Of a stretch of DNA of 40,866 bases, positions 1 through 40,866 are shown one piece after another (the first letter of the stretch is position 1; every line of letters begins with the position of its first letter). Location of the stretch: contig JAIDOW010000051.1 of assembly GCA_029063085.1 (NCBI GenBank), forward strand, positions 1-40,866, in the 5' to 3' direction. This stretch comes from Lachnospiraceae bacterium. Its GTDB lineage: Bacteria; Bacillota; Clostridia; Lachnospirales; Lachnospiraceae. Position numbers and translations under genes: made by a program. A model generated the notes under the pieces. It did no database searches, had not been told where the DNA came from, and saw nothing but the letters and a program-made list of their open reading frames with translations.

Positions 1-138
1 CCTCTTCATAATATACAGTTACTATTTCTATAGATTACAGTATATTACAAAAAGGGGTATTCTTTAATTATATTTAACTAATTTTCCTGCTATATCTATC
101 AGTATTTTAAGGAAAACTCTTACATTATTAGCGTATAT

Positions 139-1674
139 TTACTCCTCCAATGAACTCTTCTTATGTACGGTCACTGTTTCATCGTAACAGGTAAAGATAT
201 CCTCTACCAATTCCTTATTCACCTTAGGCGTAACAGCACTTACGATCGGAACAACAATCAACCCTACAATCATTGTAATCGCTCCCGCATTAATGGGTGA
301 TGCAATAAAGCCTATAAACATATTGGACACTGTTATACCCACACCGACAATGTAGCTTGCCCAGACTGCGGCTTTTGTAATCTTCTTGGAGTATAATCCA
401 TACATAAAAGGTGCCAGAAATGCTCCGGCAAGTGCACCCCACGAAATCCCCATAAGCTGTGCAATAAAGGTCGGTGGATTTAATGCCAGTACAACTGATA
501 AGATTATAAATCCCGCAACCAGCACACGCATTACGATCAACTGGGTTTTTTCACTCATGTTCTTAGCAACCGACTCTTTTAAGAAATCCAGCGTCAAGGT
601 AGAACTGGATGTCAAAACCAGAGAAGATAAGGTTGACATGGAGGCAGAAAGCACAAGCACGATCACAATACCAATCAGGATATCCGGCAAAGTAGATAAC
701 ATTTGTGGAACAATAGAATCAAAAGCAATACTTCCGTCTTCTTTATAAATTGCCGCACAGTCAAATAAACGTCCGAAACCACCGAGGAAATAACATCCCC
801 CGGAAATAATGATGGCAAAGAAGGTAGATACCACTGTACCGGTTTTTACAGCCTTCTCATCCTTGATTGCATAAAACTTGTGAACCATCTGAGGCAGACC
901 CCATGTACCAAGAGAAGTTAAAATGACCACACCCAAAAGATTCATCGGATCCGGTCCAAAGAAACTTGCTAATAACCCCTGGCCACCCTGTAATGCCGGA
1001 ACAGCCACATCATCTGCGGAAAGAGCTGAAAGCTCTTTGACTGCATTTAAGAATCCTCCCTGTCCATTTAACACTGCCACAATAACTGCACAGATACCAA
1101 TCAACATAATAATACCCTGAATAAAGTCATTCAGCGCCGTCGCCATATAACCACCGACGATTACATAAACACCTGTCAAAAGTGCCATTACGATAATACA
1201 GACTTTATAATCTATATCAAATGCCATACCAAACAATCTGGAAAGTCCGTTATAAATGGATGCGGTATAAGGAACAAGAAATATAAAAGCAATAGCAGAA
1301 CCTGCAATCCGAAGTGCCTTGGAATCATACCGCTTCCCAAAAAACTCCGGCATTGTCTTTGCATCTAACTTTTGTGTCATAACCCGGGTTCTTCGCCCAA
1401 GTACCAGCCACGCCAGCAGACTTCCGATAAATGCATTACCAAGACCTATCCATGTAGAGGCAAGACCGTATTTCCATCCAAACTGCCCTGCATAACCGAC
1501 AAATACAACTGATGAAAAGTAAGAAGTACCAAACGCAAAAGCAGTAAGCCATGGACCAACCCCTCTTCCTCCTAATACAAAGTCGTTGACATTGGTAGCC
1601 TGCTTTCTGGAATAAATACCAATACCGATCATAACTGCAAAAAAAACTACCAGTAACAAAATTTTGATTGCCAT
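139..1674 (-). CDS. putP: Sodium:solute symporter, PutP-like (SSS family)
   Basis: This 511-residue protein is an integral membrane carrier of the SSS family that imports a small solute, probably proline or a related amino acid, with Na+. About 13 hydrophobic helices run through the whole length. The N-terminal GGRGVGPWLTAFAFGTSYFSS segment is typical of PutP. The Ser/Thr-rich helix SASMSTLSSLVLTSSS near residues 340-360 matches the family's sodium-site helix. The ATG has GGGAG nine bases upstream. A consensus promoter lies about 125 bases upstream, so the gene seems to be transcribed alone. The family is clear; proline as substrate is an inference, since SSS members also carry pantothenate, sugars and other solutes. 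Confidence 0.9.
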   Translation of the reverse strand: MAIKILLLVVFFAVMIGIGIYSRKQATNVNDFVLGGRGVGPWLTAFAFGTSYFSSVVFVGYAGQFGWKYGLASTWIGLGNAFIGSLLAWLVLGRRTRVMTQKLDAKTMPEFFGKRYDSKALRIAGSAIAFIFLVPYTASIYNGLSRLFGMAFDIDYKVCIIVMALLTGVYVIVGGYMATALNDFIQGIIMLIGICAVIVAVLNGQGGFLNAVKELSALSADDVAVPALQGGQGLLASFFGPDPMNLLGVVILTSLGTWGLPQMVHKFYAIKDEKAVKTGTVVSTFFAIIISGGCYFLGGFGRLFDCAAIYKEDGSIAFDSIVPQMLSTLPDILIGIVIVLVLSASMSTLSSLVLTSSSTLTLDFLKESVAKNMSEKTQLIVMRVLVAGFIILSVVLALNPPTFIAQLMGISWGALAGAFLAPFMYGLYSKKITKAAVWASYIVGVGITVSNMFIGFIASPINAGAITMIVGLIVVPIVSAVTPKVNKELVEDIFTCYDETVTVHKKSSLEE

Positions 1675-1753
1675 TTTCTCTTTCTCCCTATCTCATATTC
1701 TCTTCTCTGACGTAAGCACAGCATGTACTTTCAGTCTTATGCTGTTATTTGTG

Positions 1754-1784
1754 GCTTTAAAGCACTTATGTTTTAAAGCTTTAA
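1754..1784. promoter_or_regulatory. Paired palindromes in the symporter leader
   Basis: Two perfect palindromes, GCTTTAAAGC (1754-1763) and TTAAAGCTTTAA (1773-1784), share the core TTTAAAGC and lie just downstream of the predicted start of transcription. They could be operators or pair with each other in RNA. No regulator can be named. Confidence 0.4.
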
Positions 1785-1797
1785 CGTCATAAAGTGA

Positions 1798-1826
1798 ATT
1801 ATAAATAAGAAGTCCACGTCTGTCAA
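1798..1826 (-). promoter_or_regulatory. Perfect sigma-A promoter of the symporter gene
   Basis: On the minus strand TTGACA (1821-1826) and TATAAT (1798-1803) are separated by exactly 17 bases. Transcription would start near 1790 and give a leader of about 115 bases before the symporter ATG at 1674. Confidence 0.8.
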
Positions 1827-1853
1827 GAATAAATAATGAAAATCTCCTCTTTA

Positions 1854-2984
1854 TTATCTGCTGAATAATTTTCTGCCAATAGCACCAATCGGATGCTTCA
1901 TTATATTCCGAATCCCATTAATCTGCCGTTTTTGTTCCTTTAACTCTTTTTTCTGTTCTTTTAACTCTTTTTCTATTTGCATTGCAAGGCTTCCGAAAAA
2001 AAGTATGACATCTTCCAACATATATCCATCATGGGGATTCCACTTCTTCTTTTTCCCATCTTTCGGCAAAAACAATTCCTCCTCCCCCAGATATTCTTTT
2101 GCAATCCGGATATTCCCCTCATGATATTTTGCCAGAAAAACAGTTCTCTCCTCCTCGGAAAACATATTATATATATCATTCTCTTTCTGATACCCCGACT
2201 GTTCCACCAACAGCTGCCTAAACAATGCATTTTCGTCAGTATCTAACCCCGGAAGTCTGTTTAAAATCCGTTTAATTTCATTACTATTCCGGGTAAGACT
2301 AATATTTCTCATTTCACTTTTAACATGAAATTCCTCTGAATAGGTCAATCCCAGTGCATCTATAAAATCTGTATATAATGTACCTCCAATAAACCGTTCT
2401 GTTTCAAACCTTCTTACTATGATATTATCCCTGCCCACATAATCTGCTATCCTTTCCAGCATATCATAATAATCCAATTGAATCATCGGAAGCTCATTTA
2501 CCATCCGTTCCCATGTAAGCTGGGACTCCGCCCTTAACCCTTCCTTCACCCGCTGGCTCCACCATGAGTAAAGAAAAGTATCCTGCATGCGAAGATATAC
2601 AATTACTTTGATTGCAATCTGCTTTTCTCCAACCTCTTCCATTATCTTTTCCCATACATTTTTCTCATCACGGAAACCGCAGGTCCATAACCCCTCATCA
2701 GAAAGAATGATATTTTGATATTTTTTAAAGGCTTTATAAATTTCATGAAACCCTTCCTGAAAGATTTCCTCTTCCCTCTTATCATCTCTTAATCCGTCTT
2801 CATCATGTACACGTCCAAACAGAAAATGCCCATTTCTTAACCTGCTTGCACTGGGATAACGATAGGTGAATTCCGGATAATAATATCCTTGCTGATTCAA
2901 TACTTCCTGATTTTCACTGCAAAAGTTCTGTATTGCCGTCGTTCCTGTCTTCGCTGTTCCAATATGTAAATAAATGGTATTCAT
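1854..2984 (-). CDS. Sulfotransferase-like protein with C-terminal coiled coil
   Basis: The N-terminus reads IYLHIGTAKTGTTAIQNF. It has the shape of the 5'-phosphosulfate (PAPS) binding loop of the sulfotransferase fold: a beta strand, then G-x-x-K-T-G-T-T. The protein of about 376 residues has no signal peptide or membrane helix, so it should be cytosolic. Near the C-terminus an EKELKEQKKELKEQKRQ stretch predicts a short coiled coil and ends in a basic tail. The start chosen is the ATG at 2984, because AGGAG lies nine bases before it; the ATG at 2990 is only three bases from AGGAG. The acceptor is unknown, and no PAPS-synthesis gene is in the window. Such proteins in bacteria often modify surface glycans. 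Confidence 0.7.
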   Translation of the reverse strand: MNTIYLHIGTAKTGTTAIQNFCSENQEVLNQQGYYYPEFTYRYPSASRLRNGHFLFGRVHDEDGLRDDKREEEIFQEGFHEIYKAFKKYQNIILSDEGLWTCGFRDEKNVWEKIMEEVGEKQIAIKVIVYLRMQDTFLYSWWSQRVKEGLRAESQLTWERMVNELPMIQLDYYDMLERIADYVGRDNIIVRRFETERFIGGTLYTDFIDALGLTYSEEFHVKSEMRNISLTRNSNEIKRILNRLPGLDTDENALFRQLLVEQSGYQKENDIYNMFSEEERTVFLAKYHEGNIRIAKEYLGEEELFLPKDGKKKKWNPHDGYMLEDVILFFGSLAMQIEKELKEQKKELKEQKRQINGIRNIMKHPIGAIGRKLFSR

Positions 2985-3194
2985 TGGCATATTCTCCTAT
3001 CTTCAACCGCTTTTACTGTAATCTCCATAATCTGACCGATGCCTTCTCACTTCCTTCATGCATCTACATTACAGATATTATCTTTTCTGTTTGAAATTTA
3101 AGTGAAGTGCCATTTATTTAATTATAAAATTTACTTTCCCCTGTATTTTTATTACTTTTTCATTTCCTCGATAATTGAAACTCCATTATGCCCC

Positions 3195-3863
3195 TTACTC
3201 TCCCTCATCAAAAAGCGAAAAATCCCGCTGAACTCTGATTGGTATGTCGCCAAGTTTACCCTTTAACTGCTCTTCCATCTCTTTTGAAAAAGACTTTAAT
3301 GCCTTCTGTTTTTCAACTTCATGCTCTTTATTAACATAACTGCCATTTTCATCAAATTCACTTTGTGTACCAATTCTTAATACAATTGCATTTATTTCTA
3401 CAAAATCACCATTATTATCGTAAAGTGTTTTTATCTCTTTATCTGCCGGGCTTTCTACTGGCTTATATGCAATCACATCTGCAAATGTTTGCACAATTAC
3501 ATCCATTACATCTTCAGAAATCATACCGTCTTCCATATGCTCTGCTTCTCTTTGCAAAAGTTCGGTCTGTGCCCTGGTCAAACGCTCCAAATGCAGCTCA
3601 TTGCGGAGATAGATATAAGTCAATCCGAATCTGTCATTTTTTTGTGGCTCGCTTTTACTTTCCTCCTCATTAGGAATATATCTCATATCACTCTCTGATA
3701 GATCCTTATCATATTGTCCCAGTTCCAACGTATCCAATAAGTATCTGCTAAGTCCAATTCTATAAAGTTCTTCCATACTCCGTTGTGCCTCCCTTGTTTT
3801 ACATCCGCTAAATATTGTAATCATAAATATAAATAAAATTAAAATCTTATATATTTTTTTCAT
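3195..3863 (-). CDS. Small lipoprotein, possible partner or immunity protein
   Basis: This 222-residue protein starts with a hydrophobic segment followed by FSG-C, a lipobox with Cys21 as the acylation site. It should be anchored on the outer face of the membrane. The rest is hydrophilic, charged and rich in Glu/Lys helices, and I recognise no family. It starts 14 bases after the stop of the cysteine-peptidase-like gene, so the two are almost surely one transcript. A surface lipoprotein made with a secreted putative toxin could be its immunity protein or a secretion helper. That is inferred from position only. Confidence 0.7.
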   Translation of the reverse strand: MKKIYKILILFIFMITIFSGCKTREAQRSMEELYRIGLSRYLLDTLELGQYDKDLSESDMRYIPNEEESKSEPQKNDRFGLTYIYLRNELHLERLTRAQTELLQREAEHMEDGMISEDVMDVIVQTFADVIAYKPVESPADKEIKTLYDNNGDFVEINAIVLRIGTQSEFDENGSYVNKEHEVEKQKALKSFSKEMEEQLKGKLGDIPIRVQRDFSLFDEGE

Positions 3864-3877
3864 AATAAATTCCCTGC

Positions 3878-4873
3878 TTAATATATTATCTGTTGAAACT
3901 GCATCCTATCATATACGGAATCTCCCGACTTAATATAATACTCTTCGCCCCATGAAGATACTCTGTACATCCCATCATCTGTCTTACCTGTAACAGTCAT
4001 TGCATGACCTCCATCAATATCAACTGCTTTATTCCCTGATTCATCATATAAAATACACGGTTGTACTCCAACTACTATATCCCCTTTGGAAGCAACTTCA
4101 TCATAATTTTCCGGCGTAACTTTCACATTTTTCACATCCACATCTATTCCATGATCCGCCATATACTTTTCCCATCTGTATTCACGTTTTTTTCTAGTTG
4201 TGCCTCTTCCTTCCGTAGCTGATTTATCCTCAGATTCATCTATCACATCTTTCCTAAATATCAGACCTTTTTCATTATGATTATCTGTAGCCGCATAAAA
4301 ATCTGTTACCATTGCATCATAATTTAAATCTCCGTTTTTATCATACATCGGAAATCCAAATGTTTTCTCAAATTCTTTCTCTTTTCCCACAAATTGTGCG
4401 AAGATAGTATTACTCATGGCAACATAACCACATCCCTCCGACTCTAATTTTTTTAAATAATCCTCCACTTCTTTATCTGTAAAATCCGGATAATATTTTC
4501 TGACGATATCAGCTAATTCCTCACTTTTTGTTACTGGATTACTCTGATTTCCTCCATAAGAACCTTCTTCATCAAATGCCGGATTTCCCTGTTCTATGTT
4601 TTGATTAGAAATTATCTTTTCTGTGTTTATATAATTTGAAGAGATTTCAGATAATACTCTCTTTGCAGACTTTATACTATTTATAATATTCTCCATTTCC
4701 TCAGAAGTTAATTTCAAACTGTTTTTAACACTATTTCCTGCGGATCCCGATAATATAAGGGACTGTCTGATCTTTTCTAATGACTCTTTATTGCCATTCA
4801 GTACACTTGTAATTGATTGCAAATTCTCTGCTTCCTTTGACAACTTTATTGGCTGCACACTAAAAACTGACAT
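3878..4873 (-). CDS. WXG100/T7SS-like N-terminus fused to papain-like cysteine peptidase domain
   Basis: The protein has 331 residues and no signal peptide. Residues 1-95 are alpha-helical and rich in Ser/Asn/Lys, like the small helical-hairpin domain of type VII secreted proteins of Firmicutes; no clear WXG is visible. A linker (95-115) leads to a C-terminal domain. It carries a GCGYVAMSN motif (Cys148), GGHAMTV (His290) and SSWGEEYYI (306-314). These match the Cys, His and Asn/Trp-Gly blocks of papain-like or C39-like peptidases, with Ser in place of the usual Asn before Trp-Gly. AAAGGAGG precedes the ATG. The lipoprotein gene follows 14 bases downstream. It could be a T7SS effector toxin or a surface hydrolase. 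The catalytic motif is seen; secretion route and target are inferred. Confidence 0.6.
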   Translation of the reverse strand: MSVFSVQPIKLSKEAENLQSITSVLNGNKESLEKIRQSLILSGSAGNSVKNSLKLTSEEMENIINSIKSAKRVLSEISSNYINTEKIISNQNIEQGNPAFDEEGSYGGNQSNPVTKSEELADIVRKYYPDFTDKEVEDYLKKLESEGCGYVAMSNTIFAQFVGKEKEFEKTFGFPMYDKNGDLNYDAMVTDFYAATDNHNEKGLIFRKDVIDESEDKSATEGRGTTRKKREYRWEKYMADHGIDVDVKNVKVTPENYDEVASKGDIVVGVQPCILYDESGNKAVDIDGGHAMTVTGKTDDGMYRVSSWGEEYYIKSGDSVYDRMQFQQIIY

Positions 4874-4970
4874 ATCTTTCCTCCTTTAAAATTCTGTTAA
4901 CTCATTATAATTTGTATATCTTATTACATAAAAATTTTAACATATATTCTTTACCATTTTTATTTTTAGG

Positions 4971-5005
4971 GATGAATAACCAGTTTTTGTGACGAATGAC
5001 CAGTT
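4971..5005. repeat. Two 15-bp direct repeats 20 bp apart upstream of the effector-like gene
   Basis: GATGAATAACCAGTT (4971-4985) and GACGAATGACCAGTT (4991-5005) differ at two positions and are spaced exactly 20 bp, two helical turns. The promoter region of the downstream minus-strand gene has TATAAT (4904-4909) but a poor -35. The repeats lie about 80 and 100 bases upstream of the expected transcription start, as for an activator that binds tandem sites. The CCAGTT core recalls LytTR-type boxes, but this is only a resemblance. Confidence 0.45.
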
Positions 5006-5020
5006 AAAACTAATTTATAC

Positions 5021-5055
5021 AGAAACAGCCACAAAATATTTAATGCGGCTGTTTC
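5021..5055 (-). terminator. Hairpin at the end of the reverse transcriptase gene
   Basis: AGAAACAGCC (5021-5030) and GGCTGTTTCT (5046-5055) form a perfect 10-bp stem that overlaps the last codons and stop of the RT gene. On the minus strand it is followed by only a weak T-rich tract, so termination may be partial. Confidence 0.5.
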
Positions 5056-6260
5056 TTTCTATCTCTTTTACTTTGATAATATTCATATACCAGATTCCGA
5101 TATCCCCACTCCTTCATCTGCTCATAGGTAATACGGTAATTTCCTTTATAATGCCTCCCTGTCACACAATAGCGGATATACTGCTGCAAATATGCATCAA
5201 TTTCTTTTAAACCCACATCCGTTGTCAAATTTGGGAAAAACCAACGGCTCCAGGAAAATTCTGTTCCTTCTCCGCCATCAAATAATATATGGTTCATAGC
5301 TTTAATAAATCCTTTTGCCGCTTTCTCCCCGGATAATCCCTTTTCTGCCTGCCAGCGTCTTAATGCATGTGCTTTCCGTTTTATTTTTCCCTTTATCTTG
5401 CATTTCGTATTTTCCGATAAATCCACTTTTCCATTCCTGTAGCAAAAACCGAGAAACTCCCATTCCTCACCAGGACTGCTTATTTTGACTTTTGCAGGAT
5501 TTAGCAACAGATGATTATCCTGAATCCTGTCATATAACTCTTTCTGGAAGCAGCAGAGTTCTTCCTTTGTATCTGCAAAGATTAAGATATCATCTGAATA
5601 ACGGAAATACAAAACTTCTTTTTCGGCAAAATACTGGTCCAACTCCATCAAATACACATTGGCCAAAAAAGGAGAGACCGGTATTCCTGCCATGGCACCT
5701 CTTTTTTCCGTAATCGTCTCCCCGTTCCAATATGCCTGATCTGCTGTCAGAAGTTTCTCAAACAGCAAAAACAAGCCTTTGTCGTTTTCCTTTAAAAATT
5801 CCAGCTTTTCCAGCAAAAGTCCCACATGAATAGAATTAAAATAATTGCTGATATCTGACTTTAGACAATATTTCCATGAAATTTTCTTTGTCATACGGAT
5901 TCTTCTTATCGCATCGCCCGCTCCATAATTTCTGCGAAAGGCATAACAGTTGTATTCAAATATATCATCATAACGGTATAACAAATAGGCTGTCATTTTT
6001 AACAGAATATTAAATTCCACAGGATAGGAATATACCACACGCTTTTTAGAAATACCTTTTTTATTGATCTCTCTTTTTACAGGAATCGGAGGACAAAACG
6101 CAGGATTTTTCATATCCTGAAGCAATGGGATATAAGTCTCATTATCTATAAAACTTTCTAATTCCTTTTGCTCTGCCTTTGATAAATGCCTCTTCTCCAT
6201 TTTGTATTTCAAAAAATCCCGCCATGTATCCCGGTCCATCATTTTATCCAATATTTCCAT
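5040..6260 (-). CDS. Stand-alone reverse transcriptase (non-intron, unassigned group)
   Basis: The 406-residue protein carries the RT blocks in order: motif 1 PVKREINKKGISKKRVVYS (about 60-78), motif 2 CYAFRRNYGAGDAIRRI, motif 3 LKSDISNYFNSI with catalytic Asp136, motif 4 AGIPVSPFLANVY, motif 5 YFRYSDDILIF with Asp223/Asp224, and motif 7 WEFLGFCY. A basic region (KGKIKRKAHALRRW) and a C-terminal helical part (about 340-395) follow. There is no HNH, maturase or group II intron ribozyme evidence. The retron VTG after motif 5 is absent; a VTG occurs only near the C-terminus. The ATG at 6260 has GAGGAG about ten bases upstream. In-frame ATG 6278 and TTG 6293 are alternatives, and 6278 overlaps the stop of an upstream 40-codon ORF. 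The region upstream is highly structured, as in retrons and defence-associated RTs. Template and function are unknown. Confidence 0.85.
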   Translation of the reverse strand: MEILDKMMDRDTWRDFLKYKMEKRHLSKAEQKELESFIDNETYIPLLQDMKNPAFCPPIPVKREINKKGISKKRVVYSYPVEFNILLKMTAYLLYRYDDIFEYNCYAFRRNYGAGDAIRRIRMTKKISWKYCLKSDISNYFNSIHVGLLLEKLEFLKENDKGLFLLFEKLLTADQAYWNGETITEKRGAMAGIPVSPFLANVYLMELDQYFAEKEVLYFRYSDDILIFADTKEELCCFQKELYDRIQDNHLLLNPAKVKISSPGEEWEFLGFCYRNGKVDLSENTKCKIKGKIKRKAHALRRWQAEKGLSGEKAAKGFIKAMNHILFDGGEGTEFSWSRWFFPNLTTDVGLKEIDAYLQQYIRYCVTGRHYKGNYRITYEQMKEWGYRNLVYEYYQSKRDRKKQPH

Positions 6261-6274
6261 ATCAGGCTTTCTCC

Positions 6275-6397
6275 TCATATTGATAGTAAACAATCCTGCA
6301 GCATAGACAGGATATTCGACTTTTCCAGCTTGTTCCTGGGATACTCATAAACTCTGGAAAAGTCAAATATCCGCATTAGTGCAACTGCTTGGCTCAT
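6275..6397 (-). CDS. Possible 40-residue leader ORF coupled to the RT gene
   Basis: An ATG at 6397 opens a 40-codon frame that begins MSQAVALMRIFDFSRV. Its TGA overlaps the ATG at 6278 of the RT frame (ATGA). No good ribosome site precedes it. The 18-bp hairpin (6311-6371) lies wholly inside it. It may be a true leader peptide, or the sequence may be a structured RNA that happens to stay open. A second frame, opened by ATG 6404, encodes only 13 codons. Confidence 0.3.
   Translation of the reverse strand: MSQAVALMRIFDFSRVYEYPRNKLEKSNILSMLQDCLLSI
6311..6371 (-). ncRNA. Strong hairpin just upstream of the reverse transcriptase
   Basis: GATATTCGACTTTTCCAG (6311-6328) pairs with CTGGAAAAGTCAAATATC (6354-6371). 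This is an 18-bp stem with one G-U pair in RNA and a 25-base loop. It has no T-tract, so it does not look like a terminator. It lies 50 bases before the RT start, on the same strand, where RT-linked non-coding RNAs often sit. Confidence 0.5.
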
Positions 6398-6412
6398 TGC
6401 TCATGGAAATAA

Positions 6413-6557
6413 AAAAAGAAAGAGAAATTACTTTGAAGGAATCAAAGCAATGCTTGATTCTACCAGACTGAACATATCCCGGTCACCTGCAAAACCTACA
6501 CAAGAATATGCTTCATCCACCACAGGTACAGCAACCGCTGCATTTCTCTTTCTTTTT
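6413..6557 (-). ncRNA. Inverted-repeat-bounded 145-base element, candidate RT-associated RNA
   Basis: A perfect 16-bp inverted repeat, AAAAAGAAAGAGAAAT (6413-6428) and its complement (6542-6557), encloses 113 bases. Inside is a 7-bp hairpin GAATCAA/TTGATTC (6439-6460). On the minus strand the second arm runs into a T-tract, so it could also end a transcript. The layout of an IR-flanked stretch followed by an RT gene on the same strand resembles retron or DRT non-coding RNA. One minus-strand frame stays open for 53 codons (6431-6589) and reads protein-like (for example AVAVPVVDEAYSCVGF), so a gene remnant is the rival reading. Confidence 0.4.
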
Positions 6558-6640
6558 AACAAAAATATATACAATTTTGCCGATACGTTTTAATAATCTG
6601 CCTTTCACAACCTCTTAAAATTACAGGCACTATTTCATTA

Positions 6641-7051
6641 TCATACCAGCTGTTCCCTAATTCTCTGCTCCATATAAGTTTCTTCATTTGGCAGATAATT
6701 AAAGAAATCTATCATTTTAACATGGTTATTGGCACAAAAATCTTTAATCTGACGGTTTGCTGCTCTGGCATAGTCTGAATAAAAGTCCCACAGCCTTATA
6801 AGCAGAATCCTGTTACCACCCTGATATATTCCATAGGTAATTTTATCCGGATTACAGCGGTTCCCTCCACGGGTATATATCTCCTGTCCAAATTCCTGCT
6901 CTAATGTATCTGGTAATATATTTTTTCTAAGTTCATAATCCCCTGCATTTTGTAAAACAACCTGAAGCTTTTCTTCAAAGCTTCTCTTGTCCGATGCTGC
7001 ATTACCAAATACCCTGATTCTTTTATTCAGTAATTTGTCAAACAGTCCCAT
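6641..7051 (-). CDS. Small hypothetical cytosolic protein
   Basis: The protein has 136 residues, starting at MGLFDKLLNKRIRVFG. The start is set by AAGGGGG seven bases before ATG 7051; an earlier in-frame ATG at 7093 lacks such a site. There is no signal peptide or membrane helix. The middle part (TYGIYQGGNRILLIRLWDFY) looks like a beta-rich core, and the C-terminus is acidic and helical. I do not recognise the family. The gene lies 66 bases after valS on the same strand and may be read through from it. It lies upstream of the RT region, but nothing ties it to the RT. Confidence 0.65.
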   Translation of the reverse strand: MGLFDKLLNKRIRVFGNAASDKRSFEEKLQVVLQNAGDYELRKNILPDTLEQEFGQEIYTRGGNRCNPDKITYGIYQGGNRILLIRLWDFYSDYARAANRQIKDFCANNHVKMIDFFNYLPNEETYMEQRIREQLV

Positions 7052-7117
7052 ATATATCCCCCTTTCTTCTACATCTATTATCATAAAATACAATATAGAA
7101 TTGCCGGCTGATTATGA

Positions 7118-9763
7118 CTATCGACCAAGCTGTGCAAGTCTTTCCTCCACCGTTTCCAGCATACCTGTATATTTTTCAAGCTTCTCTTTTTCCTCTGCGA
7201 TTTTAGCCTCGGGTGCCTTGCCTACAAAATTCGGATTATTTAACATTCCGTTACAACGTTTAATCTCACCCTCTAAACGCTTTTTCTCTTTTGCAAGACG
7301 TTCCTTTTCTTTCTCAATGTCCACAAGCTCTGCAAAAGGCATATAAACTACCGCATCATGGATTACCGCTGATACCGCATCCTCTGCAATTCCTGTCTTG
7401 TCTGCCTGCACTATTACCTCAGAAGCAAACCCTAAGGTTGCAAAGAAAACCTTTGCGTCCTCAAAAATATTTCGAACCTCTTCCTTTTCCGAAACCACAT
7501 AAACAGTTGCCTTTTTGCTGTTTGGCACATTCATTTCGGCACGGAGGTTACGGATTCCACGAACCGCCTCCTTAATAGTATCCACTGCCCTTTCATCCTC
7601 GGCAAAATTCCATTCTTCCTTAAATTCCGGCCAATCGGAAATCATTATGGATTCCTCGGCGTCCTGAAGGTTTGTGAAGATTTCCTCCGTCACGAATGGC
7701 ATATACGGATGAAGCAGCTTTAATGCATTGCCTAAAACGGTCTTAAGCGTCCACAAAGCGGCCCCCTTTGTCTCGTCCTCATCACTGTAAAGTCTCGGTT
7801 TTACCATTTCAATATACCAGTCACAGAATTCCTCCCAGATAAAGTCATATACCTTAGATGCTGCAATACCAAGTTCAAACTTATCAAGATTTTCTGTCAT
7901 ATCCTTGGCAAGCGTATTCACCTTAGATAAAATCCAGCGATCTGCTAACGTCAGCTTACCAAGTTCAATATCCGTTACATCTGCCTTTTCTATATTCATC
8001 ATAATGAAGCGGGAAGCATTCCAGACCTTGTTTGCAAAATTGCGGCTGGCTTCTACCCTCTCCCAGTAAAAACGCATATCATTTCCCGGTGCATTTCCTG
8101 TAATCAGTGTAAATCTTAAGGCATCTGCACCATATTTCTCAATAACCTCTAACGGATCAATTCCATTTCCTAAAGACTTAGACATTTTTCTTCCCTGATC
8201 ATCCCTTACCAGCCCATGGAATAATACAGTATGGAACGGCAGCTCTCCGGTCTGCTCCAACGAAGAAAATACCATACGGATTACCCAGAAGAAAATGATA
8301 TCATATCCCGTTACCAGTACATCAGTGGGGAAGAAATAATCCATTTCCTCTGTCTTCTCCGGCCAGCCTAAAGTCGAAAACGGCCATAGTGCGGAAGAAA
8401 ACCATGTGTCCAGTGTGTCCGGGTCCTGCTTCATATTGGAAGAACCACATTTGGGACAGCTGCATACTGCCTCTTTGGACACGGTAATCTCATTACAATC
8501 CTGACAATAATATGCAGGAATCCGGTGCCCCCACCAGAGCTGGCGGGATACGCACCAGTCACGGATATTTTCAAGCCAGTTGTAATAATTTTTATTCATG
8601 CGCTCAGGAATCAGCTTTAAATCGCCCTTCTTTACTGCCTCTAAAGCAGGCTTTGCCATTTCCTCCATCTTTACAAACCACTGAGGTTTTATCAACGGTT
8701 CCACAGTTGTCTTACAGCGGTCATGGGTACCCACATTATGGCTGTGAGGAACAACCTTAACCAGCAATCCCTCTGCTTCCAAATCTGCAACCATTGCCTT
8801 ACGTGCTTCGTAACGATCCATTCCTGCGTACTTTCCGCCAAGGGAATTAATGGTCGCATCATCATTCATAATGTTAATTTCCTCTAAGTTATGGCGTTTA
8901 CCAACCTCAAAGTCATTAGGGTCATGCGCCGGAGTAATCTTCACACATCCGGTTCCGAATTCTTTATCTACATAAGGGTCTGCAACCACCGGAATCTCCC
9001 GGTCCGTAAGCGGCAGCTTTAACATCTTGCCAATAATATCCTGATATCTCTCATCCTCCGGATTCACCGCAACCGCAGTATCCCCTAATAAAGTCTCAGG
9101 ACGAGTAGTTGCTATCTCTACAAATCTGCCATCCTCACCGATAATCGGATAATTGATATGCCAGAAATTGCCGTCCTGATCCACATGCTCTACCTCGGCA
9201 TCGGAAATGGTCGTCTGGCACACCGGACACCAGTTAACGATACGGGAGCCTTTATAAATCCAGCCCTTTTCGTAGAGCTTGCAAAAGACCTCATTTACGG
9301 CATCATTGTTACCGTCATCCATGGTAAACCGCTCTCTGTCCCAATCCGCAGAAGAACCAAGCTTCTTTAACTGATTGATAATCCGTCCGCCATATTCATC
9401 CTTCCAATCCCATGCTTTCTCTAAAAACTCTTCCCGTCCGAGATCATCCTTATCAATCCCTTTTTCCTTCAGTGATTCAATAATCTTAACCTCTGTCGCA
9501 ATAGCCGCATGGTCAGTTCCCGGCTGCCACAATGCGTTATATCCCTGCATTCTTTTATAACGAATTAGAATATCCTGCATTGTATTATCTAATGCATGAC
9601 CCATATGCAGCTGACCAGTAATATTCGGCGGGGGCATTACAATAGTAAATGGTTTTTTACTGCGGTCAACTTCTGCATGGAAATATTTTTTGTCTAACCA
9701 GTTTTTGTAAATCCTGTCTTCAATCTCCGATGGGTTATAATTTTTTTCTAATTCTTTTGACAT
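7118..9763 (-). CDS. valS: Valyl-tRNA synthetase
   Basis: This class Ia enzyme joins valine to tRNA-Val in the cytosol. The HIGH-type motif is seen in [18 protein letters not shown] (near residue 45), and KMSKSLGNG is present in the catalytic core. Paired CxxC motifs (CPVC; CQDC with CPKC) are zinc-binding candidates, and [11 protein letters not shown] is typical of the family. The C-terminus (about 815-880) is a charged coiled-coil arm that binds tRNA. The length, about 881 residues, is normal. The start chosen is ATG 9763 (MSKELEKNY) because AAAGGAG lies just upstream; the frame opens eight codons earlier. A T-box leader with its own promoter controls the gene. Confidence 0.97.
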
Positions 9764-9850
9764 GTTCTTTACTCCTTTCGCAAACACTTATATTTCGTTT
9801 GAGTTACGCTAAGGGCGATGAACAAAAGGAAATGCGGAGCAGTTTCCTAT

Positions 9851-9895
9851 GCATATAAAAAAGCCCTTATATCGATATATCATCGATATAAGGGC
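9851..9895 (-). terminator. T-box-controlled terminator
   Basis: GCCCTTATATCGAT (9863-9876) pairs perfectly with ATCGATATAAGGGC (9882-9895), loop of five bases. TTTTTT follows in the minus-strand transcript. It competes with the T-box antiterminator. Confidence 0.9.
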
Positions 9896-10189
9896 GAATC
9901 ATCGCGGTACCACCTTAATTTTTTCTCTTCCTATCCTATAACGGGGACGATGCCGTCATGACCTACACTCCGTACTTAGCGAGTTTTTTTGAGCTTAGTA
10001 CGAAAGCACACTTGCACACTTAGCAAAGTCCTTTTGAGTTTGGTGGGCATAGTGTTTCATTCATTTCTCAGTCATGCAGTTCAAAAGCTACCTTCAACGT
10101 CTTCTTCTTGAAATAATCTCTCAGCCGGTGAATTATTCTCTCTGGCAAGGAATAACGTCTACTCCTCTTTCTCACAACCTTTAAAACTA
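9851..10189 (-). promoter_or_regulatory. T-box riboswitch leader of valS
   Basis: On the minus strand the leader contains the conserved T-box AAGGTGGTACCGCGAT (9901-9916). A terminator follows: a 14-bp stem (9863-9876 with 9882-9895), then six T's. Upstream, GAGGAGTAGA and GAGAGA elements fit Stem I. A GUA at 10090-10092 (AAGGTAGC) is a plausible valine specifier, but I cannot place it with certainty. Uncharged tRNA-Val should favour the antiterminator and so turn on valS. Confidence 0.92.
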
Positions 10190-10195
10190 GGTTTA

Positions 10196-10224
10196 ATAAT
10201 AAAATATAAGGATTAAAATGTCAA
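10196..10224 (-). promoter_or_regulatory. Promoter of the valS leader
   Basis: TTGACA (10219-10224), a 17-base spacer and TATTAT (10196-10201) on the minus strand. It sits just upstream of the T-box Stem I. Confidence 0.7.
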
Positions 10225-10312
10225 GGTTGAGTTTCCCTTTCCAATACTCATTCCTTGATCTTCTTATATGATACCATCTCTACAACGATCCGCATTTTAA
10301 CTTTACACAACA

Positions 10313-10344
10313 ATGGAGCCGTCACATGAAGTGAACAGCTCCAT
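10313..10344 (-). terminator. Hairpin downstream of the LRR surface protein gene
   Basis: ATGGAGC (10313-10319) pairs with GCTCCAT (10338-10344), with further partial pairing of TCAC/GTGA inside. It lies 13 bases after the stop codon. The following T-tract is weak. Confidence 0.45.
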
Positions 10345-10356
10345 ACTATTTAACAG

Positions 10357-13300
10357 CTATTTTTTAATGATTGTCTTTTTACCAACACCCTTTTTACGTA
10401 ATAACTTTTTATAAGCTGACAGTTTATTCTTTGGAACCTTGATAACTGCCTTTGAATTAATCCCTGTAAATGCTTTGCTTCCAACCTTCTTAGCAGTCAG
10501 CTTGCTGGTCTTAATCGTAATTTTCTTTAATTTCTTACAATTATAAAATGCTTTCTTCCCAATCTTATTTACCTTGGAAGGAATGGTAATGCTTGTAATC
10601 TTACCACAGTTATAAAATGCCTTATCGCCAATAACAGTTACATTCTTTCCAAGCTTCACGGTCTTTAATTTCTTACAGCCGCTAAATGCTTCCTCTCCAA
10701 TGGTCTTTATATTACTTCCAATGGTCACCTTTGTAATCTTCTGATTATTCTTAAATGCTGATTTTGCAATAGACGTAATAGTATATGTATTTCCGTCAAC
10801 CTTGAGTGTACCCGGAATCACCAGACTGCCTTTTGCATACTTTTTATCCACGGACAATAAAGTAGCATTTTTCTTGTCACCTTTTGTCACAGAAATCGTA
10901 ATGCCTGTCTTTTGATCATAACAGTTTATCTTATCCCCAGCACCGGCATCCGTTTTATCATCATCCTTTTCCCCATCTATATCATCCTTTGCTGGAATAC
11001 CATCCTGCCATTTATCTTCCCTGCCAGAGGCTGCGCTTCCAACATAAAAGGTGTACACTCTGCCAATAGATGGGTTATACTTTGGCCGAACCTCCACTTT
11101 TGCAACACCATCTGCTATAAAATTCAGACATCTGTTATCTGTAATTGTCACCACACTGCTGTTGCGTGAGATAATCTCCATCTCATCTAAATCTGCATTA
11201 GAAACATCATAACAATTGCATTCCAGGATGTCCCCTACTTTATAATTGCTCATACAGGCACTGTAATAATATGGATCATGATTTAAAGACCATGATATCC
11301 GATAGCTGGTTGGTACAGTTGCCATAAATACTTCATGACACTGCGGGCACTTCATTTTTACCTTTCCATCTGTCACTGTGTCATCTTCCATCACTCCATT
11401 TAAATCATGTGTAACGGTAATCTTCGCAGTTGTACTTGCCGCCAGATAGTTTTCCGTTTCCCTTGCCTGAACCGTAATAACGGCTGTTCCGGCTGAAACA
11501 CCTGAAATAACACCGTTGGCATCTACCGTTGCTACAGATGGATTATCTGATGTATAAATATAATCACCACCACCCACAGAAGAGGCATAATATATATCAG
11601 TTGTCTCCTGCTCCATAATACTGCTTTTTCCAAGATAAGCACTTAAACTCCGTTTTGCTTTTGCAATAGTAAAGTTTGTAGAAATATGCCCAGTATACGA
11701 ACCGATACCCATAACTGTCACGGTAGCGGTACCCGCATTTACATTATCCGAATAATTCACAATATAATCTTCATTTACTGTTAATGTCTGGTCATCTAAA
11801 GTGATTGTGACTGCCGGTGTAATGTCCGAACCTGTATAAGTATAACTGTCCTGTTCCAAAGTAATCTCTGCTTCTGCAATGGAACCCGTTTCTGTTCCTG
11901 CCCATGCTGACCAGGTGATGGTCCCGTCATGGTCCGTCAGCACATCCTCCGTCCATGTAGCATTCCCCTCCGGATAATAGGCATCTGCTGTACAGTAATA
12001 AAAAACTCTGTCATAAAATGCACCATCTATCGTTTCTCCAAACGTCGGTGCATCTCCCATAAAATAAATGTGCTTTAACTTACTGCAATAACTAAATGCA
12101 TATGCCCCCAACGCTTTCACGGAAGCCGGTATCCGAACTACTGAAAGGGAAGTGTCAGACCGGAAACAGTGAGCACCAATCGAAGTAAGACCGTTACCTT
12201 CAAAAGTAATACCGGATAAACCTGAACAATTACCAAATGCCCCTTCTCCCATTTCTTCGACAGAGGCCGGAATCGTAATACTCTGTATATTCGTATTATA
12301 GTAAAAAGCATAATCTGCGATCTTCGTTACCGTGGCCGGAATCGTAATCCGGCTTGCTACCGGGCAGGTCACTAAAGTCTTTCCGTCCTTACTGTAAATC
12401 GCCTGGTCAATCACCTGGTAGCTTGTACTGCCACTGGCAATAGAAATATTTGTAAGCCCCTTACAGCTGGAAAAAATCGAATTGCCAATAGAAGTGACAG
12501 AGTCCGGAATTTCAATACTGGTCAGATTGCTACAGCTGCTAAATGCAAAATCACCGATACTTGTCAAGGTATCCGGTAATATAATCTCTGAGAATTTGGT
12601 ATTACTAAAGGCACTTTTATAAATTCCGGTAACTGTCTTTCCATTGATCGTATCCGGAACCTCCAGTACACCGGTAGTATCATCACCATCATACTGATAA
12701 ACTGTAAGACCATTTGATAATGAATAATAGCTGAATAAAGAATTTCTTACAGTAACGTCATAAGGACGGTATCCCTGGTCATTTTTAGACATGCTATACC
12801 CAGCTTCAATCTCGTAATAAATACCGTTTAACTCTGCCATCGCATTCATGTGTCCACTGCCTGCTCCCGGATCCTTATTGCCGTTTCTTGACCAAGCCTT
12901 AATACCCAGCTTATTACACAAATTAACAATTGCAGATGTACTCGCCCAACAATCTCCACCACCATATATGATCATGGAATACACGCTGGAATATGATACA
13001 GAATAATCATAACTGGCTGGAAATTTAGCAACCGCTTCCATAATCTCGTAGTCCGTCATACTCTCTTTCACATTCTTGGAAAGATACGCATCCATAATCT
13101 CGTCACCATAGGTTATGGCATAGTCCTTCACATGTACGGTTATGGTGTAGGATTTATTGGACGTCTTTGCTATAATTTTAGTGTCTCCTGCACTTATCGT
13201 ATAATAATCATAGTCCTGACCCTCAGGAACAGAAGCACTATAACCGGGATACCTTTTCCAATATGTATATTTGGGGGTAACACGACCATCCACCGAAACC

Positions 13301-13545
13301 TTTGCAGAACTCCCGCTGGAAATACTGTAGGTAACATTCGTTCCTTCTCCAATCGTAAGCTGATGGCTTTGAGACAGACTATCTGGAATTGCTAATTTCT
13401 CAAGATAGGTGCTATTCAACCCATAGATCGTAACCTCCTGATCTGCCTCTGCTGCCTGTGCGTGTACAGGACAAAATACAACTACATACAAAACAAAAAG
13501 AAATATGTACTTTTTCCACACCTTTGCTTTTTGTAAAATCTCCAT
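10357..13545 (-). CDS. Secreted BspA-like LRR protein with transglutaminase-like domain
   Basis: A signal peptide (residues 1-33, cut near AQA-AEA) marks this 1062-residue protein for export. A transglutaminase/cysteine-protease-like domain follows: GGGDCWASTSAI (Cys199), GSGHMNAMA (His232) and YYEIEA. Next come BspA-type LRR_5 repeats (about 300-500; motifs such as LTSIGDFAFSSCSNLTSI), then Ig-like stretches (one reads ATVDANGVISGVSAGTAVITV, Big2-like). A Cys-rich patch with CPQC (about 715) comes next, and a second LRR_5 block near the end (about 935-1010). There is no LPXTG; the basic C-terminus may bind the wall. Such proteins often act as adhesins. AAGGGG precedes the ATG, and a near-consensus promoter lies at 13585-13613. 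Enzyme activity is not proven by sequence. Confidence 0.85.
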   Translation of the reverse strand: MEILQKAKVWKKYIFLFVLYVVVFCPVHAQAAEADQEVTIYGLNSTYLEKLAIPDSLSQSHQLTIGEGTNVTYSISSGSSAKVSVDGRVTPKYTYWKRYPGYSASVPEGQDYDYYTISAGDTKIIAKTSNKSYTITVHVKDYAITYGDEIMDAYLSKNVKESMTDYEIMEAVAKFPASYDYSVSYSSVYSMIIYGGGDCWASTSAIVNLCNKLGIKAWSRNGNKDPGAGSGHMNAMAELNGIYYEIEAGYSMSKNDQGYRPYDVTVRNSLFSYYSLSNGLTVYQYDGDDTTGVLEVPDTINGKTVTGIYKSAFSNTKFSEIILPDTLTSIGDFAFSSCSNLTSIEIPDSVTSIGNSIFSSCKGLTNISIASGSTSYQVIDQAIYSKDGKTLVTCPVASRITIPATVTKIADYAFYYNTNIQSITIPASVEEMGEGAFGNCSGLSGITFEGNGLTSIGAHCFRSDTSLSVVRIPASVKALGAYAFSYCSKLKHIYFMGDAPTFGETIDGAFYDRVFYYCTADAYYPEGNATWTEDVLTDHDGTITWSAWAGTETGSIAEAEITLEQDSYTYTGSDITPAVTITLDDQTLTVNEDYIVNYSDNVNAGTATVTVMGIGSYTGHISTNFTIAKAKRSLSAYLGKSSIMEQETTDIYYASSVGGGDYIYTSDNPSVATVDANGVISGVSAGTAVITVQARETENYLAASTTAKITVTHDLNGVMEDDTVTDGKVKMKCPQCHEVFMATVPTSYRISWSLNHDPYYYSACMSNYKVGDILECNCYDVSNADLDEMEIISRNSSVVTITDNRCLNFIADGVAKVEVRPKYNPSIGRVYTFYVGSAASGREDKWQDGIPAKDDIDGEKDDDKTDAGAGDKINCYDQKTGITISVTKGDKKNATLLSVDKKYAKGSLVIPGTLKVDGNTYTITSIAKSAFKNNQKITKVTIGSNIKTIGEEAFSGCKKLKTVKLGKNVTVIGDKAFYNCGKITSITIPSKVNKIGKKAFYNCKKLKKITIKTSKLTAKKVGSKAFTGINSKAVIKVPKNKLSAYKKLLRKKGVGKKTIIKK

Positions 13546-13584
13546 CCAACCGTCCCCTTTTCATATTGAAACTTTTTTACTTTA

Positions 13585-13613
13585 ATTATACTATAATACA
13601 CTTATAAGTCCAA
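13585..13613 (-). promoter_or_regulatory. Promoter of the LRR surface protein gene
   Basis: TTGGAC (13608-13613), 17 bases, TATAAT (13585-13590) on the minus strand, about 40 bases before the ATG. Confidence 0.7.
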
Positions 13614-13688
13614 GCTATTTTACTTACAATTGTTACCATCTGCCTATCCTAAAGCTGATACTCAAGTCTGGCACATGCAAAGCTTAAC

Positions 13689-14435
13689 TTAAAGTAGTGA
13701 TATTTTAGACGACAGCTTTTTCTTTATCTGACACGTCTTATCCTTACAGTGTTCACATTGCAGCGTTTGATTGGAGCCGCTCCAGAACCGTTCAGGATGC
13801 TTTGCATAAATAACTTCCCAGTGAATCAGCACCACACAGGAGGTAAAAAACAAACTCCAGCTGAAAAAATTCCGGATAAACAGCATAGGGGTAAACATCA
13901 TAAAATGTCCCCAGTCATAAATGCGACAGTTAATACAGCATTTATTCTTCATGATAACCGACTGAAACGGACAGTAAAACAATATGCAGATATAGTCACA
14001 TAAAAAATAAAATACCGTCAGCATCAGCAAATCTGCATTGTCAAGAATATGTACCAGATATAAAAAGCCAAATATGGCATTAAAGATCAGCCATACCAGC
14101 ATAACATTCCACGCCTTTATATTCTGCTCCCGCACAAAACGATATAATGCAAGCTCCGAATATCCTTTTACCTCCTGATACTGCTCCGGCTCTGCTTTAC
14201 GAAGTGCCATAGTCAGTTTATCCATAGGAAAAATATGTGTAACCATCATAAGCATAAAAACCATCCACAAGGCATGAAGCGGTGTAATTCCAAGCCATAT
14301 GGACTGGGTCATCAGATCACAAAGCAAATCCTTATGTAACACATAAAAAATGAAGACTACTATAAAAATTAATATTCTGATCGCTAACTTCAGCATATAA
14401 CGGTTCATCATCTTCGTTCGAATAAATCCTGGCAT
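13689..14435 (-). CDS. Polytopic membrane protein with paired cysteines
   Basis: This 248-residue protein has about five or six hydrophobic helices. Two Cys clusters stand out: CCINCR, followed by YDWGHFMMFTPML, and CEHCKDKTC near the C-terminus. They suggest a metal or redox site on the cytosolic side. ATG with GAGGTG nine bases upstream. I do not recognise a named family. It is probably transcribed alone; the gene downstream (13545) has its own promoter. Confidence 0.7.
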   Translation of the reverse strand: MPGFIRTKMMNRYMLKLAIRILIFIVVFIFYVLHKDLLCDLMTQSIWLGITPLHALWMVFMLMMVTHIFPMDKLTMALRKAEPEQYQEVKGYSELALYRFVREQNIKAWNVMLVWLIFNAIFGFLYLVHILDNADLLMLTVFYFLCDYICILFYCPFQSVIMKNKCCINCRIYDWGHFMMFTPMLFIRNFFSWSLFFTSCVVLIHWEVIYAKHPERFWSGSNQTLQCEHCKDKTCQIKKKLSSKISLL

Positions 14436-14530
14436 TGTGTTTTCACCTCTGACCTTTTTATCTATTGTGCAATTCCATTTTATCCATCATACACCCCAGC
14501 GTCGGAAAAAGTAAACCGATTTTTCATATA

Positions 14531-14560
14531 TTGTCATAATCTGAATATTTTCCATATTAT
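14531..14560 (+). promoter_or_regulatory. Promoter for the small plus-strand gene
   Basis: TTGTCA (14531-14536), an 18-base spacer and TATTAT (14555-14560), about 60 bases upstream of the small ORF. Confidence 0.5.
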
Positions 14561-14622
14561 GGGTTCATACTATTCAGGAAACCGTTAATGGGGATTTACC
14601 TGTGAACAGAAAGGAAGTTTTT

Positions 14623-14805
14623 ATGAAGAAAAATAAGACAACAAACAATCAGCAGACAGATACCTTTTCAGACTGCCACAGACAGCAGAAGGATAAAAGA
14701 ACTGCTCAGGTTTCCGAAACCAATTCCGACGAGGATTCTTCCACATCCAAATATGTCGTGCAAAATGATGACAGGGAAAGAAGAGACGGTCCCGGAGGTA
14801 ATTAA
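14623..14805 (+). CDS. Small hydrophilic orphan protein (60 residues)
   Basis: The ORF begins MKKNKTTNNQQTD, with AAAGGAAG just upstream of ATG 14623; an earlier in-frame ATG at 14602 overlaps the ribosome site. The product is highly charged and rich in Asn, Gln, Asp, Ser and Lys, with no hydrophobic core, so it is likely disordered. A promoter-like sequence precedes it and a strong hairpin follows 75 bases later, which supports a real monocistronic gene. Function unknown. Confidence 0.5.
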   Translation: MKKNKTTNNQQTDTFSDCHRQQKDKRTAQVSETNSDEDSSTSKYVVQNDDRERRDGPGGN

Positions 14806-14879
14806 AACACCAATCCTCTGGTACAATAGGAGTTATCCCTATCCATGACCGTCACAATCAATATTTAAATCCACAAATA

Positions 14880-14931
14880 AAAATACACAAAAAGCTGACA
14901 TTTCCAATACTGCCTGCTTTTTGTGTATTTT
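14880..14931. terminator. Bidirectional terminator between the small gene and the ABC operon
   Basis: AAAATACACAAAAAGC (14880-14895) and GCTTTTTGTGTATTTT (14916-14931) form a perfect 16-bp stem with T's on both strands. It serves the plus-strand small gene and the minus-strand ABC operon. Confidence 0.8.
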
Positions 14932-14955
14932 TTGCTATACTCTTTTAAACTGTTT

Positions 14956-15720
14956 TTACTGTGCCGTCCACAATCCTCTCTTTGTCAGCAGCCGTTTCTC
15001 AATCACGGAAAAGATACATTTATCAATAACGATACCTACAATTACGATAACCAGCATAACCAGCATGACCTGATTAATATCAGCCAGATCCCGCCCCATG
15101 ATCAAGGTTTGACCAAGTCCGATGGAGGTAGTCATGACTTCTCCCGCCATCAATGCTCTCCATGCAAAGGACCACCCCTGTTTAAGCCCGGATACCAGCT
15201 CCGGCAGACTCGCGGGAAGTATGACATGCCAGTAAAGCTGCCTTTTTCCTGCTCCCATGGTCAATGCCGCTTTCAAATAAATAGGCTGTACATTCTTAAT
15301 TGCATTATCTACTGCAATCGCAATACTAAAGGCGGCCCCCATCACAACAACAAATAAAATTGCCTGAGTAGACAGACCAAACCACAGAATGGAAAAAGGA
15401 ACCCAGCAGACACTGGGGAGAGTCTGTACTCCCAACACTACAGGCTTCAGGTTCTTTTGCAGGTATTTGAAATGGTTCATTATAAGTCCCAGAATCAGAC
15501 CAATGACAACAGCTATTAGGTAACCGGCTATCCCCCTTAGCAGGGAATTTCCAGTCGCCTCTAACAGTGTTCCGTTACTGCAAAGCTCAATAAACCGCTC
15601 CCCGACACCGATTGGGGAAGGAACTGAATACGGCTTGCAAAGGGCAAGCAGGTCAACACTGACCCAGTAAAAGCCCTGCCAAACTGCAATTAATATACAT
15701 AAGAAAATAATAACTCCCAA
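14956..15720 (-). CDS. ABC transporter permease, SsuC/TauC type
   Basis: A 254-residue inner-membrane permease with about six helices. It has the BPD_transp_1 coupling motif region around MGAGKRQLYWHVILPASLPELVSGLKQG, near residues 155-185. This is the form found in sulfonate/nitrate/taurine importers. It would dimerise and couple to the ATPase encoded upstream. The start is TTG at 15720, directly after the ATPase stop (TAATTG); GGGGAGG lies nine bases before it and no other start fits. A strong terminator ends the operon. Substrate class is inferred from the family. Confidence 0.88.
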   Translation of the reverse strand: MGVIIFLCILIAVWQGFYWVSVDLLALCKPYSVPSPIGVGERFIELCSNGTLLEATGNSLLRGIAGYLIAVVIGLILGLIMNHFKYLQKNLKPVVLGVQTLPSVCWVPFSILWFGLSTQAILFVVVMGAAFSIAIAVDNAIKNVQPIYLKAALTMGAGKRQLYWHVILPASLPELVSGLKQGWSFAWRALMAGEVMTTSIGLGQTLIMGRDLADINQVMLVMLVIVIVGIVIDKCIFSVIEKRLLTKRGLWTAQ

Positions 15721-16464
15721 TTAAATTGCCTCCCCTCTGATTTCCTCTAAAATCCGATGCCTGAGCTCTACAAACTCCGGAGAATACACATGCCGTGGTC
15801 GCTCCAGACCAATTTCCACAATGTCCATTTCCTTCTCTAATCCGGGAGTGAGCACCACTACACGGTCGCCCAGATACACTGCCTCTTCCACACTATGGGT
15901 AATAAACAAAATGGTTCGTTTCGTCTCCATCCATATCCTTTGAAGCTCTTCTCTTAAACGATTTGACGTCTGTTTATCCAGTGCCGAAAACGGTTCATCC
16001 ATCAGCAATACCGACGAATCCATGGTGAGTGCCCTTGCCAGTGCCGTTCTCTGCCGCATACCGCCGGAAATCTGGTGAATCGGATAATCACGATATTCCG
16101 ATAAATTTACCATTTCCAGATAATGCATTGCTTTTTCTTCCTGTTCCTCTTTTGATGCACCCGCCAGCTTTAAGCCGAATTTTACATTTTCAATTACATT
16201 GAGCCATGGATAAAGACCATGCTCCTGAAACATTACGGTCCGGTCAGCACCAGGACCGGTAATCTCCTTTCCGTCTAAAAGGATTTGTCCACTGGTGGGG
16301 GCAATCAGACCTGCAACAAGGTTAAGCAGCGTACTTTTTCCACAGCCGGAAGCGCCAACGATACAAACAAATTCTCCTGACTGTACCTCCAGATTAATTT
16401 CATTTAAGGTTGCATTTTCACTGTTATCAAAATGCTTGCAAAGATTTTTTATCACTAAAGACAT
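15721..16464 (-). CDS. ABC transporter ATP-binding protein, SsuB/TauB type
   Basis: A 247-residue ATPase with Walker A GASGCGKST (37-45), signature ISGGMRQR, Walker B SVLLMDEPFSALD and a switch His in FITHSVEEA. The wording MFQEHGLYPWLNV around the Q-loop is typical of the nitrate/sulfonate/taurine group. It powers import by the permease encoded next to it. The gene lies 12 bases after the binding-protein gene in one operon. Confidence 0.92.
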   Translation of the reverse strand: MSLVIKNLCKHFDNSENATLNEINLEVQSGEFVCIVGASGCGKSTLLNLVAGLIAPTSGQILLDGKEITGPGADRTVMFQEHGLYPWLNVIENVKFGLKLAGASKEEQEEKAMHYLEMVNLSEYRDYPIHQISGGMRQRTALARALTMDSSVLLMDEPFSALDKQTSNRLREELQRIWMETKRTILFITHSVEEAVYLGDRVVVLTPGLEKEMDIVEIGLERPRHVYSPEFVELRHRILEEIRGEAI

Positions 16465-16476
16465 TCTGTCCCTCCA

Positions 16477-17454
16477 CTATTTGGCAAACAAAGTGCTCTC
16501 CTCCGGCACCTCATCAATAAACTTCTGTGCTTTGCTGATTGCTGCAAATCCCATTACCGACTCTTTATTCAACTCCGTCTGAACTCCAATCCGCTCAAAT
16601 GCCTCCTTAATAATACTTTCACTTAAGGATTTACCGGTAGCACTCTCTAATTCCGCATTGATACTTTTTAAAGAATTATCCCTGTCATCTTTTATTTTAG
16701 ATGTTGCCGCTTCATGCTCCTGTAAAAATTTCTCAACCAATTCCGGATGTTCTTCCATAAACTCTTTTCTGACCACGACTACAGCTACATCATATTGTCC
16801 GTCCATATATATTTTGTCATAATCTAATAAAATCTCGGAACCCTGCTCCAATAAAGTTGCTCCCCACGGTTCCGGCACCAGTGCAGCATCTATATCTCCG
16901 CGTTCCATCGTATTGGCAACATCCGCATTGGCAACTGCACTGACCGTAACGTCTCCACCATCCGTAACAGGCTTCAATCCGTTTTCTTCTAAAAGATGAA
17001 GCAGGCATAAATGCTGGGTATTTCCGATTTGAGGAATCGCCACATTTTTACCGGATAAATCTGCCACGCTGTTAATTCCGGAATCCTTTCCCGTAATCAG
17101 GATCGCACCTCCTTTGGTTGCACTTGATAGTATTACCACATCTCCCTGAGATTTCACATTTGCACTGATGGCAGGCACTGGTCCGATATATCCGATATCA
17201 ATATCACCGGAAAAAAGAGCCTCCACCTCAGCAGGTCCTGCATTAAATGCTGTCCATTTTACCTGAACATCTTCTCCAAACGCTTCCTCCAGGCTTCCCT
17301 CTGATTTCATGAGAAGTGCCTGTGGATGTGTTACGTTATTAAAATAACCTATATTAACTTCTGTTTCCCCGCTCTTTGAACCATTTCCACATCCCGTCAC
17401 TGCTGCTGTCAATATCAATGTTCCCGTTAATAATAATTTTTTCCACATCTTCAT
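16477..17454 (-). CDS. ABC substrate-binding lipoprotein, SsuA/NMT1-like
   Basis: The 325-residue protein has a lipoprotein signal (VTG-C, Cys22), so it is anchored outside the membrane. The mature part matches the two-lobed SsuA/TauA/NMT1 type: GYFNNVTHPQALLMKSEGSLEE at the start, SGDIDIGYIGPVPAISA, then the VADLSGKNVAIPQIGNTQH hinge segment and DAALVPEPWGATLL. It should bind an aliphatic sulfonate, taurine, nitrate or thiamine-precursor-like solute. No sulfonate monooxygenase is nearby, as expected for an anaerobe. It is first in the operon, and the promoter region holds two LacI-type operators. Confidence 0.88.
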   Translation of the reverse strand: MKMWKKLLLTGTLILTAAVTGCGNGSKSGETEVNIGYFNNVTHPQALLMKSEGSLEEAFGEDVQVKWTAFNAGPAEVEALFSGDIDIGYIGPVPAISANVKSQGDVVILSSATKGGAILITGKDSGINSVADLSGKNVAIPQIGNTQHLCLLHLLEENGLKPVTDGGDVTVSAVANADVANTMERGDIDAALVPEPWGATLLEQGSEILLDYDKIYMDGQYDVAVVVVRKEFMEEHPELVEKFLQEHEAATSKIKDDRDNSLKSINAELESATGKSLSESIIKEAFERIGVQTELNKESVMGFAAISKAQKFIDEVPEESTLFAK

Positions 17455-17552
17455 TTTTAATTCCCTCTCTTTATATACTTATGATTGTTTCATTTACAGC
17501 TGTCTTATTCATTTAATTTACTATTTTTTCTCCTTTCTGAAAACCATCATTA

Positions 17553-17567
17553 TTGCAAACGTTTTCA
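17553..17567. promoter_or_regulatory. LacI/CcpA-type operator 1
   Basis: TTGCAAACGTTTTCA has the central CG and near-dyad form of LacI-family operators and fits the catabolite-responsive (cre) consensus. It lies 100 bases upstream of the binding-protein ATG. Confidence 0.7.
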
Positions 17568-17640
17568 CTTGTATATTTCTTTAAATTATGATATTTTTTA
17601 TATTATCATTTATATTTTGCTGATATATTTCTTCCACTTT

Positions 17641-17655
17641 TTGCAAACGTTTTCA
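17641..17655. promoter_or_regulatory. LacI/CcpA-type operator 2
   Basis: An exact copy of operator 1, 88 bp away and about 100 bases before the LacI-family regulator start. Two identical sites in a divergent region suggest autoregulation and looping. Confidence 0.7.
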
Positions 17656-17753
17656 TATCTGCCATGAAAAAAATAGACGTTTTATTTCCAAAAGGAACAA
17701 AGTATCCTTAAGTAATCGTGGAAAACCTGATATATCTGACAGGAGGGAAAACC

Positions 17754-18839
17754 ATGTCTTTAAAAGAAATTGCAAAATTATCCGGCACTTCTGCCGCCAC
17801 TGTTTCCCGAGTATTGAATCATCCGGAACACCGCTGCAACGAACCCGGCCTTGCGGAGAAAATCTGGGAAACTGCTGCCAAACTCAATTATATTCCCAAT
17901 GCCACTGCAAGAAATTTACGGCTGGGATCCAACGATGCCATAACACCTTTTACTGTAGACATTTTTCATACACGATTTGATTCCATGGATAAAGATATAT
18001 TTTTCAAAGAATTATTCCAATGTGTAAAAGAAGAGCTTTTTGCAACCGGATGTCTGCTGGGAGAAATTCTCAATTCCGTGGATATTATGGATTTGGGGAA
18101 TTCCTTTCATGATGTGAAACCTATTCCCTACCAGTCTGCCTCGACATTTATGAAAGAAAATACCATATCCTCCACTGTTTTTATTCCACGCAAGGAAAAT
18201 ACCGGACTCATTATCTTGGGGAAATGTCCCTCCGGGCTGATACCCATACTCCGAAAAAGATATTCCTGTATTGCCGGAATTGACCGGAATCCAACGGATT
18301 ATGAGTATGATGAAGTCATCTGTAATGGATTGACTGCTGCGGAAAAGGCAATGGAATACCTGATTTCCCTGGGTCATAATAACATTGCTTATATCGGGGA
18401 TTGCACTTACGAAGCACGTTATATCGGATATTACCAGGCTCTTTTAAACCACAAGTTACCCTTAAATCATACATATATTTATCCCACCAGCCAGACCCGT
18501 GAGGAAGGATATCAGGTAATGCTGTCCATCTTACAAAGAGAAGACCGGCCAACCGCCATATTCTGTGCGAATGACAGCACTGCCCTTGGTGTATTGCAGG
18601 CACTCAGACAAAGTAAAAAAAGAGGATATCTCCCTTCCGTTATTGCTATTGATAATGTGGAAGATTCCCAGAAAACATCTCCCATGCTTACCACTATAGA
18701 TATTCCCAAAAAAGAAATGAGCCATCTCGCACTGACTCTTCTATTGGACAGGAAAGAAAAACACCACAAAGAAAATGTACGCATCGAACTTCCCTGCCGG
18801 CTAATCGAGAGAGAAAGCTGTACATATCTTTCCAGGTGA
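17754..18839 (+). CDS. LacI-family transcriptional regulator
   Basis: The 361-residue protein opens with a LacI helix-turn-helix (LKEIAKLSGTSAATVSRVLN, residues 3-22) and a hinge near residue 55. A periplasmic-binding-type ligand domain follows, with motifs such as YLISLGHNNIAYIGD, RPTAIFCANDSTALGVLQAL and TTIDIPKKEM. AGGAGGG precedes ATG 17754; the frame is open from 17718. It is divergent from the sulfonate-type ABC operon, and the gap between holds two identical operators it probably binds. LacI regulators usually sense sugars, so pairing with a sulfonate-type importer is unusual. Confidence 0.92.
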   Translation: MSLKEIAKLSGTSAATVSRVLNHPEHRCNEPGLAEKIWETAAKLNYIPNATARNLRLGSNDAITPFTVDIFHTRFDSMDKDIFFKELFQCVKEELFATGCLLGEILNSVDIMDLGNSFHDVKPIPYQSASTFMKENTISSTVFIPRKENTGLIILGKCPSGLIPILRKRYSCIAGIDRNPTDYEYDEVICNGLTAAEKAMEYLISLGHNNIAYIGDCTYEARYIGYYQALLNHKLPLNHTYIYPTSQTREEGYQVMLSILQREDRPTAIFCANDSTALGVLQALRQSKKRGYLPSVIAIDNVEDSQKTSPMLTTIDIPKKEMSHLALTLLLDRKEKHHKENVRIELPCRLIERESCTYLSR

Positions 18840-18934
18840 TATCGGTTATAGCATAATTCTTAATATTTTATGAAGCAACTTGACACCAGAATCTTTTATT
18901 ATTACCATGAAAAAAAAGAGAAAAGGAGTATCCT

Positions 18935-20083
18935 ATGAAAAAAATTTCAAGCAAACACAATTGGCATAAGACAATCTTAACACTGGCAGCCATAATCACA
19001 ATCGTTGGAGCCAAAGGATTTTCCTCCCATGCAGTTATAGGGGATTCGATCAAACTGAGAATGGAAAGTATGTTAGAAGAACAAAAAGAAGCCTATTTAC
19101 GTGATGCAAATTTCCCGGCAAATACACTCTACACATCACGGGAATATACAGAAACAGAGAAAAAGCGCAAAGCAGAAATGGCTGCCGCTTACAAAAAAGG
19201 CATATTTCCGGAAGGTGAGATCACAAGAGTATCGGATGCAAGCCAGACAGATTCAGATACCCTTTGTTATATAAAAAACATGGGACGCATACACCTGCCC
19301 GATAGAGAGCTTACGGATGAGGAGCTTTTACAAATTATAGATTACATGACAAAATGTGAATATGCGATAAATGAAAATGCCAAGAAATTATGTGCAGATG
19401 AGATCAATGATTACGAAACAATGAAACAGGAATTTATAGCAAACGGCGGTCTCAGTGAAGAAGAAGCAATAGCCATTGCGGATGAATGGCGCAGCAAGGT
19501 ATGGGGAGAAACTGACAAAACATTCACCGAGGACCTGAAGCAGATCCTGATCTCCCGCGGTCAGGAAGATGCCCTGCTTGATGGGGATACGGAATTAAGT
19601 TATGATATTACACTGATTGAACCATATGATGGATGCCCTTATTATTCATATTGTATCAATTATGGTACAAGTAACCGGGGACTTTACTCTTTTGTAATCA
19701 ATGCAGAAGATGGAATTTTAGAGCAAATATCCGTTAACTTTGATTTTGAAGAAGCGGATGCATCTGTGGCAGAACAAAATATTCCTGCCATATATGAAAA
19801 GGCAAAAGAAGACTTAAGGATTCTGTTCGGCATTTCAGAAGACTATGAGGAAATTTACTGTTCCTATACCAAAGATGACCATGAAGAGGTTGATTACAAT
19901 GAAATACGTTTCTACTTTTTAAACAAAGACGGAACAGGAGACTGTATATGGTATGACTGTGTTGCAATGGAGTTTACCGAGTATACAAAAACAACAAGAG
20001 AAATATTTGAAGAATACTTGGCAGATTGTGAATATAATGAACGAATGAGTCAGGATACAACCGTCACAAAAAAATTAAAATAA
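18935..20083 (+). CDS. Membrane-anchored secreted protein, paralogue of the downstream anti-sigma-like protein
   Basis: This 382-residue protein has a short basic N-terminus, one membrane helix (about 13-32) and a large outside domain rich in Glu, Asp and Lys. It aligns along its length with the product of 20925-22283: shared blocks include ELTDEE, EEAIAIADEWRSKVWGE, ELKQ-type LISRG and YAFVINA/YSFVINA. It lacks the 60-residue cytosolic arm of that paralogue and has no sigma gene beside it. AAAAGGAG precedes the ATG. It may sense or scavenge the same outside signal without binding a sigma factor. The family is not recognised. Confidence 0.7.
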   Translation: MKKISSKHNWHKTILTLAAIITIVGAKGFSSHAVIGDSIKLRMESMLEEQKEAYLRDANFPANTLYTSREYTETEKKRKAEMAAAYKKGIFPEGEITRVSDASQTDSDTLCYIKNMGRIHLPDRELTDEELLQIIDYMTKCEYAINENAKKLCADEINDYETMKQEFIANGGLSEEEAIAIADEWRSKVWGETDKTFTEDLKQILISRGQEDALLDGDTELSYDITLIEPYDGCPYYSYCINYGTSNRGLYSFVINAEDGILEQISVNFDFEEADASVAEQNIPAIYEKAKEDLRILFGISEDYEEIYCSYTKDDHEEVDYNEIRFYFLNKDGTGDCIWYDCVAMEFTEYTKTTREIFEEYLADCEYNERMSQDTTVTKKLK

Positions 20084-20092
20084 GTTTACGAC

Positions 20093-20118
20093 GGCAGAGC
20101 CACAAAACTGGCTCTGCC
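20093..20118 (+). terminator. Terminator after the first anti-sigma-like paralogue
   Basis: GGCAGAGCC (20093-20101) and GGCTCTGCC (20110-20118) form a 9-bp stem followed by TTATCTATATCT. Its sequence is close to that of the terminator of the second paralogue. Confidence 0.65.
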
Positions 20119-20278
20119 TTATCTATATCTAAATTTCTTTACCTAGAACTGCTCATTTCTTTAAAATTCTGGAAGTAGTTTTTTTCCCAAGTAAAATAAG
20201 TTATAATAAATTTTAAAAATTCAAATTTATTTGTTACCTTTTCTAAAATCTGTCATATATATAAGAGGTGGTGATATA

Positions 20279-20797
20279 ATGCAAATGACTTTTGAACAAA
20301 TTTGTAAAGAAAATTATTCCCGAATTTTTAAATATATTTTAGCGGCAACGGGAAACAAAGAGCAAACAGAAAACCTGACACAGGAGGTTTTTTATATCGC
20401 ATTAAAAAAAGGAGACCGTTTCCTGCAACATGATATACCGGAAGCATTCCTTTATAAGACAGCTAAGAATCTGACCTTAGAATATTTCAGAAAATCCAAA
20501 AAATACATAACGGAAGAACTGGATGAAAATATTTCCCTGCCACAATCCGATGTTTTTGATCTTATCTGCCAGCAGTATGATGACCGGGTCAATATTGAAG
20601 CGTACCGTCACAAGGTACTGGACATGCTTTCTGTTGAAGACAGACAATTATATGACGCACATTATAAAGACCGGATGTCCATGCGTGAGATTTCCAAAAA
20701 CATGCAGATGACGGAAACTGCCATCAGAATGCGATATGTCCGGCTGAGAAAAAGAATCCGCCATTTAATCAAACAATTGCAACTTTCGGATTTTTAA
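20279..20797 (+). CDS. ECF-type RNA polymerase sigma factor
   Basis: A protein of about 172 residues with sigma region 2 (ENYSRIFKYILAATGNKEQTENLTQEVFYIAL, and an AFLYKTAKNLTLEYFRKSKK segment for -10 recognition). It also has sigma region 4 (SMREISKNMQMTETAIRMRYVRLRKRI, a helix-turn-helix). ATG 20279 follows AGAGGTGGTGAT; the frame opens 16 codons earlier without a site. It precedes the anti-sigma-like gene by 127 bases. It likely directs an envelope-stress or signal-specific regulon, including its own operon. Confidence 0.85.
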   Translation: MQMTFEQICKENYSRIFKYILAATGNKEQTENLTQEVFYIALKKGDRFLQHDIPEAFLYKTAKNLTLEYFRKSKKYITEELDENISLPQSDVFDLICQQYDDRVNIEAYRHKVLDMLSVEDRQLYDAHYKDRMSMREISKNMQMTETAIRMRYVRLRKRIRHLIKQLQLSDF

Positions 20798-20851
20798 TTG
20801 TTACATTTGGATTTCACGAACATATATAGATATCCGGATAAAAATTTTAGA

Positions 20852-20892
20852 TGATTACAACTCCATTAAAGTTTTTTAATATTTTGTAATCA
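20852..20892. promoter_or_regulatory. Inverted repeat between sigma and anti-sigma-like genes
   Basis: TGATTACAA (20852-20860) and TTGTAATCA (20884-20892) are perfect complements with a 23-base loop; pairing extends to 12 bp with one G-U. It could lower or time expression of the downstream gene, or be an operator. Confidence 0.4.
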
Positions 20893-20924
20893 CCTAAACA
20901 AAATCATAATACAGGAGGAGAATT

Positions 20925-22283
20925 ATGATGTCAGCTGATTCAACAAATAAAATAGATTCTATCAAACAAATTAATTCAGCAATTAAGCATGGAGACTATA
21001 GAGAAGCGGACGCTTTAGTAGACCAGCTCTGCAAAGCCCAGGGATTTGATACCGAATACCCCATGCCCGATTCCTTTATCTCCGAGTTAAAAGAAAAGGA
21101 GCATAATATGAGAAAACATTCCACAAAACATAAATGGCAGAAAAAAGTTGCAATATGGGCAGTCGTAATCGCAGCATTAGGAGCGGGAGGATTCACTACC
21201 CGTGCAGTTGTAAAAGATATGGTAAAGCAGCGAATGGAGGCTATGCCAGAGGAAAAGAAAGAAGACCTTTTAAAGATTCTGGACTCTGTTCCAACTAATG
21301 CAATCTATGAATCACGGGAATTAACGGCAGCAGAAGAAAAACGCAGATTAGCGCTTACTAATGAATACGTTAAAGGCAAATTCCCGGAAAACGAGATTAC
21401 AATGGTACGGGCAGATAATATAGAAGACCTAAATAATTTAGACAAAGACACCCTTTACTATGTATACAATCGGGCACGTATATACTATCCTGAACGGGAG
21501 CTTACTGATGAAGAACATTTGCAAGTGATTGATTTATTTAAGAAACAGGAGTATGTAATACAGGAGCGATACGAAAGAGATTATAAAGATGAGATAGAAG
21601 CCGCAGAGGCAGAACAGCAAAAAGCATCTGAGGAAAGTAACATTACTGAAGAAAAAGCCATTGCCATTGCTGATGAATTCCGCAACAAGGTTTTAGGAGA
21701 ATCTGGCAGGGAGATTACGGAAGAACTGAAACAGAAACTGATTTCCCGCGGAATAGCAGAAGAGGCTTTAGCAGAAGGTGATACTGAATTAATAGTTGAT
21801 ATTGTTTTTTGCGAAGCCACTGGGGATTCGGAAGAAGATCCTACTTACCTGATTAATTATAACACAAATACTATGGCTCTCTATGCATTTGTAATTAATG
21901 CACAGGATGGAACGGTAGAAGATATGTTTATTACTTTCGATTCCGGTATGGAAGAATTATCTACATCTGCAGCAGAAGAAAGTGTCCCTGCTTTATATGA
22001 AAAAGCAAAAGAGGATTTAAAAATCCAGTTTGGTATCTCAGAAGAGTATACCGAGACTCATTACTCATATTTCACAAATACTGATTCCGAAACTATTCAT
22101 TTTAATGAACTGAGTTTCTTATTTGTAAAAGAAGATGGAACTGGATACCGCCTCACCTATAACTGTAACGCCAAGGAGTTAAGCAGATACAGCGTAATCA
22201 AAAACTTTGATGACTTTTTACAACAGCAAGCAGATAATGAATCAACAAATAATAAAACATTTATCATGAAAGATATGAAATAA
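20925..22283 (+). CDS. Putative membrane-bound anti-sigma factor
   Basis: The 452-residue protein has a cytosolic N-terminal arm (1-70: acidic/basic helices, KHGDYREADALVDQLC). A membrane helix follows (about 75-93, VAIWAVVIAALGAGGF), then a long outside domain with EKAIAIADEFRNKVLGE and LYAFVINAQDG motifs. The ATG has GGAGGAG before it. The gene follows the ECF sigma gene, which fits a single-pass anti-sigma factor whose arm holds the sigma factor. The outside part is homologous to the product of 18935-20083. Anti-sigma role is inferred from position and topology; no known anti-sigma motif is visible. Confidence 0.65.
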   Translation: MMSADSTNKIDSIKQINSAIKHGDYREADALVDQLCKAQGFDTEYPMPDSFISELKEKEHNMRKHSTKHKWQKKVAIWAVVIAALGAGGFTTRAVVKDMVKQRMEAMPEEKKEDLLKILDSVPTNAIYESRELTAAEEKRRLALTNEYVKGKFPENEITMVRADNIEDLNNLDKDTLYYVYNRARIYYPERELTDEEHLQVIDLFKKQEYVIQERYERDYKDEIEAAEAEQQKASEESNITEEKAIAIADEFRNKVLGESGREITEELKQKLISRGIAEEALAEGDTELIVDIVFCEATGDSEEDPTYLINYNTNTMALYAFVINAQDGTVEDMFITFDSGMEELSTSAAEESVPALYEKAKEDLKIQFGISEEYTETHYSYFTNTDSETIHFNELSFLFVKEDGTGYRLTYNCNAKELSRYSVIKNFDDFLQQQADNESTNNKTFIMKDMK

Positions 22284-22296
22284 ATCCTCACAAAAG

Positions 22297-22323
22297 GCAG
22301 AACCTGTATTTTCGGTTCTGCCT
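22297..22323 (+). terminator. Terminator of the sigma/anti-sigma unit
   Basis: GGCAGAACC (22297-22305) and GGTTCTGCC (22315-22323) form a 9-bp stem followed by TTATTT. Confidence 0.75.
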
Positions 22324-22406
22324 TATTTGGATTAAAAAAAGAGCGTATTCTATTTTATCTTATATACAATACATCCTTGATTCTTTCCCAAATCAAATGT
22401 TACAAA

Positions 22407-22724
22407 TTATCTCTGCCTGTACCTTCCTTCAATCCCCATGGTATAAATCACCATTGCAGCTATTACCTCAATCAATACTCCGATAATAGAAATCAGAATA
22501 AGCGGTGAATTCTGTCCTGATAACAGCGGAAGCCCTAACAGAACAAAAATGGCTCCCATCACACACCATAATCTGCCTACTGCCTTATTATAAGCTGCTA
22601 CATTTTCTATGGACGGCACTTTTGCATTTGCCCAGAACCCCACTGCCTCTTTAGCGGAAAATGCAGATATTCCAAATCCTATAAACAACAAACCACACAA
22701 AGCCCAGATAATAAATCCAATCAT
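22407..22724 (-). CDS. Small three-helix membrane protein
   Basis: A 105-residue protein with three hydrophobic segments. Between the first and second lies a conserved-looking FWANAKVPSIENVAAYNKAVGRLW stretch, similar in style to small DUF3784/SdpI-like membrane proteins. GGAGAC-type site before the ATG. It is the last gene of the padR-HAAS operon, 18 bases after the HAAS gene. Function unknown. Confidence 0.7.
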   Translation of the reverse strand: MIGFIIWALCGLLFIGFGISAFSAKEAVGFWANAKVPSIENVAAYNKAVGRLWCVMGAIFVLLGLPLLSGQNSPLILISIIGVLIEVIAAMVIYTMGIEGRYRQR

Positions 22725-22742
22725 ATCCCGTCTCCTTTCTTT

Positions 22743-23393
22743 TCACTTTATATACAAACCAATCAGCTTATACTCTGTATCGAATGACAACGTATATGTG
22801 ACGTTGGCATTTTCATAACCCACATTCACCTGCACAGCCACATACTCCTCTCCCTTCTGCCGGATTCCGGTCATATACACGTTGCCAAGGGAAATCTGTC
22901 TGCCCCAGTCATCACCGATATTCCTCTTTGCCTGCTCCATAGCTTCCTGTGATAAATGCGGTTTCATCTTCTCCTGTGCATATTCCGACTGTAACGTTTC
23001 ATAATCTCCCATATCCAAGGCTAAAATGACCGCTTTTGCTCTAATCTCAATCCGCTCCTTATCAAAAACTGGGTTTTCTTCAATGGATATCGGTTTAGGA
23101 ATCAGCCAATATCCCAAAATACCTAATATAATCAAAATGCCTGTGATGACAGCAATAATTTTACAAATCTTTCCCTTTTTTGCTTTCTTAATCTCCTCTG
23201 CTGATAAGTTCTCATTAAATTCTCCTGCCAGCTCCTTTGGTGTTCCCATTCTGCCGCATATCTGGTCAAAAGCTTCCCCCTTTTCCATTGCAGTAAGAAT
23301 ATCCGATTCCAATTGCTTTTCAATCTCTTTTTTCTTAGAAGCTGAACATTTCAGGTATTTGCTGACTTCCTTTATATACGCTTTCTGATCCAT
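22743..23393 (-). CDS. HAAS-domain membrane protein with DUF3887-like outer domain
   Basis: A 216-residue protein. Residues 1-65 form the HAAS/DUF1700-like helical domain (YIKEVSKYLKCSASKKKEIE, GTPKELAGEFNENL), which commonly pairs with PadR regulators. A membrane helix follows (about 76-97), then an outside alpha/beta domain like DUF3887 (YAQEKMKPHLSQEAMEQ). It starts 3 bases after the padR stop, so the two are translationally linked. It probably signals membrane state to PadR, or the reverse. Confidence 0.8.
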   Translation of the reverse strand: MDQKAYIKEVSKYLKCSASKKKEIEKQLESDILTAMEKGEAFDQICGRMGTPKELAGEFNENLSAEEIKKAKKGKICKIIAVITGILIILGILGYWLIPKPISIEENPVFDKERIEIRAKAVILALDMGDYETLQSEYAQEKMKPHLSQEAMEQAKRNIGDDWGRQISLGNVYMTGIRQKGEEYVAVQVNVGYENANVTYTLSFDTEYKLIGLYIK

Positions 23394-23396
23394 ATC

Positions 23397-23732
23397 TTAT
23401 CCCTCCAATATTTCCTTCACATTTTTTTGAAAATCATTCCATAATTCACATAATTCCTTAAGCTCCTGACCACCCTTATAGGTAATCTGATAATATTTTC
23501 TGGATATCTCCTTACCCTTGGGTTCACTCCATCTGCTTATTACAAGCCCTTCATCTTCTAACCGGTAAAGAATGGGATATAAGGTTCCTTCCTTTAATGT
23601 AAACATGCCCCCGCTTTTTTCCTTTAATTCACTGATTAACTGGTAACCGTATTTTTCATCATTTTCCAACAGCTTTAATACCAGAATCTCTAAAACACCC
23701 TTTTTTATCTGTTTCTCATATTTGGGATTCAA
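23397..23732 (-). CDS. PadR-family transcriptional regulator
   Basis: A 111-residue winged-helix regulator: KGVLEILVLKLLENDEKYGY, then FTLKEGTLYPILYRLEDEGL and ISRKYYQITYKGGQEL, the classic PadR blocks. The start chosen is a TTG at 23732, seven bases after AGGGTG, which gives the standard family length; the frame stays open 22 codons further. It heads the operon with the HAAS protein and a small membrane protein and probably represses it. Confidence 0.9.
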   Translation of the reverse strand: MNPKYEKQIKKGVLEILVLKLLENDEKYGYQLISELKEKSGGMFTLKEGTLYPILYRLEDEGLVISRWSEPKGKEISRKYYQITYKGGQELKELCELWNDFQKNVKEILEG

Positions 23733-23747
23733 AACATCACCCTTTCT

Positions 23748-23791
23748 ATTACTTAGTAATACTAAATACATTCTAATGCTATATGTTAGAA
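23748..23791. promoter_or_regulatory. Probable PadR operator region
   Basis: ATTACTTAGTAAT (23748-23760) is a palindrome and is part of a near-perfect dyad TACTTAGTAATACTAAATA, a form seen at PadR sites. Next to it lies TTCTAA-N9-TTAGAA (23771-23791). Both sit within 60 bases of the padR start. Confidence 0.5.
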
Positions 23792-24638
23792 TTGTCAATA
23801 TGCCATCTCCTTTCTACAAAACTGAATAATTCTTTCTATGTCAAAAGTAAGTTTGCAAAAGTATTAATCTGTATAAGTTCTAAACATAAGCTTTTTGCAT
23901 CTTTATGCAACTTTTTATAAATCATCATTAATTCGGCAACCAAATAACAACCATAAATTCATTTAAAAATTTCATGACTCTTATTATATCTTAAATAAGT
24001 TCCTTTTAACAAATTATACTTGTTTATATTAATATTTTTCAAATGAGCCAATCTACCTTTTAATTCACTACAATTCCCCATCCTCTGCACATCAACTCAA
24101 AGGACTATAAACGCATATCGCTTTATAGATTAATACTAGAACCTCTCTAATTTAGTTAATCTTATTATATTACAACAACTAATATATTTCAACAACAAAT
24201 TCTATTTAAAATATCATTTAAAATTATAATGATAGAGATAAAAGTAATTAGTTATTTAACAAAATTTGAAGCACCTTGTTGTAACAACCCCTTTTTATTA
24301 GAAGTTTGCTTGATATAGCAAAAGTGTTAAATGTCTCTATTCATCAATTAATTAGAAGATATTGACTAGGTCTGTAACATTCAGACTTTAAATATGAGAA
24401 ATCATATTATCATGCATATTAATATATATTGTGCTATTTCTTGTATTTCTGAAACAGCTTTAGAAATAGTACTTTTTTACTTTCAACATTAATGATATAC
24501 TAAAAACAGATTTTAGCTGTTAAGGTATATTAGATGGAATGCAAAGAAGAATTATTTAATAAGTTTTATACAAAGAAATCTAATGAAAAGAAATAAATTT
24601 GTCTTGAACTAGTAAATATTCAGTATATGGAGGGAATA
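23792..24638. other. AT-rich gene-poor stretch with an orphan terminator
   Basis: About 850 bases without a supported gene, clearly richer in A/T than the flanks. It holds short hairpins (GTCTG-N7-CAGAC near 24370; GTTGTAACAAC near 24280) and a plus-strand terminator at 24431-24478. A 20-codon ORF at 24534-24596 has no strong support. This looks like a recombination or insertion junction for the rhuM gene. Confidence 0.5.
24431..24478 (+). terminator. Orphan Rho-independent terminator
   Basis: GTGCTATTTCT (24431-24441) pairs with AGAAATAGTAC (24462-24472, one G-U), followed by six T's. No gene lies upstream on this strand within 2 kb, so it may end a small RNA or be left from a lost gene. 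Confidence 0.6.
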
Positions 24639-25631
24639 ATGTCACAATCAAATATAATCATGTATACCACAGAAGATGGAAGTACAAAAATAGAAGTAAC
24701 CTTTGACCAAGACACGGTTTGGCTCTCCATCGACCAAATGGCAGAATTGTTTCAACGAGATAAAAGTGTAATAGGGAAGCATGTAAGAAATATTTTTAAA
24801 GAGGGCGAGTTGATAAAGGAAACAGTTTGGGCAAAATTTGCCTATACTGCTTCTGACGGAAAGACTTATCAAGTGGATTTCTATAATTTAGATGTTATCA
24901 TTTCTGTTGGTTATCGGGTAAAATCTTTTAGAGGAACACAGTTCAGAATATGGGCGGCATCTATTTTGAAAGAATATATGAAAAAGGGATTTGCACTAGA
25001 TGATGACCGTCTTAAAAATCTTGGGGGTGGAAACTATTTTGACGAGTTATTGTCTCGTATTCGTGATATTCGTTCTTCTGAAAAAGTATTTTGGAGAAAG
25101 GTATTGGAAATATATGCAACTAGCATTGATTATGATCCTAAGGCAGAGAATTCAATTTTGTTTTTTAAACAAGTGCAGAACAAAATGCATTGGGCAGCAC
25201 ACAAACATACTGCAGCAGAAGTGATTTATCAACGTGCAGATGCAGATAAGGATAATATGGGATTAACATCTTGGACCGGAAAGGAAATTAAACGTTCTGA
25301 TATAGAGATTGCAAAGAATTATTTAAGCGAAAAAGAAATAGATGCACTAAACAAAATCGTCACTGCGTATTTGGATATTGCAGAAGTTCATGCTCTAAAT
25401 CAAGAACCAATGTATATGAAAGACTGGTTAGAAACGATTGATGATTATCTCAAAATGACAAGAAGGGATATTTTAACTACGAAAGGAAGGGTTACTCATA
25501 AACAGGCTCTTGAAAAAGCTTATGGAGAATACGAGAAATATAGGAAAAAGCAGGAGGACACCCTTTCTCCTGTGGAATGCCATTTTCTTGAAAGCATAGA
25601 AAAATTGCATAAGTTAGAAGAAAAAAGCTAA
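24639..25631 (+). CDS. RhuM-family protein
   Basis: This 330-residue cytosolic protein matches the RhuM family: an N-terminal Bro/KilA-like part (VWLSIDQMAELFQRDKSVIGKH, VDFYNLDVIISVGYRV), the hallmark FRIWAASILKEYMKKGFALDD, and a helical C-terminal half. GGAGGG lies just before ATG 24639; an earlier ATG at 24627 overlaps that site. The family is found in mobile or accessory islands, and its biochemical role is not settled. The AT-rich flank and reversed orientation relative to most neighbours fit lateral gain. It converges with the LtaS-like gene, leaving only 13 bases between stops. Confidence 0.85.
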   Translation: MSQSNIIMYTTEDGSTKIEVTFDQDTVWLSIDQMAELFQRDKSVIGKHVRNIFKEGELIKETVWAKFAYTASDGKTYQVDFYNLDVIISVGYRVKSFRGTQFRIWAASILKEYMKKGFALDDDRLKNLGGGNYFDELLSRIRDIRSSEKVFWRKVLEIYATSIDYDPKAENSILFFKQVQNKMHWAAHKHTAAEVIYQRADADKDNMGLTSWTGKEIKRSDIEIAKNYLSEKEIDALNKIVTAYLDIAEVHALNQEPMYMKDWLETIDDYLKMTRRDILTTKGRVTHKQALEKAYGEYEKYRKKQEDTLSPVECHFLESIEKLHKLEEKS

Positions 25632-25644
25632 TATGTCCTGCTGG

Positions 25645-27915
25645 TCAATTCTTCTGCTCTTCTATGACACTCATATAATCCTTCCCCAGTACCTGTGCCG
25701 AATAATAAAACCTATCCTGTACCGTCTGCATACAATTTTCCAAATATGCCTGGTCCTCTTTCACTCCTTTGGTCCAGGCGGCTTCTCCGGTCATTGCATT
25801 ATACCGTACCTTATCTGTCAGAAAACTGTGGTCTTTAAACATCACCAGTCCCATATCCTCCGACAGCAGATCCCTTCCAGCAAGCAGCCGGGAGTCATAC
25901 GAAAGACCCATCAGGTTAGAGATTGTGGGAAGCAAATCCAGATTGGAACCGTATTTATCCACCTGCACCGGAAATTCTATCCCTTCAGTCTCCTTCATGG
26001 AAGCACTCCAGATCAGACAGGTATTGCGGTAAATCTCAAAAACATCCTCTTCTACCGCCTGCCCATGCAGTTCATCATAGGCTCCTTTTTTCAGACCATA
26101 AGGGTAATGATCCGGTGCGATTACAAAAAGCGTATGGGAAAGCTGCCCCGCCCGGTCAAGCTTCTCTACCAGATATTCCACACCATACTCCAACTCTGTA
26201 TTGGCAGCCAGATAACATGCCGCATTCTCCGAAAGCCCCATATCCTCAACCAGCTGACGGTTCTTTACTGCCATGGAATTATAATCATATGTATATGGCA
26301 GATGACCGCTCATTGTCACATAATAAGTATGAAAAGGAACCTTGTTCAGGTACTCATCACAAGTAATCTCCATCAGCTCCAAATCCGATTCTGGATACAT
26401 GGATTCAAATGTGAGTCCTGCCCCCACTGCCTTAAAAGTATAACCCAATTCCGGATGTGTTTTAGTTCTATCATAATAATACGAATCATGGTTATGGTAC
26501 GCATTACAGGTATAGCCTCTCCCAGCCAGCTGATTGCCCAATGCCATGGGAAGTGCATTCTCTGCCGAATGCTCCAGACTCCAGTCTCCGTCCACCGGAA
26601 TCTGCCCCAGACAATTCACATATTCCCCATCAATCGTGCTTAAATACCAGCTTGGTGTATAAAAATTCTGAAACTGAAATCCCTCCTGCCACATCTGGTA
26701 AAGTACAGGAGTGCGCTCCTCATCGATCACCACATCGCTGAAACTCTCCGCTGTAATATAGATCAGATTGTAGCCTTCAAACAGTCCTGTATAGATATTC
26801 TCTGCTGTTGGTTCCACCCCTGCAAAATAAGTATGCATCTCCTGTAGTTCCTTATCTGTAGTACTCTTTTTAAGGGTATCAAAATCTATATCCCATTTAT
26901 GATACAAAACCTTTGTTTTTTCTGTTTTCTCGTCACTCCCATTCCCATCCGAAGACTTTTCTCCTGTTTCGGCATTTTTTCTGCCTACGGAATCTGTTCC
27001 GTCTGTATTCCCCTCCTTCCATACAGCGGCGGTTTCTATTTTATCCACATTTTCCTTAAATAAATGCTTTTCTATCCACAAATAACCCGCATTCCACTGG
27101 CTTTCAGTAATTCCTGCCATATCACAGAACTTTTCTTCCACATCCTTTGCCAGTGTTGCCATTAAACCCAACCTGTACATAGACTGTTCCGTACGATGGA
27201 ATCTTGTCTTTACTTCATAAATACTGCTGATTCCAATCCCCTCTGCCATCAATATCATGGTTCCCAGAAACGGTATTACAAAAATTAGCATAAGGTAAAT
27301 CCCTATTTTAACCAAAACCGGCTTATTTACATATAATTTCCCTTTTGTTTTTTTATCTGTATCCTCTTTTCTCTTTTCATTTAGCTTGGATATCTCCTCA
27401 TTTCCAATCTTATCTGCATCCTCTGTTTTGCCGGCATCCCCTGTGTTTTCCGCCAATTCTCTACTTTCCCTTTTATAAAACAACACCTCTGATGTCACAT
27501 AACCGATATAACATAAAACAGCCACACTGATCACCAGTGCATGTTCCAAAAAAGCCTCCCATATGGTAGAACCGAAATCCACTGCCTGACCTGCACCGTT
27601 AAATATGGATTTCAAAGAAAGAAAATTACCAAATACCTGGTAATAAATTATCTGGGCAGTAAAATAAACCACCGCTGCCAGAAGCATAATGCATCTGGCA
27701 ATCCCATTCCAAATTCTGCTGTCGGTACTTCCCACCAGTAATGCCAAAAAAGAAAAGGGCAGGGAAAAAAGAATGGCATGTACCATATTAGAATCAAAAT
27801 GACCGTATATTTCTACATGAAACAGCAGCTCCAGTCCTATTACAAAAACCGGAATCAGCCACTGTATCTGAAAATATTTGAAACATTTTAATTCCTTTTT
27901 CCTGTCCTTTTCCAT
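25645..27915 (-). CDS. LTA-synthase-like sulfatase (phosphoglycerol transferase type)
   Basis: The protein of about 756 residues has five N-terminal membrane helices. A long charged cytosolic loop (ENTGDAGKTEDADKIGNEE) interrupts them, and a second low-complexity linker precedes the extracellular sulfatase-fold domain. Motifs are LIYITAESFSDVVID (first metal site), STIDGEY with the likely catalytic Thr near residue 425, and FVIAPDHYPYG. Family members transfer phosphoglycerol or phosphoethanolamine to envelope polymers. ATG 27915 has GAGGAT upstream; ATG 27927 has no site. It is last in a cluster with an M23 peptidase. Exact polymer unknown. Confidence 0.85.
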   Translation of the reverse strand: MEKDRKKELKCFKYFQIQWLIPVFVIGLELLFHVEIYGHFDSNMVHAILFSLPFSFLALLVGSTDSRIWNGIARCIMLLAAVVYFTAQIIYYQVFGNFLSLKSIFNGAGQAVDFGSTIWEAFLEHALVISVAVLCYIGYVTSEVLFYKRESRELAENTGDAGKTEDADKIGNEEISKLNEKRKEDTDKKTKGKLYVNKPVLVKIGIYLMLIFVIPFLGTMILMAEGIGISSIYEVKTRFHRTEQSMYRLGLMATLAKDVEEKFCDMAGITESQWNAGYLWIEKHLFKENVDKIETAAVWKEGNTDGTDSVGRKNAETGEKSSDGNGSDEKTEKTKVLYHKWDIDFDTLKKSTTDKELQEMHTYFAGVEPTAENIYTGLFEGYNLIYITAESFSDVVIDEERTPVLYQMWQEGFQFQNFYTPSWYLSTIDGEYVNCLGQIPVDGDWSLEHSAENALPMALGNQLAGRGYTCNAYHNHDSYYYDRTKTHPELGYTFKAVGAGLTFESMYPESDLELMEITCDEYLNKVPFHTYYVTMSGHLPYTYDYNSMAVKNRQLVEDMGLSENAACYLAANTELEYGVEYLVEKLDRAGQLSHTLFVIAPDHYPYGLKKGAYDELHGQAVEEDVFEIYRNTCLIWSASMKETEGIEFPVQVDKYGSNLDLLPTISNLMGLSYDSRLLAGRDLLSEDMGLVMFKDHSFLTDKVRYNAMTGEAAWTKGVKEDQAYLENCMQTVQDRFYYSAQVLGKDYMSVIEEQKN

Positions 27916-27964
27916 TGATATCCTCATATTTTTTGTCTGCTACAGATGATTACTGCCGATCCCT

Positions 27965-28180
27965 TTACTTTATCCATATACCTGATAAAATTATTATAAT
28001 TCCTATCACAAGAAACACGGCTCCTGCCCCGCTGATCAATCTTCCCATACTCTGCAAAAGCTGTAAAAAGCCATCGTCCTCTTCCTTTTGATAATCCGGC
28101 GGCAGATATTTGCCCACATTTCTACCAACTATCAAAAGCACCACTCCTACCACGCTGATGATACTTCCTAATATCTGCAT
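27965..28180 (-). CDS. Two-helix small membrane protein
   Basis: A 71-residue protein: hydrophobic helix (3-19), a short loop with KYLPPDYQKEEDDG, and a second helix (about 50-69). AAAGGAG precedes the ATG. It lies between the M23 peptidase and LtaS-like genes on the same strand, 49 bases before the latter. Function unknown; membrane partner of either neighbour is possible. Confidence 0.65.
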   Translation of the reverse strand: MQILGSIISVVGVVLLIVGRNVGKYLPPDYQKEEDDGFLQLLQSMGRLISGAGAVFLVIGIIIILSGIWIK

Positions 28181-28287
28181 ATGTCTCCTTTATCCGTTCT
28201 TCTGATTTCTGTTTGCTACAGCCCCAAAACAGATCAACTTGTCTGGTGGTTTGCCTGCCAGACGGGAATCTATGTTTTCCTCCTGTT

Positions 28288-30240
28288 TTACTGTGTCTGA
28301 TAAAGATATGGTGTAGGGTCCACGGCCTCCCCATTGATCCTGATCTCAAAATGAAGATGAGGGCCTGTGCTTCGCCCCGTGTTGCCGGATAAAGCCACCT
28401 GCTGTCCCTGGTCTACATACTGTCCCACGCTGACTGTCACTTCACTCAGATGTCCGTAACGGGTACAGACACCGTCACCATGGTCAATAATGACGCAGTT
28501 TCCATATCCGCCAAGCCATCCTGCTGTAATGACCTGACCGGCTCTGGAAGCCCTGACCGTAGTTCCCGTAGGCACTCCTACATCCGTTCCCGCATGAAGA
28601 CGTCCCCAGCGATATCCAAAATTCGAGGTGACATTCCAATTTGTAACCGGAAACATATATGTCGGCTTGGATTTGGTTCCTCTCTTTACTATCTGTGCAA
28701 CTGCTGCTACTTCTACTGTCTCCTGCAACTGCTCTCTGTCACATTCCATATCATCTTTATAGGTTACCAGATCGGTAACAATATGACTTCCCGGTGTCCC
28801 TTCCTGGACAACCTCCGTTTCTCCAATATACATACTATCATCATCCTGATAGACAACTTCTTCATTATAATTTTCCTGATAGGTCTCCTGCTTTTCCACC
28901 AAGACCTGAACTGCTGCCGTGGGCACCGTAATATTCAGCCTGTCGTCATAAAAAAGATTATCATCGGATTCAATACTTGGATTTAACTCTTTAATCTCCT
29001 CTACAGACATATTGGTTTTTTCTGCGATAATAGACAGACAGTCCCCCCGTTCCACAACATAGATATCCGCCTCTGCATTTTTTGCAGTCATTTCACTATA
29101 AGCGGTGTCCTTGTCTTTAATCTGCTCTTTATTCACATAGGTTTCCATAACCTGAATGGTTTCGGAAAATCCCACATACTTTATTCCGTCATCCGCCGCC
29201 TGAGGAAGCATCTCCGAAGGCGGCGTGGCAGCTTCATCTTCTTCCGGTGTCTGTGTCCCTTCTCCGGCATTTTCTCCTTCAGCGGGAGCCTGCGTTCCTT
29301 CTCCGGCTGGTTCTCCTTCCGTAGATGCCTGTGTATCACCTGCTCCTCCTTCTGAAGACGTTTCCCCCTCTGTGGAAGCTTCCGCTCCTGTCAACAGGAC
29401 TCTCTTATTTTTTTCAATCGGAAAAATCTGCCCCTCCTCGGATGGTGGCTCTGTCTGCGTCCCCGGCTCCCCCGGAGATTCCGTGGTGCTTCCGGTATCT
29501 TCAGTCTGTGCTTCAGTGCCTGCCTGTGTCCCGGCTTCACTTCCGGGCATTTCCGTTGATACACTCTGGCTGGCAGGTGTCTGTGTCGATCCCTGCTCCG
29601 CTCCTGCTTCAATATCCTTTGCTTCCTTTTTTGTCACGTCAACCTCATACATAGTGACATTCCTGCTGGCAGTCGGTTTCAGCCCTACCTTAAAAACATC
29701 TTCCGTATCATAGGCACCCTGTGCTTTTTCCAGAACAGAAACCAAATCCTCCATGCTGTCAATGGTTACAGTATAATCATCAATCCGCATTGTATAAGCA
29801 AGTTCTTTGTCAGCCTCTGCATACTTATCAAAGCTGTCCAAAACAGCCTCTGCAAGCTTTTCATTTCGAAGCAGATGCATTCCCTTAATGGTTTCCGCAT
29901 CCTTTTCCTTATCTACTTCTTCGTAGGTAACATCTATATCCAATATCTGTACGCCCTTCGCGTTATATGCAAGCCTTGCATTTTGAAATGCTTCCTCACC
30001 GGCCTCCTTACTCCCCGCAAGTGCTACCACGTCACCATTAATCATAACCTTGACTTTACTGCCAAAGGAAATGCTGCTTAACATGGTGCTAATGTAATTT
30101 TCCGTATTATCCTTCTTTTCACCGGATGCCCCGATGATTTCTCCCGCTGTGGGAGCAATTAAAATTCCTATTGCTGTCCCTAATAGTGCCGCTTTAAACC
30201 AACCCCATTGCAGTCGGGTCTTCATATTAAATTTCTTCAA
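28288..30240 (-). CDS. Secreted LysM/G5/M23 cell-wall endopeptidase
   Basis: This 650-residue exported protein has an N-terminal hydrophobic anchor (15-34). A helical region follows, then a repetitive linker rich in Glu, Gly, Thr and Pro (about 215-350; TQAPAEGE-type repeats). A LysM domain (YVVERGDCLSIIAEKT, about 393-438) and a G5-like domain come next. The C-terminal M23 metallopeptidase carries HAGTDVG (about 548) and HLHFEIR (about 632), giving the zinc ligands His, Asp and His. It should cut peptidoglycan cross-bridges. The start is TTG 30240, with AAGGGG six bases upstream; ATG 30225 is an alternative without a site. It follows the flavin reductase gene by 30 bases. Confidence 0.9.
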   Translation of the reverse strand: MKKFNMKTRLQWGWFKAALLGTAIGILIAPTAGEIIGASGEKKDNTENYISTMLSSISFGSKVKVMINGDVVALAGSKEAGEEAFQNARLAYNAKGVQILDIDVTYEEVDKEKDAETIKGMHLLRNEKLAEAVLDSFDKYAEADKELAYTMRIDDYTVTIDSMEDLVSVLEKAQGAYDTEDVFKVGLKPTASRNVTMYEVDVTKKEAKDIEAGAEQGSTQTPASQSVSTEMPGSEAGTQAGTEAQTEDTGSTTESPGEPGTQTEPPSEEGQIFPIEKNKRVLLTGAEASTEGETSSEGGAGDTQASTEGEPAGEGTQAPAEGENAGEGTQTPEEDEAATPPSEMLPQAADDGIKYVGFSETIQVMETYVNKEQIKDKDTAYSEMTAKNAEADIYVVERGDCLSIIAEKTNMSVEEIKELNPSIESDDNLFYDDRLNITVPTAAVQVLVEKQETYQENYNEEVVYQDDDSMYIGETEVVQEGTPGSHIVTDLVTYKDDMECDREQLQETVEVAAVAQIVKRGTKSKPTYMFPVTNWNVTSNFGYRWGRLHAGTDVGVPTGTTVRASRAGQVITAGWLGGYGNCVIIDHGDGVCTRYGHLSEVTVSVGQYVDQGQQVALSGNTGRSTGPHLHFEIRINGEAVDPTPYLYQTQ

Positions 30241-30270
30241 GACAATCCCCTTTTCTATGTATTTCTCTGT

Positions 30271-30858
30271 TTATGCGTTCCTTTTTTTCTTACGTGCCGG
30301 TTTTCTCACCGAGCACCCGAACGTTCCCAGTTTCTTTCCTAGTGTATAATATTCTCCGTGGGAATATGCCAGTAAATCAGCATCATTTAGGTGAAAACTT
30401 CCCTTCTCATCCATATACTCCTCGGAAATCTGTACATTTACTACTTCTGCAATAAACATATCATGGCTTCCAAGCTCCAATACCTGCCTTACCCTGCATT
30501 CGATATTCACAGGACTTTCCATAATAATCGGTGCTTTCACTTTCCCCGCACTGCCTTTGCTAAGACCCATTGCCTTAAATTTATCCTCATCCCTTCCGCT
30601 CCGGACACCGCAATAGTCCGTTGCACGCATAAGCTCTGCCGTGGTCAGATTCACCACAAATTCCCCGCTCTCTTTTATCATATGATGGGAATACCTTTCT
30701 TTTCTGACAGAAATGGAAAGCATGGCAGGATCCGAGCAGACTGTACCTGCCCACGCAACCGTTAATACATTGTCATTTCCTTCTTCATCCTGACAGGTTA
30801 CCAATACTGCCGGAACCGGATATAACATATTCCCCGGCTTCCACGATTGTTTTACCAT
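30271..30858 (-). CDS. Flavin reductase-like FMN-binding protein
   Basis: A 195-residue protein of the flavin reductase family: PGNMLYPVPAVLVTCQDEEG at the start, VAWAGTVCSDPAMLSISVR (flavin-binding strand), GEFVVNLTTAELM, then DYCGVRSGRDEDKFKAMGLS. It likely binds FMN and reduces flavin or acts as a flavoprotein in the cytosol. A GGAGG site precedes the ATG. A TTGTAACCAATTTT-type element lies 14 bases upstream of the start. The C-terminus is very basic (RKPARKKKRN). The link to the wall peptidase downstream is positional only. Confidence 0.88.
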   Translation of the reverse strand: MVKQSWKPGNMLYPVPAVLVTCQDEEGNDNVLTVAWAGTVCSDPAMLSISVRKERYSHHMIKESGEFVVNLTTAELMRATDYCGVRSGRDEDKFKAMGLSKGSAGKVKAPIIMESPVNIECRVRQVLELGSHDMFIAEVVNVQISEEYMDEKGSFHLNDADLLAYSHGEYYTLGKKLGTFGCSVRKPARKKKRNA

Positions 30859-30874
30859 AACCTATTCCTCCTGA

Positions 30875-30890
30875 ATTGTAACCAATTTTA
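30875..30890. repeat. TGTAACCAATTTT element, copy 1
   Basis: ATTGTAACCAATTTTA lies 16 bases from the flavin reductase start. Read on the gene strand it is AAAATTGGTTACAAT directly before the ribosome site. Confidence 0.5.
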
Positions 30891-31000
30891 CCTGCAAACT
30901 TTGTTTGCTGCGAGGGTCAACAACCTCTATCTTAAAATCACTTCTATGTTTTTACACTATGAAATTATACAACTTTTTTTCATTTAGATAAAGAGTGAAT

Positions 31001-31096
31001 TAAAAAAACAAGGAGGACTGCCGCACTATAGCCGAATTCTCCGTTTGCCATAATCCTGCAAACCGAAAATCCCCTATTTCATGCGACAGCCCCCTT
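31001..31096 (-). terminator. Long two-tier terminator-like hairpin after YbjQ
   Basis: AAGGAGGACTGCCGCA (31010-31025) pairs imperfectly with TGCGACAGCCCCCTT (31082-31096). An inner stem uses GTTTGC/GCAAAC. On the minus strand the hairpin is followed by a run of T's (31002-31008), as expected for the end of the YbjQ transcript. Confidence 0.6.
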
Positions 31097-31223
31097 AGTC
31101 AAATCTCCTAAGCATTCTAATGACTCCCAAAGCATTTGCTGAATGCCCATGCAGGCACGGTACTTAGCTCACTACCTGCGGGAATAAACCGTTTATTCAA
31201 AACTTTCCTAAACAATATTTTTG

Positions 31224-31541
31224 TTATCTTTCCACATATCTTACAGCTGTTCCATAAGCCATAACCTCGGCAGCGCCTGCCATGATTGCAGAAGTTGCAT
31301 ATCTCACATTGACAATGGCATCTGCGCCCAATGATTCTGCTTCCTGTTTCATTCTTTTGGTCGCCAGTGCTCTTGCATCATTCATCATCTCATTATATGC
31401 CTTAAGCTCACCACCTACCAACGTCTTAAAGCTCTGGGTAATGTCGTGTCCCACATTTTTTGTCTGTATCGTACTACCCTTTACAAGACCAAGCATCTCT
31501 AATTCTTTTCCGCTGATATAATCAGTATTGACTAAGATCAT
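31224..31541 (-). CDS. YbjQ/UPF0145 family protein
   Basis: A 105-residue protein starting MILVNTDYISGKELEMLGLV, followed by GGELKAYNEMM, ALATKRMKQEAESLGADAIVNVRYATS and AYGTAVRY, the standard YbjQ blocks. The family forms ring oligomers and has been called heavy-metal-binding, but its role is not settled. ATG 31541 is chosen by family length; a GTG at 31553 is possible. Its first codons overlap the end of the upstream membrane-protein gene by 20 bases, so translation is coupled. Confidence 0.92.
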   Translation of the reverse strand: MILVNTDYISGKELEMLGLVKGSTIQTKNVGHDITQSFKTLVGGELKAYNEMMNDARALATKRMKQEAESLGADAIVNVRYATSAIMAGAAEVMAYGTAVRYVER

Positions 31542-31749
31542 CTTCCTCACCACTCCTTATTTCCTTCATTCTCTGTACACACACAAATATCATCACAGCA
31601 GCCAAAGCAATGGGAATGATTCCAAATAGCAGTTTTAAAATAATTCCCGGCAATGCTGCCAGTAATATAATGAAATAAATATAATAATATACAATAAAAA
31701 GTACTGTAATAACAATAGGTGCGATCATCTTCTCACTATGCTCTTCCAT
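31522..31749 (-). CDS. Small two-helix membrane protein upstream of YbjQ
   Basis: A 75-residue protein with two long hydrophobic stretches and an acidic tail (GEEDDLSQY). A GGGGG site lies upstream of the ATG and a promoter at 31779-31807. The end overlaps YbjQ by 20 bases, which argues that both are real and function together. No family recognised. Confidence 0.7.
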   Translation of the reverse strand: MEEHSEKMIAPIVITVLFIVYYYIYFIILLAALPGIILKLLFGIIPIALAAVMIFVCVQRMKEIRSGEEDDLSQY

Positions 31750-31778
31750 GGAAATCCCCCTTTCATTGCATTTCTTCC

Positions 31779-31807
31779 ATCCTATCTTAAAGTTAGTGGT
31801 TTGTCAA
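31779..31807 (-). promoter_or_regulatory. Promoter of the membrane protein-YbjQ pair
   Basis: TTGACA (31802-31807), 17 bases, TAGGAT (31779-31784) on the minus strand, about 30 bases before the ATG. Confidence 0.65.
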
Positions 31808-31877
31808 TGTGAGTATGTCCCGTTTATTATAATAAATCATTATTTTCCCATAAATTGCATTTATTTTAAAAATTAAC

Positions 31878-31906
31878 TTGCATATTCTATTAGCAGGTAG
31901 TATTAT
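31878..31906 (+). promoter_or_regulatory. Promoter of the hemolysin III gene
   Basis: TTGCAT (31878-31883), 17 bases, TATTAT (31901-31906), followed by a leader of about 80 bases. Confidence 0.6.
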
Positions 31907-31991
31907 AGTAAACAAGATAACATAGTATTTGATACTACATAATATATTTTTGATTAACAGTACTCACAACATTGGAAAGGATGTGTTTCTT

Positions 31992-32654
31992 ATGAATACC
32001 GGACACTGGAAAGTAAAAGACCCAGGAAGTGCTCTTACCCATTTTATCGGAATGATCGTCGCTGTTTTAGCAGCTTCTCCCCTTCTTATCAAAGCCGCAC
32101 ACGGATTAAATAGTGCTTACCTTGGTGCATTCGTTGTTTTTATCGCCAGTATGATCTGCTTATACGGTGCCAGCACGGTTTATCATACCTTTGATATTTC
32201 GGAAAAAGTAAACACGGTGCTTCGGAAGATTGACCATGCCATGATTTTTGTATTGATTGCCGGTTCTTATACGCCAATCTGCCTGATCGTTCTTCCAAAA
32301 TCCGTTGGTCTTCCACTGCTTGCTACAGTTTGGAGCATTACCCTTATTGGCACAATTTTTAAAATCTGCTGGATCAACTGCCCCCACTGGTTATCCTCTG
32401 TCCTTTATATCGGCATGGGCTGGCTGGTCGTTTTTGCATTTTCTTCCATTATGAAAAACTTGTCGCACGATGCTTTTATGTGGCTGTTAGTAGGCGGTAT
32501 CATATATACGGTTGGCGGTATTATATATGCACTGAAGCTTCCACTTTTCAAAAAATATAACTGGAAGAATTTTGGAAACCACGAGTTATTTCACTGCTTT
32601 GTCATGTTAGGCAGTTTGTGCCATTTTATACTGGTCTATAAATATCTGGCGTAA
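31992..32654 (+). CDS. Hemolysin III/PAQR-family membrane protein
   Basis: A 220-residue protein with seven predicted helices. The family marks are ALTHFIGMIVAV, GASTVYHTFD, KIDHAMIFVLIAGSYTPICL and NHELFHCFVMLGSLCHF. They include the His and Asp residues that bind zinc in this superfamily. ATG 31992 (MNTGHWKVKD) follows GGAAAGGATG; the frame opens 21 codons earlier without a site. It is alone on the plus strand with its own promoter. Despite the name, haemolysis is not shown for most members. Confidence 0.93.
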   Translation: MNTGHWKVKDPGSALTHFIGMIVAVLAASPLLIKAAHGLNSAYLGAFVVFIASMICLYGASTVYHTFDISEKVNTVLRKIDHAMIFVLIAGSYTPICLIVLPKSVGLPLLATVWSITLIGTIFKICWINCPHWLSSVLYIGMGWLVVFAFSSIMKNLSHDAFMWLLVGGIIYTVGGIIYALKLPLFKKYNWKNFGNHELFHCFVMLGSLCHFILVYKYLA

Positions 32655-32730
32655 TCTTTTCATTAAGAATAGCAACTTTCAAAAATTGTAAATACAGATA
32701 AATAAGTATTTCATCACTGCCAAAAAAGAA

Positions 32731-32760
32731 GAATGCCGGCACCAATTGTACCAGGCATTC
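32731..32760. terminator. Terminator between hemolysin III and nitrilase genes
   Basis: GAATGCC (32731-32737) and GGCATTC (32754-32760) form the outer stem, with further GGTAC/GTGCC pairing inside. On the minus strand TTCTTTTTT follows, ending the nitrilase transcript; it may also stop the plus-strand one. Confidence 0.7.
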
Positions 32761-32807
32761 TCCTTATACACATTTATTGAAGGTATTTATGAAATACTTT
32801 TTTATCA

Positions 32808-33638
32808 TTATGCCATTTTAAGAGGTTCCATCTCTTTTACCGTTCCTGCCATTCCTTTTGTATAAAAGGTTTCATACAAATCCATCTGCCGATCCTCTTT
32901 AAACGGAAATTTCTTTCGAATCTCTTTCACTTTATCGGCATCCACCTCTACCACCATCAGCTCTGACTTGCTGTGTGCCTTTGTCAGCCGTTCTCCCATC
33001 GGGTCAAATGCCATGGAGCTTTCCATATATTCCAATCCGTTACCCCTTCCGGTCCGGTTTACTCCGATGATATAGCACTGGTTTTCAATAGCCCTTGCCC
33101 GAAGCAGGGTTTCCCAGTGAAGAATCCGTTCCTTAGGCCAGTTGGCAATCACTAAAATCATATCGGCTTGTCCCGATACAGCCTGGAAAATTTCTGGAAA
33201 ACGCAAGTCATAGCACACAAATCCGGAAACCTCTATATCCTTTAAACGAGCCGTCTTCACCTCATGTCCTCCGATATAATGTCTGCCTTCCTCCCCATAA
33301 TTAAAAGGATGTATCTTGTCATAATCATATAACACCCTGCCCTCAGATACGATCATCAGCTTGTTATAGTATTCCTCACCAAAGTCCTCTACAAAACCAA
33401 AAGCCATTGACATATGGTATTTTCTCGAATTTTCTTTAAAAAAACGCAGTGTAGGGGAAAACAGCATTTCTTCACCGGCAAGTGCCGTGTTCATTGTAAA
33501 TCCCGTAAATGTCATCTCCGGAAACACCAGAAGCTCTACACCCTGTTTTGCTGCCTGTTCTATCAGTTTCCTCGCTTTTTCCATATTTTTTTCTTTGTTC
33601 TCCCAGACAATATCCATCTGAGTCAGTCCTACCTTCAT
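32808..33638 (-). CDS. Carbon-nitrogen hydrolase (nitrilase superfamily, omega-amidase-like)
   Basis: A 276-residue cytosolic hydrolase with the nitrilase Glu-Lys-Cys triad: LLVFPEMTFTGF (Glu41), YDYDKIHPF (Lys108) and GFVCYDLRFPEIF (Cys142). The set resembles Nit2/omega-amidase and related amide hydrolases, which cleave a C-N bond of an amide such as alpha-ketoglutaramate. ATG 33638 has AGGAGG six bases upstream; a TTG two codons earlier is unlikely. An unusual structured stretch lies upstream up to the histidine kinase gene. True substrate unknown. Confidence 0.9.
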   Translation of the reverse strand: MKVGLTQMDIVWENKEKNMEKARKLIEQAAKQGVELLVFPEMTFTGFTMNTALAGEEMLFSPTLRFFKENSRKYHMSMAFGFVEDFGEEYYNKLMIVSEGRVLYDYDKIHPFNYGEEGRHYIGGHEVKTARLKDIEVSGFVCYDLRFPEIFQAVSGQADMILVIANWPKERILHWETLLRARAIENQCYIIGVNRTGRGNGLEYMESSMAFDPMGERLTKAHSKSELMVVEVDADKVKEIRKKFPFKEDRQMDLYETFYTKGMAGTVKEMEPLKMA

Positions 33639-33652
33639 AAACAACCTCCTCT

Positions 33653-33683
33653 ATTGTAACCAATTTTGCAAAACAAAATTGAT
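33653..33683. repeat. TGTAACCAATTTT element, copy 2, with hairpin
   Basis: TTGTAACCAATTTT lies 15 bases upstream of the nitrilase start. It continues as a CAATTTTG-caaaa-CAAAATTG hairpin. A shorter copy, TGTAACCAATTT, occurs at 33819-33830. Confidence 0.5.
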
Positions 33684-33690
33684 TGCCTGC

Positions 33691-33776
33691 TTGCCCGCCT
33701 ATCTGCTTTTTGCAACCAACTGCAAAGCAATTTCTATGCATATAATCCTTAAAAAAGCAGATTTTTATGCGGGCAA
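33691..33776. repeat. 86-base imperfect inverted repeat upstream of the nitrilase gene
   Basis: Outer arms TTGCCCGC (33691-33698) and GCGGGCAA (33769-33776) and inner arms ATCTGCTTTTT (33701-33711) and AAAAAGCAGAT (33752-33762) are both perfect complements. They leave a 40-base loop. It could be a mobile miniature element or a folded leader RNA. Confidence 0.5.
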
Positions 33777-33905
33777 TACCCGTTTCAGTATATTTCACAA
33801 TATACTTTGCTCTACCACTGTAACCAATTTACACTATAACCATCCATCAACAAGTATATGCTTCACTTATGCATTCTATGTGTACTTTTTTCACTTTAAC
33901 GAAAT

Positions 33906-36677
33906 TTAATGTCCCGCTGCTTGTGGCGGAGTCTTTGACTCTGACTCCTCCTGCGTTTTATCATATTCCGGAAAAGTTATGATCACTTTAAACAAATCCC
34001 CATCCAATTTAATATCAAAGGTTCCTCCCTGCAATCTTGTCAGGTCTTTTGCAATCGAGAGCCCTAATCCACTTCCCTCCGTGCTTCTTGCCGAATCCCC
34101 TCTTGTAAATCTCTCCATCAGTTCTTCAGGACTGATATTAAGTGGTGCCGCAGATATATTTTTCAGAATAAATGTAATCACACTCTGCCTATTCGATAAA
34201 TCCGCATAGATTCTGGTTCCCGGATGTGCATATTTATATGCGTTTTGTAAGACATTTTCAATAATGCGGAACATCCGCCTTCCGTCTGCCAGCACTATTA
34301 CCGGCTCTTCCGGAATATTCACAACCACTTTTAAATCCCTTGTGGCAAATTTATCTTCAAATTCTCCCAATGCCTGTTTCATTAATTCGTTAAAAGCAAG
34401 GGGCATTTTTTCCAATTCTATATTACCTGACGTGGCTTTTGCCGCCTCCACCAGATCCTCCGTTAAATGTCGTAATCTCTGTGCTTTTGATTCCAGAACC
34501 TCCACATAGTGCTCCGCTTCGGGAGTAGGCATTTTCTCTGTTTTTAACAGATTAATATAATTGATAATAGAAGTCAGCGGTGTTTTTAAATCATGGGATA
34601 CATTAGTAATTAACTCCGTTTTCATCCGTTCATCTTTTATCGATGTTTCTACCGCAGCTTTGATTCCGTCACCAATATGATTAATTCCGTCATTTAATTC
34701 CTTAAACAACCCATTTTTCCTATCCAAAGAGACTTTATAATCCAGATTTCCTTTGGTAATCTCCGTTACGCCACGTGTCAGTTCTTTTAAATCCCTTACA
34801 GCATAAACAATGGCCGCCAGTGCAGCTATGTCCAGTAAAATAAACAACCCAAATCCGATTCTCCTCTGGGGCAGAAACCAGCAGATTGCCATTAATATTA
34901 CATAACCTGCAAACAGAATCAGGAGCTTATCTGTTCCTTTCAGACTGTAAAAAAACTCTTTCAGGTTTTCTCTCAGCCCCTTAACATGGCTGCCCTTTTT
35001 CTCTCCCTCTAAATTTCCGCTGTTTTTTTTTGCTCTTATCAAAAATTTATAAAGGAATGAACGCTCCTTCATATTATGCGCCCTCATTCTCCTGACAAAG
35101 CTTAAGGTCAGCATCATAAAAGAGAATCCAAATGGAACTGTTGACAAAGCAGTCTGTAACATTACTATTCTTATATTCATATCTCCAAAATAAATAATCC
35201 GTCCTCCCAAAACTGCAAGCAGACTACAGCCAACAAGAACAGCCATGAACAAAAGAATCCAAAGCTCTGTTGGAAGCCGGTCAAAGGAATTTAAAATAAC
35301 CTGTTTATCCCCTCTTCTCTTCTTACCGGTAGTATAGATCAGCAGCCCTGCCTGTAAAAACAATAAAATCAAGGCGATAGCAGCAATGACTACCGCAAAG
35401 CCCCCTCTGGAACAATTTTCATAATTCTGATAACTTTGAATCAACCTGCTTCCATCATCTGCGGATTTCACATTTGGATTGATTCCAAAATAAAATACTA
35501 TATCCTGAGGCAGATAGCTAAATGCCTCCTCTATCACATTATAAAAGTCCAGGCTCTCCACATTCTGAAGGTTTTCCTCTTCTTCAGAATTCGTTCTTCC
35601 ATATTCGAGAGCGTTCTTCCCAACCATACGATATGCATGCTGCAAACTAGTAATATCTTCAAGGCTTTCAACATTGCTTTTCTCATATTGGGAATTTTTT
35701 ACATAGTAGTAAAACGAACTGTTTTCAAGCGTATTGACTTTAGCCAGTTCTATATTAATACCGCTTTGCTGGTTCAGTCTGCTCCATATTCCTCCATTAT
35801 CCAGATTATCTGCTTTTAACAGCGAGAAAATAATACTGCCTTCAATATTTTCAGGTTCTCCTATCTCATTTTTCAAATCATAGGAACTGTAAATATAACT
35901 GCCCATGGGAGTAAAATAATTATCGCTGGTGGAATAGTATAAATTTTTTTCAGGGTCATATACAGCACACTCAACCTCAGGAACTTTTATGATAGCTTCC
36001 TCAAGTTTTTCTTCTTCTGCTCCGTTTTCTTCCTCACTTTTAGCAGTATCATCACCGAAAATCACTACATATTGTCCATCTTCAGCAAAAACAAAATAGG
36101 CCGACTCTGAAAAATATTCAGAATACATATGCTCTGCATTCTGACGTACACTTGCACCCGTCTTAAACAAATTTTGAAATGCTTCCTCTGAGAAATACAA
36201 AAAATTATTATCTATTAAAGCTGCATTCGCAAATAAATACTCCAGAATCTGGGAGTGTCTGGATAAATCAAAACCACAATTTAAAGTCCGAATCTTATAA
36301 CGATCCTTATTATTCATAACATCTTCAATAGACATTCCATCCTGACAGTCCTGCATCATAGCAATCAGATCATAAAAAGTAATAGTTCTTTTTTCTACAT
36401 CCGTGATAGAAAATTCCTTAAAATTTTTTTCATATATTGTTGCCAGACTGTACATCAGACTGCTCGCTTCATTACTTACATCTATCTGATATGTATTACT
36501 CTGAAAATAATCTGCCTTAGGAAAATGTAAAATATCTGACCCATAATGCAGAATACCATAAACAGAAAATACCAGTCCTGTCATAAAGACACAAAATGTC
36601 AGCATACAAAACAGTCCTCTTGCAAGTTTTCCTGAAGTGGAAAATAGCCATTTTTCCGTTTGCTCTCTCTCTTTCAT
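33906..36677 (-). CDS. Membrane sensor histidine kinase
   Basis: A 923-residue kinase. It has an N-terminal membrane helix (about 14-40) and a large outside sensor domain (about 45-425). More helices follow between about 425 and 645, then a HAMP-like linker (KELTRGVTEITKGNLDYKV). The HisKA box is NVSHDLKTPLTSIINYI (phospho-His near residue 690). The ATPase lobe has ENVLQNAYKYAHPG (N box) and GSGLGLSIAKDL (G box). AAGGAG precedes the ATG. It lies 98 bases after the response regulator gene. The large size and several internal helices suggest an envelope or antimicrobial sensor. The signal is unknown. Confidence 0.93.
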   Translation of the reverse strand: MKEREQTEKWLFSTSGKLARGLFCMLTFCVFMTGLVFSVYGILHYGSDILHFPKADYFQSNTYQIDVSNEASSLMYSLATIYEKNFKEFSITDVEKRTITFYDLIAMMQDCQDGMSIEDVMNNKDRYKIRTLNCGFDLSRHSQILEYLFANAALIDNNFLYFSEEAFQNLFKTGASVRQNAEHMYSEYFSESAYFVFAEDGQYVVIFGDDTAKSEEENGAEEEKLEEAIIKVPEVECAVYDPEKNLYYSTSDNYFTPMGSYIYSSYDLKNEIGEPENIEGSIIFSLLKADNLDNGGIWSRLNQQSGINIELAKVNTLENSSFYYYVKNSQYEKSNVESLEDITSLQHAYRMVGKNALEYGRTNSEEEENLQNVESLDFYNVIEEAFSYLPQDIVFYFGINPNVKSADDGSRLIQSYQNYENCSRGGFAVVIAAIALILLFLQAGLLIYTTGKKRRGDKQVILNSFDRLPTELWILLFMAVLVGCSLLAVLGGRIIYFGDMNIRIVMLQTALSTVPFGFSFMMLTLSFVRRMRAHNMKERSFLYKFLIRAKKNSGNLEGEKKGSHVKGLRENLKEFFYSLKGTDKLLILFAGYVILMAICWFLPQRRIGFGLFILLDIAALAAIVYAVRDLKELTRGVTEITKGNLDYKVSLDRKNGLFKELNDGINHIGDGIKAAVETSIKDERMKTELITNVSHDLKTPLTSIINYINLLKTEKMPTPEAEHYVEVLESKAQRLRHLTEDLVEAAKATSGNIELEKMPLAFNELMKQALGEFEDKFATRDLKVVVNIPEEPVIVLADGRRMFRIIENVLQNAYKYAHPGTRIYADLSNRQSVITFILKNISAAPLNISPEELMERFTRGDSARSTEGSGLGLSIAKDLTRLQGGTFDIKLDGDLFKVIITFPEYDKTQEESESKTPPQAAGH

Positions 36678-36694
36678 GGCAGTCTCCTTATTAT

Positions 36695-36710
36695 CCTATA
36701 ACCAATTTTG
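36695..36710. repeat. TATAACCAATTTT element, copy 3
   Basis: CCTATAACCAATTTTG sits 18 bases upstream of the histidine kinase start, between it and the response regulator gene. It matches copies 1 and 2 except for one base of the core. Confidence 0.45.
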
Positions 36711-36775
36711 CTCCTTTACTATGATAGCCGTGTGCATAAGGGCCGCTGCATCCGGCTTTTATTCGCATAAATCGA

Positions 36776-37465
36776 TTATTTCCTTTCCATACGGTATCCA
36801 ACGCCCCACATTACTTTTATATAGTCCGGATTCTTCGGATCAATCTCAATCTTTTCCCGAATCCTTCTGATGTGTACCGATACGATATTGTCCGTGGCAT
36901 ATGCATCTTCCTCCCATATTCTTTCATAAATCTGTGCAGAAGAAAACACTGTTCCCACATTTTCCATTAACAGCTGTAAAATTTTAAATTCCGTAGGCGT
37001 GAGTTTTACACTTTCTCCATCTACAGTAACAATCTTTTGTTCCCGATCCATTGCAATAGATCCATTTATCAAAAGATTGTCATTGTTCTGTTCTATCCCG
37101 CCCAGCTTTGTATATCTTCTTAGCTGGGATTTTACTCTTGCAATCAGTTCTAACGGATTAAAGGGCTTGGTCACATAATCATCTGCCCCTACATTTAGTC
37201 CCAGAATCTTGTCCACGTCTTCAGATTTTGCAGAAAGCAGGATTACGGGAATGGAACTGTTTTCCCGCAGCTTTAGCAATGCATGGATTCCGTCCAATTC
37301 TGGCATCATAATATCCAGAATAATTAAGTGAATCTCCTCTCTCTCCATAACCTCCAATGCTTCTTTTCCATTATAGGCCGGAACTATGTTGTAACCTTCC
37401 TGTTTTAAATAAATGGAAATAGCTTCCACTATTTCTTTGTCATCATCGCAAACTAATATAGTCAT
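36776..37465 (-). CDS. OmpR/PhoB-type response regulator
   Basis: A 229-residue regulator with a receiver domain: DDD at 7-9, phospho-acceptor Asp51 in LIILDIMMPELDG, and the Thr/Lys switch in LSAKSEDVD and DDYVTKPFNP. A C-terminal winged helix (LTPTEFKILQLLMENVG, IVSVHIRRIREKIE, GVGYRM) binds DNA. GAGGTG precedes the ATG. It is the first gene of the two-component operon and should be phosphorylated by the kinase that follows. Confidence 0.95.
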   Translation of the reverse strand: MTILVCDDDKEIVEAISIYLKQEGYNIVPAYNGKEALEVMEREEIHLIILDIMMPELDGIHALLKLRENSSIPVILLSAKSEDVDKILGLNVGADDYVTKPFNPLELIARVKSQLRRYTKLGGIEQNNDNLLINGSIAMDREQKIVTVDGESVKLTPTEFKILQLLMENVGTVFSSAQIYERIWEEDAYATDNIVSVHIRRIREKIEIDPKNPDYIKVMWGVGYRMERK

Positions 37466-37482
37466 TATTTCACCTCACCCCT

Positions 37483-37525
37483 ACTATACGTCAGCACAAG
37501 TAAATTATCAAGTTCCATTATGGAA
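37483..37525 (-). promoter_or_regulatory. Promoter and upstream palindrome of the two-component operon
   Basis: TTGATA (37506-37511), 17 bases, TATAGT (37483-37488) on the minus strand. Immediately upstream of the -35 lies TTCCATTATGGAA (37513-37525), a perfect palindrome around a central T, suited to regulator binding. Confidence 0.55.
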
Positions 37526-37894
37526 ACTTTAGAATTCTTCATAAACACAGGTATTTTTTACCTTCCACCATGTACTGCCAGTAAGCCTTATTATCAATAT
37601 GGCTTTATTTTACAAAAAAATAATTACAAAAATGCATACAAAAAAATGAAGAAATTCTTACGATTGTCCCTTTTTCCATTCAATTGGAAAGTCTCGCTTA
37701 CTCTTTCTGATTTTGTTTTATCCATTTTATTTTACCTTCCGATTTTGGACAAACAAAAAACCATTACACAGCAATGCGAATCACAAGAGATTTTCTCTTA
37801 TTCTGATACTGCACACCATGTAACGGCTTTAAATTTAAAATCCATACCTTATACACTGCCCGTAAATCTGAGTCAGCAACTCTGTGGGAATCAA
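37526..37894. other. Non-coding gap between the two-component operon and the broken FN3 gene
   Basis: About 370 bases without a supported gene. A 129-codon plus-strand frame crosses it into the next gene, but it lacks a ribosome site and a recognisable domain. The right part is probably the decayed remainder of the broken FN3 copy. Confidence 0.4.
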
Positions 37895-38170
37895 TCAACT
37901 TTCCGCTGACGGATTACGGACAATCTTCACCTTTACATATTTCTTTGAGGAACGGTCATACCGGTAAATGATATAACCATCCACTTCTGCATCCGGTTTC
38001 CATCTGATCCGGACAGATGTGTTGGAATTCCTGATTGCCCTGACATTTTCTGGGGCATCATATGTAACACCCTTACTGGTTGCATATGCTAGTTGTCCAG
38101 ACAGGAAAAAAACTGACAGCAGTGCCGTTATCAGAATACATATAATCCCTTGTAGCATTTTTCTATTCAT
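37895..38170 (-). pseudogene. Truncated third copy of the FN3/Big2 secreted protein
   Basis: The 91-codon frame has a signal peptide (ITALLSVFFLSGQLAYA) and the first half of an FN3 domain. It then stops at a TGA just where the intact copies read SADRWIDRKLK. After that point the similarity is lost. The signal peptide is like that of the 38267-39364 copy, while the FN3 segment NTSVRIRWKPDAEVDGYI is like that of the 39461 copy. It is therefore a decayed, mosaic paralogue. A short secreted product could still be made. Confidence 0.75.
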
Positions 38171-39364
38171 ATTTCTTCTCCTCCCTGTTTTGGCAAACTG
38201 CCGTTAATTGACTGGCTGTCACTTTCTATAAATCCTTTAACAGGATTACCAAATCATAAGTTAAATTCAATGTGGATAAAATCTGTATGCCGTCCAATGT
38301 GGTCCTATCTGTATATCCCAAAACTCACTGCAATCATTATCAAACCAGAAATACACATATGCCTCCAATGCCTCCTTGGTATCTTCCTTTTTCAGTATGT
38401 AATCTACACTATCACAATGTACCTCAATACTAATGTAATAAGGGAACTCCACCAGCAGTTTTTCTATATCCTTCCTTAAATTCCCGATATCCGCATTTTC
38501 CGGTGTGATTACCACATTAGCATGGTCATCCAAATCCATATAAATAACATTACCTTCACCAATCCTGTGTATGGAGTAGTACTCTGCTATATCTTGTATC
38601 TGAGGTTTAAAATCTGTAATCAGGGTATAGATATCATCTTCCCTGCTATAGTTATAAAAGTCATCCTCCTTGGCATAATTCTTAACGTTCACTTTTACTT
38701 CCGTCTTTGCACCGTTGTGTGCCTTTGCATAGATGCTGCAACTTCCTGGTGCTGCACCTGCCTTGACCACACCATTCTGGTCTACCGTTGCTATGGAAGT
38801 GTCACTGCTGTACCACCTTACCTTATCAGAAAACGGCTTTTTCTTTTTGTTCTTCCCATATCTGGTTGCAACGACTCTGCTTTTCAGCTTCTGGCTGGAA
38901 CACAGTCCCAGATTCACCTTCTTCTTATCCACCTTTGGTGCCTGTGCATTGACAGATTTACTGTACCTCTTGTACGTCCTGGCACTCACCCAGTCCGAAA
39001 GGGCACTGACCTGCTTTTTTCCGTCCACCATCCTGTAAGAGGCTACTTTATACCGATAGACCTTATTGCTCTTTAACTTCCTGTCAATCCATCTGTCTGC
39101 TGATGAACCCCTGACGACCTTCACCTTTACATATTTCTTTGCGGAACGGTCATACCGGTAAATGATGTAACCGTCCACGTCTGTATCTGTTTTCCATCTG
39201 AGCCGGACAGATGTACTGGAATTCCTGACTGCCCTGACGTTTTCAGGGGCATCATATGTGACACCCGTGCCGGATGCATATGCTAGCTGTCCAGACAGGA
39301 AAAGGACTGACAGCAGTGCCGTTATCAGAATACATATAATCCCCTTTATCATTCTTCTATCCAT
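38171..39364. repeat. Tandem repeat unit 1 (gene plus spacer, 1194 bp)
   Basis: The unit covers a spacer and the FN3/Big2 gene. The next unit begins exactly 1194 bp later. The 96-bp spacers (38171-38266 and 39365-39460) differ at one base (G/T in TTTAACA-g/t-GATTACC). Confidence 0.85.
38267..39364 (-). CDS. Secreted FN3/Big2 two-domain protein, copy A
   Basis: A 365-residue exported protein: signal peptide (about 1-31), FN3 domain (about 38-130, APENVRAVRNSSTSVRLRW to ALSDWVSARTY), and Big2 Ig-like domain (about 148-232, SSDTSIATVDQNGVVKAGA). A C-terminal alpha/beta domain of about 130 residues follows, which I do not recognise. There is no anchor motif. GGAGGAG precedes the ATG. Residues about 100-300 are identical to copy B, while both ends differ. 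It belongs to one operon with copy B and a metzincin-like protease. Likely a surface or secreted binding protein. Confidence 0.8.
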   Translation of the reverse strand: MDRRMIKGIICILITALLSVLFLSGQLAYASGTGVTYDAPENVRAVRNSSTSVRLRWKTDTDVDGYIIYRYDRSAKKYVKVKVVRGSSADRWIDRKLKSNKVYRYKVASYRMVDGKKQVSALSDWVSARTYKRYSKSVNAQAPKVDKKKVNLGLCSSQKLKSRVVATRYGKNKKKKPFSDKVRWYSSDTSIATVDQNGVVKAGAAPGSCSIYAKAHNGAKTEVKVNVKNYAKEDDFYNYSREDDIYTLITDFKPQIQDIAEYYSIHRIGEGNVIYMDLDDHANVVITPENADIGNLRKDIEKLLVEFPYYISIEVHCDSVDYILKKEDTKEALEAYVYFWFDNDCSEFWDIQIGPHWTAYRFYPH

Positions 39365-40558
39365 ATTTCTTCTCCTCCCTGTTTTGGCAAACTGCCGTTA
39401 ATTGACTGGCTGTCACTTTCTATAAATCCTTTAACATGATTACCAAATCATAAGTTAAATTCAATGTGGATAAAATCTGTATGCCGTCCAATGTGGTCCT
39501 ACCTGTATGCTCCACCATTCGTTACAGTCATTGTCAAACCAAAAAACTACATATGCTTTCAATGATTCATCACTATCTTCTTTCCTTAATATATATTCCA
39601 CCCTGTCACAATATACCTCAATACTAATGTAATAAGGGAACTCTACCAGCAGTTTTTCTATATCCTCCCTTAAATTCCCGATATCCGCATTTTCCGGTGT
39701 GATTACCACGTTAGCATGGTCATCCAAATCCATATAAATAACATTACCTTCACCAATCCTGTGTATGGAGTAGTACTCTGCTATATCTTGTATCTGAGGT
39801 TTAAAATCTGTAATCAGGGTATAGATATCATCTTCCCTGCTATAGTTATAAAAGTCATCCTCCTTGGCATAATTCTTAACGTTCACTTTTACTTCCGTCT
39901 TTGCACCGTTGTGTGCCTTTGCATAGATGCTGCAACTTCCTGGTGCTGCACCTGCCTTGACCACACCATTCTGGTCTACCGTTGCTATGGAAGTGTCACT
40001 GCTGTACCACCTTACCTTATCAGAAAACGGCTTTTTCTTTTTGTTCTTCCCATATCTGGTTGCAACGACTCTGCTTTTCAGCTTCTGGCTGGAACACAGT
40101 CCCAGATTCACCTTCTTCTTATCCACCTTTGGTGCCTGTGCATTGACAGATTTACTGTACCTCTTGTACGTCCTGGCACTCACCCAGTCCGAAAGGGCAC
40201 TGACCTGCTTTTTTCCGTCCACCATCCTGTAAGAGGCTACTTTATACCGATAGACCTTATTGGTCTTTAACTTCCTGTCAATCCATCTGTCTGCTGATGA
40301 ATCCCTGACAACCTTCACCTTTACATATTTCTTTGCGGAACGGTCATACCGGTAAATGATATAGCCATCCACTTCTGCATCCGGTTTCCAGCTGATCCGG
40401 ACGGATGTGTTGGAATTCCTGACTGCCCTGACGTTTTCAGGAGCAGTCTTCTGATTACCATCACCAATAGCATATGCTGTCCTTCCTTGCATCAGGATAA
40501 CTGACAATATCACCATCACCCACATTGCTGTAATATAACCCTTTACTTTTTCATCCAT
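39365..40558. repeat. Tandem repeat unit 2
   Basis: Same length as unit 1. The central part of the gene is almost identical at the DNA level. The first 130 bases of the gene (signal peptide) and the last 150 (C-terminus) have diverged. Confidence 0.8.
39461..40558 (-). CDS. Secreted FN3/Big2 two-domain protein, copy B
   Basis: Same architecture as copy A: FN3, Big2 and the unknown C-terminal domain, 365 residues from MDEKVKGYITAM. The signal peptide (MVILSVILMQGRTAYA) differs fully from copy A, and the last 60 residues differ at scattered sites. ATG 40558 with GGGAGGG upstream aligns with the start of copy A. An earlier ATG at 40576 overlaps the protease stop (TGATG), which points to translational coupling in any case. 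Confidence 0.8.
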   Translation of the reverse strand: MDEKVKGYITAMWVMVILSVILMQGRTAYAIGDGNQKTAPENVRAVRNSNTSVRISWKPDAEVDGYIIYRYDRSAKKYVKVKVVRDSSADRWIDRKLKTNKVYRYKVASYRMVDGKKQVSALSDWVSARTYKRYSKSVNAQAPKVDKKKVNLGLCSSQKLKSRVVATRYGKNKKKKPFSDKVRWYSSDTSIATVDQNGVVKAGAAPGSCSIYAKAHNGAKTEVKVNVKNYAKEDDFYNYSREDDIYTLITDFKPQIQDIAEYYSIHRIGEGNVIYMDLDDHANVVITPENADIGNLREDIEKLLVEFPYYISIEVYCDRVEYILRKEDSDESLKAYVVFWFDNDCNEWWSIQVGPHWTAYRFYPH

Positions 40559-40575
40559 ATCTATTTTCCCTCCCA

Positions 40576-40866
40576 TCACTTATCCTTTTGATAATCCTTA
40601 TGGTTTTTGATCACATCAGAAATCGTTTCATCACCGTAGGTCTTAAAACACTGTGATCCGAAGTCTGGTATACCGGTTTCCCTGTCCACTGCCTTTAGCA
40701 TCATTTCTATTCCATTTGCGTTGATTTTTGTACAACTACTGTGATACTTCATTAAATTATCATATGCCTTATCACCACACTTTTCTCCGGTCTCACTGTT
40801 ATCCGCACATCTGTCATATTTCTCAGAGGGATAGGCATCATCCAGCCCCAGGATATGCCCCAGCTC
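40576..40866 (-). CDS. C-terminus of a metzincin-like zinc protease (partial)
   Basis: The open frame runs off the window edge and gives the last 96 residues. It begins ELGHILGLDDAYPSEKY, which is the tail of an HExxHxxGxxD zinc site (the first His lies outside). DNLMKYHSS follows, which looks like the Met-turn of metzincins. Four or more Cys residues suggest disulfides, so the protein is probably secreted. Its TGA overlaps an ATG of the FN3/Big2 copy B frame. It may process or act with the FN3/Big2 proteins. The N-terminal part is not visible. Confidence 0.65.
   Translation of the reverse strand, partial: ELGHILGLDDAYPSEKYDRCADNSETGEKCGDKAYDNLMKYHSSCTKINANGIEMMLKAVDRETGIPDFGSQCFKTYGDETISDVIKNHKDYQKDK

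What the first reader, a model, noticed from the sequence alone, without database searches (positions are those of the whole stretch)
5040..6600. Stand-alone reverse transcriptase with a highly structured upstream region: candidate new RT system
The RT has an intact active site (Asp136, YSDD) but no intron maturase/HNH domain and no clear retron VTG. The 300 bases before it, on the same strand, hold a 145-base element bounded by a perfect 16-bp inverted repeat and an 18-bp hairpin. Known retrons, DRT and some unassigned RT groups share this plan: a non-coding RNA template followed by an RT gene. Defence or other host function is inference.
Basis: partly seen in the sequence, partly recalled or inferred. 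Interest (0 to 1): 0.8.

Follow-up and report, generated by a model that had tools for sequence, protein, structure and literature searches.

The report
Three-part reverse transcriptase system with RNA
A bacterial reverse transcriptase of a catalogued but little-studied family sits behind a knotted RNA and, usually, a small partner protein, which together look like a self-contained DNA-writing, probably virus-defence, device.

Summary
In detail: the RT (likely start 6260, stop 5040, minus strand) is intact, and the 145-base element 6413-6557 with a perfect 16-bp inverted repeat is as described. It is not a new RT group. The RT is RT_UG26 (PADLOC 534 bits, next 117) and the element holds Rfam RT-5 RNA. 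Among 397 same-family genomes, RT-5 was found in 32 of the 36 with the RT and none of the other 361. New here: a closing stem outside the Rfam model; a 6-bp pseudoknot, 100% paired in 30 aligned RNAs with double changes in all six pairs; and a third gene (6641-7051) directly 5' of the RNA in 29 of 38 loci, resembling a degenerate PD-(D/E)XK/DUF2726 domain. One same-genus genome lacks the cassette at this site. Best reading: a UG/DRT-type RT-RNA complex making RNA-templated DNA with a partner protein. Template, primer, product and defence role are inferred; the DRT10-like A-B-A' test was inconclusive. The second hairpin (6310-6372) is not part of the conserved element.

The parts
6641..7051 (-). 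Companion gene, 136 aa from ATG 7051: N-terminal helix (low confidence), then a degenerate PD-(D/E)XK/DUF2726-like domain
   Evidence: Profile found in 30 of 41 oriented contig stretches; directly 5' of the RNA in 29 of 38 RNA-bearing loci, between RNA and RT in one more; pS 0.82, pN 0.23 against L003; hhalign to DUF2726 probability 90.7; AlphaFold2 mean pLDDT 74.3, first 20 residues about 45
6564..6593 (-). Promoter-like hexamers TTAAAA-18-TATATT just 5' of the RNA
   Evidence: Consensus match only, 9 of 12; such matches abut the RNA in 11 of 38 loci against 6 of 262 shifted control positions
6413..6557 (-). Non-coding RNA element: Rfam RT-5 core plus the closing stem P1
   Evidence: Perfect 16-bp arms; P1 of at least 7 pairs in 38 of 38 folded loci, window included
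6424..6531 (-). Stretch matched by Rfam RF03026 (RT-5)
   Evidence: 63.3 bits, gathering 45.7
6522..6527 (-). Pseudoknot 5' strand (ACCUGU)
   Evidence: All six pairs show double changes; 100% of cells paired in 30 RNAs; position read
6485..6490 (-). Pseudoknot 3' strand (GCAGGU) in the P3b loop
   Evidence: position read
6439..6460 (-). P4 stem-loop, immediately 5' of the candidate template segment
   Evidence: Pairs as stated in the fold; pairs in the corresponding region in 38 of 38 folds (at least 5 in 37). In the constrained fold the window's P4 3' arm pairs instead with the next segment
6429..6438 (-). J4/1 segment CUUCAAAGUA, single-stranded by comparison with relatives: candidate template loop (inferred)
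   Evidence: Position comparable to the DRT10 template loop, just 3' of a stem-loop (PMC12632851 section 8); alternative pairing; A-B-A' tests inconclusive
5040..6260 (-). UG26 reverse transcriptase, 406 aa from ATG 6260
   Evidence: PADLOC RT_UG26 E 3.4e-161; RVT_1 E 1.5e-26; AlphaFold2 mean pLDDT 87.3

Best explanation
This is a three-part cassette: companion protein, RT-5 RNA, UG26 RT. It works like the class 2 UG/DRT systems. Shown: the parts recur together on one strand; the RNA has a closing stem, a long imperfect stem-loop tied back by a pseudoknot, and a second stem-loop; the cassette is absent at this site in one same-genus genome. Inferred: the three parts are usually transcribed together; the RT binds the RNA and copies a short segment (my first candidate is the stretch after stem P4) into DNA, priming from its own C-terminal region (candidate Tyr379, invariant in 32 of 32 aligned RTs) or from the RNA end; the DNA or its complex acts, probably in phage defence, through or under control of the companion, whose fold looks nuclease-like but lacks the catalytic set and so probably binds rather than cuts, possibly at the membrane through its N-terminal helix.
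For: RT family: RT_UG26 534 bits, then UG27 117, UG17 (DRT10) 102, Drt9 79. RNA: RF03026; found in 32 of 36 RT-bearing genomes and 0 of 361 others, with Infernal's stricter filters; pseudoknot search plus hand correction found the element in two more, G332 and G301. Covariation: 92.7% of cells paired against 74.0% shuffled, score 0.663 against 0.280; pseudoknot 100%. Companion: 17 of 200 genomes hit, 16 of them RT carriers; the 17th is a DUF2726 protein. Operon sign, grouped after seeing the data: promoter-like matches abut the RNA in 6 of 8 loci without the companion directly upstream and 5 of 29 with it, Fisher p 0.004. Site without the cassette in G188, and companion-RNA-RT alone in L003. 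Fold search: DRT9 at rank 6, E 5.1e-15, behind group II RT structures. In print: DRT10 (PMC12632851, sections 4, 7-10) and DRT9 (PMC12483538, PMC12489045, passages) are RNA-templated and protein-primed.
Against: No RNA, cDNA or phage data. The window neighbours I scanned are a symporter and proteins without Pfam match, next to ValS, not a defence island; island enrichment was not tested. The companion is missing in 7 of 38 RNA-bearing loci, one more being unresolved at a contig edge. A DRT10-like A-B-A' template is not shown, and the candidate segment can pair with P4 in one fold. Two divergent RT carriers (G193, G293; 32-33% identity, G293 also UG26 by PADLOC) have no recognisable RT-5 RNA. 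Viral UG26-like RTs show neither RNA nor companion, though only three of six contigs reach far upstream. The companion fold rests on a modest model and weak structural matches, none with E at or below 0.001 and unrelated folds among them.
Confidence: 0.62

Rival explanations
1. It works specifically like DRT10/telomerase: an A-B-A' template in J4/1 is copied over and over into tandem-repeat DNA.
For: The candidate segment lies just 3' of a stem-loop, as in DRT10; some RNAs carry long direct repeats there, e.g. L070 TTCTTTC-AAAG-TTCTTTC, L098 CTGTT-AAATT-CTGTT, L077 CTTTT-AAGC-CTTTT. Summed match length exceeds within-subtype permutations in some settings (p 0.004 to 0.05).
Against: Across all RNAs the repeats are no commoner than composition gives (p 0.12 in the first test; 0.05 to 0.98 over later settings). 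Twelve settings were tried after the first test, uncorrected.
Confidence: 0.25
2. A retron-like device: P1 acts like the retron a1/a2 repeats (recalled) and the RT makes a discrete RNA-linked DNA.
For: Stem-bounded RNA 5' of a compact RT.
Against: NCBIfam retron_St85 60.8 bits against cut-off 235; PADLOC assigns UG26; VTG not conserved.
Confidence: 0.1
3. The RNA is a cis-acting leader that controls the RT gene, not a template.
For: It lies 5' of the RT on the same strand in the loci where both were placed on one contig.
Against: Distance to the RT varies from about 25 to over 600 bases, and in L084 the companion gene lies between them; a pseudoknotted RNA tied to one RT family resembles known templates (inference).
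Confidence: 0.12
4. A decayed group II intron or other ordinary retroelement RT.
For: Group II RTs are the best solved-structure matches of the RT model.
Against: TIGR04416 119.9 bits against cut-off 300, while ten other RTs, one from the same genome, score 389-453; no intron family reaches threshold in the window; tree split 100/94.
Confidence: 0.03

Closest known systems
RT_UG26 (PADLOC, listed under DRT)
   Same: 534-bit match over nearly the whole protein
   Different: A catalogue entry; the one paper found that holds 'UG26' and 'reverse transcriptase' is a cold-seep virus survey (PMC10504277, passages), whose two passages name no RNA or companion
RT-5 RNA (Rfam RF03026)
   Same: Above the gathering score in the window and in 31 of 397 genomes of the family, window's included
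   Different: The Rfam consensus line shows neither the closing stem P1 nor the pseudoknot; the tie to UG26 is made here
DRT10 (UG17 RT + ncRNA + SLATT protein)
   Same: RT, ncRNA and a small partner protein; UG17 is the third-best DRT model
   Different: Different RT group; the partner looks like a nuclease fold, not SLATT; tandem-repeat template not shown
DRT9 (UG28 RT + ncRNA)
   Same: Multi-stem ncRNA; the RT fold matches DRT9 at E 5.1e-15
   Different: No invariant poly-U tract in the aligned RNA; Drt9 model scores only 79 bits
DUF2726 domains (PD-(D/E)XK type, recalled)
   Same: Profile match 90.7% against 0-0.3% for 12 column-shuffled controls; helix-strand order fits
   Different: The Asp and Glu of the DUF2726 pattern (DF...IELD) are not conserved in the companion

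Membership tests
UG26 RT | Best and near full-length match to the RT_UG26 profile | tested here: met
   534.3 bits, profile 1-397 of 398; next model 116.7
RT-5 RNA (RF03026) | Covariance-model score over gathering threshold, full length | tested here: met
   63.3 against 45.7, model 1-104 of 104
DRT / class 2 UG system | ncRNA-templated cDNA synthesis | not testable with these tools
   Needs RIP-seq and DNA sequencing
DRT / class 2 UG system | Protection against phage | not testable with these tools
   Inferred from family and patchy distribution only (36 of 397 genomes)
DRT10 | RT of group UG17 | tested here: not met
   UG17 101.5 bits against UG26 534.3
DRT10 | SLATT-domain partner | tested here: not met
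   No SLATT hit among the six window proteins given to Pfam or 23 companion proteins; other neighbours of relatives were not scanned
DRT10 | A-B-A' pattern in the template loop | tested here: inconclusive
DRT9 | Conserved poly-U template tract | tested here: not met
   No invariant U tract in the 30-RNA alignment, which ends about 10 bases into the P1 3' arm; U runs after P1 occur in many loci but not in L074 or L076
Group II intron | Maturase-type RT and intron ribozyme | tested here: not met
   119.9 against cut-off 300; only RVT_1 in Pfam; no intron family in the Rfam scan
Retron | Retron RT family | tested here: not met
   retron_St85 60.8 against 235; msr/msd layout not tested
Diversity-generating retroelement | Template and variable repeats | not tested
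   Only the RT was compared: it lies apart from one DGR RT in the tree
DUF2726 (companion) | Pfam match | tested here: not met
   Not among the families hit by 23 members at E up to 1; only profile-profile similarity

The most novel reading that the evidence does not exclude
UG26, RT-5 RNA and the companion form an uncharacterised tripartite DNA-writing immune system in which a pseudoknotted RNA templates repetitive DNA, and the DNA is read by a catalytically dead, possibly membrane-tethered nuclease-fold protein that stands where DRT10 has its SLATT partner.
Probability: 0.3. Interest if true: 0.78.

Novelty: new variant of a known kind. Interest (0 to 1): 0.52.

Why it matters
It gives a little-studied UG group a defined, testable unit: which RNA, where it begins and ends, which pairs hold it, and which third protein to include. 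A trial of the RT alone, or of RT plus RNA, could miss function if the companion is needed. If the partner senses or is controlled by the DNA product, it bears on a question that the DRT10 authors call unanswered: how the product contributes to defence (PMC12632851, section 10).

Tried and rejected
A-B-A' template search: anchored at J4/1; first test sum 134 against permuted mean 127.8, p 0.12 (within subtype 0.046), with the window's own anchor misplaced. After correcting it, 12 settings gave, for the summed match length, p 0.05 to 0.98 across all RNAs and 0.004 to 0.20 within subtypes, and for the number of RNAs with repeats of 4 or more, 0.13 to 0.56 and 0.02 to 0.30. Inconclusive.

DRT2-like concatemer reading frame: 31 of 38 loci allow an open frame over 187 boundary choices against 24.0 expected for shuffles; too permissive to mean anything.

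The variable bulge L3 as template: 1 to 16 nt in 38 folds, with large inserts in some loci; disfavoured, not excluded.

The second hairpin 6310-6372 as part of the system: rejected, since the RNA-to-RT gap is too short to hold it in several relatives (e.g. G109, G238). It has one copy in the genome, so it is not a dispersed repeat either.

Wider searches: genome contigs gave 2 loci. The viral single-protein scan found no relative; the alignment scan gave 8, of which 6 match well. Phage and plasmid matches are all under 60% identity. In 299 genomes of the phylum the UG26 model passed E 1e-30 in 47, but only the window and G180 scored above 140 bits; 7 of the others' RTs were checked and are group II. 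UG27 search of 199 genomes found none, and nothing rang in the controls. The UG17 model hit 35 of 199 genomes; 2 of those RTs were checked, both group II, so no confirmed DRT10 or DRT9 sequence entered the tree, and closeness to them rests on profile and fold scores. DUF2726 was chosen for comparison by eye; DUF559 was fetched but not compared.

Rows left out: companion alignment 23 of 24 (L079, fusion, left out); RT alignment 32 of 33 prepared (L081 left out), with several further loci lacking a clean ORF call and L101's RT in two pieces; RNA alignment 30 of 38 (8 left out, chiefly for long loop inserts). Promoter table leaves out L069 (contig edge).

Full report
What is there. On the minus strand the window reads valS (9787-7118, named by eye), a small gene (7051-6641), a structured RNA (6557-6413), an RT (6260-5040), three genes without Pfam matches (4873-3878, 3863-3195, 2990-1854) and a sodium:solute symporter (1674-139).

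What the RT is. PADLOC's RT_UG26 profile matches over positions 1-397 of 398 at 534 bits; the next models are UG27 (117), a generic RT model, and UG17, which is DRT10 (102). All 32 aligned RTs match the UG26 model at E 1e-10 or better. It is no group II maturase: 119.9 bits against a cut-off of 300, where ten other RTs, including the second RT of the same genome (contig C54), score 389-453. A tree of 52 RTs parts 32 UG26 and 5 viral rows, with one long-branch phage RT (L172), from ten group II RTs, one DGR RT, one retron-type RT and two further RTs at 100/94; UG26 against viral is weaker, 78/93. The AlphaFold2 model (mean pLDDT 87.3) matches group II RTs first and DRT9 at rank 6 (E 5.1e-15).

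What the RNA is. The core 6424-6531 is Rfam RT-5. In 397 genomes of the family, 36 carry the RT at E 1e-50 or better and 32 carry RT-5 at E 0.001 or better, 31 of them over the cut-off; comparing the lists, all 32 are among the 36. A pseudoknot search plus hand correction placed the RNA in 38 loci, including G332 and G301 that Rfam missed, but not in G193 and G293, the most divergent. In that search strands were chosen for complementarity, so its counts are biased; the fairer test is the MAFFT alignment of 30 RNAs: 26 pairs, 92.7% of cells paired (74.0% shuffled), 22 pairs with double changes, score 0.663 (0.280 shuffled; at most 0.164 when slid), and the pseudoknot 100% paired with double changes in all six pairs. 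The inner 3 bp of hairpin P3b are paired in 38 of 38. The Rfam consensus line leaves the pseudoknot columns unpaired and stops short of P1. Such models do not encode pseudoknots (recalled), and the RNA discovery paper, named from memory, was not held, so I cannot say whether its authors saw it.

The third gene. A cluster of small upstream ORFs was found in 24 loci and a profile raised this to 30 of 41 oriented stretches, 29 directly 5' of the RNA and one (L084) between RNA and RT. Of the 38 RNA-bearing loci, 7 lack it and one (L069) is cut by a contig end. Against L003 the window copy shows pN 0.23 and pS 0.82, so it is a protein under constraint. In 200 genomes it hits 17, of which 16 carry the RT; at least one RT carrier there, G004, has no hit; the 17th is a protein that Pfam calls DUF2726. 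No Pfam family fits (scattered single weak hits) and PDB sequence matches are weak and unrelated (best E 0.089, histones). Its C-terminal domain aligns with DUF2726 over 61 columns at 90.7% (E 1.3e-6 for one comparison) against 0-0.3% in 12 shuffles; the model (mean pLDDT 74.3) gives helix-strand-helix-strand-strand-helix-strand-helix; the weak structural matches include EcoT38I, VRR_NUC and TnsA nucleases beside unrelated folds, none significant (best E 0.11). Nuclease-like fold, active site not conserved: likely, not proven.

Operon and mobility. Promoter-like matches sit just 5' of the RNA in 11 of 38 loci against 6 of 262 shifted positions, which fall partly in genes. They occur in 6 of 8 loci where the companion is not directly upstream but in 5 of 29 where it is (p 0.004; grouping made after seeing the data, some loci are sisters). 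This suggests the RNA is usually made from the companion's transcript and has its own promoter when the companion is not upstream. A same-genus genome (G188) has a different ORF between valS and the symporter; the goat MAG L003 has companion-RNA-RT there; the window has these plus three genes.

How it may work. Read: DRT10 and DRT9 RTs use an ncRNA template and prime from their own residues (PMC12632851 sections 4, 7-10; PMC12483538 and PMC12489045 passages); class 2 DRTs are described as RNA-templated (PMC13174585, start of abstract in listings). By analogy the segment 6429-6438, just 3' of stem-loop P4, is my first candidate template and Tyr379 a candidate primer. Both are guesses: the A-B-A' test did not settle it, and one constrained fold of the window pairs that segment with P4's 3' arm, while the fold does not.

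What is in print, as far as searched: 'UG26' with 'reverse transcriptase' gave one paper, a viral survey (passages); 'RF03026', 'RT-5 RNA' and 'RT-5 motif' gave none; in a wider search, 40 of 151 papers were listed and I saw only titles and starts of abstracts. The UG/Abi classification paper (named from memory) is not held, so earlier mention there or in preprints is possible.

Verdict. A real, conserved, three-part system built on a catalogued RT group and a catalogued RNA; the linkage, pseudoknot, closing stem and companion are the new parts. Function is inferred.

Noticed in passing
L099:4385-8197: A UG26-like RT (33% identical) is the C-terminal part of one 1271-aa open frame with Radical_SAM_N2 and Radical_SAM domains: an apparent radical-SAM/RT fusion in genome G193.
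   Followed up: partly
L103-L108: Six viral contigs carry UG26-like RTs (31-36% identity; two tested, both UG26 by PADLOC). No RT-5 RNA or companion found, but only L104-L106 reach far upstream; after the RT no ORF over 110 aa begins on that strand for about 320-750 bases.
   Followed up: partly
window 3195-4873: Between RT and symporter lie a 331-aa protein with no Pfam match, whose ends look by eye like a WXG100-type N-terminus and a cysteine-peptidase-like C-terminus, and a lipoprotein-like 222-aa protein; not in the L003 cassette.
   Followed up: no
window 6310-6372: Near-perfect 19-nt-arm hairpin between RNA and RT, single copy in the genome, not followed by a T-run; some relatives have other hairpins there, a few terminator-like by eye.
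   Followed up: partly
L084: Gene order differs: RNA, then companion, then RT, with a strong promoter-like match before the RNA.
   Followed up: no
L072, L080, L096: The P3 bulge region holds large inserts, in L072 a repeated stretch of over 30 bases, so this site tolerates insertions.
   Followed up: no
L079: Companion domain is fused behind an N-terminal part with paired cysteines (zinc-ribbon-like by eye), 293 aa in all.
   Followed up: no
L003:5553-5624: The pseudoknot 5' strand sequence and its complement occur a second time inside the P3 loop.
   Followed up: no
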